Positions 1-64,000 of a stretch of DNA of 64,000 nt are shown here, piece by piece; the first letter of the stretch is position 1, and each line of letters starts with the position of its first letter. Below the pieces are notes generated by a model. The model was given only the letters and a program-made list of their open reading frames with translations, searched no databases and was not told where the DNA came from. Source of the DNA: Bacteroidales bacterium (lineage in GTDB: Bacteria; Bacteroidota; Bacteroidia; Bacteroidales; VadinHA17); contig JANTGF010000013.1 in the NCBI GenBank assembly GCA_024763075.1, positions 1-64,000 on the forward strand, read 5' to 3'. Position numbers and translations under genes: made by a program.

Positions 1-23
1 TTATTAACCTATTTTCTATACTC

Positions 24-108
24 AGATGGCGGAATTGGCCCCCGCTCTTCCCGGCCCTTCCCTAAAATGATTCACTGAATCATTTCTTTACGGTCAGTCC
101 TGCCATCT
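24..108. other. Possible structured RNA or palindromic intergenic element
   Basis: A gene-free stretch is closed by a perfect 7-bp inverted repeat, AGATGGC at 24-30 and GCCATCT at 102-108. Inside it is a near-perfect palindrome, AAATGATTCA (65-74) and TGAATCATTT (76-85), around one central base. The GC-rich part at 31-60 contrasts with the AT-rich flanks. There is no T-loop consensus, so it is not a normal tRNA, and I could not match it to a known RNA family. The strand is unknown. It could be a small RNA, a dispersed repeat, or the edge of an element that continues left of the window. Confidence 0.3.
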
Positions 109-243
109 AGGCAAAATCGGGCTACAAAAATATAAAAAATAATTAAATCAGATTATGTTTTTATTTTTTTTCTTTGCTTTGATATTCTCTGATTTAATTA
201 TAAATTTAGACATCCATAATTTTTCTCTATAATTGTTATTCTT

Positions 244-1050
244 ATGACATTAAAACCATTCAAATTCGTAATTATTATTACGTTGATTTTTAACTGGTCC
301 TGTAACTTTGATAACAAAGAAGAAAAGGCAACTGAAAATGAAAAAACCCAGACAACTGTTTTCAAACCTGTTGAAATAAAAAAATACTATGGGTTTTGTG
401 AGAATCCGGATTCATCCTGCTATAAAATAGAAATTCTGTATCTTAAAGCAGAAAATGGCTCTAAAATTGTAAAAGAATCTATTAATAAAGCCATTGACAC
501 TTATATTGGAAATGAATTAAACGGATTCCTGTCTGATGAAGTAACTTCTTCAAGCTCAACTGAATTATTAATACAAAAACTTTTTGATAATTACAAAGAA
601 CTGGCAAATGACATGAAAGATTTCCACCAGTCCTGGGAAATAAAAATCAATACAGAAGTTCTTTTCTCTAATGACCATATAATCTCAATCCAAGGATCCA
701 ATGAAAACTATTTGGGAGGCGCCCATGGTAACCATTGGAAAAAGATTCTGAATTTTGATGCCAAAACAGGTAAAACGCTGACTCAAAAAGATATAATTAC
801 TAATTACCCGGAATTTCTAAAAGTTGCAGAAATCTGGTTTAGGAAAACAAGAGAAATCCCTGCAGGAGCTGATCTCGAAAAGGAAGGTTATTTATTTACG
901 GACAACCAGTTTAAACTACCTGAGAATATCGGTTTTACAGAAAAAGGGTTAATCCTCATTTATAACCCTTATGAAGCAGGCCCCTACTCCATGGGTGAAA
1001 TTAAATATACCATTCCACTAAGTGAAGTGAAAGATTTTATCAGGGAATGA
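244..1050 (+). CDS. DUF3298/RsiV-like lipoprotein
   Basis: A 268-residue exported lipoprotein. Residues 1-19 form a short signal peptide ending in the lipobox NWSC, so Cys20 should be lipidated and the protein anchored in an envelope membrane. The C-terminal half carries the DUF3298 hallmarks: GGAHGN at residues 158-163, then a segment linking the calculated fold to a TGKTL turn, and a late YNPYEAGPYSMGE segment followed by the IPLSEV strand. DUF3298 is also found in the anti-sigma factor RsiV, where it binds lysozyme, but no sigma factor lies nearby and there is no cytoplasmic N-terminal domain, so that role should not be assumed. It converges on the PKD lipoprotein gene 27 bases downstream. 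Family assignment is fairly secure; the cellular role is unknown. Confidence 0.7.
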   Translation: MTLKPFKFVIIITLIFNWSCNFDNKEEKATENEKTQTTVFKPVEIKKYYGFCENPDSSCYKIEILYLKAENGSKIVKESINKAIDTYIGNELNGFLSDEVTSSSSTELLIQKLFDNYKELANDMKDFHQSWEIKINTEVLFSNDHIISIQGSNENYLGGAHGNHWKKILNFDAKTGKTLTQKDIITNYPEFLKVAEIWFRKTREIPAGADLEKEGYLFTDNQFKLPENIGFTEKGLILIYNPYEAGPYSMGEIKYTIPLSEVKDFIRE

Positions 1051-1077
1051 ATCACAAACAAAATATGGGGTAAATTA

Positions 1078-1755
1078 TTATCTATCAATTGTCTTACGAC
1101 CCTTTTTCTCCAGAATCAGGGTCCTGTCCCTGCCGGTTGAACTCTTTAACGAACCGGTATAATCAACCCATGCTGTAAAATAATTGACCATACCATCAGA
1201 CAGAATATCCGTTTCAATAAAACCAGGATCTTCCTCAGCCAGGGTATAATTATTGTGATTTTCTTCCCACACATCAATATAATACCTTTTTACTTCAAGA
1301 TTAGTAAATAAAACTATTCCTTTTGCATCCGTAAATCCTTCAATTATCATATTCTTCTCATCCAGCCAGTCCTGATATGATCCATAAAGAATGACGCTGG
1401 CGTTTATTACAGGATATTTATCGTAATATTCAAGTACCTCAACCTCGAGATCAGTAGTTGGCAGAACGGTTATTTCCTGAAAGCTACGGTCCACATAACT
1501 ATCCGAATAAGAAGCCAGAGATACCGTATATATCCCCGGCACCTCCCATGAATGCACAGGATTTACAACCCTGGAATAAGTTCCGTCATCAAAATCCCAT
1601 TTATAATAGACCGCATCCAGTGAAGTGTTGGTAAAGTACACATCCTCATTTACCCTGACTTTAATTTCTGAAGAGAAAAACGAAGAGTTTGGATGTCTTT
1701 CGCAGGAAATAAAAGTAACGAATACCATAAAAGATATAAAGTATAATTTTTTCAT
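1078..1755 (-). CDS. PKD-domain lipoprotein
   Basis: A 225-residue predicted lipoprotein with an N-terminal hydrophobic segment ending in FISC (Cys18). Residues about 30-97 form a PKD-like beta-sandwich with the typical YYKWDFDDGT core and the HSWEVPGIYTVSL closing strand. Residues about 100-200 resemble a transthyretin-like or carboxypeptidase-regulatory beta domain (NASVILYGSYQDW, then a FTDAKGIVLFTNL turn). Such domains mediate adhesion or structural roles on surface proteins; no catalytic motif is visible. It converges with the DUF3298 gene and diverges from thrS. The ligand and role are unknown. Confidence 0.65.
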   Translation of the reverse strand: MKKLYFISFMVFVTFISCERHPNSSFFSSEIKVRVNEDVYFTNTSLDAVYYKWDFDDGTYSRVVNPVHSWEVPGIYTVSLASYSDSYVDRSFQEITVLPTTDLEVEVLEYYDKYPVINASVILYGSYQDWLDEKNMIIEGFTDAKGIVLFTNLEVKRYYIDVWEENHNNYTLAEEDPGFIETDILSDGMVNYFTAWVDYTGSLKSSTGRDRTLILEKKGRKTIDR

Positions 1756-1927
1756 GAGAATAATTTTTAAAATTTAGTAACTCACTTAATGCACTGAACA
1801 CTAAAGGCCTCAGATTCTCAATTCACTTATCTATTAAGCATACTGCAAACAAAGTGCCAAAAAATATTCAGCATGCATCCGCAAAAAAATAATTCATTTA
1901 TTTAAATGATAGTAAGCAATTTATATC

Positions 1928-1935
1928 TATCTTTG
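1928..1935 (+). promoter_or_regulatory. Predicted -7 element of the thrS promoter
   Basis: TATCTTTG matches the Bacteroidota -7 consensus TAnnTTTG. It lies 30 bases before the ATG at 1966, which would place the transcript start near 1941. This argues against an upstream in-frame start at 1906, because that codon would not be transcribed from this promoter. No clear -33 TTTG is visible. Confidence 0.5.
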
Positions 1936-1965
1936 CATTTCATTTTTTTGAGAAGACATATTTTT

Positions 1966-3930
1966 ATGGTAAAAATTACATTTCCGGACAATAAATTCAA
2001 AGAATACCCGGATGGGGTAACCGGACTTGAAATAGCGAAGAGTATTCACCCCGGACTTGCAAAACAAGTGCTGGCAGTCACTGTCAATGGCGAACTTTGG
2101 GATCTTATGAGACCAATTCACCAGGATGCAGCCGTTATTTTCCATAAATGGGATGACGAGGAAGGGAAACATGCTTTCTGGCATTCTTCCGCACACCTGA
2201 TGGCTGAGGCAATAGAACTTTTATATCCCGGAACCAAATTCGGGATCGGTCCGGCTATTGAAAATGGCTTCTATTATGATATTGACCCGGGTGAAGATGT
2301 TGTAATTACCGAAAAAGACCTGCAAAAGATAGAACAGAAGATGCAGGAACTTGCCCGTTCAAAAGAAGTTTACCAGAGAAAAGAAGTTTCTAAAGAGGAG
2401 GCTCTTGATTTTTTTAATAAAAAAGGGGACGAGTATAAGCTTGAATTGATCAATGACCTGGAAGATGGCACCATTTCTTTCTATACACAGGGCAGTTTTA
2501 CGGATCTTTGCCGCGGGCCTCATCTTCCCGGAACAGAGAATATCAAAGCAATTAAGCTGTTAAACATTGCTGGTGCATACTGGAGAGGAGATGAAAAACG
2601 CAAGCAGCTCACCAGAATCTACGGAATTACTTTTCCGAAAAAATCCATGTTGGATGAATATCTTGTAATCCTTGAAGAAGCTAAAAAAAGAGATCACAGA
2701 AAAATTGGAAAAGAACTGGAGCTCTTTACATTCAGTCAGAAAGTCGGACAAGGTTTACCACTCTGGCTTCCAAAGGGAGCACAGCTCAGGGAGAGACTTG
2801 AAAACTTTCTTAAAATTGTTCAAAAAGACTTTGGTTATCTTCCGGTGATAACACCGCACATTGGTCAAAAAGAGCTTTACGTAACTTCCGGGCATTATGA
2901 AAAATATGGTAAAGATTCTTTTCAGCCCATCAAAACTCCTTCTGAAAATGAAGAGTTCCTGTTGAAACCGATGAATTGTCCGCATCATTGTGAGATTTAT
3001 AAATCAAGCCGGAGGACATTCAGGGATCTTCCGCTGCGTCTTGCTGAATTCGGAACAGTTTACAGATACGAACAAAGCGGAGAATTACATGGTCTGACCA
3101 GAGTGAGAGGGTTTACGCAAGATGATGCTCATATCTTTTGCCGGCCGGATCAGTTAAAATCCGAATTCCTGAAAGTAATTGATATTATTTTTATAATTTT
3201 CAAAGCACTGGATTTTAAAGACTTCCTCACACAGATATCGCTCAGGGATCCCAAAGACAATGAAAAGTATATAGGAAGTGATGAGAATTGGGAAAAAGCT
3301 GAAGCAGCAATCATTGAAGCCTGTAAAGAAAAAGGATTAAATACAGTTACTGAATACGGTGAAGCAGCCTTTTATGGACCGAAGCTTGACTTTATGGTAA
3401 AAGACGCCCTGGGAAGAAAATGGCAACTTGGCACCATTCAGGTAGATTATAATTTACCTGAACGCTTTGATCTTGAATATATCGGATCAGACGACAGGAA
3501 ACACCGGCCGGTAATGATCCACCGGGCTCCCTTTGGTTCCATGGAACGTTTTGTGGCTGTACTTATTGAACATACTGCCGGCAAGTTTCCGCTATGGCTG
3601 GCTCCCGATCAGGTAGTTATCATGCCTATCAGTGAAAAGTATGTTGAATATGCAAAAAAAGTTTTAAGTTTTCTAAATAATTCCGATATTCGCAGTCTGA
3701 TTGACGACCGGGATGAGAAGATCGGTAAAAAGATAAGGGATAATGAGTTAAAAAAGATTCCTTACCTTTTGATTGTGGGTGAAAAAGAAGTAGAGAGTAA
3801 TTCGGTTTCAGTCAGAAAGCAGGGAAAAGGTGATCAGGGAAGTATGTCGCTTGATGAATTTACCGCTTTTATTAATGAGGAAGTTGAAAAACAAATGCAA
3901 TTTTCAATACAAAAACAGAGTACTAATTAA
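1966..3930 (+). CDS. thrS: Threonine-tRNA ligase
   Basis: Threonyl-tRNA synthetase, 654 residues, charges tRNA-Thr in the cytoplasm. Domain order is typical: a TGS domain (residues 1-60, starting MVKITFPDN), the editing domain with the zinc/catalytic pair HSSAH (His73, His77) and the later CRGPHLPGT segment, the class II catalytic core with [10 protein letters not shown] and the RVRGFTQDD motif, and a C-terminal anticodon-binding domain. I chose the ATG at 1966 over an upstream in-frame start at 1906 because it matches the family N terminus and lies just downstream of a good -7 element. infC follows after 18 bases, giving the common thrS-infC-rpmI-rplT arrangement. No T-box or Thr-rich leader is visible upstream. 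Confidence 0.97.
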
Positions 3931-3934
3931 TTAT

Positions 3935-3940
3935 AGGAGG
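3935..3940 (+). promoter_or_regulatory. Perfect Shine-Dalgarno AGGAGG ahead of infC
   Basis: AGGAGG lies 8 bases before the proposed ATA start codon at 3949. Most genes in this window have no Shine-Dalgarno sequence, as is usual in Bacteroidota, so a full-strength site stands out. It supports the placement of the unusual infC start and may compensate for a weak start codon. Confidence 0.7.
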
Positions 3941-3948
3941 GCTTAAAA

Positions 3949-4500
3949 ATAGCTGGATATAACAGAAGAAGAACGGATAATACCCCAAAGTTCAGAATAA
4001 ATCATGAAATAAATGTCCCCGCTGTCCGATTGGTGGGTGACAATATTGATGAACCCGGAGTAATATCGACACGGGAAGCCTTAAAGCTTGCCGATGAAAT
4101 GGATCTTGACCTGGTGGAGATTTCACCAAAAGCGGATCCACCGGTTTGCAAAATAACAGATTACCAGAAGTTTCTTTACCATCAGAAAAAGAAACTTAAG
4201 GAAATTAAGGCCAAAACAGCCAAGGTTGTGTTGAAAGAAATCAGGTTTGGACCAAATACTGATGAACACGATTACAACTTTAAGCTGAATCATGCCATCA
4301 AATTCCTTCAGGACGGAGCAAAAGTAAAAGCTTATGTCTTTTTTAAGGGAAGATCGATCTTATTCAAGGAAAAAGGAGAAATCCTTCTTCTAAGATTCGC
4401 CCGTGATCTGGAGGAATATGGAAAAGTAGAACAGTTGCCCAAGCTGGAAGGAAAAAGAATGATCATTTTTGTAAATCCTGCCGGGCACAAAAAAAAGTAA
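3949..4500 (+). CDS. infC: Translation initiation factor IF-3, probable AUA start
   Basis: IF-3 binds the 30S subunit and checks start-codon pairing. The protein has the N-domain ([15 protein letters not shown], then [19 protein letters not shown]), the lysine-rich linker around [12 protein letters not shown] and the C-domain ([14 protein letters not shown] to the LPKLEGKRM end). No ATG, GTG or TTG start gives the complete N-domain: the first one in frame, TTG at 4030, would delete the RINHEI segment. An in-frame stop at 3934-3936 limits the start to a short interval. That interval contains ATA at 3949 at the right distance from AGGAGG, giving 183 residues that begin (M)AGYNRRR. IF-3 genes elsewhere use AUU-type rare starts for autoregulation, since IF-3 itself rejects such codons. 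The family call is certain; the start is inferred. Confidence 0.93.
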
Positions 4501-4526
4501 TTATTTAATAACTATAAATATAGCGT

Positions 4527-4724
4527 ATGCCAAAGATGAAAACGAATGCCGGTGCAAAAAAGAGATTTAAATTAACCGGTACAGGAAAAATTAAAAGAAA
4601 ACATGCCTATATGAGTCATATTCTGACCAAAAAGGCTACCAAAAGAAAGAGAAACCTTGCTTATTATAGTACAGTACATAAGTCTGATGAAAATAACATC
4701 AAGCTGCTGCTGGCTATGAAATAG
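4527..4724 (+). CDS. rpmI: Large ribosomal subunit protein bL35
   Basis: A 65-residue basic protein of the 50S subunit. The bL35 signature is complete: [20 protein letters not shown] at the N terminus, then [22 protein letters not shown] and a short C-terminal helix. Length matches the family. It lies 26 bases after infC and 96 bases before rplT in the conserved infC-rpmI-rplT order, and is probably co-transcribed with thrS. Confidence 0.97.
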
Positions 4725-4765
4725 GAAGCTGTTTCCATGTAAAAATCATTGTTTAACAGAGTGAA

Positions 4766-4800
4766 TTAGCCGAAAGAGTTTGTAAAGCACAAACCGCTAA
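4766..4800 (+). promoter_or_regulatory. Nested stem-loop in the rpmI-rplT spacer, candidate bL20 leader
   Basis: The spacer holds an outer stem TTAGC (4766-4770) with GCTAA (4796-4800) and an inner stem GTTTGT (4778-4783) with ACAAAC (4789-4794) around an AAAGC loop. The internal bulge CGAAAGA lies on one side only. bL20 represses its own operon in other bacteria by binding leader RNA that imitates its 23S rRNA site. A structured spacer directly before rplT fits such a role, but I have not matched it to a known bL20 leader. Confidence 0.4.
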
Positions 4801-4820
4801 CCATTCAAAAAATTAAAATC

Positions 4821-5165
4821 ATGCCAAGATCAGTAAATGCTGTTGCATCAAAGCACAGAAGAAAAAAAGTTCTGAAACAGACCAAAGGTTATTTCGGACG
4901 AAGAAAAAATGTTTATACGGTTGCTGTAAATGCTCTTGAAAAAGGAATGCAGTACGCATACCGTGACAGAAAAAACAAAAAAAGAAATTTCAGAGCTTTA
5001 TGGATTCAGCGAATCAATGCTGCAGTTCGTAATTATGACATGTCCTATTCTGAATTTATAGGTAAGTTAAAGAAAAATAACATTGAACTAAGCAGAAAAA
5101 CCTTAGCCGATTTGGCTTTGAATAATCCTGAAGCTTTTAAAGCAGTGGTTGATAAAGTAAAATAA
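4821..5165 (+). CDS. rplT: Large ribosomal subunit protein bL20
   Basis: A 114-residue 50S assembly protein. It shows the usual N-terminal basic helix ([20 protein letters not shown]), the [13 protein letters not shown] segment and the globular C-terminal domain ending in [10 protein letters not shown]. Length fits the family. It is the last gene of the thrS-infC-rpmI-rplT cluster and is followed by a rho-independent terminator at 5184-5213. A nested hairpin just upstream may be a control site. Confidence 0.97.
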
Positions 5166-5183
5166 TCACATATAATTTATACA

Positions 5184-5213
5184 GAAAAGGGATGCGGAAG
5201 CTTCCCTTTTTTT
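5184..5213 (+). terminator. Rho-independent terminator after rplT
   Basis: AAGGGA (5187-5192) pairs with TCCCTT, followed by a run of T residues to 5213. It ends the translation-gene cluster 20-50 bases after the rplT stop. Confidence 0.8.
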
Positions 5214-5255
5214 ATGATTAACTCCTGAACTTCATTTTACATAAAACTTTTTAAC

Positions 5256-5978
5256 ATGAAAATAGCAATTATCGGATACGGCAAGATGGGTAAAGAAGTT
5301 GAAAAAGCTGCTATTGAAAGAGGCCACTCCATTTCCCTCATCATCGACCTGAAAAATCAGTCGGATTTTAACCCTGGGAAACTTAAAGATACAGATGTTG
5401 CAATTGAATTCAGCAGCCCCGATGCTGCATTTAATAATATAATGAGGTGCTTTGATGCTGACATTCCCGTTGTATCAGGCACCACCGGATGGCTAAACCG
5501 TATGGATGAAGTCAGAGAGGCTTGTTTGAAAGAGGGCAAATCTATGTTTTATGCCCCGAATTTTAGTATTGGTGTAAATATATTTTTCAAACTGAATCGT
5601 GAGCTTGCAAAATGGATGAATAAATTCAGGGATTATGAAGTCTCAGTTGAAGAAATTCATCATATTCATAAAAAAGATAAACCCAGCGGAACTGCTGTAG
5701 CAATTGCAGAAGGTATCATGGAGAATTTTGAGCCTAAAGATAATTGGGTAGTTGATCCTGAGCAGAAGATTGAAAAAAATCATATTCCTATTGTATCAAA
5801 AAGGGAAAATATGGTTCCAGGAACACATATAATTCAATGGGACTCTGAAATTGATACAATAGAGCTCACTCATACTGCAAAATGTAGAAAAGGTTTTGCA
5901 AGCGGCGCGGTTATTGCTGCTGAATTCATTATTGGGAGAAAAGGTTTCTTTAACATGGATGACCTTATGCAACTATGA
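5256..5978 (+). CDS. dapB: 4-hydroxy-tetrahydrodipicolinate reductase
   Basis: DapB reduces 4-hydroxy-tetrahydrodipicolinate with NAD(P)H in the lysine and diaminopimelate pathway. At 240 residues it is the usual Bacteroidota length. The N-terminal Rossmann fold starts MKIAIIGYGKMGKEVEK, with the VEFSSPDA-like segment (AIEFSSPDAAF) and SGTTGW at the cofactor site. The catalytic signature EEIHHIHKKDKPSGTA holds the His pair and Lys used for catalysis and substrate binding. The C terminus has the ELTHTAKCRKGFASGAV segment. It follows the rplT terminator and precedes lepB by 80 bases; the lepB gap has its own -7 element, so the two are probably separate units. Confidence 0.96.
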   Translation: MKIAIIGYGKMGKEVEKAAIERGHSISLIIDLKNQSDFNPGKLKDTDVAIEFSSPDAAFNNIMRCFDADIPVVSGTTGWLNRMDEVREACLKEGKSMFYAPNFSIGVNIFFKLNRELAKWMNKFRDYEVSVEEIHHIHKKDKPSGTAVAIAEGIMENFEPKDNWVVDPEQKIEKNHIPIVSKRENMVPGTHIIQWDSEIDTIELTHTAKCRKGFASGAVIAAEFIIGRKGFFNMDDLMQL

Positions 5979-6031
5979 CATATTTAAATTAAAAAAACGG
6001 TTATGGATACTATAATAGAAAAGCAAAACGT

Positions 6032-6039
6032 TACATTTG
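6032..6039 (+). promoter_or_regulatory. Predicted -7 element upstream of lepB
   Basis: TACATTTG matches TAnnTTTG and ends 19 bases before the lepB ATG, implying a short 5' leader. No convincing -33 TTTG at the expected distance. Confidence 0.45.
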
Positions 6040-6058
6040 TGATTTTAAAAAATACATC

Positions 6059-7444
6059 ATGCAAATTCTGAAAAACAAATATTTCAAATTCGCTCTTGCA
6101 GCAATTGCCTACCTTTTGTGGGTTATCTGGGTAGGAAACTACTGGCTTCTTTTTGGATTACCTGTAATTTTTGACATTTATATTACTAAAAAAGTGAATT
6201 GGTCTTTTTGGAAAAAAAGAGACGGGAAGAACAGTGCAGTAGTTGAATGGATTGATGCCCTGATATTTGCCATCATTGCTGTATCATTTATAAACATTTT
6301 CTTCTTTCAGAATTTTAAGATACCAACCGGTTCGATGGAAAAAACCCTGTTAATTGGTGACCACCTGTTTGTAAGTAAGGTTAGTTACGGACCAAGAATT
6401 CCGAATACCCCCCTTTCTTTTCCTTTTACACAACATACTCTGCCTGTTGTAAATACAAAATCATACCTTGAATGGATAAAATGGCCATACAAAAGGTTAA
6501 AAGGAACAACAAAGATAAAGAATGATGATATTGTGGTTTTCAATTTCCCTGCCGGAGATACTGTAGTCCTTCAACAGCAGGCAAGAAGCTATTATTCAAT
6601 TATCAGAGATGTTGCTGAGGATTATAAAACCAGAGACCAAAGAGCTGGGAAACAGTTAAAAAGCAATGAACAGTATTATTCAATGGGAAGAAAAAATGTA
6701 ATTTCATCCTATGATATTGTTGTAAGACCAGTTGATAAGAGAGACAACTATATTAAGAGATGCGTTGCACTGCCCGGAGATACACTGAAAATAATTGACA
6801 CTCAGGTATATATTAATGGGAAACCACAGCAAATGGCAGAAGGCAGGGAATTCCGGTATATCGTTGTTACCGATGGAACCCACCTAAACCCCAGAACCCT
6901 GGAAAGAATGGGGATTTACCAAAGTGATGTTTACACAATGGGTGTCAATCAGTATGTTATGACCTTAACGGCTGATATGGCAAAAAAGATCAACGGTTTT
7001 AAAAATGTAACACTGGTTGAAAAAACCATCAAGCCAAAAGAAAGTTATGCTTATTATATATTTCCCCACGACTCCAGATATAAATGGAATGAAGATAACT
7101 TCGGCCCCCTCTGGATGCCGGAAAAAGGTGTAACTATAAAAATTGACACCTCAAATATCTCCAAGTACTCCAGGATCATTGAGGCTTATGAAAAGAACAA
7201 GCTGAAAGTCTCGGATGGAAAAATCTTCATCAATGGTAAGGAAACCAGTACTTATACCTTTAAAATGAGTTACTACTGGATGATGGGTGACAACCGACAT
7301 AATTCAGCCGATTCCAGATTCTGGGGCTTTGTTCCTGAAGATCATATCGTTGGAAAACCAAAATATGTATGGTTATCTTTAAATAAAGAGAAGAAATTCC
7401 TGGGCAAAATCCGGTTTAACCGTTTCTTTTTGAAAATCCAGTAA
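6059..7444 (+). CDS. lepB: Signal peptidase I
   Basis: Membrane-anchored S26 serine protease that removes signal peptides from exported preproteins. It is 461 residues, the extended form common in Bacteroidota, with hydrophobic N-terminal segments (about 10-38 and 66-84). The catalytic Ser92 is in IPTGSMEKTL, the catalytic Lys233 in DNYIKRCVALPGD, and the family box MMGDNRHNSADSRFWG is near the C terminus. A long insertion between the Ser and Lys boxes and another before the final box account for the size. It follows dapB with a promoter-like element between them and converges on the polyferredoxin gene. Confidence 0.95.
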   Translation: MQILKNKYFKFALAAIAYLLWVIWVGNYWLLFGLPVIFDIYITKKVNWSFWKKRDGKNSAVVEWIDALIFAIIAVSFINIFFFQNFKIPTGSMEKTLLIGDHLFVSKVSYGPRIPNTPLSFPFTQHTLPVVNTKSYLEWIKWPYKRLKGTTKIKNDDIVVFNFPAGDTVVLQQQARSYYSIIRDVAEDYKTRDQRAGKQLKSNEQYYSMGRKNVISSYDIVVRPVDKRDNYIKRCVALPGDTLKIIDTQVYINGKPQQMAEGREFRYIVVTDGTHLNPRTLERMGIYQSDVYTMGVNQYVMTLTADMAKKINGFKNVTLVEKTIKPKESYAYYIFPHDSRYKWNEDNFGPLWMPEKGVTIKIDTSNISKYSRIIEAYEKNKLKVSDGKIFINGKETSTYTFKMSYYWMMGDNRHNSADSRFWGFVPEDHIVGKPKYVWLSLNKEKKFLGKIRFNRFFLKIQ

Positions 7445-7500
7445 TTCCTGCCTTTCAGAAAAGTCAGACTTTGAAATAATTCCTTCAAAAGAATGAGAAA

Positions 7501-9162
7501 TCAGAATGGGAAATCCTCATCCGCTGATTTTTGAATTGCTTCTTCCTTTGGTTTTTCCGCAATTTTATGCGTGGAGTTTCCATTTACAAATATTGCCTTG
7601 AAAGGGGTAGTCGGACAGGCAAACTCACAGGCACCACAACCAATACAAATTTTATCATCAACTTCCGGAATCACAAGCCTGTCATCTTCTTCATACGGAA
7701 CCATTTTGACCGCCTTGGTCGGACAATGTTCCGAACATGCACCGCAATCCGTTTTTTCAGTATGAACGATGCAATTATCCTTTATAAACTTGGCAATACC
7801 AAGCTGGGTTAGTTTCTTGGTTTCTATTTCAATGGGCAACAAAGCACCGGTAGGACAAACATCCATGCACCGGGTGCATTCAAAATTACAAAAACCCTTC
7901 CAGTAGTCCATCCTTGGTTGCAATATACCTTTCAGCCCATATTCAAAAAACGAAGGCTGTAGAACATCTGAGGGACAGGCATTTACACAAAGATTACACG
8001 CTGTACAACGGTAATTAAAATCATCAATAGAAGTTCCTCCGGGAGGACAAACAGGAAACTCTCTGTCCTCAGGTACCGTGGATTGCAGGGTTGCTACAGG
8101 TGTAACAAAACCGGTATCCTTTTTCACCTGAAGGCCATCCGGTTTAAGTGTATCCTGTAACTGAATTCTGCTTTGGGATTTTGTAACACCCACCGTTCCA
8201 AATGCAAAGGCAATGGTGCCGAATATAAATTTCCTTTTGCTCAGGTCAGGCTTATCTCCTGAGGTTTCTACTTTTTGTGAGGATGTTTCTAATTTTTTCA
8301 ACTGCTTCTTTGTTCCATATATCACTGAAGTTGTGGAACAAACAGGCAAACAGTCAAAACAGGATATACACCTAGTAACATCTACAAGCTGTTCTTTTAC
8401 ATCCAGACAGGAAGCTTTACAGGCCATCCCGCATAAACCACAATGGGTACAGGAGCTCTTATCAAAGCGTATGCGGAAAACGGAAAACTTTGAAAGAAAT
8501 CCCAGGAAAGTGCCTACAGGACATAATGTATTACAAAATAATCTTCCATGGAAAACCGACATCCAGCCTATAACTACCAGAATTCCCAACTGAAGGAGGA
8601 ATACCATAAAAGGAACAGATTTTACTTCCACCGGAAATAAAGCATAAACATTTACCTTTCCCAGTAAAAAAGACATGAAATTATTGAACCATATTACCAG
8701 AGGTTTCAGAAAGAAAGTGATGATTCTTCCAAAATTACTGTAAGGATCCAGAAGATTAACAAGCAATACAGAACCCGTGATAAATGCCAGAACAGTTAGG
8801 ATCAGCAAACCGTATCTGAGTTTATTATGAGGTTTGGAAAACTTAAAATACCGGGCTCTTTTCTTTTTGAATTTCCTTGAAAACCAGGAAATGATATCCT
8901 GCATAATTCCGAGCGGACATACGGATGAACAATAGACCCTCCCAAAAATTAAGCTCAGCACAATAACTACCACAAAACCAATCGCACCTAATGTAAATAC
9001 ATTTAAAAATTTAAGCACGGAAGGAATAAACTGAAGCCAGGTTACTCCATTGATGATGTCCTCAGGGATCATCCTCCTGAAATCCAGAAATACCAATAAA
9101 AAAGAGGTGAAAAAAACTAAAGAAACAACAACCCTGATCTTCTTCAACAAACTACCACCCAC
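7501..9162 (-). CDS. Membrane polyferredoxin, NapH/NapG-like fusion
   Basis: A 553-residue iron-sulfur membrane protein probably carrying electrons between the quinone pool and a periplasmic partner. Residues 1-225 have about five membrane segments and the two CxxxCP motifs typical of NapH/CcoG-type proteins (Cys78-Cys82, Cys210-Cys214). Residues 238-275 hold two ferredoxin-like cysteine clusters. Residues 308-327 are a basic plus hydrophobic segment starting SKRKFIFG, like a degenerate Tat signal. Residues 386-517 carry four more four-cysteine motifs (CTACNLCVNACP, CTRCMDVCP with upstream cysteines, CGACSEHCP, CIGCGACEFACP). This looks like NapH joined to NapG. The start is GTG at 9162, five bases after the DUF362 gene, so the two are co-translated. 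The substrate is unknown. Confidence 0.8.
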   Translation of the reverse strand: MGGSLLKKIRVVVSLVFFTSFLLVFLDFRRMIPEDIINGVTWLQFIPSVLKFLNVFTLGAIGFVVVIVLSLIFGRVYCSSVCPLGIMQDIISWFSRKFKKKRARYFKFSKPHNKLRYGLLILTVLAFITGSVLLVNLLDPYSNFGRIITFFLKPLVIWFNNFMSFLLGKVNVYALFPVEVKSVPFMVFLLQLGILVVIGWMSVFHGRLFCNTLCPVGTFLGFLSKFSVFRIRFDKSSCTHCGLCGMACKASCLDVKEQLVDVTRCISCFDCLPVCSTTSVIYGTKKQLKKLETSSQKVETSGDKPDLSKRKFIFGTIAFAFGTVGVTKSQSRIQLQDTLKPDGLQVKKDTGFVTPVATLQSTVPEDREFPVCPPGGTSIDDFNYRCTACNLCVNACPSDVLQPSFFEYGLKGILQPRMDYWKGFCNFECTRCMDVCPTGALLPIEIETKKLTQLGIAKFIKDNCIVHTEKTDCGACSEHCPTKAVKMVPYEEDDRLVIPEVDDKICIGCGACEFACPTTPFKAIFVNGNSTHKIAEKPKEEAIQKSADEDFPF

Positions 9163-9167
9163 AGTTG

Positions 9168-10094
9168 CTATACTTTAATACGTTTTATTGAAAGTTTGCT
9201 CAGGTCCATTGTTCCTACATGCATTTCTTCAGCATTTCTGATAAAAGGAATATTTGCAGGTTCAGCACCAAAAAGTTTGGCAGCTGCAGCATCAATGGCA
9301 ACCATATCAGTACTGATAAGCTGTGCTTTCATATTCAGAACATCCGATTTTGAAACACCTTGTGGCCCATTTTTCATCAAAGCATTATAACCATCCATAA
9401 TATTTAAATCCGGTTTTCTCTGGTATGTTGCATAATCAGCAATACACTGATGAAGGTCATTTTTATGCCAGAACCTCCTGTCCCATACAACCCCCATCAG
9501 GTTTTTCATTGCCAGGCTTAATTTGGTTGAAGAATGGTGTTTTAAAACAGGTACATTAATAAAAACATCAGATTCCAGAATCAGTTCATGAACCTTTGCA
9601 GTTTTAAGCTTTTTCCCTTCGGGAATGCTTATTTCCTGATAATAATTCTCTGTATTTCCGGGTACCATCTTCCCACCTGCTTCTTTCACATATTTTTCAA
9701 TACCACTAGTCTTATAACATTTGGTCCAGGTATCACAGGTATGATCAAAAACAAATACATCTTTTGCACCGGCTGCCAGACAATGCTCAATTATCTTTTT
9801 CACAAGTTCAGGATTGGTATTTGCAGCCCTGTCCGGTGTGCGGTCCCATCCGATATTAGGCTTAATTACAACAGTTTGGTTTTTTTTAACAAATTTCCCC
9901 ATACCTCCGATAGCATTCATAGCCAGGTCGAACATGACTCCGGGTTCTCCCCCCTTAACTGCAACCAGGTCATAAGGCATATCTGCCGATGTTACTCCTT
10001 TCCCCCAGGCCTGATTAATCCCTCCAAGAGAAAATACAGCTCCTCCAACTATTGCTGTCTTAGCTGATTTTCCTAAAAATTCCCTTCGCTTCAT
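9168..10094 (-). CDS. Tat-exported DUF362 protein
   Basis: A 308-residue protein with a twin-arginine signal at the N terminus (MKRREFLGKSAK followed by a hydrophobic stretch to about residue 28), so it should be exported folded. The body is a DUF362 domain: VVIKPNIGWDRTPDRAANTNPELV, then FVFDHTCDTW and a NVPVLKHHSSTKLSLAMKNL segment. DUF362 proteins are often found with ferredoxins, and here the gene directly precedes the polyferredoxin with five bases between them. Tat export suggests a cofactor. Function is not established; a redox partnership with the downstream protein is inferred from operon structure. The upstream region has a TTATTTTG element one base off the -7 consensus. Confidence 0.8.
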   Translation of the reverse strand: MKRREFLGKSAKTAIVGGAVFSLGGINQAWGKGVTSADMPYDLVAVKGGEPGVMFDLAMNAIGGMGKFVKKNQTVVIKPNIGWDRTPDRAANTNPELVKKIIEHCLAAGAKDVFVFDHTCDTWTKCYKTSGIEKYVKEAGGKMVPGNTENYYQEISIPEGKKLKTAKVHELILESDVFINVPVLKHHSSTKLSLAMKNLMGVVWDRRFWHKNDLHQCIADYATYQRKPDLNIMDGYNALMKNGPQGVSKSDVLNMKAQLISTDMVAIDAAAAKLFGAEPANIPFIRNAEEMHVGTMDLSKLSIKRIKV

Positions 10095-10183
10095 AAGCTT
10101 GTCTTTTTTATTGTCCTTTGCAAAATAATTAAAAAAATGTAAACTAATATAAAAGATCTGATATTTATAAACGTTCCAAATTA

Positions 10184-10212
10184 TTTGATTATTGCTAACT
10201 TATGTCTCTTTG
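10184..10212 (+). promoter_or_regulatory. Predicted promoter of the lar operon
   Basis: TTTG at 10184-10187 and TCTCTTTG at 10205-10212 are separated by 17 bases. The downstream box differs from TAnnTTTG at one position. The larC ATG follows 46 bases later. No nickel-regulator palindrome is recognisable. Confidence 0.4.
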
Positions 10213-10258
10213 AATGTAAAAAAAATAAAAACTATCTTTAACACCTAAAATATTTGAA

Positions 10259-11455
10259 ATGGAAAAGAAGGTATCAGTCCTGTATTATGAGTGTTTTTCA
10301 GGGATCAGCGGAGATATGAATCTGGCAGCCATGATTGATCTGGGTGTACCCGAAGATTACCTGCGGACCGAACTGGAGAAACTGGGTCTGGATGGATATG
10401 TAGTAAAGATTAACCGGGATTCGAGAAACGGGATTTTTGGTACCCGTGTGGATGTGGTTCTTGATGAAACCGATCACCACCACCGGCATTTGAAGGATAT
10501 TAATAAGATTATTGATGACTCTTCCTTATCCTCTACCGTAAAGGACCTGAGTAAAAAGATTTTCCTGAAAGTCGGGGAGGCTGAAGCAAAAATCCATGAG
10601 ATGCCCCTTGAAAAGATTCATTTTCATGAAGTGGGTGCCATTGATTCCATTGTTGATATCGTGGGAGCAGCCATATGTTATGAATATCTTTCCCCTGTCA
10701 AAACAATGGCAGGTACTATTGAGCTGGGAAAAGGACTGGTCAAAAGTCAGCATGGTATTATTCCGGTACCTGCTCCTGCTACTGCAGAAATTCTTAAAGG
10801 TATACCCACTCATATAGGTGGTGCTTCATTTGAAACTACCACTCCCACAGGGGCAGCAATACTGGCTACGATTGTTGACGAATTCAGTGACAATCTTTCT
10901 ATTAAAACAAAACAAACAGGTTACGGAATCGGACATAAGATAGCTGAAAGACCCAATATGCTGCGCGTATATCTGGGAGAGGCTCATCATTTAACCGGAA
11001 GTTTGAAAAGTGAAGATGCATGGATAATTGAATGCAATATTGATGATATGAATCCGGAATGGTATGAATTCATTATCCAAAAGCTTTTTGAAGCCGGAGC
11101 ACAGGATGTTTATCTTGGTAATATTACAATGAAGAAGTCAAGGCCCGGAATAAAAATATCGGTTTTATGCATGGATGAAAATCTGGAGAATTTAAAAGAA
11201 ATTGTACTCAGGGAATCAAGCAGCATCGGGCTCCGGTTTTACCCTGTTAAAAAAAATTTACTTGACAGAAAAGAGTCTGTAATTTCTACCGGATATGGTC
11301 CTGTAAGAATTAAAACTGCCTTTTTAAATGATAAGATTGTTCACCAAAAGCCGGAATATGATGACTGTAAGAAAATTGCAAACGAAACCGGAATTCCTTT
11401 AAAGGAAGTTACAGATCATATTACATTAATTTTACAAAAGAATAAAGGAGAATAA
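10259..11455 (+). CDS. larC: Nickel insertion protein LarC
   Basis: LarC inserts nickel into the pyridinium bis-thiocarboxylate mononucleotide to finish the nickel-pincer cofactor of lactate racemase and related LarA enzymes. The protein is 398 residues in one uninterrupted frame, whereas in some bacteria larC is read through a programmed frameshift. It starts with the family motif YYECFSGISGDMNLAAMIDLG, has the His-rich metal-binding stretch DETDHHHRHLKDI (about residues 60-72), the EKIHFHEVGAIDSIVDIVGA motif and the nucleotide-binding C-terminal half (ECNIDDMNPEWYEFI). It heads a tight operon with larE (3-base gap), larB and a WbqC-family gene. No larA is in the window. Confidence 0.93.
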   Translation: MEKKVSVLYYECFSGISGDMNLAAMIDLGVPEDYLRTELEKLGLDGYVVKINRDSRNGIFGTRVDVVLDETDHHHRHLKDINKIIDDSSLSSTVKDLSKKIFLKVGEAEAKIHEMPLEKIHFHEVGAIDSIVDIVGAAICYEYLSPVKTMAGTIELGKGLVKSQHGIIPVPAPATAEILKGIPTHIGGASFETTTPTGAAILATIVDEFSDNLSIKTKQTGYGIGHKIAERPNMLRVYLGEAHHLTGSLKSEDAWIIECNIDDMNPEWYEFIIQKLFEAGAQDVYLGNITMKKSRPGIKISVLCMDENLENLKEIVLRESSSIGLRFYPVKKNLLDRKESVISTGYGPVRIKTAFLNDKIVHQKPEYDDCKKIANETGIPLKEVTDHITLILQKNKGE

Positions 11456-11458
11456 TAA

Positions 11459-12271
11459 ATGATCGACCATCCTAAGTTTAAGGAACTAATAGACTATCTT
11501 TCTGGTCTGGGATCAGCTGTAATTGCATATTCAGGAGGAACAGACAGCACATTATTGATTGCTGCTGCCAAAATAGCTTTGAATGATAATTTTGTGGCTT
11601 TCACAATTGACACTCCGTATATTGCCCGGTGGGAAATTAAAGAAGCAGTTGAAATATGTAAGAAACTGGGAGTAAAGCACAAAGTAGTTAAAGCAGAAAT
11701 GATCGAAACAATTAAAACCAACCCTCTCGACCGGTGTTATCTATGCAAAAGTCATCTTTTTAAGGGCCTGCTGAATGAAGCTAAAAAACTGGGTATCCAA
11801 TATGTTATTGATGGTACAAATCTGGATGACAAAGGAGATTACCGGCCGGGAAGAAAAGCATTGAAAGAACTGGAGATCAAAAGTCCCCTGCTGGAAACAG
11901 GGATTGGGAAAGAACTTATCAGAGAGTTTTCAAGAAAATTAAACCTGCCCACCTGGGATAAGCCTGCATATGCATGTTTATTAACGCGTATTCCGTATAA
12001 CAAAAACATTACTTATTCAGAACTCAGAAGGATTGAAAAGTCAGAGAATTTTCTGATGGACCAGGGATTCAGGGCTGTAAGGGTAAGAAGCCATGGAAAA
12101 ATTGCCAGGATTGAAGTTCCAAAAGAAAAAATTCAGGCTTTGCTGGAAAAAAACCGTGATAAAACAATTAGTAATGCATTAAAAAATTTCGGCTTTCAGT
12201 TTGTTACGATTGATATGGACGGATACCGAATGGGTGGTTTCCTGCCGGATGATACGAAAAGTAATAATTAA
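11459..12271 (+). CDS. larE: Sulfur insertase LarE (PP-loop ATPase), three-cysteine type
   Basis: LarE adenylates the pyridinium carboxylate and supplies sulfur for the nickel-pincer cofactor. The 270-residue protein has the PP-loop AYSGGTDST (SGGTDS at residues 25-30) and the conserved DGTNLDD segment. Cys173 in the AYACLLTR motif aligns with the cysteine that serves as sulfur donor in Lactobacillus LarE. Two more cysteines form a CxxC at 93 and 96 (DRCYLCK). Three cysteines of this kind suggest the iron-sulfur-cluster version, which would use the cluster to carry sulfide rather than sacrifice its own cysteine; this last step is inference. It lies between larC and larB. Confidence 0.9.
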   Translation: MIDHPKFKELIDYLSGLGSAVIAYSGGTDSTLLIAAAKIALNDNFVAFTIDTPYIARWEIKEAVEICKKLGVKHKVVKAEMIETIKTNPLDRCYLCKSHLFKGLLNEAKKLGIQYVIDGTNLDDKGDYRPGRKALKELEIKSPLLETGIGKELIREFSRKLNLPTWDKPAYACLLTRIPYNKNITYSELRRIEKSENFLMDQGFRAVRVRSHGKIARIEVPKEKIQALLEKNRDKTISNALKNFGFQFVTIDMDGYRMGGFLPDDTKSNN

Positions 12272-12297
12272 ATAACTCCCTTAACTATTCTTTATAT

Positions 12298-13044
12298 ATG
12301 ACAAACGAAGAAATCAGCAGAATACTGGAAAGTGTAAAAAACCAGGAAATAAATACAAATGAAGCCCTGTCCTTATTAAAAGACTTTTCATTTCAGGAAC
12401 TGGAATATGCAAAAATTGACCATCATCGTGAACTTCGTACCGGATATCCTGAAATCATTTACTGCTCCGGAAAAACAACAGAACAGGTGAAAGGGATCAT
12501 CTCTGCCATGCTGGAAAAAGATGTGGATATTATGGCAACCAGGGCCAGTGAGGCTTTATTTGAAGCGGTTAAAGAACTCCATCCTGAATTGATTTACTTT
12601 AATAAAGCACGAATCATAAGTCTTAGAAAAAGAAAACCTGTATTTCCGGATACGAGCATCTGTATAATGACAGCCGGCACCTCGGATATTCCGGTTGCTG
12701 AAGAAGCTGCTGTTACAGCAGAACTTCTTGGAAATAAAACAGAAAGAATATTTGATGTAGGGGTAGCCGGGATTCATCGACTGATGAACAAATTAGATAT
12801 TATTAAAAAATCCCGGGTTGTAATTGTAGTAGCTGGCATGGAAGGCGCACTGGCAAGCATTATTGGTGGATTGATTGACAAACCTATTATTGCCGTTCCC
12901 ACCAGTGTTGGCTACGGGGCTAATTTTGGTGGAGTTTCAGCTTTGCTGGCCATGCTTACCAGTTGTGCAGGAGGAGTATCAGTGGTAAATATTGACAATG
13001 GCTTTGGAGCCGGTTATTACGCAAGCATGATCAACAAACTATAA
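12298..13044 (+). CDS. larB: NaMN carboxylase/hydrolase LarB
   Basis: LarB carboxylates and hydrolyses nicotinic acid adenine dinucleotide to begin synthesis of the nickel-pincer cofactor. The protein is 248 residues. The C-terminal two thirds resemble the PurE/AIR carboxylase fold, with TAGTSDIPVAEEAAVTAELL, the VVIVVAGMEGALASIIGGL segment and the glycine-rich SVGYGANFGGVSALLAML. The N-terminal region holds the LarB-specific DHHRELRTGYPEIIYCSGK. It follows larE by 26 bases and is followed by a WbqC-family gene 13 bases later. With larC and larE it completes the cofactor synthesis set. Confidence 0.93.
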   Translation: MTNEEISRILESVKNQEINTNEALSLLKDFSFQELEYAKIDHHRELRTGYPEIIYCSGKTTEQVKGIISAMLEKDVDIMATRASEALFEAVKELHPELIYFNKARIISLRKRKPVFPDTSICIMTAGTSDIPVAEEAAVTAELLGNKTERIFDVGVAGIHRLMNKLDIIKKSRVVIVVAGMEGALASIIGGLIDKPIIAVPTSVGYGANFGGVSALLAMLTSCAGGVSVVNIDNGFGAGYYASMINKL

Positions 13045-13057
13045 TCCGGCCGGTAAA

Positions 13058-13690
13058 ATGGACAATACGGTATTCCTTTCCACTACCTATCTCGGTCCGG
13101 TTCAGTATTTTACCAAATTCTTTCTGGGAAAGAAAGTAATTATTGAAAAACACGATAATTTCATAAAACAAACCTACCGGAATCGCTGCATGATCTTTAG
13201 CGCAAACGGACCCTTGGCTTTAACTGTACCGGTATTGCGTGGTAGCTTTCATAAAACTACCATTGTATCATTAAAAATTGATTATTCAAAAAAATGGCAG
13301 GGGGAGCATTGGAGGTCCATTGAATCGGCATACCGGTCATCTCCTTTTTTTGATTATTATTTTGAAGATCTCAGGAAAGTCTATAATAAACAGCATCCTC
13401 TTCTGCTTCAATTTAATACTGAACTTATGGAAACGGTCTTCAGGCTCGGCGGAATCTCATCCGATTACTCATTTTCCAAAGAATTTCTGCCAACCGGTAA
13501 TTTTGACTACCGGACATCAATCCGGCCAAAACATCCTTTACCTGATCCTCTTTTCAAGCCTGTTTTTTATCACCAGGTTTTTGAAGACAGATTTGGTTTT
13601 GTTGAGAACCTGAGTATACTTGACCTTTTATTCAACACAGGACCTGAAACCGGATCGTATTTGAAACAATCAGTAGTATTTGAAAAATAA
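13058..13690 (+). CDS. WbqC-family protein
   Basis: A 210-residue soluble protein of the WbqC family. The N terminus shows the family pattern STTYLGPVQYFTKF, with an YRNRCMIFSANGPLALTVPV segment and the WRSIESAYRSSPFFDYYFED motif. Members occur in polysaccharide and glycan gene clusters and their biochemical role is largely unknown. Here it sits at the end of the lar operon, 13 bases after larB, so it is probably co-transcribed, but no functional link to the nickel-pincer cofactor is known to me. A bidirectional terminator follows. Confidence 0.8.
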   Translation: MDNTVFLSTTYLGPVQYFTKFFLGKKVIIEKHDNFIKQTYRNRCMIFSANGPLALTVPVLRGSFHKTTIVSLKIDYSKKWQGEHWRSIESAYRSSPFFDYYFEDLRKVYNKQHPLLLQFNTELMETVFRLGGISSDYSFSKEFLPTGNFDYRTSIRPKHPLPDPLFKPVFYHQVFEDRFGFVENLSILDLLFNTGPETGSYLKQSVVFEK

Positions 13691-13692
13691 AG

Positions 13693-13746
13693 GAAAAGAG
13701 GGATGATCAAAAACAGTAATCATCCCCTGATAAATCCCTTTTTTTG
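13693..13746. terminator. Bidirectional terminator between the WbqC and FadL-like genes
   Basis: GGGATGAT (13700-13707) pairs with ATCATCCC (13719-13726), with a larger alternative stem between the AGAGGGAT side and ATCCCTTTTTTT. T-rich runs occur on both strands, so it can serve both convergent genes. Confidence 0.65.
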
Positions 13747-13756
13747 TTGAATGAAT

Positions 13757-15241
13757 TTAAAACCGGTATCCGATGGTAGCCATCAGATTATGCTTATAAA
13801 GATCTATTAAAGCCGGTTGAGCCGGAGGCATCTGGTACATGATATAGTTTTCCTGATGCTGTGAATATACATAAGCCAGATCAAAAAAGAAATGATTATC
13901 CCTGAATCCAAGTCCTGCAGTCAGGTTAAGATAATGAGCATCTTTATTGATTTCTGTATCAACGAAGGGACTATCATAATAGGCCGCACCCGCTCTGAAT
14001 TTCATCATCCAAAAGCGAAACTCTGCACCCGCTCTGAAATTAAGTACACTTCTGTAAGCATTCTTAATGTTCTCATTCTCGTCAAAGAAGTCATAACCAT
14101 CACTTCCGTTTTTTAGTTTCAAAGTGGTATAATCCACATATTCAACGTCCACACCGATCAACGCAAACTTTGCAATCTGAATTCCAACATTCCCCACAGC
14201 CTTCAAAGGCGTTGACAAACCATATCTGTAGTCTGAGAAAGGTGATTCTGATTCATATTCTGTTATACCATCCACCGGGGTATCAAAACCTGCTTTCATA
14301 TAGGTATTGTAATTTTCTTTCAGTTTATAGGAGTAGGGAAAATGTACAGCCGCACCTATTCTGAGCACCTGAATGGGCTTAATCAGCAAACCTAATTTGA
14401 AACTATAAGCGGTCCCACTTGCATTCAGCCATTCATCAAAGGTAAAATAATCAAACTCCTGAATGGTTCCGTTTTCATCTTTTTCAAAATGCTTCATATG
14501 TTGGCTGTAATTCAAAGAATGGATACCAAATGTACCCCCGAAGTAAAGCATATTCCCCAGATTAAATCCAAGGCTGAAAACATATTCGCCAATTCCTCCG
14601 GAAGTTTCCAGTATCCTTCTCTGCACCTGGCCATAAGTAGACCCGGGATTATCACCCCACATTGAAAAAACAGTTTCGTAATTCAAAGGCTGGCCGTTTA
14701 CCGTATCAATCATATAAACATCCCAGGCAAGGGCCTCTTCAAATGCATAAAGATCTTCTGAAGGCGTACCATCAGCGTTATATGCAAAGTTATCAAGAAG
14801 GGAACTATTATTGTTCACTCCCTGCATGATAACACTGTTGGAAAAGTTTTTCTCCCTGTTATAACCGATTCCAAAATTTATGGCCACCAAACCTTTTTGT
14901 TTTCCTGTTAAGTGAGAATAAACGAAACCCGCATTCCCCAGAAAAAAAGCAGAAGTATTATCATCAGTTTTTTGTCCAAGATACTGTGAGGACGTCATAG
15001 AATAGTCCATGGATGGTGTAATAGAAAATTCCGAGGCACGGTAAAAACCAATCCCTGCAGGGTTTATACTTAAAGTTGAGAAGTCTGCACCGAAGGCCCC
15101 AAAGGCTCCACCCATTCCGGCAGACCTTGCTGTTCCCATTGGGAATATTTGAGCATATCTCAAAGCATCCGTTTCATTTTGTGCATTCAGCACCATTAAA
15201 CTTAAGAATATTGATATAGTAAGGACTGTTAACCTTTTCAT
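13757..15241 (-). CDS. FadL/OmpP1-like outer membrane protein
   Basis: A 494-residue outer membrane beta-barrel. Residues 1-20 form a signal peptide ending near LNAQ. The early motif GTARSAGMGGAFGAFGADFSTLSINPAGIGFYRASEFSI is typical of the FadL/TodX/OmpP1 superfamily, although in Bacteroidota such proteins often transport unknown hydrophobic compounds or haem-like ligands. Alternating beta strands continue to the terminal strand ending NLMATIGYRF, where the final Phe is the normal barrel signal. It is the first of three minus-strand envelope genes in coordinate order. The substrate is unknown. Confidence 0.75.
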   Translation of the reverse strand: MKRLTVLTISIFLSLMVLNAQNETDALRYAQIFPMGTARSAGMGGAFGAFGADFSTLSINPAGIGFYRASEFSITPSMDYSMTSSQYLGQKTDDNTSAFFLGNAGFVYSHLTGKQKGLVAINFGIGYNREKNFSNSVIMQGVNNNSSLLDNFAYNADGTPSEDLYAFEEALAWDVYMIDTVNGQPLNYETVFSMWGDNPGSTYGQVQRRILETSGGIGEYVFSLGFNLGNMLYFGGTFGIHSLNYSQHMKHFEKDENGTIQEFDYFTFDEWLNASGTAYSFKLGLLIKPIQVLRIGAAVHFPYSYKLKENYNTYMKAGFDTPVDGITEYESESPFSDYRYGLSTPLKAVGNVGIQIAKFALIGVDVEYVDYTTLKLKNGSDGYDFFDENENIKNAYRSVLNFRAGAEFRFWMMKFRAGAAYYDSPFVDTEINKDAHYLNLTAGLGFRDNHFFFDLAYVYSQHQENYIMYQMPPAQPALIDLYKHNLMATIGYRF

Positions 15242-15310
15242 AATTTCGAAGATTAAGTTAAAATAAATTCAAAACTTGTCAGGCAATTTAAGGGTATGTG
15301 AGTTCACCCT

Positions 15311-16684
15311 TTATCTCCTTCTCCCACTTGACCCGGATGACCTGGAGCTTGAAGATGAAGATCTTGTAGTTGTACCGGACGAAGTAGGCCGGCTAATTGT
15401 TGTACTGGAAGGTCTGTAACTGCTTCCTGAACTACTGCGGTTATAGCTACTGCTTTTATAATTACTCCTTGATGGAGCCGAGTAGGTAGATCTTGACCTG
15501 GTAGGAGTGGAATATCCCTGCCTTCTGACGGAAGAGCTGGAATTCGTCACTCTTGAACTCGAGCCTGATCTGTTATAACTTGGCTTTGTGTTCGCTTTGG
15601 GAGTAGAATATCTTGGAATATATCTTTTTGTACTGCTTGTCGTGGATTTTGTATTTACTTTTCTTGATTGAGACCTGTTCTGTGTTGTTGCAGCACTCGT
15701 AGTTCCCGACCTGTATGGGGGACGTGTTCCTGAAACAGCCGGATTTTCCCTCCCTGGCTGGCCAACCCTTCTGTAGCCTGTAGCTGATGAAGACCTTTTA
15801 CTATTTGGAATAACCCTGGTAGTTGCAATTCCTGATGTTGATTTCGTATTATTGGTATTTATGCTTCTTCTGGATCCTGTTGGTACAGTTCGTTGAGTTG
15901 ATGAGGTGGTGGCTGATTTAGTACTTGCAACTGCTGTGCCCCCTCTTCTTCCACTTCTTCCGGCTGTTGTAGCTGGTGAATACATATTACCGGATTTTGC
16001 CCTGATGTAATCCTGGTTTAAGGCCCTGGCAGTTGAAGCTGACCTTCGGTGTGAGGAAGAATAGCCTATATTACCATCATCATAAATTGGGCTGCCTCCG
16101 CCATAATAGCCTCCACCATAATAACCTCCACCGTAATATGGATATGGATAACATGTATAACAGGAAGGCGGATAAAACGGACTGTAATAACTGCCCATTC
16201 CATATCCGAAACCAAAGCCAATACCAAAACCGATACTCATCGAGAATGAAGGTCCCCAGGGGTTGGCATAATAGGGTGAGTAATACGGGGAATAATAGGG
16301 TGAATAGTATCCAAACCCAACAGATGGTCCATAAAACCGGTTAATCCTGGATTCATAACTGGCTCCAGCATCAGCATAACTGTTTTCGTAATAATTATTG
16401 ACAACAACTTCTTTGTCCCCGTTTTCATATTCAAAACTATCCAGTGTAAGTGTATCACCATCTGAAACACCGGTTACCGGTCCTTCAGGCTCACTGTACT
16501 GAACTGCTTCCAGGCTTTGATTCGCTGCTACTGCATCAGTTGCTGCCTGTTGCTTCGCTGCTTTTTTTGCAGCCCGTGCATCATCTTTAGGCGAATAATA
16601 TGCATCATCCGCAAGATAGGTACTTGTGGAACAAGCACCAAGTAGTAAGGAAATAACTGCTAATATGGTAAATCTTATTTTCAT
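15311..16684 (-). CDS. Low-complexity Tyr/Gly and Ser/Arg-rich lipoprotein
   Basis: A 457-residue protein with a lipoprotein signal peptide (lipobox LLGAC, Cys18). After an Ala/Lys-rich segment comes VVNNYYENSY and ESRINRFYGP, then a YYSP repeat (four units), a Gly/Phe-rich stretch and GGGYY repeats of 15-base period. Residues from about 220 to the end are rich in Ser, Thr and Arg and the protein ends RRR. There is no enzyme motif. It resembles the neighbouring product of 16921-18027 in the NNYY and RINRF segments and in the basic tail, so the two are tandem paralogues. It may be a structural or adhesive envelope protein; annotation pipelines sometimes call such proteins vitellogenin-like, which has no functional meaning here. 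Confidence 0.7.
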   Translation of the reverse strand: MKIRFTILAVISLLLGACSTSTYLADDAYYSPKDDARAAKKAAKQQAATDAVAANQSLEAVQYSEPEGPVTGVSDGDTLTLDSFEYENGDKEVVVNNYYENSYADAGASYESRINRFYGPSVGFGYYSPYYSPYYSPYYANPWGPSFSMSIGFGIGFGFGYGMGSYYSPFYPPSCYTCYPYPYYGGGYYGGGYYGGGSPIYDDGNIGYSSSHRRSASTARALNQDYIRAKSGNMYSPATTAGRSGRRGGTAVASTKSATTSSTQRTVPTGSRRSINTNNTKSTSGIATTRVIPNSKRSSSATGYRRVGQPGRENPAVSGTRPPYRSGTTSAATTQNRSQSRKVNTKSTTSSTKRYIPRYSTPKANTKPSYNRSGSSSRVTNSSSSVRRQGYSTPTRSRSTYSAPSRSNYKSSSYNRSSSGSSYRPSSTTISRPTSSGTTTRSSSSSSRSSGSSGRRR

Positions 16685-16862
16685 ATTCGACCCTCCCGGT
16701 TTATTTTAATTATCCTATAAAGTTAAAACTCAAATTTCATACCAAAGTATAAAAGTCTGTAATAAATCTATAAAAAAATGTTATAAAACACATTCACTAC
16801 TCAAACTATATTGTAAAAATACGTTTTTTTTTAATACTACAAACAAACCCCGGGAAAAACAT

Positions 16863-16894
16863 ACAGGAGGCAAATTTATAATCTGCCTCCTGTA
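16863..16894 (-). terminator. Hairpin after the Tyr-rich protein gene
   Basis: TACAGGAGGCA (16863-16873) and TGCCTCCTGTA (16884-16894) form a perfect 11-bp stem with a 10-base loop, 27 bases after the stop codon at 16921. On the minus strand it is followed by a short T-rich stretch, so it is a likely terminator. Confidence 0.65.
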
Positions 16895-16920
16895 CGGGTA
16901 CCTTCTCTTCTTTTGGCTTG

Positions 16921-18027
16921 TTATCTGCGTCTTCTTTCAGTTACAACCGTAGTTTTTTCAGATTTTTTCCTGACCACTTTTCCTGCAGCTGAACTTTGTT
17001 TCGATCTGGTATTTGATCTCACCGCACTCTGACTCCTACCAGGTACGGCTGATCTCCGGTTTGAATAAGTGCTTGTTTTTTGGGCAACAAAATGCCGGTT
17101 CCCCGTTTTGTTAATAGCACCAGGCCTTCCTGTAGTTACTTTTTTCGCTTTAACCAAACTCCCCGATGTACTCCTGCGGTTACCATATGTTTTTGTTGCC
17201 GGAAGCTTATGCACAGAGTTTTTATTCCTGTTTGTTACAGCATATCTGTTACCGGAAGGCCTTCTGCCGGATGCGTATTTGGTTTTAACGGTTGCATTCC
17301 TGGCAGTTGTTCTGTACCTGGCTTGATTTTCGTTGGATGTTTTATTACTTACATAATGATTCTGGCTTCTCCGTTTATTACTTATTGCAACAGAATTCGA
17401 TTGTTTCCTGCTCCGGTTTTGATTTACTGCGATACCGGATGTTGTTGTTTCCCTGTTATTTGTCGATTTAGCACTATAATAATTCCGGTTAACCACGCCA
17501 TAATTATTATGTTTATAAGACTTATGTGATGAATAATATCCCCAGTTCATTCTGTATTTTTTTGAAGGATACCCGTAATAAGCCGATTGATAATAAACAG
17601 GAACATTTCTGCAACTGTTATAATAATAAGAATTGTAATAAACCGGATATGACCAGTAAGCCGAATAGAACCGGGGCCTGTAATAAGATCTCCAGGGAGT
17701 GTAAAAGACATTTACTCCAAAATAATAATCAACCGGACTGTAATACGACCACTCATTCATAAAGGGAGTGTAGTAACTATAATAATCAACATAATAAGGT
17801 GTGTAGTAATCTATGTTGACATATGTTCTGTGAAATCTGTTAATACGGGCAGTGTAGCTGATCCGATTGCCGTAATAATTATTAATTTCAACACGTGTGC
17901 CTGCCTGATAGTTCCCGTAATCATTCTCATAATAACCACCATTCTGTGCAAATGAAAATGTCAACCCTGTAGGAACAATGAATAAAATCAGGGTTATGAT
18001 ACCGATAAATTTAATATTTGTTTTCAT
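16921..18027 (-). CDS. Tyr-rich secreted protein with basic tail
   Basis: A 368-residue secreted protein with a signal peptide of about 27 residues (ending SFAQ). The next part contains VEINNYYGNRISYTARINRF and many YY pairs through residue about 185, then a long Arg/Lys/Ser/Thr-rich C-terminal half that ends TERRRR. It is a tandem paralogue of the lipoprotein at 15311-16684 but has a different leader. Such Tyr-rich plus polybasic composition could bind glycans, nucleic acid or other surface polymers; this is inference. The gene is followed by a strong hairpin and diverges from proS. Confidence 0.7.
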   Translation of the reverse strand: MKTNIKFIGIITLILFIVPTGLTFSFAQNGGYYENDYGNYQAGTRVEINNYYGNRISYTARINRFHRTYVNIDYYTPYYVDYYSYYTPFMNEWSYYSPVDYYFGVNVFYTPWRSYYRPRFYSAYWSYPVYYNSYYYNSCRNVPVYYQSAYYGYPSKKYRMNWGYYSSHKSYKHNNYGVVNRNYYSAKSTNNRETTTSGIAVNQNRSRKQSNSVAISNKRRSQNHYVSNKTSNENQARYRTTARNATVKTKYASGRRPSGNRYAVTNRNKNSVHKLPATKTYGNRRSTSGSLVKAKKVTTGRPGAINKTGNRHFVAQKTSTYSNRRSAVPGRSQSAVRSNTRSKQSSAAGKVVRKKSEKTTVVTERRRR

Positions 18028-18122
18028 GACACCCTCCTTTTGTTGTTAATTTTTACTTATTTTGCAACTCTTCTTAAAAACATTTGAAAAGGTTAAGTTC
18101 AAAATTCATACCAAAAATTTAT

Positions 18123-19598
18123 ATGGCAAAAGTATTAACCAGCAGAAAAGACGATTACGCACAGTGGTACAATGACTTAGTAATTAAAGCAGATTTAGCT
18201 GAGAACTCTGCAGTCCGGGGTTCAATGGTTATTAAACCCTATGGATATGCAATCTGGGAAAAAATGCAGGAACAACTGGATAAAATGTTCAAAGCAACTG
18301 GACATAGCAATGCATATTTCCCTTTATTTATCCCAAAATCATTTTTCAGCAAAGAAGCCGCCCATGTTGAAGGCTTTGCTAAAGAATGTGCGGTAGTTAC
18401 GCATTACAGATTGAAAAATGATCCGAATAGCAAAGGAGTAATCGTTGATCCTGATGCGAAACTGGAGGAAGAGCTGATTGTTCGCCCTACTTCTGAAACA
18501 ATCATCTGGAATACTTATAAAAACTGGATCCAGTCATACAGGGATCTCCCTATTTTAATAAACCAATGGGCTAATGTAGTTCGCTGGGAAATGCGCACAC
18601 GGTTGTTTCTAAGGACGGCCGAATTCCTATGGCAGGAAGGACATACAGCCCATGCAACCAAAGAAGAAGCTGTAGAAGAGACACTAAAAATACTTGACTT
18701 GTATGCTGATTTTGCTGAAAAATTCATGGCAATACCGGTAATTAAAGGAACCAAAACGGAGGCTGAAAGATTTGCAGGAGCACTGGAAACCTATTCTATA
18801 GAAGCGATGATGCAGGATGGAAAAGCTCTGCAATCCGGAACATCTCACTTTCTGGGACAGAATTTTGCTAAGGCTTTTGATGTTAAATTTCTGGATAAAA
18901 CCGGAAAACTTGATTTGGTCTGGGCTACTTCATGGGGAGTATCCACACGACTGATGGGTGCGCTGATCATGGCTCATTCAGACGACAACGGGCTGGTCCT
19001 TCCGCCAAAGCTGGCTCCCATACAGGTGGTAATAGTTCCGATTTACAAAGGTTCGGAACAGCTCAAGGAACTTGATGTTACAGCGAAAAGAATAAAAGCG
19101 GAACTGGAAAGTAAGGGAGTCAGTGTAAAATATGATGACCGCGACACCCATAAACCGGGTTGGAAATTTGCTGAATACGAATTGAAAGGAGTTCCGATCA
19201 GGCTTGCCATTGGTCCGCGAGACCTTCAAAACGGGACCATTGAAGTCGCCCGCAGGGATACACTTGAAAAAACCTCCCTTTCGCAGGATAGAATTGTTGG
19301 CCATGTGGAACGATTGCTTGATGAAATTCAGGAAAACATTTACTCAAAAGCATTTAATTTCAAGAAAGAAAATACATGGGAGGTTGATACCTGGGACGAA
19401 TTTAAGGAAATAATCGACCATAAAGGAGGCTTTGTACTTGCCCACTGGGACGGAACAAATGAAACAGAATTGAAGATTAAAGAAGAAACCAAAGCTACAA
19501 TCCGTTGTATTCCACTGGATTCAAAAGAAGAAAAGGGAAAGTGTATCTATTCCGGAAAACCTTCAGGCAGGCGGGTCCTTTTCGCTAAAGCATATTAA
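18123..19598 (+). CDS. proS: Proline-tRNA ligase, archaeal/eukaryotic type
   Basis: Prolyl-tRNA synthetase of 491 residues. It lacks the bacterial editing insertion and has the extra C-terminal domain ending [20 protein letters not shown], which marks the archaeal/eukaryotic-like form found in Bacteroidota. Class II motifs are clear: [15 protein letters not shown], the RPTSETIIW block, the [26 protein letters not shown] block and the [10 protein letters not shown] segment. I chose the ATG at 18123 ([15 protein letters not shown]) over the upstream in-frame start at 18084 because it matches the family N terminus. A TTATTTTG box at 18057-18064 could be its -7 element. It is followed by a repeat-like gene-free stretch. 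Confidence 0.95.
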
Positions 19599-19620
19599 GT
19601 GCCTGGAAACTTATGCATTT

Positions 19621-19797
19621 TTTAATTTGAACCTCTCCTAAAGTCGGGGCGTTTGAACTATAAAGTCTGAGATCAAGCCTCACCTGCCTTCGTACAAAGT
19701 ACGGCGGACAAGGATGTGAGAGAATTTTAAACAGCTGTCCCGAAAATCGGGATGAGGATTTGAAATTTGAGCAACAAGGCTGATACCGGACTTTAAA
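19621..19797. repeat. Repeat-like intergenic element after proS
   Basis: The gene-free stretch between proS and the next gene carries several small perfect inverted repeats: CGTAC-AAA-GTACG (19691-19703) and CCCGA-AAA-TCGGG (19739-19751), plus CTCAC and GTGAG flanking the first. The outer parts are loosely complementary (a GAACCTC segment near 19629 against GAGGATTTG near 19753). These motifs look like a dispersed Bacteroidota intergenic repeat or MITE relic. An open frame on the minus strand across it has no protein-like character. Confidence 0.45.
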
Positions 19798-19895
19798 AAC
19801 AAACATTAATTATTTTGCATAAAATATCCATACACTTTGTTATTACTTTTCAGAATAGTTTCCTAAATTTAATGTTTTTTATAAATTCTAATTCT

Positions 19896-20594
19896 ATGGA
19901 TGGCAACAATCAGGTTGAAAAAAAGATCATTGATATTCTGGCAAGCAAATCCTGCTTAAAACAAAAAGTATATGATCATACCCTGGAAACTTTTGATCAG
20001 GTGAAAAAGGTTCTTCAGGAGATCACTGTTGATATAAATAACCATTTGCTTGAAACGGATGAACGCGTGCGTCTGGAATACACCGACAAAGGAGTTTTTG
20101 TAACACAGCTAAGGGTTGCAGGCGATATACTTATGTTCAGCATGCATACCAATATATTTGAATTTAACAGAGACCACAAAATCTGGGAAACCACCTATAT
20201 GAAAAATGACCCAGAAAATTCATATTGTGGAATCATCAACATTTATAATTTCTTACTTGACTCCTTTAAATACCACCGGATGGAAGATCTGGGATATTTG
20301 ATTGCAAGAATTTTTGTCAATAAGAACAAACACTTCTTTGTGGAAGGGAAACGCCAGGCAGGCTTTCAGTATAAAAATTTCGGGAAATCTGAGATCAATG
20401 AAAAAATCCTTCGAAAAGTCATTGCAAATGCCATGGGATATTCCCTTGAATTTGACCTCCTTGTACCACCATATGAAAATGTTAAAATAGCCTCCGTTGG
20501 GCAACTTACAGAAAAAATCAGCATCTCCCAGCTGAAAACAGGTAAGAGGCTTGGCTTTAAATTCAACTCAGACGATGTTCTGGAAGATAAATAA
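19896..20594 (+). CDS. Conserved protein of unknown function
   Basis: A 232-residue soluble protein beginning MDGNNQVEKKIIDIL. I do not recognise the family. It has an N-terminal helical part, a central region with strands around RVRLEYTDKGVFVTQLRVAGDILMFSM, a YCGIINIYNFLLDSFKY helix and a C-terminal VGQLTEKISISQLKTGKRLGFKFN. It has no signal peptide, membrane segment or known catalytic motif. I chose the ATG at 19896 over the upstream in-frame start at 19815, because the upstream extension is hydrophobic and unlike a signal peptide. It sits between proS and an Omp85-like gene, with no operon link obvious. Confidence 0.6.
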   Translation: MDGNNQVEKKIIDILASKSCLKQKVYDHTLETFDQVKKVLQEITVDINNHLLETDERVRLEYTDKGVFVTQLRVAGDILMFSMHTNIFEFNRDHKIWETTYMKNDPENSYCGIINIYNFLLDSFKYHRMEDLGYLIARIFVNKNKHFFVEGKRQAGFQYKNFGKSEINEKILRKVIANAMGYSLEFDLLVPPYENVKIASVGQLTEKISISQLKTGKRLGFKFNSDDVLEDK

Positions 20595-20678
20595 ATGAGC
20601 ATTTTTTCCTGTTTTCTTTGCAAAAATTTATAACTTTATAAGCTTTTGCTGTTTTATCCACGGATAAAGATATGTTCT

Positions 20679-22622
20679 ATGCCCCCACTTTTTCGTACCC
20701 GCATATTAAGCTTTGTTTTTATGCTTGCTACAGGCACTGTGCCTTTGCATGTATCGGGAACCTACATCAACTTTCCTAATAATGATACTATTATCCTAAA
20801 AGCCGGAGAGTTTATTATATATCAGGATTCATCGTATTATGCAACCAGGGATACAGCCTTACTGGTACCGGATAATCTGAGTTATTTTACTACCCGTGAC
20901 ATGAATCTGAAAACCAGTCAAACCTATGATTCATTGTACCAGTGGGCTGAGAAGAAACCTTTTATGAATAATCTGTTAAGACTATTCATAAATCAAAATG
21001 CCGTGAATTACGTCGAATCGGGACCTGATATCCCAAGTTATGAAAGATATTCTGCATTTGCCGGAAAAACGATCCGGAACATCCGGCTGGCCAAGCTGGA
21101 CCCTTTCGGGCCCGGAATAAATGACACAATATTCCTGGAGGAAACCGGACTGGAACGATTTCTCAATAGTACGCATATTAAAACCAGGGATAAAGTACTG
21201 ATCAGGAATTTATTGTTTCGTAAAGGGGACAAATTAGACCCCCGTATTATCGCAGACAACGAAAGGATCATTCGTCAATTGCCCTTTATTCAGGATGCCA
21301 GACTCATTGTCATTCCTGTTTCTGAAAATAAAGTAGATATCCTTCTGATTTCCAAAGATCAATATTCCATAGGGTTTGGTTACAATGTTGGAGGTTTGAA
21401 AGCCGGAAAATTTGAACTGTATGATCAGAACTTTTTGGGAATAGGACACAGAATAAAAGCTGAACTTCTTTATGATTATAACCAACAAAACCCGGGGGGA
21501 TACAGCTTTGCCTATTCTTCAGAAAACCTTTTCGGTTCATTCATCAGGGCACAGGCAAAATACCAAAATGCTTTTGATACAGAAATTCTTGGAATTGAGG
21601 CTGAACACCGGTTTTTAACACTCACAACCAAATACTCATACGGATTTAAAAACAGTGTGATTTCCACAAAAGAAAACTTCGACACCTCTTTGTCGGTTTA
21701 TCCGCTAAGATATTACTATCAGGATTACTGGTTTGGCAGGGCATTTGGTCTATCCAATAATGCTAACCGGGTGATTCTGGCAGCCAGATTTATCAACAAT
21801 ATTGTGTACGAAAGACCTGAAATTTCTGAAAATGAATACCATTACCTGCAGAAATATGAACTTTATCTGGGAAGTATTGCTTTTTCAAAAGAGAATTTCT
21901 ATAAAATGCAACTCATTTATAATTTTGGGAAAACAGAGGATATTCCTTTTGGTACATTGATTGAGCTTACCGGAGGATGGGAGAATAATGAATTTTTTGA
22001 TAAATTCTATACCGGACTGGAGATCTCAAACGGGCAAATGTTTCCCCGATTCGGGTATATGTACCTGAAGTTGGGAGTAGGTGGATTTTTTGACCAAAAA
22101 TTATTTAACCAGGGAATCGTTGACGTAAGAGCCCGGTATTTTTCGAATCTATTGCCTGCTAAACGATTTCAGCTCCGGCAATTTATAAATTTCAGTTATA
22201 CAAATGGTATCCGCAGATATTCCAATGAGCAAATATATATCCGAAACAATAATGGCATCAGGGGACTGTGGACCCATCAGATTTCCGGAGTTCAGCGAAC
22301 CACACTAAACTTTGAAACCGTAATTTTTTCACCTTATTATTTATATGGCTTCAGATTTACCTTCTATACATTTGCTGACCTGGGATTAATCGGTTCTTAT
22401 AAAGATAAGCTGATTGATAACACCATCTACTCAGGTTTCGGGGTCGGCCTCAGACTCAGAAATGAAAATCTTTCTTTCAAAACCCTGCAAATACGGATTG
22501 GTTATTATCCGGTTCTGCCCGCAGAATATTCCAGCCATATTCTATTGGATATAGCCGGAGAAAAGTATTTCAGGCCCGATAGATTTGACTTCTATAAACC
22601 TGAACTTATTGAATATAAATAG
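20679..22622 (+). CDS. Omp85-like outer membrane protein with POTRA region
   Basis: A 647-residue outer membrane protein. The N terminus is a signal peptide (RTRILSFVFMLATGTVPLHV). Around residues 150-215 there is a POTRA-like unit (DPRIIADNERIIRQLPFIQDARLIVIP), the domain used by BamA/TamA-type proteins to bind partners. The C-terminal half is a beta-barrel with long alternating strands (GFGYNVGGLKAGKFELYDQ, GIGHRIKAELLYDYNQQN) and ends with a strand pair near FRPDRFDFYKPELIEYK. I chose the ATG at 20679 because the longer frame opens with TTG at 20646. It may act in outer membrane assembly or transport; the client is unknown. Confidence 0.65.
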   Translation: MPPLFRTRILSFVFMLATGTVPLHVSGTYINFPNNDTIILKAGEFIIYQDSSYYATRDTALLVPDNLSYFTTRDMNLKTSQTYDSLYQWAEKKPFMNNLLRLFINQNAVNYVESGPDIPSYERYSAFAGKTIRNIRLAKLDPFGPGINDTIFLEETGLERFLNSTHIKTRDKVLIRNLLFRKGDKLDPRIIADNERIIRQLPFIQDARLIVIPVSENKVDILLISKDQYSIGFGYNVGGLKAGKFELYDQNFLGIGHRIKAELLYDYNQQNPGGYSFAYSSENLFGSFIRAQAKYQNAFDTEILGIEAEHRFLTLTTKYSYGFKNSVISTKENFDTSLSVYPLRYYYQDYWFGRAFGLSNNANRVILAARFINNIVYERPEISENEYHYLQKYELYLGSIAFSKENFYKMQLIYNFGKTEDIPFGTLIELTGGWENNEFFDKFYTGLEISNGQMFPRFGYMYLKLGVGGFFDQKLFNQGIVDVRARYFSNLLPAKRFQLRQFINFSYTNGIRRYSNEQIYIRNNNGIRGLWTHQISGVQRTTLNFETVIFSPYYLYGFRFTFYTFADLGLIGSYKDKLIDNTIYSGFGVGLRLRNENLSFKTLQIRIGYYPVLPAEYSSHILLDIAGEKYFRPDRFDFYKPELIEYK

Positions 22623-22852
22623 GTTCCTTTTCATTTTGTTTTGACAGATAAAAAAAGTTGCCACCTTATAATTGCAGCACTACATTTTAGTTTCTCTTTC
22701 CTGTAAATTCTCCTGTTAATTATTTTTATTCAGATAAAAATCAGATACCCAATTTTTGACTAATGGATTGTTCGAAAAATACAGCACAATGTTTTGTGTA
22801 TCATTAATTTAGTAGTTATACTGAAAAATTGCTGTGAATAATGCAAGTTAGG
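22623..22852. other. Gene-free stretch before the peroxiredoxin promoter
   Basis: About 230 AT-rich bases with no credible open frame, repeat or strong hairpin. The adjacent promoter at 22853-22884 is the only signal I can support in this intergenic region. Confidence 0.5.
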
Positions 22853-22884
22853 TTTGTTTTTACTTGCTAAAATCTGTATTTTTG
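22853..22884 (+). promoter_or_regulatory. Predicted Bacteroidota promoter of the peroxiredoxin gene
   Basis: TTTG at 22853-22856 and TATTTTTG at 22877-22884 are separated by 20 bases, matching the TTTG / TAnnTTTG consensus closely. The transcript would start near 22890, about 35 bases before the ATG. No OxyR-like site is evident. Confidence 0.65.
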
Positions 22885-22924
22885 ACCTAAATTAAATTTA
22901 TTATAAATTAAAATTAGAAAAATT

Positions 22925-23557
22925 ATGGCTGTATTAGTTGGAAAAAAAGCTCCCTCATTTAAAGCTCCCGCTGTCGTTAACGGGGGAGAAACGGTTGAGG
23001 ACTATTCCCTGGACCAGTTTCTTGGGAAAAAATATGTTATTTTTTATTTTTATCCTGGTGATTTTACTTTTGTATGTCCTACAGAAGTCCTCGCTTTCGA
23101 AGAAAAGATTGAAGAATTTGAAAAAAGAAATGTTGCCGTGATAGGCTGTTCAGTTGACTCCAAGCATAGTCACTGGAAATGGCTCCAGACTGAGTTAAAG
23201 GACGGTGGAATTAAAGGTGTGAAATACCCCATGATTTCTGACCAATCAAAAACCATTGCTGAAAACTTTGATGTTTTAGCTGGTGAATATGAATATGATG
23301 ATGATGGAAATATCCACTTTGAAGGTGATCCCAGAGCATACAGAGGATTATTCCTGATTGACAAGGAAGGAATAGTAAGACACCAGTTGGTAAACGATAT
23401 GCCCCTGGGAAGAAGTATTGAAGAAGCTTTAAGAATGGTTGATGCGCTTCAGTATTTTGAAAAATATGGTGAAGTTTGTCCTGCAAACTGGCATCCGGGT
23501 GATGATGCTTTACTTGAAACCCAGGAAAGTGTTGCTGAATACCTGGCAAAGCACTAG
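22925..23557 (+). CDS. Typical 2-Cys peroxiredoxin
   Basis: A 210-residue AhpC/Prx1-class peroxidase that reduces hydrogen peroxide and organic peroxides. The peroxidatic Cys51 lies in PGDFTFVCPTEV and the resolving Cys185 in GEVCPANW, so it should work as a dimer with intersubunit disulfides. The usual reductant would be AhpF or a thioredoxin, neither of which is in the window. The protein lacks a C-terminal YF motif (it ends EYLAKH), which suggests resistance to overoxidation. It has its own strong promoter and terminator, so it is monocistronic. Confidence 0.93.
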   Translation: MAVLVGKKAPSFKAPAVVNGGETVEDYSLDQFLGKKYVIFYFYPGDFTFVCPTEVLAFEEKIEEFEKRNVAVIGCSVDSKHSHWKWLQTELKDGGIKGVKYPMISDQSKTIAENFDVLAGEYEYDDDGNIHFEGDPRAYRGLFLIDKEGIVRHQLVNDMPLGRSIEEALRMVDALQYFEKYGEVCPANWHPGDDALLETQESVAEYLAKH

Positions 23558-23579
23558 GTCTTAAGAAAATAACTATGCT

Positions 23580-23612
23580 AAAAAGATTGTCTTTGGGACA
23601 ATCTTTTTTTTT
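23580..23612 (+). terminator. Rho-independent terminator after the peroxiredoxin gene
   Basis: AAAAGATTGTC pairs with GACAATCTTTT around a TTTGG loop, followed by a run of T residues to about 23612. This is a strong intrinsic terminator. Confidence 0.85.
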
Positions 23613-23689
23613 GCCCTGATTTCAGTTTTTACAAACGACTATTATTTTAAGAATATGAAAGATACACTAAAAAATATCAGCAGAATATA

Positions 23690-23697
23690 TAAATTTG
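23690..23697 (+). promoter_or_regulatory. Predicted -7 element upstream of tilS
   Basis: TAAATTTG matches TAnnTTTG, 34 bases before the tilS ATG. No clear -33 box. Confidence 0.45.
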
Positions 23698-23731
23698 CCT
23701 CTGAACTTATCAGGAGTCACATAATAATATA

Positions 23732-25060
23732 ATGATCTCTGCTTTTAGACAATACATCAATGAGTTTAATCTTTTCGACCCGGAGGACCATATTCTTCTA
23801 ACAGTTAGCGGAGGGATGGATTCCAGCCTCATGGCTGAACTTTTTTTCAGGGCTGATTTCAGATTTGGTATCGCCCATTGCAATTTTCAGCTCAGGGGTG
23901 CAGAAGCTGACAGGGATGAACAATTTGTTAAAGACCTCGCGGCTAACTATAAAACACCCTTTTATACCGTCCGGTTCAATACCCGGGAATATGCTGAAGA
24001 GAATAAGATATCCATACAGATGGCAGCCAGAGACCTGCGATACCAGTGGTTTGAAAAAACCAGAAAGCAAAACAAATACGATTACATTGCCCTGGCCCAT
24101 AACAAAGATGATGTGGAAGAAACATTTTTCATTAACCTGTTAAGGGGAACAGGTATCAGAGGTTTATCAGGGATGAAGTCAAAAACCGGTAGGATTATCA
24201 GGCCGCTCCTGTTTGCCTCAAGGAAATCAATTCATGAATACATCACAAAGTATAAGATTGGTTTTGTGGAAGATTCCAGTAATGCAGAGATCAAATATGT
24301 AAGAAACCATATCCGGCATAAGATCATTCCTGAGTTTGAAAAAATAAAACCTGATTTCCGGAACAGCCTTGACAAAACCATAGAGCATCTCAATGAAACA
24401 GAAATGCTTGTTCAGGATGCTATATTGCAGAAAAAGAAAGAATTTATCAGAGAGGAAGGTGGTAAAATCTATATTGATCAACTCAGACTGAAAAATTATA
24501 AGTTCAGGAAAACTTTTTTGTTTGAATTTTTGAGACCTTATGGTTTTTCCTCCTCAATTGTTCAGGACATTCTTAAGGCACTGGATACCACCCCGGGAAA
24601 ACAGTTTTTCTCTGAAAACTACCGGCTTATTTCAGACAGAAAGAATTTGATACTCACTCAGAAAAGAAGCACTGACACGGAACAGTTTATAATTGAAACC
24701 ATTCAGGATGAAATAAACAGTCCCTTGCGGATTCGAATGACAGAATTTGAGTTTAATTCCGGTTTCTCACCTCCTGCAGATTCCCGGGTTGCAACAGTAG
24801 ATGCGGATAAAATCACATTCCCCCTAAACCTCAGAAAATGGAAAAAAGGAGACCGGTTTTTTCCTTTTGGAATGCAAAACTCCAAAAAGCTGAGTGATTT
24901 TTTTATTGACCTGAAGCTGTCCCTTGACGAAAAAGAAAAAACATGGTTATTATGTTCCGGTGAAAACATCATCTGGGTAATTGGAAAAAGAATGGATGAT
25001 CGTTTTAAAATTACAGGTGATACAAAAAGAATGATTCAATTTGAATGGATCAGAGAGTAA
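23732..25060 (+). CDS. tilS: tRNA(Ile)-lysidine synthase
   Basis: TilS attaches lysine to C34 of the CAU-anticodon tRNA-Ile, changing it to read AUA. The protein is 442 residues. The ATP-binding PP-loop is LLTVSGGMDSSL (SGGMDS at residues 26-31), followed by the family segments GIAHCNFQLRGAEADRDEQFV and ALAHNKDDVEETFFINLLRGTG. The C-terminal TilS domain includes RKWKKGDRFFPFGMQNSKKLSDFFID. It faces tyrA across an 8-base gap, tail to tail. The presence of TilS means AUA is decoded as Ile internally, which is relevant to the AUA start proposed for infC. Confidence 0.95.
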   Translation: MISAFRQYINEFNLFDPEDHILLTVSGGMDSSLMAELFFRADFRFGIAHCNFQLRGAEADRDEQFVKDLAANYKTPFYTVRFNTREYAEENKISIQMAARDLRYQWFEKTRKQNKYDYIALAHNKDDVEETFFINLLRGTGIRGLSGMKSKTGRIIRPLLFASRKSIHEYITKYKIGFVEDSSNAEIKYVRNHIRHKIIPEFEKIKPDFRNSLDKTIEHLNETEMLVQDAILQKKKEFIREEGGKIYIDQLRLKNYKFRKTFLFEFLRPYGFSSSIVQDILKALDTTPGKQFFSENYRLISDRKNLILTQKRSTDTEQFIIETIQDEINSPLRIRMTEFEFNSGFSPPADSRVATVDADKITFPLNLRKWKKGDRFFPFGMQNSKKLSDFFIDLKLSLDEKEKTWLLCSGENIIWVIGKRMDDRFKITGDTKRMIQFEWIRE

Positions 25061-25068
25061 AAAAATAT

Positions 25069-25848
25069 TTACTTCATGCCAATATTCACCCTGATCTCCT
25101 CAAAAAACTTATGCATACTTTCGGCATCCTTATTTTTAATCATTTTGATCAAAAGATCCAGTTTTTCCTGAATATTCTCAATCTGTTCGATGGTATAAGG
25201 ATTTAGAAGAATATTGGAGAGGAGATAATCACTTTCAGACAGGAGTCCCTTTGAAATACTAAGATGCTTCTTAAACGTCGTTCCGGGAACCTCCAATTCT
25301 TTCATGCAGGATCCAAAGACCAGGGAGGAAGCAAAAGGGATAGACAGGGAGTATGCAATGGTTTCATCATGCTTCCTGAAACTATAATCAAAAATATTCA
25401 GTTTTAAAGAATGATAGAAAGTCCTGAAAAACTTTTTACCTTCCTCATCGGATTCTTTTATTATGATTGCATTCTGATCACTCAGATCCTTAACATTCCC
25501 AAAAGTAGGTCCGAACATCGGATGGGTGGATACAAACCTGCGTCCCGACTTCAAATAAAAATCTTCCAGCCCGTTTTTAACCGATGCAATATCGGCCAGA
25601 ATGCAGGTTTCTGGAATATAAGGAAGGACTTCTTCAAAAACTGCTTTTGTGTGCTGAAGATCAGTGGAGTTAATTAAAATCTCAGGATTAAAATCCATAA
25701 ACTCATTATAAGACATAAATCTTTGAGAATTAAAAATATATCGCAGTTTTTCCTTCACAGGATCATATATTCCCACCTCATGGTCCAGACATAGTGATTC
25801 AGCCAGCCATGATCCCATATTCCCTGCTCCTAAAATTAATATCCTCAT
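25069..25848 (-). CDS. tyrA: Prephenate dehydrogenase
   Basis: A 259-residue NAD-dependent prephenate dehydrogenase that makes 4-hydroxyphenylpyruvate for tyrosine. The Rossmann motif MRILILGAGNMGSWLAESL opens the protein, with the ADIASVKNGLEDFY and FVSTHPMFGPTFGNV segments conserved in TyrA. It carries no chorismate mutase domain; that activity is on the fused DAHP synthase upstream in the operon. It is the last gene of the seven-gene aromatic operon, 30 bases after aroC. Confidence 0.88.
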   Translation of the reverse strand: MRILILGAGNMGSWLAESLCLDHEVGIYDPVKEKLRYIFNSQRFMSYNEFMDFNPEILINSTDLQHTKAVFEEVLPYIPETCILADIASVKNGLEDFYLKSGRRFVSTHPMFGPTFGNVKDLSDQNAIIIKESDEEGKKFFRTFYHSLKLNIFDYSFRKHDETIAYSLSIPFASSLVFGSCMKELEVPGTTFKKHLSISKGLLSESDYLLSNILLNPYTIEQIENIQEKLDLLIKMIKNKDAESMHKFFEEIRVNIGMK

Positions 25849-25878
25849 GAAAATTTCATTTTAATGAATTATTACCTC

Positions 25879-26871
25879 TTATTTCTGATTCTGCTCAAAA
25901 GCACGTATAAGCAAACTGAAATCCGCCATCGCAATTGCGGTTACCGCTTCAACCACAACCGGCACCCTCAGTGCAATACACAAATCGTGTCTGCCCTCCA
26001 CTTCCAGGTCCGTCATTTTTCCGGATTCAATATTAATTGTCCGTTGTTTAATGGAAGTACTTGATGTAGGTTTCACAGCTACCCTGAAAACAATATCATT
26101 TGAGTTGGTAATGCCCCCGTTTATCCCTCCGGCATAATTGGTTTCTGTTTTGCCGCTTTGATCAATAAAAGAATCATTATGTTCACTTCCATGCATTTTG
26201 GAAGCTGCAAAACCAGCACCAAATTCCACCCCTTTAATAGCAGGAATCGAAAACAACAAGTGACTTAATACTGCTTCGACGGAGTCAAAGAACGGTTCTC
26301 CCAGCCCGGCAGGAACATTTGAAACCACACACTCAACAACTCCACCAATAGAGTCTTTCTTTTCCACAGCAAGATCAATTGCTTTTTCTATGTCCTTCAT
26401 CCCTCCCGCTTCTATCAACTTTGCATTGATGTCCATATCGTTCACCACCTTTGAAGCAACCACTCCTGCAGCCACCAGACCCAGCGTTAATCTTCCGGAA
26501 AAATGGCCTCCACCTCGGTAATCTGTAAATCCCTTATATTTTTTATAAGCCACAAAATCGGCATGTCCGGGTCGTGGTATTTTCGTAAACAAAGAATAAT
26601 CCCTTGACCGGGTATTTGTATTCCTGAAAAGAATAGTAACCGGAGCCCCGGTAGTTTTATCATTGAATACTCCACTCAGAAATTCAGGGATATCCGGTTC
26701 AGTCCGCGGGGTGGTTCCCTTTGCTCCGCTTCGTCTCCGGTTTATCTCATCTTCAAAATCCTCTGTATTTATTGGTATTCCTGGAGGACAGCCATCAATG
26801 ACAATCCCAACGGACGGGCCATGAGACTCCCCAAAAATACTTACCCTGAAAATCCTGCCAAAACTATTCAT
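25879..26871 (-). CDS. aroC: Chorismate synthase
   Basis: AroC converts EPSP to chorismate with reduced FMN. The protein is 330 residues, a little shorter than the usual 350-360. Signature segments are present: FGESHGPSVGIVIDGCPPGIP near the N terminus, RPGHADFVAYKKY, YRGGGHFSGRLT and the C-terminal HDLCIALRVPVVVEAVTAIAMAD. The size difference seems to reflect shorter loops, not truncation. It sits 33 bases after aroA in the aromatic operon. Confidence 0.95.
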   Translation of the reverse strand: MNSFGRIFRVSIFGESHGPSVGIVIDGCPPGIPINTEDFEDEINRRRSGAKGTTPRTEPDIPEFLSGVFNDKTTGAPVTILFRNTNTRSRDYSLFTKIPRPGHADFVAYKKYKGFTDYRGGGHFSGRLTLGLVAAGVVASKVVNDMDINAKLIEAGGMKDIEKAIDLAVEKKDSIGGVVECVVSNVPAGLGEPFFDSVEAVLSHLLFSIPAIKGVEFGAGFAASKMHGSEHNDSFIDQSGKTETNYAGGINGGITNSNDIVFRVAVKPTSSTSIKQRTINIESGKMTDLEVEGRHDLCIALRVPVVVEAVTAIAMADFSLLIRAFEQNQK

Positions 26872-26904
26872 ATGATGAAAAATTTAATTATTAACTGTGT
26901 ATTA

Positions 26905-28209
26905 TTATATGGAAGTTTCATTTACAATTCCTCCAATTTTTTCAAGATCATCAAAAAATCCCGGCCACGACTTTGAAACACACTCTGCATGTTCTATATT
27001 CACCGGACCATCAGCTTTAATTGCAGCAACTGCACCGGCCATAGCAATGCGATGATCACCGTGAGAATGGACATTCCCCGATTTCACATTACCTCCGGTA
27101 ATCCATAATTCATCCTCTTTCAATTCTATTTTAATTCCCAGTTTTTCAAATTCTTCCTGTAAGGTTTTTGCCCGGTTACTTTCCTTTATCAGTAGTCGCT
27201 TTGCACCTTTCAAGCGGGTAATTCCCCTGCAATTCGCCGCAAGACAAGCCAATGGAGGAGCAAGGTCTGGACAATCCGTAATATCCATTTCGAAAGCCTT
27301 AAGCTCAGCGGAAGACACCTTAACCGCATCTTCTCCCCTTTCCAGGCCCGCACCAGCCAATTCCAGCGCTTCCAGAATCTGTATATCTGCCTGAGCAGAA
27401 AACATATCAATTCCGGATACTTCTACTTCACCGCCAAGAGCACCCGCCACTAATAAAAAAGCTACCCCGCTCCAGTCTCCTTCCACATAATAATCACGGG
27501 GTTGATAAGCCTGGCGACCCTTCACTTCAAAAATCCGGTGATCAAAATGTTTTGCTCCTACCCCAAATTCACGCATAAGTTTGAGGGTCATATCTACATA
27601 GGGTGTGCTTTTTAAATGATCCGCTACAATCTCAGAATCCTCTTCTGCAAGCGGAAGACTCATCAACAAACCTGTAAGAAACTGTGAGCTTTGCGATCCG
27701 TCAACAAAAGTAAGACCTGCATGCATGGGACCTTTCACTTTCACAGGAAGAAAACCCTTATTCGAAGAGATTTCCACACCCAGTTCCCTGAGTGGTTCCT
27801 CAATCATAGAAAGAGGCCGGCTGCGCAAAGTGGCTGATCCGGTTAAATTAATTTCCTTATCAAATAAAGAAGCAACTGCCACAAACAACCGGATTGCCAG
27901 CCCGGACTCCCCGCAATCAAGGATTCCCTCCTGAGGACTCAGGCCTCCTTCAATACTAATCTGATCCGGTTTTATATCAGTCTTTGCACCCAGGGAGGCT
28001 GCAACATTCAAAGCAGCCCTGGCATCGTCACAGAAAGAAGGATTTCGCAGAATACTGGTTCCTTCTGCCAGTGAAGCCGCAACTATCGCTCTGATCATCA
28101 TACTTTTGGATGGAGGAGCCTGTAACGATCCGGAAACCCTGAACGGATTTACGCTTATATTTTTGGTTTTTGAAGCCATTGCCATTTTAACTATTGGATA
28201 ACATTTCAT
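26905..28209 (-). CDS. aroA: 3-phosphoshikimate 1-carboxyvinyltransferase
   Basis: EPSP synthase transfers an enolpyruvyl group from PEP to shikimate 3-phosphate. The 434-residue protein has the N-terminal APPSKSMMIRAIVAASLAEG motif, the DCGESGLAIRLF segment, the SQSSQFLTGLLMSLPL substrate loop and the C-terminal HGDHRIAMAGAVAA motif. The annotated ATG at 28209 directly follows the aroB stop codon; the ATG codons at 28185 and 28179 would give a more typical N terminus. It is the fifth gene of the operon. Confidence 0.95.
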   Translation of the reverse strand: MKCYPIVKMAMASKTKNISVNPFRVSGSLQAPPSKSMMIRAIVAASLAEGTSILRNPSFCDDARAALNVAASLGAKTDIKPDQISIEGGLSPQEGILDCGESGLAIRLFVAVASLFDKEINLTGSATLRSRPLSMIEEPLRELGVEISSNKGFLPVKVKGPMHAGLTFVDGSQSSQFLTGLLMSLPLAEEDSEIVADHLKSTPYVDMTLKLMREFGVGAKHFDHRIFEVKGRQAYQPRDYYVEGDWSGVAFLLVAGALGGEVEVSGIDMFSAQADIQILEALELAGAGLERGEDAVKVSSAELKAFEMDITDCPDLAPPLACLAANCRGITRLKGAKRLLIKESNRAKTLQEEFEKLGIKIELKEDELWITGGNVKSGNVHSHGDHRIAMAGAVAAIKADGPVNIEHAECVSKSWPGFFDDLEKIGGIVNETSI

Positions 28210-29271
28210 TTAAAAGTCAATCTGTTTCAGCCAGTCTGAAAAAAAGTTTTCCAGTTTTTCAGGGGTGGTTTCCCATTCAACCGCGTGGCCAATGGTGTCA
28301 ATTAAAATAAAATGGATTTTCTCTCCCGATTTTTTTTTGTCTTTCTTCATTACGTCAATGATCTGATTTTTGTCCGGTTTTATTTTCCTTAACAGACCTG
28401 ACGCCAGAATCAGAGATTTTGCCCTTTCTGATTCCACCGGATCAAGATTTGCTTCTCTCCCTGAAATATAGAGAGCTACCAGCATTCCATAAGCAACGGC
28501 CTCTCCATGTAATAAACCATGCACTTTTTCAATAGCATGTCCAAAGGTATGACCAAAATTCAGAATTCTTCTCAATCCTCCTTCAAATTCATCCTTTTCC
28601 ACCACTTCTTTTTTGATATTGACTGACTGCCAGACCAGATCATGAACCACTTCCTCCTTTCTTTGGCGTATATCTTCCGTCTTGCTTGCAAATAACTCAA
28701 GGAGGGAGGCTTCACGGATTAAACCATATTTGATCACTTCTGCAAGCCCGGAAATGTATTCCCGTTCAGGTAAGGTTTTAAAAAGTTCATAATCACACAG
28801 CACAAAGGAAGGTTGATTGAAAACTCCAATCAGGTTTTTAAAATTCCCGAGATTTACACCGTTCTTACCACCCACACTTGCATCAACCTGTGAAAGCAGG
28901 GTTGTGGAAACAAAACCAAATTCAATTCCCCTCATAAAAGTAGAAGCTACAAAACCTGCAATATCACATATTACGCCCCCTCCTATTCCCAGAAGGAATG
29001 TGGAGCGATCAGCTCCGCATTTTACTAATTCCGTGTAAATAAATTCAACAGTTGCCAGTGTTTTAACCGACTCCCCCGGTTTAATTACAATTACAGGAAA
29101 AGCAGGAAAATCCGGTGCATACAGATCATAAACATTTTCGTCTGTCAGAATAATAACCTGATATTCAGGTAAATACTCACCCGTATTTCGCAAAGACCCG
29201 CCCACAACAACCCGGGACAAAGACTTTTTACCTTCCAATTCCAATTCCTGTATTTTGGGAGCAGGTTCCAT
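28210..29271 (-). CDS. aroB: 3-dehydroquinate synthase
   Basis: AroB cyclises DAHP to 3-dehydroquinate using NAD and a divalent metal. The 353-residue protein has the NAD-binding GGGVICDIAGFVASTFMRG segment, the VSTTLLSQVDASVGGKNGVN motif, and the metal-binding RRILNFGHTFGHAIE His pair. It lies between the fused DAHP synthase (28-base gap) and aroA (no gap) in the operon. Confidence 0.96.
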   Translation of the reverse strand: MEPAPKIQELELEGKKSLSRVVVGGSLRNTGEYLPEYQVIILTDENVYDLYAPDFPAFPVIVIKPGESVKTLATVEFIYTELVKCGADRSTFLLGIGGGVICDIAGFVASTFMRGIEFGFVSTTLLSQVDASVGGKNGVNLGNFKNLIGVFNQPSFVLCDYELFKTLPEREYISGLAEVIKYGLIREASLLELFASKTEDIRQRKEEVVHDLVWQSVNIKKEVVEKDEFEGGLRRILNFGHTFGHAIEKVHGLLHGEAVAYGMLVALYISGREANLDPVESERAKSLILASGLLRKIKPDKNQIIDVMKKDKKKSGEKIHFILIDTIGHAVEWETTPEKLENFFSDWLKQIDF

Positions 29272-29299
29272 AATAGATTCTTGTCTTTTAATCCTTCAG

Positions 29300-30391
29300 T
29301 TAAATCTCCTTATTCATTATTTTGGTCTGGGTATTGATAGACTCCTGATGTACAGCCTTCAATATGGTACCGATAAAATCTTCACTAAGTCCCAGCTTTT
29401 TACCCACCTCTTTTCTTTCCTCCAGTATTTCTGACCAGCGACTTGTCTGAAGGATGGTAACTTTATTTTTTTTCTTCAATTCCCCGATTTTTTCAACCAC
29501 CTTCATTCTTTCCTTAAATATATGCAATACCTCATCATCAATCTGGTCAATTTTTGATCTGAGGATTTCCAGATCATGCATGAGTCCGTTGGTACCCACC
29601 TCAGATTTTCTCCAGATCAAAGAAGAAAGCAATTCTTCAAGTGCTTCAGGAGTTACCTGCTGGGCTTTATCGCTCAGGGCCTTATCCGGATCAATATGAG
29701 ACTCTATAAATAAGCCATCAAATGTTAGGTCTGCAGCTTTCTGGCAGACACCAGCCAACAGGTCACGTCGACCACAGATATGGCTGGGATCAACAATAAT
29801 GGGTAATTCCGGGAAACGTCTTTTCAATTCAATGGGAATGTCCCATTGAGGTTTGTTCCTGTAAGGAGAAGGTCCATAATGTGAAAAGCCCCTGTGGACA
29901 GCCATTAATTTTTTCATTCCTGCCTTATTCATTCTTTCCAGTGCACCCACCCATAAATCGATATCGGGGTTTACCGGATTTTTCACAAATACCGGAACAT
30001 CCTTGCCTCCCAGGTAATCAGCCAGCTCCTGAACAGCAAAAGGATTGGCTGAAGTTCTTGCCCCAATCCATAAAATATCCACCCCATGATCCAGGGCTTC
30101 TTTAATATGATGAGGGTTTGCAACCTCTGTAGCAATGATAAGCCCGGTTTCCTCTTTTAATTTTTGCAACCAGGGCAATGCAACCACTCCCAGTCCTTCA
30201 AAACTACCCGGACGGGTGCGGGGTTTCCAGATACCGGCACGGTAAATCGGGATTCCCATTTTTGCAATTTTTCTTCCGGTTTCCAGAACCTGTTCCTCTG
30301 TTTCAGCGCTACACGGACCGGAAACAAACACCGGAGTTTCTAATTTCTTGCCATTTACAACTACTTCCTCAAGATCTAATTTTGCATTCAT
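29300..30391 (-). CDS. Bifunctional DAHP synthase / chorismate mutase
   Basis: A 363-residue fusion. Residues about 1-260 are a type I-beta-like DAHP/KDOPS synthase: GPCSAETEEQVLETGRKI, AGIWKPRTRPGSFEGLG and the metal-binding PSHICGRRDLL. Residues about 270-360 form a type II (AroQ) chorismate mutase helix bundle (LRSKIDQIDDEVLHIFKERM, then WSEILEERKEVGKKLGL). The fusion couples entry to the shikimate pathway with the branch toward Phe and Tyr, and the mutase may serve as a feedback sensor. I chose the ATG at 30391 because the longer frame overlaps the aminotransferase gene and its extra N-terminal 45 residues look like shadow coding. Confidence 0.92.
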   Translation of the reverse strand: MNAKLDLEEVVVNGKKLETPVFVSGPCSAETEEQVLETGRKIAKMGIPIYRAGIWKPRTRPGSFEGLGVVALPWLQKLKEETGLIIATEVANPHHIKEALDHGVDILWIGARTSANPFAVQELADYLGGKDVPVFVKNPVNPDIDLWVGALERMNKAGMKKLMAVHRGFSHYGPSPYRNKPQWDIPIELKRRFPELPIIVDPSHICGRRDLLAGVCQKAADLTFDGLFIESHIDPDKALSDKAQQVTPEALEELLSSLIWRKSEVGTNGLMHDLEILRSKIDQIDDEVLHIFKERMKVVEKIGELKKKNKVTILQTSRWSEILEERKEVGKKLGLSEDFIGTILKAVHQESINTQTKIMNKEI

Positions 30392-30404
30392 TTTTTTCAA
30401 ATTA

Positions 30405-31565
30405 TTAACTATGCTTTTTAATTCTGTTTTTTGCTTTCTCCAATAAATCAATTTTACTACACAATGATATCCTGATATAGGGTTTTCCCTGATTTCCAAA
30501 AATAGCACCGGGAGTAATAAAGACATGTGCTTTATTCAACAACTCGTCTACAAAGTCAATGGAACTTTTCTGATTCTCAGGCAAACGGGCCCATATAAAC
30601 AAGCCCGATTGGTCTTTTTCATAAGAACAACCCAAAAGATCCAGAATTTCCCATGCCTTTTTCCTGCGTGATTCATACACCTTATTAATTTGTTTATACC
30701 AGTCGGGAGGATTGGATAAAGCTTGTACAGCACCCTTTTGAACTGATAAGAACATTCCTGATTGTATGTTACTCAGTACTTTCATTACAGATGTTATGTG
30801 CGATGGACTTCCTGTCATCATGCCAACCCTCCAGCCGGCCATATTATGTGATTTACTCAGGGAATTCAACTCCAGCACCACTTCTTTTGCATTTTCAACC
30901 TCCATAATACTGTAAGGATGGTCATTCAGGATAAAACTGTATGGGTTATCATGACAGATTAAAATATCATTTCTCTTTCCAAAGTCAACAATATCTTTAA
31001 ACAGCTGAAGCGAAGGTCGGGTTCCCGTAGGCATATGAGGATAATTCACCCACATAATTTTCACTTTTGACAAATCACTTTTTTCAAGTTGCTCAAAATT
31101 TGGAAACCAGTTGTTCTCTTCATTTAATTCATAAGGTATGACAGATCCACCCACCAACTTTGTAACAGAAGTATAGGTTGGATAACCGGGATCCGGTACC
31201 AGAACTTCATCTCCCGGATCTAAAAAAGCCATTGAAATATGGAAAATACCTTCTTTGGATCCCATTAAAGGTAAAATCTCTGTTTCCGGATCAATAACTA
31301 CATTATAATACCGCTTATACCAGTCTGCAAAAGCCTGCCTTAGCTCAGGAATACCTCTGTAGCTCTGGTAACCATGCCCATTTTGATTCCTCAACGCAGA
31401 TTCTGTTGTTGCCAGTGTCTGATCAGAGGGGGGCAAATCCGGATTTCCAATGCCCAGATTCAGGACATCGGCACCTTCCTGGTTCATCTTTTCAATTTCT
31501 TTTAACTTTCGGGAAAAATAATACTCCTGAATATTTTCAAGTCTGGTTGCAGTTGTTATACTCAT
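30405..31565 (-). CDS. PLP-dependent aminotransferase of the aromatic operon
   Basis: A 386-residue fold type I aminotransferase. The PLP lysine is in LNSLSKSHNMAGWRVGMM, with the LGIGNPDLPPS, DPGYPTY and NYPHMPTG motifs typical of class I/II enzymes. Its place between pheA and the fused DAHP synthase/chorismate mutase suggests that it transaminates phenylpyruvate and hydroxyphenylpyruvate, the last steps to Phe and Tyr. Sequence alone does not exclude aspartate or LL-diaminopimelate-type activity. Its ATG overlaps the pheA stop codon (ATGA), showing translational coupling. Confidence 0.88.
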   Translation of the reverse strand: MSITTATRLENIQEYYFSRKLKEIEKMNQEGADVLNLGIGNPDLPPSDQTLATTESALRNQNGHGYQSYRGIPELRQAFADWYKRYYNVVIDPETEILPLMGSKEGIFHISMAFLDPGDEVLVPDPGYPTYTSVTKLVGGSVIPYELNEENNWFPNFEQLEKSDLSKVKIMWVNYPHMPTGTRPSLQLFKDIVDFGKRNDILICHDNPYSFILNDHPYSIMEVENAKEVVLELNSLSKSHNMAGWRVGMMTGSPSHITSVMKVLSNIQSGMFLSVQKGAVQALSNPPDWYKQINKVYESRRKKAWEILDLLGCSYEKDQSGLFIWARLPENQKSSIDFVDELLNKAHVFITPGAIFGNQGKPYIRISLCSKIDLLEKAKNRIKKHS

Positions 31566-32413
31566 AATATTCTTTTCCCTTTTTTATATTCACCCAGGAT
31601 TCCCAGCACTCCGGTAAACGGACGAATCGCATTTAATGACTGCCTGTATAACTCCTCATCTTCATACAACATATCCACATAGAAGTGATATTGCCATTCC
31701 TTACCTACAATTGGCATGGACTGGATTTTTGTAAGGTTCATTTCATAATAGGACAATATGGAAAGTATCTTTGAAAGGCTTCCTGCTTTGTGAGAAACAG
31801 AAAAGAAAATTGAAGTTTTGTTATTTTCCGGAGAACTCAACAGATCACCATTGTCTGACAAAATCAGAAAACGGGTATAATTTAATTTGTTGGTTTCAAT
31901 GCTTCCTGCAAGGATTTCCAGATCATACTTTTCGGCTGCCACATCACTGGCAATCGCTCCAATTCCCTGTAATTCTTCAACCCGAATCTTCTGAGCACTC
32001 AAAGCGGTATCATTGCTTTCAATCAGTTTGATATGCGGATAATTTTCAAAATATGGCTGACATTGCAGGATCGCCATCGGATGTGAATAAACTTCTCTGA
32101 TTTCATTGATATGTTGCCCGGGAAGAGCCACCAGATTTTGCTTAATTCTCAGGAATATCTCACCTATTATTTTTTTCCCCGACTCCATGATTAAAGTATA
32201 ATTTGGCAAAATACTTCCGGCCACCGAATTCTCTATCGCCATAATCCCATAATCAGCCTGCCTGCTCTTTAGCGACTTAAAAAGATCTCTAAATGTTTCC
32301 CTGGGGACTATTTCAATATTCTCCGTTTCAAAATAATGCCTGGCGGCAATTTCATGAAATGCTCCGAATCCCCCCTGGATGGCAATTCTGTATTTTTTGG
32401 AGTTATTTTCCAT
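31562..32413 (-). CDS. pheA: Prephenate dehydratase
   Basis: A 283-residue prephenate dehydratase producing phenylpyruvate. The N-terminal catalytic part has IAIQGGFGAFHEIAARHYF, the YGIMAIENSVAGSI segment and the NYTRFLIL TRF motif. The C-terminal ACT domain (SVSHKAGSLSKILSILSYYEMNLTKIQSMPI) should bind Phe for feedback inhibition. I chose the ATG at 32413 because the longer frame opens with TTG at 32425. It is the first structural gene of the operon and is preceded by the attenuator at 32491-32596. Confidence 0.94.
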   Translation of the reverse strand: MENNSKKYRIAIQGGFGAFHEIAARHYFETENIEIVPRETFRDLFKSLKSRQADYGIMAIENSVAGSILPNYTLIMESGKKIIGEIFLRIKQNLVALPGQHINEIREVYSHPMAILQCQPYFENYPHIKLIESNDTALSAQKIRVEELQGIGAIASDVAAEKYDLEILAGSIETNKLNYTRFLILSDNGDLLSSPENNKTSIFFSVSHKAGSLSKILSILSYYEMNLTKIQSMPIVGKEWQYHFYVDMLYEDEELYRQSLNAIRPFTGVLGILGEYKKGKRIL

Positions 32414-32490
32414 AATAATTATCAATATTATAAAGCAAATCTTCGGTTATGCTACCCGTTTATAACTCAGGTTATATTTAAATTTTCGAC

Positions 32491-32516
32491 AAAAAAAAAG
32501 TCCCATAACGGGACTT
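32491..32516 (-). terminator. Intrinsic terminator (attenuator) upstream of pheA
   Basis: On the minus strand AAGTCCC-GTTAT-GGGACTT forms a perfect 7-bp stem with a 5-base loop, followed by nine T residues (plus strand A run at 32491-32499). It lies between the promoter and pheA, so it would stop transcription before the operon. The promoter-proximal arm and loop (plus 32505-32513) can also pair with leader bases at 32537-32540 and 32547-32551, giving an antiterminator. Confidence 0.8.
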
Positions 32517-32539
32517 CTATCAAAATTATATAAAAATCC

Positions 32540-32596
32540 CTATCTGGTTATTTTACCAAAATAAAAATTGTTCATAAAATAATAGAAGAAATTCAT
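32540..32596 (-). CDS. Putative Phe/Tyr-rich attenuator leader peptide
   Basis: An 18-codon reading frame, MNFFYYFMNNFYFGKITR, with 5 Phe and 3 Tyr, is followed by a TAG stop, then the attenuator hairpin 24 bases later. It begins about 15 bases after the predicted transcript start and lies directly ahead of the Phe/Tyr operon. If Phe-tRNA or Tyr-tRNA is scarce, a ribosome stalled at the aromatic codons leaves the ATAAC and GGGA segments free to pair with the terminator's promoter-proximal strand; completed translation to the stop codon would cover them and let the terminator form. This logic is the classical amino acid attenuator. The peptide and its role are inferred from sequence only. Confidence 0.75.
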   Translation of the reverse strand: MNFFYYFMNNFYFGKITR

Positions 32597-32615
32597 TTTA
32601 CCTTAAATTTGGCTA

Positions 32616-32646
32616 CAAAGGTAATGTTTTATCAGTAACATGCAAA
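32616..32646 (-). promoter_or_regulatory. Predicted promoter of the pheA-tyrA operon
   Basis: On the minus strand TTTG (32643-32646) and TACCTTTG (32616-32623) are separated by 19 bases, an excellent match to the Bacteroidota TTTG / TAnnTTTG promoter. The transcript start would be near 32610, leaving a leader of about 200 bases before pheA that contains the leader peptide and attenuator. Confidence 0.7.
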
Positions 32647-32805
32647 AGAATTTATTTTAAAGGACTACAAAATACATTCCGGTTGATTTCTGATAATCAT
32701 AACCGTTCAGTCCATATTTGGAAAAGGCAGTTTTCTTTGGCATTTTTGCAAGGCATATTAAACGTCAGTAATAAAAACTATTTGACCCTCAAATTTTAGA
32801 CAAAC
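32647..32805. other. Divergent intergenic region between the aromatic operon and nth
   Basis: About 160 AT-rich bases separate the pheA promoter from the nth start. No strong hairpin or perfect promoter for nth is visible; a partial CTATTTG box near 32780 could serve. Confidence 0.4.
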
Positions 32806-33450
32806 ATGACCAAAAAGGAAAGATTTAAACAAATAATTACCTGGTTTAAAGAAAATGTTCCTATAGCTGAAACCGAACTAACTTACAAAGATCCTTTCAG
32901 TTTACTGGTTGCAGTAATTCTGTCAGCTCAATGTACCGACAAAAGAGTAAACCTGATCACTCCTCCATTACTTGAAAGGTTCCCGAATCCACAAGCCATG
33001 AAAAATGCCAGTCAGGAAGAAATTTTTGCTTATATTAAAAGTTGCTCTTATCCCAACAACAAGGCAAAACATATAAAAGCGATGGCTACCATGCTTGATG
33101 AAGTTTTTAATGGCATTGTACCCTCGGATATTCGGGAATTACAGAAGCTACCGGGGGTAGGAAGAAAAACAGCCAATGTGATTGCCTCTGTGGTATTTCA
33201 AAAACCTGCCATGGCAGTGGACACCCATGTTTTCAGGGTTTCAGAAAGACTTGGATTGACTACAGGAAGTAAAACACCTTTTGAAACAGAAATGGAACTG
33301 ATAAAATACATCCCTGAAGAATTAATCCCTCTGGCTCATCACTGGCTGATCCTCCATGGGAGATATACCTGTCTGGCCCGAAAACCAAAATGCAGTGAAT
33401 GCGGCTTAAAGCCTTGGTGCAAATATTATTACAAAAGAAAAATATCTTAG
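32806..33450 (+). CDS. nth: Endonuclease III
   Basis: A 214-residue DNA glycosylase/AP lyase that removes oxidised pyrimidines. The helix-hairpin-helix LPGVGRKTANVI contains the catalytic Lys121 and the later VDTHVFR provides Asp139. The C-terminal [4Fe-4S] cluster ligands are Cys189, Cys196, Cys199 and Cys205 (C-X6-C-X2-C-X5-C). Length and domain order match the E. coli family. It is divergent from the aromatic operon and is followed by a MITE-like repeat. Confidence 0.95.
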   Translation: MTKKERFKQIITWFKENVPIAETELTYKDPFSLLVAVILSAQCTDKRVNLITPPLLERFPNPQAMKNASQEEIFAYIKSCSYPNNKAKHIKAMATMLDEVFNGIVPSDIRELQKLPGVGRKTANVIASVVFQKPAMAVDTHVFRVSERLGLTTGSKTPFETEMELIKYIPEELIPLAHHWLILHGRYTCLARKPKCSECGLKPWCKYYYKRKIS

Positions 33451-33480
33451 TGTAAATCAAATTATTATGGCCTTACTTTT

Positions 33481-33615
33481 TGTCATCCTGAAGCTTGCCT
33501 GCCAACCTTGCTCTGCCATAGTTATGCGAAGGTATTGCAGGCAGGAAAGCTTGATTCAGAAATCTTCCAATTGAAGCAGATTTCTCATCATCGTACCTCA
33601 GGTTCAAAATGACAA
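33481..33615. repeat. MITE-like repeat with TGTCATCCTGAA terminus
   Basis: The element starts TTGTCATCCTGAA at about 33480-33492 and ends TTCAAAATGACAA at 33603-33615, an imperfect terminal inverted repeat. Inside is a second inverted pair, AAGCTTGCCTGCC (33491-33503) and GGCAGGAAAGCTT (33540-33552), with one mismatch. Elements with TGTCATCCTGA and AGATTTCTCATC motifs are common dispersed repeats in Bacteroidota chromosomes. It has no coding capacity and sits between nth and the VTT gene. Confidence 0.6.
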
Positions 33616-33624
33616 CTCACTTCA

Positions 33625-34269
33625 TTAAAAAATACGGAACAAAATCAAGGCATAAATATAAAACCGGGGAATACGTGCAAGTGCAAATTTCCAAAACATA
33701 TCAAACGGAAATCCCAACATCCCGGCAATAATATTAAAAATGGAAAATGGAAGAGGAAAAAGCGCGGTAAAAATAATCAAGACTCCTCCCCACTGCCTGA
33801 CTTTGTCAAAATGCCGGCTGAATTTATCTATAACAAATCTGTTAATAAAATTTATTCTCCTTAAGACACTTCCCATATAATAAGAAATAAAAGAGGCGAA
33901 ATAGGAAATCAATGCAAGGAAAGTGACCATAAGGAAAGGGCGGGAAAATTTCTCAGCCCAGACAATAAAAAAATCCGGTGGGATTACTCCAAACCCAATT
34001 TCAGACAGGGTATAAAACACCAGCACCTTCCAATCCTCAATATTTTTAATGAAGTTGGCAAAAATATCTTCAGTGTGGACAATATGCTTCTCGGCAAACC
34101 ATAGTAATGTAAGGATTACAATCAGGATTACAGAGCTCTTGGCACCTTTGGTATAAAGAAACCTGTAGAATCCCTTGCGCTTATAATAGGAATGGTATAA
34201 ACCAAGCCAGCCCCTGGCCGTTCTTTGCTTTTGAATTGATTTCAATGATTTTTCCTCCCCAACTGACAT
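33625..34269 (-). CDS. VTT (DedA-like) membrane protein
   Basis: A 214-residue integral membrane protein of the VTT/SNARE-associated family. After a basic cytoplasmic N terminus there is a membrane helix (about 41-60) and a further set including FLMVTFLALISYFASFISYYMG, VLIIFTALFPLPFSIFNIIAGMLGF and the terminal helix near IPRFYIYALILF. Such proteins are linked to membrane lipid scrambling or flipping, but the substrate is unknown here. It diverges from the NifS-SelD gene across 123 bases and has no obvious partner. Confidence 0.75.
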   Translation of the reverse strand: MSVGEEKSLKSIQKQRTARGWLGLYHSYYKRKGFYRFLYTKGAKSSVILIVILTLLWFAEKHIVHTEDIFANFIKNIEDWKVLVFYTLSEIGFGVIPPDFFIVWAEKFSRPFLMVTFLALISYFASFISYYMGSVLRRINFINRFVIDKFSRHFDKVRQWGGVLIIFTALFPLPFSIFNIIAGMLGFPFDMFWKFALARIPRFYIYALILFRIF

Positions 34270-34392
34270 ATTTGTGTAAAATGCCTTTATCAGTTTATCA
34301 GACTTCCGAATTCTTCCTGTTTACAAAGTTATCTAAAATTTACTTCTTTTGTATCTTTATTATCTTTGATTTTTTTATTAACTATTTTCAAA

Positions 34393-36603
34393 ATGGAAAA
34401 TACAAGAATTTACCTCGATTATAATGCCACAACACCCATTCATCCGGAGGTTGCTGCAGTTATGAAGCCCTACATTCAGGACTATTATGGAAATCCTTCA
34501 AGTGCCCACTGGTTTGGTGTACAAACGAAAATGGCGGTGGAAAAAGCGAGAAAACAAATTGCCACATTCCTGAACTGTAGTATGGATGAGATCATATTTA
34601 CAAGCGGAGGAACTGAATCCAACAATACCGCTCTGAAGGGGATTGCTGACGCCAATAAACACAAGGGGAATCATATCATAACATCGGAGATTGAACATCC
34701 GGCCATTCTGGAAGTTTGTAAATACCTGGAAAAAAAAGGTTTTTTGGTAAGCTATGTACCCGTTGATCAGAATGGGCTGGTCAGCGCTGAAGATGTCAAA
34801 AAGGCCATTACCAAAAAAACCATGCTCATCAGCATAATGCATGCAAACAATGAAGTGGGCACCATTCAGCCCATAAGGGAGATTGCAAAAATCGCCCGGC
34901 AAAACGGAATCTACATGCATACCGATGCAGCACAGTCATCAGGAAAAATCTCCGTTGATGTAAAGGAACTCGGCATTGATCTTCTTTCCCTGGCCGGTCA
35001 TAAGCTCTATGCCCCAAAGGGAATTGGAGTATTATATTTAAAAAGAGGCACCAAAATAGAAAAGTTTATGCACGGAGCCGACCATGAAAGAAATCTCCGC
35101 GCCGGCACAGAGAATGTTCTGGAGATAATCGGACTTGGCAAGGCTTGTGAACTGGCCGGCCAAAACCTAGAAAATAATGCATCCATAATGCAGGAGCGAA
35201 GAGACAGCCTTTTTAACCAATTAAAAACAGAACTCAGAAATATACACCTCCTGGGGCACCCTGAGAAACGATTGCCCAATACCCTGAATATTGGATTTAA
35301 AGGTGTAGAAGCAAACATCATTATTTCAGAACTGGATTTTGTGGCTGCTTCGGCAGGGGCTGCCTGCCATGCTGACAAGATTGACCTGTCGCATGTGCTA
35401 AAAGCCATGAAAATTCCGGAAGAAATTGCCATGGGAGCCATACGTTTCTCAACCAGTCATTTCACCACAAAAGAAGAAATTGATACAGCAGCAAGGAAAA
35501 TTATTGCTACGGTAAAATCCCTCCGGCAAAGTGAGGACACTCATGAATCTCAAATTGTAACAGAAAAAATTAAACTGACCCATTTTACACACGGACTGGG
35601 ATGTGCCTGTAAAATTCAGCCTGAAATACTGGAAAAGGTACTTGAAAATATGCCTGTCTTTCCGGATAAAAATATTCTGATCGACCAACAGACGAATGAT
35701 GATGCAGCGGTTTACCGCATCAATGAAGATCAGGCATTGCTTGGTACCCTCGATTTTTTTACACCCATAGTTGATGACCCCTACTACTTTGGTGCAATTG
35801 CCGCAGCCAATTCTTTAAGTGATATTTATGCAATGGGAGGAGCTCCTTTGTTTGCCATGAATATAGTAGGTTTCCCAACAAACAGACTTCCCCTGGAAAC
35901 CCTGGAAAGAATTTTAAAAGGTGCATATGACAAAGCAAAAGAGGCCGGGATAGGAATACTGGGAGGCCATACCATTGATGATACCGAACCTAAATTTGGC
36001 ATGGTTGTAGCGGGAATAGCCAATCCGGAAAAACTGTGGCGTAACTCCGGTGCCCAACCGGGAGATGACCTGATCCTTACAAAACCTATTGGAACAGGAA
36101 TCATCTCAACAGCCATAAAAAAAGGGATCGTATCAAAACACATCATGGATTACACAATTCAACTTATGGCTCAACTGAATAAAATACCCGCCGGAATTGC
36201 GAAGAATTATCCTGTATCTGCCTGTACCGATATCACAGGTTTCGGCCTCCTCGGTCATCTGATGGAAATGACCCGCTCAAGTAAAACAGATGCCATTATT
36301 TATACCGAAAAGGTTCCTGTAATTGAAGAAACAAAACGTTTTGCTGAAAGTGAAATCATACCGGGTGGATCAAAAAGCAACCTTAAATATATTTCGGAGT
36401 ATTTGAAGTTTGATAAAAATATCTCTTACATTACCCGGATTATCCTGGCGGATGCTCAGACTTCGGGAGGTTTATTAATTAGTGTACCCGAAAGATTTTC
36501 GAAAGCCTTAATAAATGATTTAAAAGTTGCCGGGATTACGGAAGCTGCCTTAATTGGAAAAATCAAAACAAAAGGCCAGGGTATTATTCATTTAGTTGAA
36601 TAA
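34393..36603 (+). CDS. Cysteine desulfurase/selenocysteine lyase - selenide water dikinase fusion
   Basis: A 736-residue fusion. Residues 1-385 are a NifS/IscS-like PLP enzyme with the DYNATTPIHPEV start, the SGGTESNN loop, HTDAAQSSGK, the PLP Lys204 in LAGHKLYAPKG and the active-site Cys325 in GAACHAD. After a short linker (about 386-395) comes SelD: HGLGCACK with Cys404 and Lys407 matching E. coli Cys17 and Lys20, then NDDAAVY, TLDFFTPIVDDPYYFGAIAAANSLSDIYAMGG and PQTSGG-like AQTSGGLL. The desulfurase domain could deliver selenium from selenocysteine directly to SelD to make selenophosphate. I chose the ATG at 34393 over an upstream in-frame start at 34366. No selA, selB or selU is in the window. 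Confidence 0.9.
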   Translation: MENTRIYLDYNATTPIHPEVAAVMKPYIQDYYGNPSSAHWFGVQTKMAVEKARKQIATFLNCSMDEIIFTSGGTESNNTALKGIADANKHKGNHIITSEIEHPAILEVCKYLEKKGFLVSYVPVDQNGLVSAEDVKKAITKKTMLISIMHANNEVGTIQPIREIAKIARQNGIYMHTDAAQSSGKISVDVKELGIDLLSLAGHKLYAPKGIGVLYLKRGTKIEKFMHGADHERNLRAGTENVLEIIGLGKACELAGQNLENNASIMQERRDSLFNQLKTELRNIHLLGHPEKRLPNTLNIGFKGVEANIIISELDFVAASAGAACHADKIDLSHVLKAMKIPEEIAMGAIRFSTSHFTTKEEIDTAARKIIATVKSLRQSEDTHESQIVTEKIKLTHFTHGLGCACKIQPEILEKVLENMPVFPDKNILIDQQTNDDAAVYRINEDQALLGTLDFFTPIVDDPYYFGAIAAANSLSDIYAMGGAPLFAMNIVGFPTNRLPLETLERILKGAYDKAKEAGIGILGGHTIDDTEPKFGMVVAGIANPEKLWRNSGAQPGDDLILTKPIGTGIISTAIKKGIVSKHIMDYTIQLMAQLNKIPAGIAKNYPVSACTDITGFGLLGHLMEMTRSSKTDAIIYTEKVPVIEETKRFAESEIIPGGSKSNLKYISEYLKFDKNISYITRIILADAQTSGGLLISVPERFSKALINDLKVAGITEAALIGKIKTKGQGIIHLVE

Positions 36604-36705
36604 TTCAAGAAAATTTAATTGTTTTACAGAAAATCAAACAGTAACAAAATTCCAAAAAAAACGTAAGAACAAATAATCTACAGACAAACTGAAGTCGGGT
36701 TATTT

Positions 36706-39522
36706 ATGTCTGAAATTCAGAAAACTAAAAAAAGAAGCAAATTCCACAAAACGGCAATGAGGAAAGCTGTACATATGAGTATCAATAAAACCATAACAAA
36801 TATTCTGGATGTATCGAATGACATTTGTTTGCTTGTGGATAACAGAGACCAGGTTGTTTTCGCAAATAAAAAGGCGGTTGCTGTTCTGGGAGTTCAAAAA
36901 AAGAAATTGTTAGGCAGTAAAATACATTCTATTTTACATTTAAAGGATGATATCTTAAACGAATATCCGAAAAACCGTGCCGGATCAAATCATTCCCCTT
37001 TCATTCATAAAATAAAAACAAGGAGAGGAAAAGAACTTACTTTAGAAACAAAAATAAGCTTTCCGGTAGAATCTAACCGGGAAATCAGACTCTTCAGCTC
37101 AAAGGTAAATGAACAATCAAAAGGTAATTCAGATAAATCTTACAGTAATACTTACTATAAAGAATTTATTAACATGTTGCCGGAAATGGTATGTGAAGCT
37201 GATCTGAGAGGGAATATTAAACTCGCAAATAAATTTGCATATAAGGTATTCGGTTATAATGAAGAAGATCTGACAAACGGATTGATGCTTTCAGATATAT
37301 TTTATCCGGGTGAATTTAAAAAAGCAAAAGCTTATTTTTTCCAAAAGTTCTACGGAGTTGATACATCTCCCCAGGAATACCTGGCACGAAAAAAAGACGG
37401 AACTTCTTTTCCTGTACTGGCAGACTTCCGGATCATTTATAAAGATTCCAAACCCGCCGGGATCAGAGGCCTTATGATTGACATCTCCACAAGGAAGAAA
37501 AATGAAATGGAACTGGCGAAGGAAAAGGCCTATCTTGAAGATCTGGTTGAAAGTGCCCCGGAAGCCATCATTCAAACTGAAAATAACAAAATAAAAAGAA
37601 TAAATGGTGAATTCACCAAACTTTTCGGATATGAGCAATCAGAAGTTATCGGAAAAGATATTGATCATTTGATTACAAAAGACAACTACAAAGAAGCCAT
37701 TTCATTAACAAAGCTGATTCACAAGGGGAAAAAAATTTTTACAGAAGGGATCCGCTACCATAAAAACGGAACACCCGTTCATGTTTCTATTTTAGGAACA
37801 CCCATTATTCTAAATGGTAAAAAAATTGGGACTTATGGCATCTACAGGGACATCAGTATCCGGAAAAAATCGGAAAAAGTTCAAAAACTCATTCATAATA
37901 TTTCCACCTCGATTTTAACTTCATCAAACCTTGAGAATCTAATACATTCAATAAAAAAAGAATTAAGTCTCATACTTGATACTACAAATTTATTCATCGC
38001 TTTCTATAATAAAAAAGATCATACGCTTTCTTTTCCGTTTTTTGAAGATCAGAATGATAAATTTGAAACTGTTAGTGCGACAAAAACCATCACTGGTTAT
38101 GTAATTGAAACAAGCAAGCCTGTTCTGCTAAAAGAAAAGGATATTGAAAAGCTGGAAGATGAAGGGAAAATTGATTTAGTTGGAACACCTTCCAAACTCT
38201 GGCTTGGGGTACCTCTTGTAGCTGACAATGAAGTTTTTGGAATAATCAGTCTGCAGAGTTATGAAGATGAAGATTTATATGACGAGGAAGATCTGAATGT
38301 TCTGGTCTTTATATCCAATCAGATAAGTCTGGCAATTAAAAAAATAAGGTCTGAAGACAATCTTAAAATTGCAAAATTCAAGGCAGAGCAGGCAGGCATT
38401 GCTAAGGAACAGTTTTTATCCACGATGAGTCATGAAATAAGAACACCTTTAAATGCGGTTATCGGCATGTCTCAGTTATTATTAAATAAAAATCCACGGG
38501 AAGACCAGCTGGAATTCCTGGAAGCCCTTAAGTTTTCAGGAGAAAACTTACTTTCACTGATCAATGAGATTCTGGATTACAGCAAAATAGAATCCCAAAA
38601 GGTTGTCCTTGAACAAATTGAGATTAATCCGGAAAGACTGGTAAGTGATATTTTCAGGATACTTAAGGTAAATGCTGATCAACGAAATAACAAACTGGTT
38701 CTTAAGGTTGAAAAAAATGTTCCGGAGTGCATCATAGGAGATAAAATGAGGTTAAACCAGATCATAACAAATCTGGTTGGAAATGCCATTAAATTCACCG
38801 ATGACGGAGAGATTAAAATAGACATTAAACTCGAATCGGAAACTGAGACCAATTACGTCTTGAAATTTGCTGTTACCGATACCGGAATAGGTATTGAGAA
38901 AAGCAAGCTGGATTATATTTTCGAAAGTTTCACACAGGAGAAATCGGATATAACCCGCCTTTTTGGGGGTACCGGGCTGGGCCTTACCATTACCAAAAAG
39001 TTAATTAACCTGCAAAAGGGTGATATCTTCGTTGAAAGTACCCCCGGAGAAGGAAGTTGTTTCTGGTTCCGCCTCCCATTCCTGAAATGTGATTCAAAGA
39101 AGTTCAGGGAATCGGACAATGACCCAGAAGTTTTTGAAGCTTTCTCCGGAGTTAAAGTGCTCGTTGTTGAAGACAACCCCATCAACAGACTGGTGGCCAG
39201 GAAGTTTCTTGAAGAGTGGAATGTTGAAGTTCTGGAAGCAGAAGATGGGAAAATAGGAGTGGAAAAAGTTCAACAAAATGATATTGATCTGATATTGATG
39301 GATCTTCAGATGCCGGTAATGAACGGATATGATGCTACAAAGAAGATCAAATCAATGGAGAATGGTAAATATAAAAACCTGCCTGTTATTGCACTTACCG
39401 CTTCCATCCTGTCAGGTATTCAGGACGATATCGACCAGGCAGGCCTGGATGGTTTTTTAATCAAACCATTTAAAGCCCCGGAGCTGTACAAGCTGATTAA
39501 GAATCATGTAAACAAAGATTAG
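36706..39522 (+). CDS. Hybrid PAS-GAF histidine kinase with receiver domain
   Basis: A 938-residue soluble sensor kinase without membrane segments. Order: a divergent PAS (about 30-110), PAS 2 (about 150-265), PAS 3 (about 275-395), a GAF domain (about 405-550), HisKA with the phosphoacceptor His576 in STMSHEIRTPLN, HATPase_c (N box QIITNLVGNAIKF, G1 DTGIGI, G2 GGTGLGLTI) and a C-terminal receiver with Asp866 in LILMDLQMPVMNG. The presence of an internal receiver but no Hpt or output domain suggests phosphorelay. The signal is unknown; GAF and PAS indicate a small ligand or redox cue. It follows the NifS-SelD gene by 102 bases without clear coupling. Confidence 0.9.
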   Translation: MSEIQKTKKRSKFHKTAMRKAVHMSINKTITNILDVSNDICLLVDNRDQVVFANKKAVAVLGVQKKKLLGSKIHSILHLKDDILNEYPKNRAGSNHSPFIHKIKTRRGKELTLETKISFPVESNREIRLFSSKVNEQSKGNSDKSYSNTYYKEFINMLPEMVCEADLRGNIKLANKFAYKVFGYNEEDLTNGLMLSDIFYPGEFKKAKAYFFQKFYGVDTSPQEYLARKKDGTSFPVLADFRIIYKDSKPAGIRGLMIDISTRKKNEMELAKEKAYLEDLVESAPEAIIQTENNKIKRINGEFTKLFGYEQSEVIGKDIDHLITKDNYKEAISLTKLIHKGKKIFTEGIRYHKNGTPVHVSILGTPIILNGKKIGTYGIYRDISIRKKSEKVQKLIHNISTSILTSSNLENLIHSIKKELSLILDTTNLFIAFYNKKDHTLSFPFFEDQNDKFETVSATKTITGYVIETSKPVLLKEKDIEKLEDEGKIDLVGTPSKLWLGVPLVADNEVFGIISLQSYEDEDLYDEEDLNVLVFISNQISLAIKKIRSEDNLKIAKFKAEQAGIAKEQFLSTMSHEIRTPLNAVIGMSQLLLNKNPREDQLEFLEALKFSGENLLSLINEILDYSKIESQKVVLEQIEINPERLVSDIFRILKVNADQRNNKLVLKVEKNVPECIIGDKMRLNQIITNLVGNAIKFTDDGEIKIDIKLESETETNYVLKFAVTDTGIGIEKSKLDYIFESFTQEKSDITRLFGGTGLGLTITKKLINLQKGDIFVESTPGEGSCFWFRLPFLKCDSKKFRESDNDPEVFEAFSGVKVLVVEDNPINRLVARKFLEEWNVEVLEAEDGKIGVEKVQQNDIDLILMDLQMPVMNGYDATKKIKSMENGKYKNLPVIALTASILSGIQDDIDQAGLDGFLIKPFKAPELYKLIKNHVNKD

Positions 39523-39672
39523 TTAAGTTGTACTTCATTATTTAACCTTTCTTTCCGGTTAAAATACAATACCCCATATAAACATGGTCTCAAGAAACAT
39601 TCTGGACCCATCTTTGACTGTTTAATCTTTTTGAATACCTTAGCTGTATTCAAAAATCAAAATTTATTCGAA

Positions 39673-40437
39673 ATGCAAAGATGGTCACTTAAAAATAAAA
39701 ATGCACTAATAACCGGTGGCTCTAAAGGAATCGGATTGGGAATAGTTAAAGAATTTCTGGAACTGGGTGCGAATGTAATTGTTGCAGCACGTGATGAAAA
39801 AGAACTTGAATCAATGGTAACAGAGTTCTCCTCTTTTAAAAACCAGTTGCATACGCAAAAAACGGATGTAACTAAAGATAATGACCTGAAAAACCTTATC
39901 CGGTTTACTTCTGAAAAGTGGGACAGGCTTGATATTCTGGTCAATAATGTGGGGACAAATGTTCGCAAACGGTTCACGGAATTCACTGAGGAAGAGTACA
40001 ACAGAATACTTTCAACCAATTTAAAACCGTTTTATGAATTATCCAGGCTGGCTTTTCCTTTGCTAAAAAAATCAGAACAGGGAAATGTTATCAATATTTC
40101 CTCCGTTGCGGGATTAACCCATTTAAGGACCGGAGTGCTGTACGGAATGACAAAAGCAGCCATCATTCAGTTTACAAAAAACCTTGCGGTTGAATGGGCA
40201 GAATACGGCATCCGTGTAAATGCCATTGCACCCTGGTATATTAACACTCCACTTGCAAAACAGGTACTGGAAAATGCTGAGTACAGGAAAGAAGTTCTTT
40301 CCCGCACGCCCATGGGTAAAGTCGGAGAACCTGAAGATGTTGCTGCCGCCGTTGCATTCCTTTGCATGCCGGCAGCTGCTTATATCACCGGGCAATGCCT
40401 GGCTGTTGACGGAGGTTTTACCATTTATGGATTTTAA
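39673..40437 (+). CDS. SDR-family oxidoreductase
   Basis: A 254-residue short-chain dehydrogenase. It has the [11 protein letters not shown] cofactor motif, the NNVGTN segment, the catalytic Ser in [10 protein letters not shown], the YGMTK Tyr-Lys pair, and the C-terminal [12 protein letters not shown] motif. It resembles tropinone-reductase-like and 3-oxoacyl reductase-like SDRs; the substrate cannot be told from sequence. I chose the ATG at 39673 because the longer frame opens with TTG at 39631. A decayed copy of its last codons is found 893 bases downstream, next to the TPR gene. Confidence 0.88.
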
Positions 40438-40461
40438 AGGAATCAGTGGAAACAGGAATTG

Positions 40462-40515
40462 TTAATGCCTACAATTTTTCTGTAGATAATCAAGGGCCTT
40501 TTTCCTGCCTTGGGC
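40462..40515 (-). pseudogene. Remnant of a TPR gene 3' end
   Basis: The minus strand reads KKALDYLQKNC before a stop, matching the end of the intact TPR gene (KKALDYLQKYCGF) at 41345-41390. At nucleotide level 40477-40500 is identical to 41360-41383 (24 of 24). The homology fades within about 20 bases beyond. It marks the left end of a decayed tandem duplication. Confidence 0.7.
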
Positions 40516-40615
40516 AATGCATGACTCAGATTGTAAATTTTCGAGAGTTATGGTACTTATAATCCTGTTTAGAAATGTAATACATCCTGGTCGCAATCAG
40601 AACAAACTGTTGACT

Positions 40616-40791
40616 CCGGGGTTGGAGAAGGTAATCCCGGTACCATCCGGGGTGGACAATACCTACCACACACCACAACCCCGGAGGTGGTTGAAAAACT
40701 GCTTCAACCCTACACGGATTGTTACTATGTTTTGTATTTATTAGCCACAGATGAAACTGTGGTTACCGGATTGAACCCTCTCCGGGGTTCT
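40616..40791. repeat. Palindromic intergenic repeat, copy 1
   Basis: The core (40677-40791) is 115 bases long and matches copy 2 at 111 of 115 positions. It contains stem GGTTGAA/TTCAACC (40689-40709), stem CCACAG/CTGTGG (40745-40762) and an outer pairing CCCCGGAGG with CCTCTCCGGGG. The left part is a more divergent ACCCCGG-like hairpin region. No coding potential. It resembles a bacterial REP/BIME-type palindromic element. Confidence 0.75.
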
Positions 40792-40872
40792 GACACCGGT
40801 AAGTGTTGACCCTCCCGTATTGTTTTGCATAATTTTATGCCTTTTTTTATGTAATGCAGAGATATTATCTTA

Positions 40873-41053
40873 CCCCGGAGGGGTAAAAGAAGGTAACCCC
40901 GGTACTATCCGGGGTGGAGAACACACACCATAACCAGCAACCCCGGAGGTGGTTGAAAAACTGCTTCAACCCTACACGGGTTGTTACTATATTTTGTATT
41001 GAATAGCCACAGATGAAACTGTGGTTACCGGATTGAACCCTCTCCGGGGTTCT
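40873..41053. repeat. Palindromic intergenic repeat, copy 2
   Basis: The second copy begins CCCCGGAGGGGTAAAAG, has the ACCCCGG-tactat-CCGGGGT hairpin, and repeats the same inner stems as copy 1 with a core at 40939-41053. The offset from copy 1 is 262 bases. The two copies are direct and tandem, with about 80 bases of unrelated spacer. Confidence 0.75.
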
Positions 41054-41176
41054 TTAATAAAAAATACCTCCACCAATGCAACGTTCACATATTAATACAA
41101 ACAGTCTTCCATAAATATTATGCCATATGGCACAAATACAGGGGTCGTTATTTTTCTTTTATAGCACCTTACTATC

Positions 41177-41199
41177 GTTTGATCCGCCTGGGATCAAAC
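41177..41199. repeat. Perfect 9-bp inverted repeat
   Basis: GTTTGATCC (41177-41185) and GGATCAAAC (41191-41199) flank a GCCTG loop. A separate 12-bp palindrome TGCCATATGGCA lies at 41121-41132. Neither is followed by a T run, so terminator function is doubtful; they belong to the gene-free island at 40438-41344. Confidence 0.5.
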
Positions 41200-41306
41200 A
41201 CTTATGTATTTCCGTCTGTCTTATATAATTCATATCCCAAAATGAATATTTCCAAGAGTTAAACCACCGATAATTAATAGCTAACTTACCGGCACAAAAC
41301 AGGGAA

Positions 41307-41329
41307 GGTTTTACAATTTATGGATTTTG
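41307..41329 (+). pseudogene. Remnant of the SDR gene 3' end
   Basis: GGTTTTACAATTTATGGATTTT (22 bases) matches the end of the SDR gene at 40414-40435 with one mismatch and still reads GFTIYGF then stop. It is the right end of the decayed duplication and lies 15 bases before the intact TPR gene's 3' end. Confidence 0.7.
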
Positions 41330-41344
41330 ATATCAGGATCCATT

Positions 41345-42550
41345 CTAAAAGCCGCAATATTTCTGTAGATAATCAAGGGCCTTCTTCTCTCCCATTTTGA
41401 AAGCTTTGTCAAAATCATAACAGGCTTTTTTGTTCTTTTTCTCTTTTAGACGGACGATTCCCCTGGAAATATAAACTTCAGGATTATCTGGATTCAGGTC
41501 CAGAGCCATGGAATAATCGTTTGCTGCATATTCCCATGTATGAAGTTTAGTATATGTATCACCCCTGGCAATAAAATAAATATCCTTCGTCTGATCCTTC
41601 TTCAACACCTGGTTAAAATATTTTACCGCATTGTAATAATCACCCGATTCATAACTGATCTTTCCTCCAAGATATAACGCCTTTTCATCCTCTTTAAAAT
41701 ATCCAAGATAGGTATTTACATCTCTCATGGCATATCTGTAATCATGCATATTCAGTAACAGGCCAGCCCTTTTCAGGTATAGTTCAAACTCTTCCGGAGA
41801 GGTTTTTATCATTTCAGCATAATCATTTAAAGCATCCTCATCGCGTTTCATTTTTAAATACAAGGCTATTCTTTCCTCGCGATAAGTATTTTCAGAAGGT
41901 GCTTTGGAAACCGCAAGATTCAGATCTGCCAGTGATTTATTATACATTCCGAGTTGAGCATAAGCTTTCGATCTCAGAAAATACAAAGATGCATCATCAT
42001 CCTTTTGATTTAACAGAATATTTAGTTTCTCAATGGCTTCATTTGGTTTCTCCTGCCGGATCAGAAATTCGGCCTCTGCTTTTTCATTTTCGTAAGGCTT
42101 ATACCAGTCTTTTTTCCAAAAACTTCGCCAAGCCCTCGTATTCTCTATCTTTCGAAAAGATGGATCCAGTAAAATTTCCTTTTTCGTTAGCTTATAAGGT
42201 GAATTAAGATGATCAGCCAAAGCTTCCAGTGCATTTTGGGCCTCTCCTTTTTCTGCAAAGCATTTTGAAATCCAAAAGCTGGAGTAATTGTTCTTTTTCG
42301 AATTTGCAGATCTGAAATCAGAAAGTGCTTCATCATAATTGCCCATACAGAAAAAAGCTTCCCCTCTTTTTTGTAAAGCGTCAATATTCTCCGGAGAAGT
42401 TTTCAGAACCCCCGTAAAAGACTGTACAGCTTGCGGAAAATCTCTTTGCTGAAATGAGGCCATACCTTTCAGATACAGGCTTTCCTGGGCTTCTGTCTGA
42501 TGAAGCAAAAATAAAGCAAAAACGAAAACGAAAACCAATCTTAATCTCAT
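41345..42550 (-). CDS. TPR-repeat secreted protein
   Basis: A 401-residue protein with a signal peptide (RLVFVFVFALFLLHQTEAQ) and about nine tetratricopeptide-type helical hairpins. Examples are GMASFQQRDFPQAVQSFTGV and AADYSMALDLNPDNPEVYISRG. TPR arrays act as protein-binding scaffolds; here it would act in the periplasm or at the outer membrane. It follows the T9SS type B cargo gene by 21 bases on the same strand and may be co-transcribed with it. A truncated duplicate of its 3' end lies about 880 bases away. Confidence 0.8.
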   Translation of the reverse strand: MRLRLVFVFVFALFLLHQTEAQESLYLKGMASFQQRDFPQAVQSFTGVLKTSPENIDALQKRGEAFFCMGNYDEALSDFRSANSKKNNYSSFWISKCFAEKGEAQNALEALADHLNSPYKLTKKEILLDPSFRKIENTRAWRSFWKKDWYKPYENEKAEAEFLIRQEKPNEAIEKLNILLNQKDDDASLYFLRSKAYAQLGMYNKSLADLNLAVSKAPSENTYREERIALYLKMKRDEDALNDYAEMIKTSPEEFELYLKRAGLLLNMHDYRYAMRDVNTYLGYFKEDEKALYLGGKISYESGDYYNAVKYFNQVLKKDQTKDIYFIARGDTYTKLHTWEYAANDYSMALDLNPDNPEVYISRGIVRLKEKKNKKACYDFDKAFKMGEKKALDYLQKYCGF

Positions 42551-42571
42551 GAATTTTAATTAATTCCTGTA

Positions 42572-45202
42572 TTATTCATTTGACACTTTTGAACCTTTCT
42601 CTGTGATAACATGAATGAAACCTGAAATATTTCTTACCTCCAGGCCACTTAGCCTTTTCTCATAAATATCACAAATGTAATAATAGACTCCGGGCGCTAC
42701 AATTTTGTTTTTTCCTTTATACATTCCATTCCAGTTAATATATGGATCATCCGTTTCGTAAACCAGCACCCCGGACCGGCTGTAAATTTTCATATCCACT
42801 TTTTCAATAAACGGACTTGTTCTGGATATTAAAACATCATTTATATTATCTCCGTTTGGAGTAAATACATTCGGTAACTCAAAATAAACACAACTATCCA
42901 CACACATAACCGGACTCGATAATTCACTTTCATTTCCCAACAGATCAACCGCCTTCACAGCATAACAGCCAGCCAGTGAATTTGCTATAAAATGTTTATA
43001 AGTGGTATCCTCGGGAGAATCCGGTTCAGCAATCAGGCTTAATTCTTCATCCAGCCCGGCTTTAAAATACAATTTATAAGATGCTACATCATCGGCACAG
43101 GAATTATTGGGGTTTGTCCAGACCACATAATTATATAGGCTGTCGCACAAGGATGCCACACTTAGCACCGGTGGGCAGGGCGGTTCATTATCCACAGGAA
43201 TTCCACATACCTCATGAGAATAATTCAGAAGCGGTGATGGCAGACTGGGCCGGTTATACGAACCAATGGATTTTATTTTATAACAATATTCTTTAGCGTT
43301 TTCCAGTCCGGTATCAATATAAACAGTATCATTGGTAAAACCTATGGAGTCAAATTCCATGGTAGTTTTATTCTGCCTGTAAACCACATAAACTGTATTG
43401 ATCCATGGCACATTTTTCCGGCATCGGATTTCAATCTGCCGGTCTCTTGGTACAATCTTTAGAAAGATGGTAGACGCTTCACCAGGTGAACCGATCAGGA
43501 ACCTGTTTCCGGGCTCATCATTATACAACTCAATCCTGTACGTATAGGGAAAGTCTAAAGTATTGATAAGTGTATCAATAAATGAGGTATCATTCAGATC
43601 TGCAGTTTTAAAAGACAGAATCTGAGAATAGTTTAAACCCCAGAGATCAGGAGATCTGTAGATTACGTATTCATATGGTCCGTTGGCAGGAATGGTATCC
43701 AACCTTTTTGGTTTTGCCCATGCAACATAAACCGAACCATTTTCAGTATCCGTATTCCGGACAGATACATTTGTTAAAATCGGTATTCCGTTAATCAGAA
43801 TGCTACAAACTTCTTCAGAGGCAACACTCTCGCTTCCATCAGGATAAACAGCCACCACCATATAACAATAATCGGTTCCCTGCATCAAACCACCACCATT
43901 ATTATCATCAATATAAATTGTATCTGCCGGACCGGAGGTCTCTCCTATCTGAACGTATCCTGTTTCTGATGGAATTCCACTTTCACAGCTGTCCGGCACA
44001 AAACCTGTGTAACCGATTCTCCTGTAAACCCTGTACTTCTCGATGATAGAACAAGTATCTTTTGACCAGCTAAGCCTGATCAGATGACTGGAAGGATCCG
44101 CATTAAGATTTCTTATCGGTGGGCCTAAAACTTTGATATTAAAATTACTGATAGCAACGAGAGAAAGATCAGGATTATTGTCTTCCGCTTTAATAATGGC
44201 GGTGTAAGGTTGCTGCCTGGCGTGAGTACAAACTGTTTTCCATCTGAACACTGAAGTTACTTTCCCCGGTTCAGAAAATACCGTTTGAAATTCAGCAGGA
44301 CTATTTTCCTGATAAAAAACACCACCGGTAACCAGATGGCGAATGGAATCACCATCTTCATCCGTACTTGTAATGGTGTAAACTATAGTATCTCCTGCAA
44401 CCACACAAAAATCTCTTAAAGGCTGTGTAACCGGAGGATTATTATCTGTGTTATGAACATCTATTTGCAGATCCCTTACTACATTCCCGATCTTCACACC
44501 ATCCCTGTACTCTTCGATATTCATAGCAACATTATATTTCCCTGTGTCAACAGGGGTATTCCATACAAGATCTCCACTAACCGGATCAACGTAAAGTGTA
44601 TCACTTGCCGGGGGAAAAGTATAATTCTCAATTGGAATACCATCTTCTCTGGTACAAACGGCAAGGCTGTAGGCAAGACTGTCACCATCCTCATCATAAG
44701 CTGCAGGATTATGGATAAACAATTTTCCACGGGCAGCCTTATCGTAAGGAGGATTTAAAAGAAGTGGAGTACTGTTACCCCCCAGCCCGGAGTTAACCAT
44801 TAGAGTTGTCTGAATGGAAAAAACCACATTTACCGAGTTAGGAATGTTCAAAATACCATAGTTTCTGTTTGGATCCTGTACGGTAATCCGGTAAACCCCG
44901 GGCCCGGGATAAGTATGCCGGATGATATAGCGGTTTCGCCGGTAAAAATTCGGCAGGGAGATCTTCTCAACCCTTGGAGCAATGGAGGTCGTACCATCTC
45001 CCCAGTCCACCGGAAGCTGATTCCTGTCAGCTGCACTCAGAGTATAGGTATAAGTCCAGATGGTTATTTCAAAAGTCAGATCGGAAATTTGCTTATAGGT
45101 AATTTCCCCGGCCCGGTTATGTGTAGCATAAGCATCCCTGCTAAATAAGCCCAGACCTATTAATATTATAATTAATGCTTTGTTAAAATATCTCCCTTTC
45201 AT
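42572..45202 (-). CDS. T9SS type B sorted secreted protein (gliding-motility-associated C-terminal domain)
   Basis: An 876-residue secreted protein with a signal peptide ending near DAYA. Domains in order: an N-terminal beta domain with PKD-like DWGDGTTS and TYPGPGVYRITV, cadherin-like or Ig-like segments (DEDGDSLAYSL, TSTDEDGDSIRHL), several fibronectin type III-like units (RLSWSKDTCSIIEKYRVYR, YVAWAKPKRLDTI), and the C-terminal domain with VFTPNGDNINDVL and SRSGVLVYETDDPYINWNG. The last is the CHU_C/type B sorting signal used by the Por secretion system. I chose the ATG at 45202 because the frame opens with TTG at 45205. It may be a cell-surface or gliding-related adhesin. Confidence 0.85.
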   Translation of the reverse strand: MKGRYFNKALIIILIGLGLFSRDAYATHNRAGEITYKQISDLTFEITIWTYTYTLSAADRNQLPVDWGDGTTSIAPRVEKISLPNFYRRNRYIIRHTYPGPGVYRITVQDPNRNYGILNIPNSVNVVFSIQTTLMVNSGLGGNSTPLLLNPPYDKAARGKLFIHNPAAYDEDGDSLAYSLAVCTREDGIPIENYTFPPASDTLYVDPVSGDLVWNTPVDTGKYNVAMNIEEYRDGVKIGNVVRDLQIDVHNTDNNPPVTQPLRDFCVVAGDTIVYTITSTDEDGDSIRHLVTGGVFYQENSPAEFQTVFSEPGKVTSVFRWKTVCTHARQQPYTAIIKAEDNNPDLSLVAISNFNIKVLGPPIRNLNADPSSHLIRLSWSKDTCSIIEKYRVYRRIGYTGFVPDSCESGIPSETGYVQIGETSGPADTIYIDDNNGGGLMQGTDYCYMVVAVYPDGSESVASEEVCSILINGIPILTNVSVRNTDTENGSVYVAWAKPKRLDTIPANGPYEYVIYRSPDLWGLNYSQILSFKTADLNDTSFIDTLINTLDFPYTYRIELYNDEPGNRFLIGSPGEASTIFLKIVPRDRQIEIRCRKNVPWINTVYVVYRQNKTTMEFDSIGFTNDTVYIDTGLENAKEYCYKIKSIGSYNRPSLPSPLLNYSHEVCGIPVDNEPPCPPVLSVASLCDSLYNYVVWTNPNNSCADDVASYKLYFKAGLDEELSLIAEPDSPEDTTYKHFIANSLAGCYAVKAVDLLGNESELSSPVMCVDSCVYFELPNVFTPNGDNINDVLISRTSPFIEKVDMKIYSRSGVLVYETDDPYINWNGMYKGKNKIVAPGVYYYICDIYEKRLSGLEVRNISGFIHVITEKGSKVSNE

Positions 45203-45231
45203 CAATACTTCAGTAATTACAACCTGTAAAA

Positions 45232-45726
45232 TTAATCATTGCTTAGGTCAAAGACAATTTTTTCTTTACCCTGCTTTAAACTATACGCTTTTTCGATCTT
45301 TCCAAACTTAAACATAAACAGATTCTTCTGATCATCAAACATATCCATCATAAGTTTATCTTCCACTTCAACTCTTTTTGTATCCGGCGGGCAGGGATAA
45401 GAGTAAAAAATCCAGATAGATTTATCCCTGATCTCTGCGTTTTTAAGGTTCCCTGCCAGTAATTTTCCATCTGCTATTATTTTAAAATGATCCGATATAT
45501 ATTTTGAAAAGTACATTTCCTTGTCTTTTCTTTCATCCGGTTGCGTTAGTTTCAAATATACCCCATAATTCTTTTGTATGATGGTTTCGAAATCATCCCA
45601 AAAAATTTTAAAGTACACATCAAAAGCCTTTTTATCCTGAACATATTCCATATTTGTAACCGAAATATGAATGGGATGAAAGCCGGCCATCATAAATAAT
45701 ACCGTAAGAATCTTACCACTTAACAC
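45232..45726 (-). CDS. DUF6702-family envelope protein
   Basis: A 164-residue protein with a hydrophobic N terminus (ILTVLFMMAGFHPIHIS) and a beta-rich body matching DUF6702: HPIHISVTNMEYVQDKKAFDVYFKIFWDDFE near the start and a FMFKFGKIEKAYSLKQGKEK end. The start codon is GTG at 45726 because an upstream ATG is blocked by an in-frame TAA. It is divergent from the HupE/UreJ-like gene, a pairing often seen in Bacteroidota. Function is unknown; metal-related transport is a guess from the neighbour. Confidence 0.7.
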   Translation of the reverse strand: MLSGKILTVLFMMAGFHPIHISVTNMEYVQDKKAFDVYFKIFWDDFETIIQKNYGVYLKLTQPDERKDKEMYFSKYISDHFKIIADGKLLAGNLKNAEIRDKSIWIFYSYPCPPDTKRVEVEDKLMMDMFDDQKNLFMFKFGKIEKAYSLKQGKEKIVFDLSND

Positions 45727-45796
45727 TTCATTAATTTTTCAAACTGTTTCTGCAAATTATAAATAAAATTTTTATTCCTTTGAAAAAAATTTCTGA

Positions 45797-46384
45797 ATGA
45801 ATATTTTCCAGCTCTATTTAAATCTTGGTTTTCATCATATTGCTGATCTGAAAGCTTACGATCATATATTATTTATCATATCCCTTTGTGCTGTTTACAG
45901 CTTTTCTGAATGGAAAAAAGTACTGATTCTGGTCACCGCTTTTACCATCGGGCATTCCCTTACCCTTGCTCTTGCTACCTTAAATGTATTAAAGGTAAAC
46001 GTTGACTGGATCGAATTTCTTATTCCGCTTACCATCTTTTTAACTGCATTTGCTAATGTACTACAAAAATCGGGCAAAGTTTCTTCAGGAAGACATCTTT
46101 TTAAATATTTTACGGCTATGTTTTTTGGATTGATCCACGGACTTGGGTTCTCAAGCTATTTGAAAAGCCTTCTGGGCCAGGAAGATAACATCATCACACC
46201 ACTATTTGCTTTTAATATCGGAATTGAATTCGGACAAATTATTATTGTTGCCATCATAATGATCTCAACCTGGATTCTTGTGGATATTTTCCATTACAAG
46301 AAACGTGATTGGGTCCTGATACTTTCCGGAGCCGGACTGGGAATATCCCTTGTATTAATGATTGACCGGTTTCCCGGGTTCTAA
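45797..46384 (+). CDS. HupE/UreJ-family membrane protein
   Basis: A 195-residue integral membrane protein with six hydrophobic helices. The first contains the family motif LGFHHIADLKAYDHILFII with His and Asp residues that may bind metal, then FTIGHSLTLALA with another His, and HGLGFSSYLKSLLG. HupE/UreJ proteins are nickel or cobalt permeases linked to hydrogenase or urease, but this subfamily in Bacteroidota has not been shown to carry nickel. It is divergent from the DUF6702 gene. The lar operon elsewhere in the window needs nickel, so a supply role is possible but speculative. Confidence 0.75.
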   Translation: MNIFQLYLNLGFHHIADLKAYDHILFIISLCAVYSFSEWKKVLILVTAFTIGHSLTLALATLNVLKVNVDWIEFLIPLTIFLTAFANVLQKSGKVSSGRHLFKYFTAMFFGLIHGLGFSSYLKSLLGQEDNIITPLFAFNIGIEFGQIIIVAIIMISTWILVDIFHYKKRDWVLILSGAGLGISLVLMIDRFPGF

Positions 46385-46395
46385 TTATGATCCAT

Positions 46396-46418
46396 GGATA
46401 AAGGATTACTCTTTATCC
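46396..46418. terminator. Hairpin between hupE-like and aroQ 3' ends
   Basis: GGATAAAG (46396-46403) and CTTTATCC (46411-46418) form a perfect 8-bp stem between convergent genes, overlapping the last codons of aroQ. There is no clear T run, so it is a weak or bidirectional terminator candidate. Confidence 0.35.
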
Positions 46419-46840
46419 GAGTTTATCACTCTTAATGCCTCAATGGCCAGCCGGTATGAGTCCATTCCAAAGCCCATTATACTTCCCTTACAGGCATTGG
46501 CTATAAAAGAAATATGCCGGAATTCCTCCCTGGAAAGAATATTGGTTATATGGACCTCAACAGCCGGCACTTTGACTGACCTGACAGCATCCGCAATGGC
46601 AACAGAAGTATGGGTGTATGCACCTGCATTGATCACAATTCCATCATATGTAAACCCAACTTCCTGAATCTTATCTATGAGCAACCCTTCCACATTGGAC
46701 TGAAAATAATCAATTTCGTAATCTGAAAAAAGATCTTTCAATATCTTCAGGTATTCCTCAAATGACATGGAACCGTATTTGCCCGGTTCTCTTTTACCCA
46801 ACAAATTCAGGTTCGGCCCGTTTATTATTTGTATCTTCAT
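46406..46840 (-). CDS. aroQ: 3-dehydroquinate dehydratase, type II
   Basis: A 144-residue AroQ that dehydrates 3-dehydroquinate in the shikimate pathway. The protein begins MKIQIINGPNLNLLGKREPG with the catalytic Tyr region at YGSMSFEEYL, the QSNVEGLLIDKI segment, NAGAYTHTSVAIADA, and the EVHITNILSREEFRHIS motif with the catalytic His. I chose the ATG at 46840 because it matches the family N terminus and lies just after a good -7 element; the longer frame would extend past that promoter. It supplies a step missing from the aromatic operon. Confidence 0.95.
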   Translation of the reverse strand: MKIQIINGPNLNLLGKREPGKYGSMSFEEYLKILKDLFSDYEIDYFQSNVEGLLIDKIQEVGFTYDGIVINAGAYTHTSVAIADAVRSVKVPAVEVHITNILSREEFRHISFIANACKGSIMGFGMDSYRLAIEALRVINSDKE

Positions 46841-46867
46841 CACGTAAAAAACTTTTATTAAAGGAAA

Positions 46868-46875
46868 CAAAAATA
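46868..46875 (-). promoter_or_regulatory. Predicted -7 element of aroQ
   Basis: On the minus strand TATTTTTG matches TAnnTTTG, 28 bases before the aroQ ATG at 46840. It supports the short aroQ start over the longer frame that begins near 46948. Confidence 0.5.
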
Positions 46876-46920
46876 CTTGAAAAATTGCAATTTTGCCGAT
46901 TAAATAACTTGTTATAAAAC

Positions 46921-47826
46921 ATGCAAAAGACCTGGACTTTCCATACAAAAGGTTTCAAAGCATTTCTGAGCATAGAAAAATCCCTTTCTGTGAATTCTGT
47001 TGAGGCTTATATACATGATGTGAAAAAATTGCTGCAGTATTTTGAAATCTCAGGAATTACCTCCAGACCTGACCAGGTTTCACAGAGTGAATTGCGTGCA
47101 TTTATAAAGTGGATTAATGAACTGGGTGTCAGTGCCAGAACGCAGGCCAGAATCATTTCCGGACTTAAATCATTTTTCAAATATCTGTTAATGGATGATT
47201 TCATACAAAAAGATCCTGCCCGCTTACTCGAAGCACCAAAGCTTGGAAGAAAATTACCGGAGGTTCTTTCCCTGAGTGAAATCAATGCTATAGTTTCAGC
47301 CATTGATTTAAGTAAACCCGGGGGGCAAAGAAATAAGGCAGTAATTGAAACGTTATATGGTTGCGGTCTCCGTGTTTCTGAGCTGGTGAACCTGAAAATT
47401 TCAAATTTATACCTGAAACTGGGATTTATTAAAGTTACAGGAAAAGGCAATAAAGAAAGGCTGGTTCCCATTGGAGATACCGCTGTTAAAGAAATAAACT
47501 CCTGGTTTATTGACCGTAACCAGCTAAAGAAAATAGAAAAAGAAGCTGAAAACATTGTTTTTCTAACACGGAACGGAAGAAAAATATCCAGAGTCATGAT
47601 CTTTATGATCATCAAAGATCTGGCCGAAAAATGTGGTATAGAGAAAAACATCAGTCCGCATACTTTCCGGCATTCTTTTGCCAGCCATTTGGTGGATGCC
47701 GGCGCTGATCTCAGAGCAGTTCAGGAAATGCTGGGTCATGAATCCATTACCACCACCGAAATCTACACCCACCTGGACAGGGATTATCTGAGAAGCGCGA
47801 TCATTGAATTCCATCCACGGTCCTAA
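46921..47826 (+). CDS. xerD: Tyrosine recombinase XerD/XerC-like
   Basis: A 301-residue site-specific recombinase. The N-terminal SAM-like core-binding domain (about residues 5-90) precedes the catalytic domain with Arg151 (GCGLRVSEL), Lys175 (VTGKGNKER), His247 and Arg250 (SPHTFRHSF), His273 (MLGHES) and the nucleophile Tyr282 (TEIYTHLD). All six active-site residues are present. Its length and single-copy context fit the chromosome-dimer-resolving XerC/D type; XerC and XerD cannot be told apart by eye. No mobile element is around it. Confidence 0.9.
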   Translation: MQKTWTFHTKGFKAFLSIEKSLSVNSVEAYIHDVKKLLQYFEISGITSRPDQVSQSELRAFIKWINELGVSARTQARIISGLKSFFKYLLMDDFIQKDPARLLEAPKLGRKLPEVLSLSEINAIVSAIDLSKPGGQRNKAVIETLYGCGLRVSELVNLKISNLYLKLGFIKVTGKGNKERLVPIGDTAVKEINSWFIDRNQLKKIEKEAENIVFLTRNGRKISRVMIFMIIKDLAEKCGIEKNISPHTFRHSFASHLVDAGADLRAVQEMLGHESITTTEIYTHLDRDYLRSAIIEFHPRS

Positions 47827-47851
47827 AAAGGGATTTCAGGGGTATCTTTGT

Positions 47852-49480
47852 TTACAACTTTGTCATCTTACCGGTACTTCTTCCCTCCCGGGTCTCAAGC
47901 TTATAAAAATATATCCCCGCGGATAGTTCAGTTCCACTGATTTCGATAATATGCTTACCTGCTGACCTGCCTTCCTCAGCCCATGATAAAACCAAACTTC
48001 CTATACTGTTATAGATATCTAGTTGCACATCAGATTTTTGACGGAGGGTGTAAGAAAACCTTACAGTTTCCCTGAATGGATTCGGATAACAGTTGATAAC
48101 CGGAGTTGCTTTATTCTCAATTATGCCAGAGGCTGATTCCTCCAGCTTTGCCAAAAATAAATCATATCCACCTACAGGTGAAAAAGACTCTCCCCCAATC
48201 ATCAGTTCTTCCACAAAATCTCCTGCTAAATAAATACTTCCATCCAAATCCGATCTACAATCCCTGATGCTCAGGGATCCCGTTCCTTCCACCTGATAAA
48301 TCCATTCCATACTGCCGGATGTATCCATGCGAACTACAAAACCATCACTATACCCTTCTGAATTAAAAGTCTTTAGTCCAAAGTCAACAGACTGCTCAAA
48401 TATTCCCGCGAGATATATTTCATTATCAGAATTTATATCCATGCTCATGGTTTCATCGCTCCCGGAACCACCGTAGGATGCTGACCAGAGAAAACCGGAA
48501 TTTGGTTTATATTTTGCCAGGAAAATATCATAAAGGCCCTTTGAGTAATGCTTATCCGTTCCTATTGTAATATTATCCATATACCAGCCCGAAATGTATA
48601 TATTGGATGAACTATCAATTGCCATCCCCTGGATTGCCTCATTACCAGGCCCCCCGGCAGAGACTACTTCCAGTACAGCCCCGTCAGAGGAATATCTGGC
48701 AATATACAGATCAGCATACCCTGTTGAAGAAACAGTAATGGTATCAAAACTTGCCAGATCATTAAAATATCCACTTACCACAATATCTCCGGATTTTGTA
48801 ATCCCAACATTTTCACCCCCGTCCCAGTTGGAACCTCCACCACTTGTTGCCCATTGACAAATCCCCTCACCATTATATTTTGCTACAAACATGTCAGAAA
48901 AACCCACATAAGGAACTGTAAAGCTCCCAAATTCTGCAACGTAATTAATATCACCTGAAATTACAATATTCCCTGAATCGTCAGCAGCAATTGATTTTCC
49001 TCTGTCCTCATTTACCCCTCCTGCACTTTCTGCCCATAAAAAATCACCATTAAGCTTATATTTTACAATAAACACATCCATCGTCCCGGCAGAATTTAAT
49101 AAAGTATCTCCGATAGAAATCTGGTCTCTGAAAGTTCCAACTACATATACATTATTATGATCTATACATATGTCATTTCCACTGTCCTCCCAGGCTCCTG
49201 CTCCATATCTCAACCAGTTTAAGGAACCATCCGGTTTAATACTCCCCACAAACATATCTTCCCTGCCCAAAGAAATAACAGTTTCACCAAAAAGCATTGA
49301 AGTATCCTGAAATGACCCGGTTATGTATATATTTCCGGAATCATCAAGATCAATAGCATGAATGGATTCGTTATGCATTCTTCCGCTGGTTTTTGTCCAA
49401 TGACCGGAAGACTGACTCAAAGAGTTAAGTGAGAAGCATATTAATAAAATGAAACCGGATGCAAAGATTTTAGTCTTCAT
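47852..49480 (-). CDS. T9SS type A sorted protein with SBBP beta-propeller repeats
   Basis: A 542-residue secreted protein with a signal peptide of about 22 residues (FILLICFSLNSLSQ). Residues about 40-430 hold seven SBBP-type repeats of roughly 55 residues, each with a core like GNIYITGSFQDT or DIVVSGYFND, forming a beta-propeller. The C-terminal 85 residues (INCYPNPFRETVRFSY, then LDIYNSIGSLVLS, SAGKHIIEIS, LSAGIYFYKLETREG) form the type A Por secretion sorting domain. The protein is exported to the surface. Its role is unknown. It is tail to tail with xerD. Confidence 0.85.
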   Translation of the reverse strand: MKTKIFASGFILLICFSLNSLSQSSGHWTKTSGRMHNESIHAIDLDDSGNIYITGSFQDTSMLFGETVISLGREDMFVGSIKPDGSLNWLRYGAGAWEDSGNDICIDHNNVYVVGTFRDQISIGDTLLNSAGTMDVFIVKYKLNGDFLWAESAGGVNEDRGKSIAADDSGNIVISGDINYVAEFGSFTVPYVGFSDMFVAKYNGEGICQWATSGGGSNWDGGENVGITKSGDIVVSGYFNDLASFDTITVSSTGYADLYIARYSSDGAVLEVVSAGGPGNEAIQGMAIDSSSNIYISGWYMDNITIGTDKHYSKGLYDIFLAKYKPNSGFLWSASYGGSGSDETMSMDINSDNEIYLAGIFEQSVDFGLKTFNSEGYSDGFVVRMDTSGSMEWIYQVEGTGSLSIRDCRSDLDGSIYLAGDFVEELMIGGESFSPVGGYDLFLAKLEESASGIIENKATPVINCYPNPFRETVRFSYTLRQKSDVQLDIYNSIGSLVLSWAEEGRSAGKHIIEISGTELSAGIYFYKLETREGRSTGKMTKL

Positions 49481-49658
49481 AGTAAAAAGTTTACTCAGTG
49501 AAACAAAATTTTAGAATGCAATAGTGAGATCAAAAAAGGAAAATCTATATCTTTTTGAATTCAGTCAAAAAAGTTACAAAAAAAAATGGAAACTACCAAA
49601 TCTGTTAATATTTTCACAAATCAATATCTATGGTTTTCACAAATCGAAAATTTATTAC

Positions 49659-49666
49659 TACTTTTG
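49659..49666 (+). promoter_or_regulatory. Predicted -7 element upstream of ppdK
   Basis: TACTTTTG matches TAnnTTTG, 38 bases before the ppdK ATG at 49705. A TTTTC at about 49634-49638 could be a weak -33 element. Confidence 0.5.
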
Positions 49667-49704
49667 GGGTCATTTTTGAAAAGTAATTTAATAAATTAAA
49701 GATT

Positions 49705-52431
49705 ATGTCAGAAGTAAAAAGAGTTTACACATTTGGAAATAAAAAAGCAGAAGGTAATTCGGGTATGAAGAATCTGCTGGGCGGGAAAGGTGCGAATCTC
49801 GCAGAAATGAATCTTATTGGTGTTCCGGTACCTCCGGGATTCACCATCACTACGGATGTTTGTACAGAATACAATGAGTTGGGAAGAGATAAAGTGGTTG
49901 AGCTTTTAAAAGAAGATGTTGAGCAGGCGGTTAAGCATGTGGAAAATATAATGGGAATGGAATTCGGCAGTAAAGACAATCCGCTGCTTGTTTCGGTTCG
50001 TTCAGGTGCCAGGGCTTCCATGCCGGGAATGATGGACACTGTACTGAACCTGGGGATGAATGAGGATGCAGTTACCGGACTAATTGCAAAAACAGGGAAT
50101 GAAAGATTTGTCTGGGACTCTTACCGCCGTTTTGTTCAGATGTACGGGGATGTGGTTTTAGGAATGAAACCGACCACTAAAGAAGATATTGATCCTTTTG
50201 AAGAGATCATTGAGAAGATGAAGGAAGAAAAAGGGGTTGAACTGGATACTGACCTTACCGTAAATGATCTGAAAGAACTGGTTGAAAGGTTTAAAAAAGC
50301 GGTAAAAGATAAAACAGGACATGATTTCCCAACCGACCCATGGGATCAGCTTTGGGGATCTGTTATGGCCGTTTTTGACAGCTGGAATAATGACCGTGCC
50401 ATCTATTATCGTAAACTGAATAAGATTCCGGATGAATGGGGTACTGCAGTGAATGTTCAGGCTATGGTATTTGGCAACATGGGTGAAACTTCTGCAACAG
50501 GGGTAGCTTTCACCAGAGATGCCGGTACAGGAGAGAATATTTTTAACGGTGAATACCTTATCAACGCTCAGGGTGAAGATGTGGTAGCAGGAATCCGTAC
50601 TCCTCAGCAGATTACTAAAGAGGGCTCTCTACGCTGGGCTAAGTTAGCAAATGTTACAGAGGAGGACCGGGCGAAAAACTATCCTTCACTGGAAGAGACC
50701 ATGCCCTCACTTTATCAGGAGCTTTTTGATATCCAGACAAAACTGGAAAACCATTATAAGGATATGCAGGATCTTGAATTTACGATTCAGGAAGGCAAAT
50801 TATGGCTGCTCCAAACCCGTAACGGTAAACGTACAGGAGCTGCAATGATCAAGATCTCAATGGATCTTTTGCGTGAAGGTAAAATTGATGAGAAAACAGC
50901 CATCATGAGAAATGAGCCCGAAAAACTGGACGAACTTCTCCACCCTGTTTTTGATGCGAATGCAATTAAAAATGCCAATGTTGTGGCGAATGGCTTACCG
51001 GCATCACCAGGTGCGGCAACAGGCCAGATCGTTTTCTTTGCTGATGAAGCAGAAAAATGGGCCGAAGAAGGAAAAGAAGTTGTACTTATAAGAATTGAAA
51101 CTTCTCCTGAAGACCTGGCAGGAATGCATGTTTCCAATGGCATCCTTACTGCACGTGGAGGAATGACCTCACATGCTGCTGTTGTTGCCAGAGGGATGGG
51201 AAAATGCTGTGTTTCAGGTGCAGGCAGTGCAATTATTGACTATAAAACCCGTACGTTAACAGCCGGTGGTAAAGTATTTAAGGAAGGTGACTGGATTTCA
51301 CTAAACGGGACCACCGGTGATGTTTATGAAGGAAAAATTGACACCATTGATCCTGAATTAAGCGGGGACTTTGGTGAGGTGCTGGCACTTGCTGACAAAT
51401 ATTCAAAAATGCTGGTAAGAACAAATGCGGATACTCCCCATGATTCAACAGTAGCCCGGAACTTTGGAGCAAAAGGTATTGGCCTTTGCAGAACCGAACA
51501 TATGTTTTTCGAAGGTGAAAGAATTGTTGCCATGCGGGAAATGATCCTTGCCGATGATGAAGAAGGAAGAAGAGAGGCTCTAAAAAAACTGCTCCCTATT
51601 CAAAGGTCTGACTTTGAAGGTATATTTGAGGCTATGCACGATCTTCCGGTAACTATCAGACTTCTGGACCCGCCTTTGCATGAATTCATTCCTCATGAGG
51701 AAGCAAACCAGAAAGAAATGGCTGATGAAATGGGAATTAGCATAGAAGCAATTAAGGCAAAAGTAGAATCCCTGCACGAATTTAACCCCATGTTGGGACA
51801 CCGGGGCTGCCGTCTGGGTAACACTTATCCCGAGATTACAGAAATGCAGGCCCGTGCAATTATTGAAGCCGCCATGAATCTTAAGGAGAAAGGGATCACT
51901 GCTCTTCCTGAAATTATGGTTCCTCTGATTGGTACTCTTGAGGAATTTAAACTTCAGGAAAAAATAATCAGGGAAACTGCCGAAGCCGTATTTAATGAAA
52001 GAGGCGATAAGATCAATTACATGGTAGGTACCATGATTGAGATACCCAGAGCAGCCCTTACAGCTGATAAGATTGCCGCTGCTGCTGAATTCTTTTCATT
52101 TGGAACCAATGACCTGACACAAATGGGCTTTGGATATTCCAGGGATGATGCAGGAAAATTCCTTCCAATCTATATTGAGAAAGGCATCCTGAAAAATGAT
52201 CCTTTCCAGGTACTTGACAGAGAAGGTATTGGCCAATTGGTTGAAATGGGAACGAAAAAAGGAAGAAGTACCCGTCCGGAATTGAAAGTAGGTATTTGTG
52301 GCGAACATGGTGGTGAACCCAGTTCAGTTGAGTTCTGCCACATGGTAGGCATGAATTATGTAAGCTGCTCACCTTTCAGGGTACCCATTGCACGTCTGGC
52401 AGCAGCACAGGCAAATATTGTTAACGGTTAA
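49705..52431 (+). CDS. ppdK: Pyruvate, phosphate dikinase
   Basis: A 908-residue PPDK that interconverts pyruvate and PEP using ATP and phosphate, or works in the glycolytic direction with PPi. It has the N-terminal ATP-grasp domain (GGKGANLAEMNLIGVPVPPGF, SVRSGARASMPGMMDTVLN), the phosphohistidine domain with GGMTSHAAVVARGMGKCC (catalytic His490), and the PEP-binding C-terminal barrel with LRTEHMFF-type CRTEHMFF, GTNDLTQ and VGICGEHGGEP carrying the catalytic Cys. Length fits the family. It has its own -7 element and a strong terminator, so it is monocistronic. Confidence 0.97.
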   Translation: MSEVKRVYTFGNKKAEGNSGMKNLLGGKGANLAEMNLIGVPVPPGFTITTDVCTEYNELGRDKVVELLKEDVEQAVKHVENIMGMEFGSKDNPLLVSVRSGARASMPGMMDTVLNLGMNEDAVTGLIAKTGNERFVWDSYRRFVQMYGDVVLGMKPTTKEDIDPFEEIIEKMKEEKGVELDTDLTVNDLKELVERFKKAVKDKTGHDFPTDPWDQLWGSVMAVFDSWNNDRAIYYRKLNKIPDEWGTAVNVQAMVFGNMGETSATGVAFTRDAGTGENIFNGEYLINAQGEDVVAGIRTPQQITKEGSLRWAKLANVTEEDRAKNYPSLEETMPSLYQELFDIQTKLENHYKDMQDLEFTIQEGKLWLLQTRNGKRTGAAMIKISMDLLREGKIDEKTAIMRNEPEKLDELLHPVFDANAIKNANVVANGLPASPGAATGQIVFFADEAEKWAEEGKEVVLIRIETSPEDLAGMHVSNGILTARGGMTSHAAVVARGMGKCCVSGAGSAIIDYKTRTLTAGGKVFKEGDWISLNGTTGDVYEGKIDTIDPELSGDFGEVLALADKYSKMLVRTNADTPHDSTVARNFGAKGIGLCRTEHMFFEGERIVAMREMILADDEEGRREALKKLLPIQRSDFEGIFEAMHDLPVTIRLLDPPLHEFIPHEEANQKEMADEMGISIEAIKAKVESLHEFNPMLGHRGCRLGNTYPEITEMQARAIIEAAMNLKEKGITALPEIMVPLIGTLEEFKLQEKIIRETAEAVFNERGDKINYMVGTMIEIPRAALTADKIAAAAEFFSFGTNDLTQMGFGYSRDDAGKFLPIYIEKGILKNDPFQVLDREGIGQLVEMGTKKGRSTRPELKVGICGEHGGEPSSVEFCHMVGMNYVSCSPFRVPIARLAAAQANIVNG

Positions 52432-52450
52432 TCCAGCATAATAATTTCCA

Positions 52451-52484
52451 AAAAGGCAGTGGCTTTTTAAAGTCACTGCCTTTT
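52451..52484 (+). terminator. Rho-independent terminator after ppdK
   Basis: AAAAGGCAGTG (52451-52461) pairs with CACTGCCTTTT (52474-52484), with additional pairing in the loop, 20 bases after the ppdK stop codon. Confidence 0.85.
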
Positions 52485-52587
52485 CTTGTCCAATACAAGG
52501 ATACCCGTAAATAACTGGTAATAAGAATATTTGTTCAGACTTCCTGCTTGTAGAAAGTTCCAAAAATGGGATATTAAAAAAAAATAT

Positions 52588-52595
52588 TATTTTTG
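52588..52595 (+). promoter_or_regulatory. Predicted -7 element upstream of plsY
   Basis: TATTTTTG matches TAnnTTTG, 21 bases before the plsY ATG. Confidence 0.5.
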
Positions 52596-52616
52596 TACAA
52601 ATAAATATTTAAATAT

Positions 52617-53273
52617 ATGCAGATATTTATACGTATTCTGTTAATTCTCCTGGCCTATCTAATCGGGTCTATTCCCACTTCGGTTTGGGTGGGGAAAAGG
52701 TTTTTCGGGAAAGATGTAAGGGAATACGGCAGTGGAAATGCCGGAGCCACAAACACCATTCGTGTGCTGGGTTGGAAAGCAGGCATACCGGTCCTGGTAT
52801 TTGACTTATTTAAGGGCTGGCTGGTGGTACAACTTGCATACTTAACCAACTTTTATATTCCGAAATCAGATGATTTTATAACCTACCAGCTGATATTGGG
52901 AGGAGCTGCCATTCTGGGTCATATATTCCCGATATATGTTGGTTTCAAAGGAGGAAAAGGTGTCGCTACATTATTCGGTATCATACTTGCCTTATACCCG
53001 GTTCCCACACTCATCTGTATAGGCATCTTTCTAACTATTGTATTCCTGACCAAATATGTTTCTCTTGGCTCCATAATTGCAGGATTTGCTTTTCCCTTTG
53101 TGGTTATTCTGATTTTTCATACAACCACTCCTTCAATGATCTTTTTCTCATTGATCGTTGCCGTTCTTCTGTTATTTACACATCAAAAAAATATTGAAAG
53201 ATTATTGAGAAATGAAGAATCAAAAGCAACCTTTCTTGCACCGGTAAGCAAACAATCACCAGACAGACAATAG
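52617..53273 (+). CDS. plsY: Glycerol-3-phosphate acyltransferase PlsY
   Basis: A 218-residue membrane acyltransferase that moves an acyl group from acyl-phosphate to glycerol 3-phosphate, the first step of phospholipid synthesis. The signature AYLIGSIPTSVWVGKRFFGKDVREYGSGNAGATNTIRVLG is at the N terminus, then VFDLFKGWL and the second loop GHIFPIYVGFKGGKGVATLFG with the third active-site loop following. About six membrane helices are visible. It is convergent with cdaA. Confidence 0.95.
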   Translation: MQIFIRILLILLAYLIGSIPTSVWVGKRFFGKDVREYGSGNAGATNTIRVLGWKAGIPVLVFDLFKGWLVVQLAYLTNFYIPKSDDFITYQLILGGAAILGHIFPIYVGFKGGKGVATLFGIILALYPVPTLICIGIFLTIVFLTKYVSLGSIIAGFAFPFVVILIFHTTTPSMIFFSLIVAVLLLFTHQKNIERLLRNEESKATFLAPVSKQSPDRQ

Positions 53274-53310
53274 TTAATATTTCTTTTCTTTGGAATTTGA
53301 AAGAACCTGA

Positions 53311-54090
53311 CTAATTCAGATTTAGATCCAGGCGGGTATGTAATTCCTCAGGCTTTAGCCCGGATAGCAATTCACCTTCAACAGAAAGAGAAATTTCACC
53401 TGTTTCCTCAGAAACTACTATAGCAAGTGCATCCGTTTTTTCCGTCATCCCGACAGCGGCCCTGTGCCGCATCCCGTATTTTGCCGGAAGGTAAATGTTT
53501 TCGGTAGTGGGTAAAATACAACGGGCAGCTCTTATTTTATTCTCCATTAAAATTACAGCACCATCATGCAAGGGACTGTTTTTAAAAAATATGGATCCAA
53601 TCAGCCGCGATGAAATTTCAGCATTTAAAATATCTCCGGTTTCAATCACCGCATCCAGTTCTGATTTCCGGGCAAAAACAATCAAGGCACCGGTTCGTGA
53701 CTCAGCCATGCTTGAGCAGGAAGAAACCACTTCAGCGATGACTTCATCCGGCCATTTTTTTGTTTCTTTCAAAAAATATTTGTTAAAAATTCCCCATTGT
53801 TTCGTTCTGAACCGGCCGCCTAAAATCAGAAGGAACTTTCTTATTTCCTGCTGGAAAACAATTATCAGGGCAAGTACTCCTACACCAATAAACTGACCAA
53901 GAATAGAACTTAACAGTTCCATATTCAAAGCCTTTACCAAAAGCCAGAATAAGTAAACACCAAAAATCCCCACAAAAATATTTATGGCAATTGTGCCCCT
54001 GATAAGTCTGTAAAGCTGGTAAAACAGAACGGCTACCAACAAAATATCCAGTAAATCAAGAAAGCGGATGTGTATAAATAAGGGCAGCAT
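53311..54090 (-). CDS. cdaA: Diadenylate cyclase CdaA
   Basis: A 259-residue membrane-bound c-di-AMP synthase. Residues about 12-80 contain three membrane helices. The DAC domain has the catalytic DGA motif at 176-178 (LHDGAVIL) and RHR at 208-210 (GMRHRAAVG), together with the ESRTGALIVF segment. It makes the second messenger c-di-AMP for cell wall and osmotic control. The gene follows folP on the same strand with 141 bases between them, where a minus-strand -7 element (54146-54153) lies, so it has its own promoter. Confidence 0.94.
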   Translation of the reverse strand: MLPLFIHIRFLDLLDILLVAVLFYQLYRLIRGTIAINIFVGIFGVYLFWLLVKALNMELLSSILGQFIGVGVLALIIVFQQEIRKFLLILGGRFRTKQWGIFNKYFLKETKKWPDEVIAEVVSSCSSMAESRTGALIVFARKSELDAVIETGDILNAEISSRLIGSIFFKNSPLHDGAVILMENKIRAARCILPTTENIYLPAKYGMRHRAAVGMTEKTDALAIVVSEETGEISLSVEGELLSGLKPEELHTRLDLNLN

Positions 54091-54145
54091 TAAACTGGTG
54101 GTATGAATGTTTATTTCAAAAATTAATTCCTCCGGATTTCAGAAA

Positions 54146-54153
54146 CAAATGTA
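54146..54153 (-). promoter_or_regulatory. Predicted -7 element of cdaA
   Basis: On the minus strand TACATTTG matches TAnnTTTG, with the cdaA ATG 56 bases downstream at 54090. Confidence 0.45.
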
Positions 54154-54231
54154 GAAAAAATTCGGGAATACACATTTTTCATATAGAAAAGGTGAAAAAC
54201 AGTTTATCCAATGGTTTTACGAATAACACAA

Positions 54232-55143
54232 TCAAACCCACTGCTCCTTTAGCTTTTCAACAATGCTTATTGCTTCTGTAGCAGCTTTAACATCGTGAAC
54301 TCTTAATATATCAGCTCCTTTCATGAGGGCAATCGTATGAACAGCGGTGGTGCCGTTTAGTACTTTACCAGGGGAAGTTTCCAATAATTTAAAAACCATA
54401 GACTTCCTCGATAAACCGGCCATTACAGGAACTCCCGGCAGGGAAAGAACATCCAGTGCAGCCAGTAATTGATAGTTCTGATCCAGTGTTTTCCCAAAGC
54501 CAAATCCGGGATCAACAATGATATCGTTCACTCCCAAACTGTTTAGCACATAAACTTTCTCAGCCAGATACCTAACAACCTCTTTTACAACATTCTTATA
54601 TACAGGATTGTCCTGCATATTCTCCGGGGTACCCTTCATATGCATAATAATGTATGGAACCTGTAATTCCCTGATCACCTCAAACATCTTTTCATCCAGT
54701 TCTCCAGCTGAAATATCATTGATCATATCCACTCTGAACTCATTCACCATCCTTTTTGCCACACCCGACCGGAAAGTGTCCACGGAAAGATAAATATCCG
54801 GAAACAATTTACGAATCTCCCCTACCGGCTCAACCAAACGGTCAAGTTCTTCGCTTTCTGAAATTTGCCTGGCTCCCGGACGGGAAGAGTTTGCCCCTAT
54901 ATCAATAAACTGAGCTCCTTCCTCAATCATTTTACCGGTATGATCAATGATTTTATCCATATTAAAATATCTGCCACCGTCATAAAAAGAATCCGGAGTC
55001 AAATTCAAAATACCCATAACCACAGGTTTCCCAAAAGAAAACAACTTTCCTCTGAGATTAATATGTGGTTTTTCCCGTTCTTTCCATTCCCATTCGGGTT
55101 TATCTTTGGAGCTTTTTAGAAAAGACTTATCTTTAGACTTCAT
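54232..55143 (-). CDS. folP: Dihydropteroate synthase
   Basis: A 303-residue folate-pathway enzyme that joins p-aminobenzoate to dihydropterin pyrophosphate, the sulfonamide target. The barrel begins at VVMGILNLTPDSFYDGGRY (residues about 41-59), with GAQFIDIGANSSRPGA, SVDTFRSGVAKR, NDISAGELD and the DPGFGFGKT motif. An extra charged N-terminal 30 residues precede the domain. It is tandem with cdaA, a common Bacteroidota arrangement, and divergent from tmk by 74 bases. Confidence 0.94.
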   Translation of the reverse strand: MKSKDKSFLKSSKDKPEWEWKEREKPHINLRGKLFSFGKPVVMGILNLTPDSFYDGGRYFNMDKIIDHTGKMIEEGAQFIDIGANSSRPGARQISESEELDRLVEPVGEIRKLFPDIYLSVDTFRSGVAKRMVNEFRVDMINDISAGELDEKMFEVIRELQVPYIIMHMKGTPENMQDNPVYKNVVKEVVRYLAEKVYVLNSLGVNDIIVDPGFGFGKTLDQNYQLLAALDVLSLPGVPVMAGLSRKSMVFKLLETSPGKVLNGTTAVHTIALMKGADILRVHDVKAATEAISIVEKLKEQWV

Positions 55144-55217
55144 TTTTATAATTTAAATTATTACAAAATTAATAAAAGGCTTAAGAATACAGCCGGCTGT
55201 TATTAAATATCTTCACT

Positions 55218-55907
55218 ATGAAATTTATTGTACTTGAAGGCCTGGATGGTGCGGGGAAGTCAACACAGATTAAAGCCCTTGGCAACTATCTCGATAAGAA
55301 GAATATTTCCCAGTACTACATTCATTTTCCCCGAACGGATTCACGAATTTTCGGGGACCTGATTGCCCGGTATCTGAGAGGTGAATTTGGTGATCTGAAT
55401 CAACTCGATCCGTATCTTGTAGCCTTGATTTATGCAGGAGACAGAAAAGACGCAGCTCCTGATATTATAAAGCACTTAAATAAAAAAGATTATGTAATTG
55501 TTGACCGTTACGTTTATTCCAACATTGCCTATCAATGTGCAAAATATAGGAACAAAGCGGACCAGGATTCCTTAAAGAACTGGATTCTGGATCTGGAATA
55601 CAATTACTACCGGATTCCCAGGCCCGATCTCAGTATTTTCCTTGATGTTCCGTTTAAATTTACGGAAGACAAGCTTTCAGGTCAGAGAGAAGGAGATGAC
55701 CGGAATTATTTAAAAGGAAATAAAGACATCCATGAAGAAGATCTGAGTTTTCAGCAGTTTGTACGAACTTTGTATTTTGACCTTGCGAAGGAAGATGATA
55801 ATCTGAAAATTATTGATTGCGGTGATACCACCGGAGGGATATTACCACCCGAAAAAATCTCTGAAAGGATTTTGTCAATTTTAAAAAATAAAAACCTGAT
55901 TTCATAA
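55218..55907 (+). CDS. tmk: Thymidylate kinase
   Basis: A 229-residue dTMP kinase. The P-loop is LEGLDGAGKSTQ (residues 6-17), followed by the HFPRTDSRIFGDLIARYLRGEFG substrate segment, DRYVYSNIAYQCAKY and a C-terminal LID region around QREGDDRNYL. The sequence resembles eukaryotic or archaeal-type dTMP kinases. It may be co-transcribed with the DoxX-like gene 13 bases downstream. Confidence 0.92.
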   Translation: MKFIVLEGLDGAGKSTQIKALGNYLDKKNISQYYIHFPRTDSRIFGDLIARYLRGEFGDLNQLDPYLVALIYAGDRKDAAPDIIKHLNKKDYVIVDRYVYSNIAYQCAKYRNKADQDSLKNWILDLEYNYYRIPRPDLSIFLDVPFKFTEDKLSGQREGDDRNYLKGNKDIHEEDLSFQQFVRTLYFDLAKEDDNLKIIDCGDTTGGILPPEKISERILSILKNKNLIS

Positions 55908-55920
55908 ACTCATACTAATC

Positions 55921-57162
55921 ATGGCTTCTGAAACAATATTTAAAAAAAGCAGCTTGTTTATTTCCAGATTTATTGTCGGAATTGTTTTTACTTTCTCAGG
56001 ATTCGTGAAAGGCATTGACCCAATGGGTTCTGCCTACAAGTTCGAAGATTATTTCACCGCCTTCGGAATAAGTTTCCTTCAGCCATTGGCGCTCACATTG
56101 GCGATATTACTTGCTACAGCAGAATTTCTAATCGGTATTTCCATACTTCTCAAAATTCATACCCGGAAAGGAATATGGGGTGCATTTATTTTCATGATCA
56201 TTTTTACACCTCTAACCCTGCTTCTTGCTTTAACCAACCCGGTAAGTGACTGCGGATGCTTTGGAGATGCACTTGTAATTACCAACTGGCAAACTTTCTG
56301 GAAAAATATTGTTCTTCTGGTTCTTATCTTAATTCTGTTTCTTTCCCGCAAAGACATCGTTTCGGCATATTTCAAAAAAACGGAATGGGTACTAAGCCTG
56401 CTGTTTCTGCTGTTTATTCTATCCATTGGTTTTTACGGGCTCAGGAATTTACCTCTTGTGGACTTCAGACCTTACAAGACAGGGACATCCATACCTGAAA
56501 GCATGGTTATTCCGGATGGAACTCTTCAGGATGAATACGAGACCACACTGATTTACGAAAAGAATGGAACCCAAAAAGAATTTACCTCCGACAATTTCCC
56601 ATGGAAGGACACAACATGGAAATTTGTTGACCAAAATTCTGTCCTGATCAGGGAAGGATACAAACCACCCATCCACGACTTTAATATCCTTACACCCGAA
56701 GGTGATGAGATTACCGACCTGGTATTAAATGACCCGGGCTACACATTTCTGCTGGTAAGTAAGATCATTACAGAAGCTAAGCCCGGTGACCTGAAAAAAG
56801 CAAATAAACTGGCACTCATTTGCAACGAGAACAATATCCGTTTTTATGGCCTTACCGCTTCCGGAAATAAGGAAATCCAACAAAACCATCAGGAAACAGA
56901 GCTGGATTTTCCGGTTTACAGTATGGATGAAACCACTTTAAAAACAATTATACGTTCAAATCCTGGACTGGTTCTTATTAAAGAAGGGATCATCCTGGGG
57001 AAATGGGCCGCAAAAAATATCCCGGGGCCTGAGTTCATTTCTAAAGATCTTCTTTCACAACAGCTTCTGGAGATCAATAAAAAAAGAGAAAATTGGACCC
57101 TGGCCGGAATTATTTTATTTTGGTTATTGTTGCTTGGGTATTTTCGACCTAAAAAACCCTGA
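55921..57162 (+). CDS. DoxX-like/MauE-type membrane protein with thioredoxin-like region
   Basis: A 413-residue membrane protein of the Bacteroidota family typified by BT_3928. Residues about 10-150 contain four helices with the DoxX-like FIVGIVFTFSGFVKGIDPMGSAYK start and SDCGCFGDAL, whose cysteines may react with a thiol partner. A further helix is near 155-175. Residues about 240-375 resemble a thioredoxin-like soluble domain (LLVSKIITEAKPGDLKK, and ENNIRFYGLTASG). A last membrane helix ends the protein. It is probably an oxidative-folding or redox carrier, inferred from DoxX/MauE relatives. It sits between tmk and tpiA, as in other Bacteroidota. Confidence 0.75.
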   Translation: MASETIFKKSSLFISRFIVGIVFTFSGFVKGIDPMGSAYKFEDYFTAFGISFLQPLALTLAILLATAEFLIGISILLKIHTRKGIWGAFIFMIIFTPLTLLLALTNPVSDCGCFGDALVITNWQTFWKNIVLLVLILILFLSRKDIVSAYFKKTEWVLSLLFLLFILSIGFYGLRNLPLVDFRPYKTGTSIPESMVIPDGTLQDEYETTLIYEKNGTQKEFTSDNFPWKDTTWKFVDQNSVLIREGYKPPIHDFNILTPEGDEITDLVLNDPGYTFLLVSKIITEAKPGDLKKANKLALICNENNIRFYGLTASGNKEIQQNHQETELDFPVYSMDETTLKTIIRSNPGLVLIKEGIILGKWAAKNIPGPEFISKDLLSQQLLEINKKRENWTLAGIILFWLLLLGYFRPKKP

Positions 57163-57217
57163 ATACAGTTGCAACATTAGTTTCCGGTGTTTTTTATAAA
57201 ATTCCGGCTTAAATTCG

Positions 57218-57225
57218 TATTTTTG
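57218..57225 (+). promoter_or_regulatory. Predicted -7 element upstream of tpiA
   Basis: TATTTTTG matches TAnnTTTG, 39 bases before the tpiA ATG. Confidence 0.5.
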
Positions 57226-57264
57226 ACAAGCATTTAAAATTTCAAATATTAATTATTATTACAC

Positions 57265-58023
57265 ATGAGAAAAAGAATTGTTGCAGGAAACTGGAAAATG
57301 AACAAAACGCCCAAAGAAGGCGTGGAACTAGCGAAAGAAATCAATGCAAAGGTGGGTCAGCTAAAAGATCATTCGGTTGAGGTAATCCTTGGCACTCCCT
57401 ATATTCATCTGATGGATGTTGCAAAGTCCGTAAATCCGGCATATATTAAAGTTGCAGCTCAGAATTGTGCTGCCTGGTCACATGGGGCCTATACGGGTGA
57501 AGTTTCTGCTGAAATGATCCGCTTAGCAGGTGCTGAATATGTTATTCTGGGTCATTCGGAGAGAAGAAAGTATTTTCATGAAAATGGTGAAATACTAAAC
57601 GCCAAAGTAATCATGGCTCTTGAAAATATGCTGAAACCTATCTTCTGTTGTGGAGAAGTGCTGGAGGAGAGAAATGCGGGAAAGCATTTTGAGATTGTGA
57701 AAACGCAGCTGGAAGAGGGAATTTTCGATCTTCCTGAAGAAGATTTTAAAGAAATTGTTATTGCCTATGAACCAGTTTGGGCCATCGGCACCGGAGTGAA
57801 TGCATCACCTGAGCAAGCACAGGAAATGCATCATTTTATCAGGCAGGAAGTTGCAAAAAAATATGGAAAGGCAATTGCAGATGAAACCTCCATTCTCTAT
57901 GGTGGAAGTTGTAAACCCTCCAATGCCAAAGAACTTTTCAGTAACGAAGATGTGGATGGAGGACTCATCGGGGGCGCATCGCTGAATGCAGATGACTTCC
58001 TTGGAATCATTACTGCGTTTTAA
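57265..58023 (+). CDS. tpiA: Triosephosphate isomerase
   Basis: A 252-residue glycolytic enzyme interconverting DHAP and glyceraldehyde 3-phosphate. It begins with the family [10 protein letters not shown] (catalytic Lys12), has [13 protein letters not shown] (catalytic His) and [11 protein letters not shown] (catalytic Glu), and the phosphate-binding [13 protein letters not shown] and GGLIGGASL near the C terminus. It has its own -7 element. prmA follows 41 bases later. Confidence 0.97.
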
Positions 58024-58064
58024 TTGTTTATTCGCCTTATTGGTTTATTTCATTTCAACACCTG

Positions 58065-58928
58065 ATGAAATTTGATATGCAAAAATTCATTGAGGTAGGT
58101 ATTCGTATTGAGCCCTGGTCAGCCCAAGCAGCAGAAATCATTGAAGCCTGGTTTCAAATGACTTATCCGGTGGATATTCTGGAAACAAACCAGGGCTTTA
58201 TTGCGTATATACCTGAAGACAAATTTAATAATAAGATTTTAAAGAATCAGCTGAATAAATGGCGTTCTGAAACAGTTCAAATGTTCACAAGTTTTAGAAC
58301 AGTTGAAGACTTGAACTGGAACGCTGAATGGGAAAAGAATTTCTCTCCAATCCGGATTGGTAATCAGGTATTTATACGGGCACCCTTTCATAAACCGGAT
58401 AAAACCTTTCCGGTTAATATAGTAATTCAACCCGAGATGTCATTTGGAACAGGACATCATGAAACTACTTTTCTGATGGCTGAAGCTTTACTGGAAATGA
58501 AAATGAAAATGAAAGGGATTTCGGTACTTGATATGGGATGTGGTACAGGTATATTATCAGTTATTGCTGCAAAAACAGGTGCAGGGTCTGTGGTTGCCAT
58601 TGACCCGGATGAGTGGGCTTTTCAGAGTGCAAAGGAGAATTTCAAGAGAAATAATACACCTGAAATAATACTTATACGGGGAAACAGTGCAGACATTCCT
58701 AATGGAAATTTTGACCTGATACTGGCAAATATCAACCGGAATGTCCTGATTCAGGATATACCGGTTTACACCCGGTTTTTAAAACAGGGAGGTTTACTCT
58801 ATTTAAGCGGTTTCCTAAAAAATGATAAAAGCATGATTTTCTCCAGAGCTGAGGAATTTAAACTGGGCAAGGTTTTTGTAAAGGAAAAAGGAGATTGGCT
58901 GTTAACAGCATTTAAAAAAGGAAATTGA
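58065..58928 (+). CDS. prmA: Ribosomal protein L11 methyltransferase
   Basis: A 287-residue SAM-dependent enzyme that trimethylates ribosomal protein L11. The SAM-binding motif is VLDMGCGTGILSVIAAK (about residues 157-173), preceded by the PrmA-typical PEMSFGTGHHETTFLMAEAL and followed by DLILANINRNVL. Length fits. It is 4 bases before the 1500-residue gene, so the two are likely co-translated. Confidence 0.93.
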   Translation: MKFDMQKFIEVGIRIEPWSAQAAEIIEAWFQMTYPVDILETNQGFIAYIPEDKFNNKILKNQLNKWRSETVQMFTSFRTVEDLNWNAEWEKNFSPIRIGNQVFIRAPFHKPDKTFPVNIVIQPEMSFGTGHHETTFLMAEALLEMKMKMKGISVLDMGCGTGILSVIAAKTGAGSVVAIDPDEWAFQSAKENFKRNNTPEIILIRGNSADIPNGNFDLILANINRNVLIQDIPVYTRFLKQGGLLYLSGFLKNDKSMIFSRAEEFKLGKVFVKEKGDWLLTAFKKGN

Positions 58929-58932
58929 CTGG

Positions 58933-61900
58933 ATGAAGAAGCAAATTATCTTCTTTCTTATATTATTCTTATTGCCTGCAGGAAACTTTTTACTCCAGGC
59001 TCAGGCACTTCGTAATTTTTCGGACGAACCGGAAAAATTCATTGTAGAGATGAGCACGCTTATGAATAAGGGAAACTCATCTAAGAGCAAGCTTGTAATG
59101 GAGAAATTCACCATAATTTTTAATTCAAATGCATATACCAGAGATGAAAAATCAAATATAATTTATCTCTCTAATCTTTTGTTAAGAAAAAGAGCGCGTT
59201 CAAACCCCCATTTCCTGAATTATATCCAGACAGTTATTTCTATCAAAAATGCTGAACTCCCTGAAAAGGATATACTTGCCTGGTTCAGTGGTGCTGAATC
59301 ACTGCTTAAAAATAATAGTATTTCAGTAAACAAAGTGAATCTGTTTTTTGTCAATTCAAATCTGCTCTTTGAAAAGAACATTTTGTATAAATCCAATTCA
59401 GCAACATGGAAAATAAGCTCGAAGAAAATAGGAATCAGTTTTGAAAACTCACTCCGGTATAAAATTTCAAAAACCCTTCTTACCTGTTATGCTCAAAAAG
59501 ACAGCATCCAAATATCCGGGACCTCAGGTTACTATGATCCTGTTAAAAATACCTGGAAAGGAAGCGGTGGGAAAGTAACCTGGGAACATGCAGGTTTCAA
59601 GGCTGCAGAGGTTTACGCTATTTTGAATTCTTATGTAATTGACATGAAAAAATCAGGATATCAGGCTGATTCTATTAAATTCACGAACACAAAATACTTT
59701 GATAAACCATTGCTGGGGGTACTTATTGATAAGGTTAAAAAAGTGAGCAACCCGTCCAGGGCGACCTACCCGGTTTTTAAATCTTATAAACAAAGATTCA
59801 GCATTAAAAACATCTACCCCGGAGTTGATTATGAAGGAGGTTTCTCCCTGGCCGGATCTACTATTAACGGCACCGGAGATAATCAGGCAGATGCAAAGTT
59901 GAAATTTTTCAAGGATGATACTTTAAGGCTGACTGTCAGGGCAAAGTCCTTTCAGTTCAACCAAAAGAGGATTTCTAATTCCAAGGCATCCATTTCCTTT
60001 TATCTTAAAAATGATTCCATCTTCCACCCCAATATAGCTTTCACTTATAATGTCCTAAAGAAAGAAGTTTCATTATTCAAAACAGACGACCCGATGACAG
60101 GCAGTCCGTATTACAATTCATACCATAATATTGATATGGACTTTAGCCTGCTTATATGGAATATTGATGATCCTGAAGTTAAATTAACCATGGCAAGAGG
60201 AGCCACCATTGGCAAAGCCTGGTTTAAGTCTGTAAATTATTTTAACCGCACTTACTTTCTTGAAATGCAGGGGATGGATTCATCTCATCCGCTTTATGTA
60301 TTTAAAAAGTTCTCAGACTGGTACGGTGAAGATATTTTTCCGATTGATATTATGGCAAGCTGGCTGAGAATACCTCAATTCCAGGTAGAACATCTGGCTG
60401 TAAGACTTTCGACAGAAGGATTCATTTTTTATGATACAGAAACCAAAATCATCACTATAAAACCGCAATTAAATGACTATCTGGAATCATTTGGAGGAAA
60501 AATCGATTACGATGTTATTGATTTCATTTCTTCAACAAAAGCCCCTCAGAGCAATGCAAGTTTAAACCTACATAATTTTGATCTTACAATTTATGGAATC
60601 CCCAGGATCTTTATCAGTGACTCTCAAAATGTTGAGATTCGTCCATCCGGAAATAAAATCGTCTTAAAGAAAAACCGGGACTTTAATTTTGGGGGAATTG
60701 TGCATGCCGGTCTGTTAACATTTTATGGAAACAACTTCACTTTTCAGTATGATTCCTTCAGGGTACATTTAAGTAACATTGATTCACTAAACCTGGCAGT
60801 TGTTGGTGAAAAAGAAGATATGTACGGAAATAAACAAGTTAAAAAACTAAAAAATATTATCCAGAACATAACCGGAGAGTTATTTATCGATGACCCTGAT
60901 AATAAATCCGGGTTAAAAAATATTCCGGGGTACCCCTTTTTCCAAAGCACAACCAATGCCTTTGTTTATTATGATGTTACGGAAGGCCTTGACTCCACCA
61001 TCTATCCGAAAGATCAGTTTTATTACAAATTAAGTCCTTTTAAAATCAGTGATATGACAGATATAAGGGCAGAAGATCTGAATCTGGGTGGTGAATATTA
61101 CTGTGGTGATATTTTTCCAGTTCTTAAGCAGAATCTCACTGTTCAACCCGATAACTCCTTAGGCTTTAGCTTTATTCCTCCGGATGAAGGAATCCCAACC
61201 TATGGAGGAAAAGCAACCTTTTACGATAGTATCACTCTGAGCAACCGGGGGCTTGAAGGTTCAGGCAAATTGAAATACCTTACATCCACCACCAAGTCGG
61301 GCTTATTTATGTTTTATCCTGATTCAATGATTGTTAACACAGCCAGGTTTCAAATGGAAAAAGACAGTCTTACAAAGAAGTTCCCACATGTCCTGGCATT
61401 TGATCTGATGGTAAAATGGTATCCCCTGGAAAACCAGTTTTTTGCATTAAGAAAAGACGAGGATATCTCCATTTTTAAAGATCAGATAGCTTATTCGGGA
61501 GACCTCCTTTTAAACCCGGAAGGATTGACAGGGAACGGAGGTGTATTAAGGATAGAAGAGGCGGAAATCACATCCGGTTTATTTAATTTTGGCGATATCT
61601 ACTTTCATTGTGACACTGCAGATATTAAATTCAGAGAGAAACAAGCAAAAGACGATTATCTGGTTGCAAATAATTTCATTGCTGACATGAATGTTGAGGA
61701 GCAGGGAATTTTCACCTCACAAATAGATACTGTTCCTATTTATTTCCCTGAAAAACAATATATAAGCTCGAGCGACCAGTTTGTATGGGACTTGCAGGCA
61801 AATGTCATAACATTGATTAATAAAGATAAAAGAAATGATATTTATAAGTTAAACTCCATCATTACCGAATCGCAATGGGAAAATATTCCATCTTATGTTT

Positions 61901-63435
61901 CTCTTGACCCGATAACAGATACGCTTGGCTTTGCATCGGATACTACAATCCTGAATCTTGATGACCACACATTGCTAGCCACCAATATCAAGTCACTGGA
62001 AATTGCAGATATTCAAATCCTGCCTTATGATAAAACCCTGACACTTGAAAAAAACGGGCATCTGAAAGGATTTACCAATGCCAGGGTAATCGCCAATAAA
62101 GCCCATGAAATAGAAGCTGATACTATTATTGTTGTGAGCAAGAACGATTATCATGGATCGGGGTATTATGTTTACAGGGATATGGATAATAAACCTGAAA
62201 GAATACTTTTTTCTAAAATTGAACTAAACGAAAATGGCCATACCTTTGCAACCGGTTATATTGCAAGAGCGGACAGTTTCTACCTTAATCCCTGGTTTAC
62301 TTTTGAAGGAATGGTTTCGCTTGATGCAGAAAAAAGATTTCTTAATTTTTCCGGGGGTACTCATATCATTCAAAGTTGTGATTATTTGCAACCTTCCTAT
62401 ATTTCATTCGAAGCTGAAATTGATCCGAAAGATGTCAGGATACCAATTCCCGACCCCACTTTGTCAATACAGGGTAAAACAACTTATAAAGGAATCTACA
62501 TTACGCATGATTCGCCACAGATATACTCAGCATTTTTTACAAAAAGAAAGAATTACAGCGATGAACCAATTGCCACAGCAAACGGATATATGATTTATGA
62601 TAAAAAGAAAGGTCAATACATTATAACAAGTGCTCAAAAAATAATTGACCCCTCACAACCCGGAAATACCCTGGCTTTTGATAACAATTATTGCATTGAA
62701 TCCGGTAAAGGTATTCTGAATCTTGGATTGAATATGCCTCACCTTAATTTTACTACTGCCGGAAGTGTTACACATACACTTGAAAATAATTCAGTATTGC
62801 TTGACCTGATAATGGGCATTGACTTTTTCTTCTCTGAGGATGCACTTGTCGAAATGGCCGGTCAGATACATTCAGTACCATCCCTTAAAACTGCAGATAC
62901 AAGAAGGGAAGCCTATGTGGAAGGATTATCAGCGCTGAAAGGAAAAACTGAAAGCGCAGAACCTGTAGAGGACAAGATGGTTCTTGTTTTAACCCTGGAT
63001 GTACCGGCTGAATTAAGACACACGCTGCTGTTTTCCGAACTTAAACTAAAATGGAATGAAGAGTCTGCTTCCTATCAGTCTGTCGGGAAAATTGGTATAG
63101 GAAATATTTTTGGTTCCCCTCTAAACAGAAAAGTAGATGGATTTATTGAGATTCAGAAAAGGGGAAGTGGCGACATTATCGACATTTTCCTTCAGGTTGA
63201 TCAGCGAACCTGGTATTATTTTGGATATGCCGGTTCAAGGATGCAGGTAGCTTCATCAAACCGTGACTTTGAGGATATTGTTGCTGGTCTGAGTGAAGGT
63301 AAGCGCCGGTTGAAATCCAGAGGTACAGAATCATCTTATTCCTATATGATTGCATCTGACCGGAAGGTAAGTAACTTCCGCAGAAGAATGAGACTGTTAC
63401 AGGAGGAAGATGATACCGAAGAAACAGGTAAATAA
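58933..63435 (+). CDS. Very large secreted protein of unknown function
   Basis: A 1500-residue protein with a signal peptide (ending NFLLQAQ, about residue 24). The N-terminal 200 residues are helical (RNFSDEPEKFIVEMSTLMNKG). The rest is built of many short beta strands, with Gly/Asn-rich turns such as GDLLLNPEGLTGNGGVLR and YSGTSGYYDPVKN-like segments. No known catalytic motif, T9SS sorting domain or membrane barrel end is visible. The tail is charged (RRRMRLLQEEDDTEETGK). It starts 4 bases after prmA. I do not recognise a family; a conserved envelope-associated beta-solenoid or LptA/OstA-like scaffold is possible but not supported. Confidence 0.6.
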   Translation: MKKQIIFFLILFLLPAGNFLLQAQALRNFSDEPEKFIVEMSTLMNKGNSSKSKLVMEKFTIIFNSNAYTRDEKSNIIYLSNLLLRKRARSNPHFLNYIQTVISIKNAELPEKDILAWFSGAESLLKNNSISVNKVNLFFVNSNLLFEKNILYKSNSATWKISSKKIGISFENSLRYKISKTLLTCYAQKDSIQISGTSGYYDPVKNTWKGSGGKVTWEHAGFKAAEVYAILNSYVIDMKKSGYQADSIKFTNTKYFDKPLLGVLIDKVKKVSNPSRATYPVFKSYKQRFSIKNIYPGVDYEGGFSLAGSTINGTGDNQADAKLKFFKDDTLRLTVRAKSFQFNQKRISNSKASISFYLKNDSIFHPNIAFTYNVLKKEVSLFKTDDPMTGSPYYNSYHNIDMDFSLLIWNIDDPEVKLTMARGATIGKAWFKSVNYFNRTYFLEMQGMDSSHPLYVFKKFSDWYGEDIFPIDIMASWLRIPQFQVEHLAVRLSTEGFIFYDTETKIITIKPQLNDYLESFGGKIDYDVIDFISSTKAPQSNASLNLHNFDLTIYGIPRIFISDSQNVEIRPSGNKIVLKKNRDFNFGGIVHAGLLTFYGNNFTFQYDSFRVHLSNIDSLNLAVVGEKEDMYGNKQVKKLKNIIQNITGELFIDDPDNKSGLKNIPGYPFFQSTTNAFVYYDVTEGLDSTIYPKDQFYYKLSPFKISDMTDIRAEDLNLGGEYYCGDIFPVLKQNLTVQPDNSLGFSFIPPDEGIPTYGGKATFYDSITLSNRGLEGSGKLKYLTSTTKSGLFMFYPDSMIVNTARFQMEKDSLTKKFPHVLAFDLMVKWYPLENQFFALRKDEDISIFKDQIAYSGDLLLNPEGLTGNGGVLRIEEAEITSGLFNFGDIYFHCDTADIKFREKQAKDDYLVANNFIADMNVEEQGIFTSQIDTVPIYFPEKQYISSSDQFVWDLQANVITLINKDKRNDIYKLNSIITESQWENIPSYVSLDPITDTLGFASDTTILNLDDHTLLATNIKSLEIADIQILPYDKTLTLEKNGHLKGFTNARVIANKAHEIEADTIIVVSKNDYHGSGYYVYRDMDNKPERILFSKIELNENGHTFATGYIARADSFYLNPWFTFEGMVSLDAEKRFLNFSGGTHIIQSCDYLQPSYISFEAEIDPKDVRIPIPDPTLSIQGKTTYKGIYITHDSPQIYSAFFTKRKNYSDEPIATANGYMIYDKKKGQYIITSAQKIIDPSQPGNTLAFDNNYCIESGKGILNLGLNMPHLNFTTAGSVTHTLENNSVLLDLIMGIDFFFSEDALVEMAGQIHSVPSLKTADTRREAYVEGLSALKGKTESAEPVEDKMVLVLTLDVPAELRHTLLFSELKLKWNEESASYQSVGKIGIGNIFGSPLNRKVDGFIEIQKRGSGDIIDIFLQVDQRTWYYFGYAGSRMQVASSNRDFEDIVAGLSEGKRRLKSRGTESSYSYMIASDRKVSNFRRRMRLLQEEDDTEETGK

Positions 63436-63449
63436 AATAAATTAAAGGA

Positions 63450-63944
63450 TCAGTATCTGTCGGTTTCCCACACCTCAAGGTCTCGCATTTGCTTCCCATC
63501 AATAACAAATCTGACAGCTGTCCTCATTTTATGAAAACCCGATTTCCCTGCAGCACCCGGATTTATATACAAAAGGTCAAAGGTTTTATCATACATAATC
63601 TTCAGAATATGTGAGTGCCCGCATATCAACAAGTCCGGTGCTTTTATTTTTAAGATTTCTTTCACCTCCCGGTTATATCTTCCCGGGTATCCGGCAATGT
63701 GGGTTATCCAGACCTCCACATCTTCGCACCAAAATCGCAGGCTCTCCTCATAAAGGTTGCGGATTTCCTGGCCGTCAATATTTCCATACACTGCCCGTAA
63801 AGGCTTAATACTATTTATCTTATTAACAACCTCCAGATTACCGATATCTCCGGCATGCCATATTTCATTACAATCGCCGAAAAAATTTTCAAGTCTTTCA
63901 TCAAAAAAGCCATGTGTATCGGAAAGTATCCCTATTTTCTTCAA
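63450..63944 (-). CDS. YfcE-type metallophosphoesterase
   Basis: A 164-residue phosphodiesterase of the YfcE/MJ0936 class. The metal ligands are Asp9 and His11 (LSDTHG), the Asp in HAGDIG, the Asn of VYGNIDG, His of WITHIAG and GHSH. These form the dinuclear metal centre. The natural substrate is unknown; related enzymes hydrolyse artificial phosphodiesters. It is tail to tail with the 1500-residue gene, 14 bases apart. Confidence 0.88.
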   Translation of the reverse strand: MKKIGILSDTHGFFDERLENFFGDCNEIWHAGDIGNLEVVNKINSIKPLRAVYGNIDGQEIRNLYEESLRFWCEDVEVWITHIAGYPGRYNREVKEILKIKAPDLLICGHSHILKIMYDKTFDLLYINPGAAGKSGFHKMRTAVRFVIDGKQMRDLEVWETDRY

Positions 63945-64000
63945 GTTCCAGTCCCTTTCATTAATTTCATCAAAATGCTTTAAAATTATTCCATTTTTGT

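Follow-up and report, generated by a model that had tools for sequence, protein, structure and literature searches.

In Escherichia coli the pheL-pheA region carries Phe codons in a short leader, followed by a terminator and a first gene that provides prephenate dehydratase activity. In the enterobacterial thrL (Thr/Ile) and ilvL (Ile/Val/Leu) one leader senses several products of its operon, and in classical attenuators a protector hairpin couples the ribosome to the polymerase. According to a 2010 paper, no leader-peptide system was known outside Proteobacteria and Actinobacteria before its own case in the Firmicutes (PMC2965389). Within the Bacteroidota, Song et al. (2005) listed a putative attenuator ahead of the pheA > hisHb > aroAIb-aroQ > tyrA operon of Bacteroides thetaiotaomicron (PMC1173090, Table 7). 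This entry is a terminator/antiterminator prediction obtained from a website; the cited passages name neither a leader peptide nor its codons. In the same species, short ORFs reminiscent of leader peptides have been noted in long 5' UTRs (PMC7366714, 2020), and a 2021 study of Flavobacterium psychrophilum sees strong clues that amino acid operons there are preceded by leader-peptide attenuators, in one main-text sentence that does not name Phe/Tyr codons (PMC9723704). A further Bacteroidetes cis-regulatory motif, the Bacteroid-trp RNA (RF01692), is tied by its name to trp genes (PMC2864571). In a search of freely accessible papers we found none joining leader-peptide attenuation with Phe and Tyr codons; an earlier listing of Phe/Tyr leaders in Bacteroidetes may nonetheless exist. 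A sequence-only reading of the DNA studied here had held that such control was not well described for Phe/Tyr operons in Bacteroidota; this holds for the Phe/Tyr codons, which the cited passages leave unnamed, but passes over the hints of 2005 and 2021.

The leader that we describe lies on the minus strand of a 64,000-nucleotide stretch of a Bacteroidales genome, the whole of which we call the window, and stands ahead of pheA. Based on its conserved anatomy, selection on its codons, the complementarity of each antiterminator to its own terminator arm and a predicted switch in folding with ribosome position, we interpret it as a ribosome-mediated transcription attenuator that senses the charging of tRNA-Phe and tRNA-Tyr, and we put the probability of this interpretation at roughly 90%. 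It resembles pheL-pheA (Rfam Phe_leader, gammaproteobacteria) in its short leader with Phe codons, its terminator and the prephenate dehydratase activity of the first gene. Unlike pheL-pheA, it has no Rfam match, is unrelated in sequence, mixes Phe and Tyr codons, has a weak protector hairpin and precedes both branches together with the common pathway. Its apparent multivalence is that of thrL and ilvL, although the amino acids sensed and the phylum differ. The F. psychrophilum case would share its mechanism and its class (PMC9723704), and the attenuator listed for B. thetaiotaomicron, in the same place ahead of the same type of operon, is very probably the same element.

The anatomy can be read directly from the sequence. 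The promoter (32646-32616, minus strand) consists of TTTG at 32646-32643, a 19-nt spacer and TACCTTTG at 32623-32616, a combination that we take to represent the Bacteroidota TTTG/TAnnTTTG (-33/-7) form. Among 110 dereplicated relatives, 69 have a TAnnTTTG element no more than 70 nt before the start of the first leader; the corresponding frequency in shuffled sequence is 5.3%. The leader peptide ORF (32596-32540, minus strand) opens with an ATG at 32596, encodes MNFFYYFMNNFYFGKITR, in which 8 of 18 residues are Phe or Tyr, and ends in TAG at 32542-32540; its last aromatic codon is TTT at 32560-32558. The intrinsic terminator (32518-32491, minus strand) has the form AAGTCCC-GTTAT-GGGACTT plus nine T, with stem arms at 32516-32510 and 32504-32498 enclosing the loop GTTAT. 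The nine T occupy 32499-32491, two of them inside the stem, and the hairpin is predicted at -11.5 kcal/mol. It has the most stem pairs among seven terminator-like sites in 5 kb, and a loose detector run over the whole 64 kb on both strands gave five hits besides the pheA leader, none with a comparable terminator. A short promoter-near ORF rich in codons for the operon products thus precedes an intrinsic terminator, which in turn precedes the first structural gene. The sequence-only reading had proposed exactly this promoter, frame and terminator, and had assigned seven downstream aromatic genes, including chorismate mutase, both prephenate branches and the transaminase, with which Pfam agrees.

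These seven co-oriented genes, all on the minus strand, are presumably transcribed as a single unit. They are pheA itself, encoding prephenate dehydratase (31562-32413, ATG at 32413; PF00800, E 8e-56), a class I/II aminotransferase (30405-31565; PF00155), a DAHP synthase fused to a type II chorismate mutase (29300-30397; PF00793 and PF01817), aroB for 3-dehydroquinate synthase (28210-29271; PF01761, PF24621), aroA for EPSP synthase (26905-28191; PF00275), aroC for chorismate synthase (25879-26871; PF01264) and a tyrA-like prephenate dehydrogenase (25069-25848; PF02153, E 2e-8). On its other side the leader adjoins a divergent endonuclease III-like gene of the HhH-GPD type (32806-33450, plus strand).

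How widely is this arrangement kept? Using PheA as the query, we collected 193 pheA upstream regions from public genomes, taken partly from named species and partly from other members of the family, class and phylum of the source genome. The detector called a unit when a short frame in which Phe/Tyr/Trp made up five or more of ten residues was followed within 110 nt by a terminator hairpin and a T run. Before dereplication a unit was present in 147 of the 193 regions. After dereplication it was present in 112 of 131 regions of Bacteroidia-type pheA, compared with 9 of 1310 dinucleotide shuffles (0.7%) and 8 of 131 reverse strands for the same detector. Inspection of the misses revealed at least five further clear units. 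In a later sample, drawn nearly entirely from the order of the source genome, 44 of 49 loci had the unit and two of the misses are contig ends. Named carriers include Ancylomarina, Kordia, Mesohalobacter, Alistipes and rumen Bacteroidales. The same detector found a unit at none of 27 pheA loci from other lineages of the phylum, and two loci labelled Planctomycetaceae and Caldithrix have no leader. Within the Bacteroidia the unit is absent from four single loci and from six loci of termite-gut Prevotellaceae, and it is also missing ahead of the pheA of a 1.2-Mb genome; in the Prevotellaceae and in this small genome the leader has perhaps been lost with host association. Conservation in relatives had been set beforehand as the test of the sequence-only reading. 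Across Bacteroidia it was found for the frame and its Phe/Tyr codons, for the terminator and for an antiterminator that covaries with it.

Selection acts on the aromatic codons themselves. When the same criterion is applied to all 190 amino-acid pairs, Phe+Tyr ranks first with 108 regions and Phe+Ser follows with 82. Leaders contain 5 to 13 aromatic codons (median 9); both Phe and Tyr are found in 119 of 121 leaders and a Trp codon is additionally found in 38 of 121. Going by these codons, Trp is apparently also sensed in a third of the relatives, with units sometimes in tandem. Differences at aromatic codons in 45 independent close pairs comprise 31 synonymous changes, 33 exchanges between aromatic residues and 33 replacements by any other residue. 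Single-base changes in TTY/TAY codons would by chance give the first two classes only about 2/9 of the total (P 4e-20; transition bias is left out of this simple calculation, but a Phe<->Tyr exchange requires a transversion). The dominance of synonymous and Phe<->Tyr changes implies that what selection keeps is 'aromatic' and not one specific peptide. This bears directly on the possibility that the nascent peptide arrests the ribosome in the manner of TnaC and responds to a ligand in the exit tunnel, be it free Phe/Tyr or some other, rather than to tRNA charging. TnaC-type systems likewise use leader peptides, and a short conserved frame does stand before the terminator here. However, arrest peptides usually keep specific residues, whereas these peptides diverge outside the aromatic cluster and swap Phe and Tyr freely, and their number of aromatic codons is typical of leaders that count codons. 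We therefore consider peptide arrest improbable.

The second pillar of the attenuator interpretation is the antiterminator. Its 5' strand, GGGATTTTTAT (32540-32530, minus strand), begins at the last base of the stop codon and pairs over 11 bp with the 3' strand ATAGAAGTCCC (32520-32510, minus strand), which includes the terminator 5' arm, so that the two structures are mutually exclusive. The helix is predicted at -11.7 kcal/mol alone and at -12.0 kcal/mol with the ATAAC/GTTAT and GGGA/TCCC pairs added. The sequence-only reading had built its alternative pairing from ATAAC (32551-32547) with GTTAT and GGGA with TCCC. An antiterminator is indeed predicted and starts with that same GGGA, but the proposed pairs amount to only -3.4 kcal/mol and give way to GGGATTTTTAT/ATAGAAGTCCC. 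In 121 units we paired, unit by unit, the stretch after the last aromatic codon with the terminator 5' arm. Pairing with the own arm averages -14.8 kcal/mol against -9.7 kcal/mol with foreign, dissimilar arms, and the own arm is better in 118 of 121. For an upstream coding stretch, used as a control for composition, the values are -6.4 and -5.6 kcal/mol (difference 0.9). At least 53 distinct antiterminator words form six or more consecutive Watson-Crick pairs, a diversity that points to compensatory change. In an alignment of one subgroup the antiterminator is too conserved to inform on covariation. When the stop codon serves as the anchor in place of the last aromatic codon, own and foreign pairing are less distinct (-9.6 against -7.2), because the antiterminator strand sits within the coding sequence in many lineages.

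Indeed, in many leaders the codons of the peptide tail encode the antiterminator, as in two leaders that end in ...SRD, where the strand contains CGGGAC. The start of the antiterminator lies a median of 9 nt past the last aromatic codon with an SD of 3.5 nt, whereas relative to the stop codon the SD is 10.6 nt and positions range from well inside the frame to just past the stop. A set distance to the stalling codons, with a stop merely far enough downstream to cover the strand, fits what a stalled-ribosome mechanism needs. The same geometry weighs against a metabolite-, tRNA- or protein-binding RNA (a riboswitch, T-box or TRAP-like element) that drives the terminator while the small frame is incidental. 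Any sensor could drive a terminator with a competing structure, and the leader RNA does fold better than its shuffles (z -2.3). However, an Rfam 15 scan of the leader, Phe_leader and T-box included, returned no family at its gathering score, the frame is under codon-level selection and the spacing between the last aromatic codon and the antiterminator is maintained. Such an RNA is, in our estimation, even less probable than peptide arrest.

Two other explanations have almost no claim left. An unregulated terminator, which merely ends a small RNA or read-through from upstream and is accompanied by a chance frame, could draw on the Phe/Tyr-rich frames that AT-rich sequence yields by chance, as the shuffles show, but it is refuted for the class by conservation, by genome-specific complementarity to the terminator arm and by codon selection. 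Control of pheA translation by reinitiation or sequestration, instead of transcription, is just as hard to credit: short upstream frames can feed reinitiation (PMC4833913), but here 126 nt containing the nine-T terminator separate the leader stop from the pheA ATG in the window, and in 164 units the terminator begins 23-39 nt after the leader stop (10th-90th percentile).

Predicted folds supply the dynamic side of the ribosome-mediated attenuator. RNA was folded from 10 nt past the A-site codon, an assumed footprint, to the terminator loop. The mean pairing of the terminator 5' arm is 0.73 when the A site holds the last aromatic codon and 0.22 when the ribosome is on the stop. It is 0.78-0.79 one to five codons before the last aromatic codon and falls to 0.56, 0.36 and 0.26 one, two and three codons after it. 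In the window the value drops from 0.92 at the last aromatic codon to 0.24 at the stop, and the change has the expected direction in 119 of 121 leaders. In silico, therefore, a stalled ribosome frees the antiterminator strand and a ribosome at the stop codon covers it. With no ribosome at all, arm pairing averages 0.71 (window 0.65); since the arm is then predicted to be paired upstream, transcription of a leader that is not translated might run past the terminator instead of ending there. A 1:2 protector hairpin may exist as well. The candidate in the window (32560-32543, minus strand) pairs TTTGGT at 32560-32555 with ACCAGA at 32548-32543, overlaps the last Phe codon and in a longer alternative extends to GGGA. 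Across relatives, pairing of the coding region with the antiterminator strand is 0.65 against 0.53 in codon-shuffled controls, a weak but significant excess (window 0.80 against 0.55).

From these data we infer the following course of stalling, termination and read-through in the cell. A ribosome would translate MNFFYYFMNNFYFGKITR as RNA polymerase proceeds along the leader. When Phe or Tyr is scarce, the ribosome would stall on the aromatic codons with its leading edge just short of GGGATTTTTAT; the free strand would then pair with ATAGAAGTCCC, occupy the terminator 5' arm and allow read-through into the seven-gene operon. If Phe and Tyr are plentiful, the ribosome would reach the stop and cover GGGATTTTTAT, the terminator (32516-32498) would form and transcription would end. 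GGGATTTTTAT and AGAAGTCCC are the segments in which single and compensatory changes would have predicted effects on read-through. The classical attenuator logic of the sequence-only reading is thereby supported, on comparative and modelled grounds, by conservation, codon selection, covariation and the predicted fold switch.

Sixteen of the collected loci carry two successive leader-terminator units upstream of pheA. Among the lineages concerned there are several in which a Trp codon is found in the second unit only, the first being confined to Phe/Tyr, although few independent lineages were sampled. It is conceivable, if somewhat doubtful, that tandem attenuators act as a serial gate, so that Phe, Tyr and Trp are all sensed ahead of an operon feeding the pathways to each of them; we know of no such design described for leader peptides. 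In keeping with attenuation at pheA, other operons of the source genome have leaders too: ahead of trpE (contig C4, about position 54755) two with Trp runs, MHKNSNKNWWWHNDFDQTL and MSAWWWQWNGT, stand in tandem, both with an intrinsic terminator of their own, and ahead of hisG (contig C25, about position 25520) a His-rich leader, MKSFQLHHLHHHTGFQARRR, precedes a terminator. The covariance model of Bacteroid-trp RF01692 has no match anywhere in this genome, although its trpE has Trp-rich leaders. The leuA upstream regions, which seem to be operon-internal, contain no leader-terminator unit.

Bacteroidia-type PheA is also encoded in six genomes outside the class, five of which have the leader. 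The other PheA proteins sampled from outside the class, some of them from the same families, fall into a clade of their own with 99/96 support, and their genes are without the leader. The PheA tree requires at least three changes of class label, so that pheA and its leader seem to have entered other classes as a pair, by horizontal transfer and on more than one occasion.

What are the consequences for the biology of the class? Our data indicate that Phe/Tyr synthesis in the Bacteroidia is widely, and probably ancestrally, controlled by leader-peptide attenuation. The class includes dominant gut and marine bacteria, and little has been described of how it regulates amino acid synthesis. Rfam has no family for the element, and frames this small readily escape annotation. 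What is gained is a candidate bivalent Phe/Tyr sensor together with a geometric rule, in which the antiterminator starts about 9 nt past the last aromatic codon while the stop codon is free to move. The unit also predicts transcripts that are open to immediate testing in laboratory strains.
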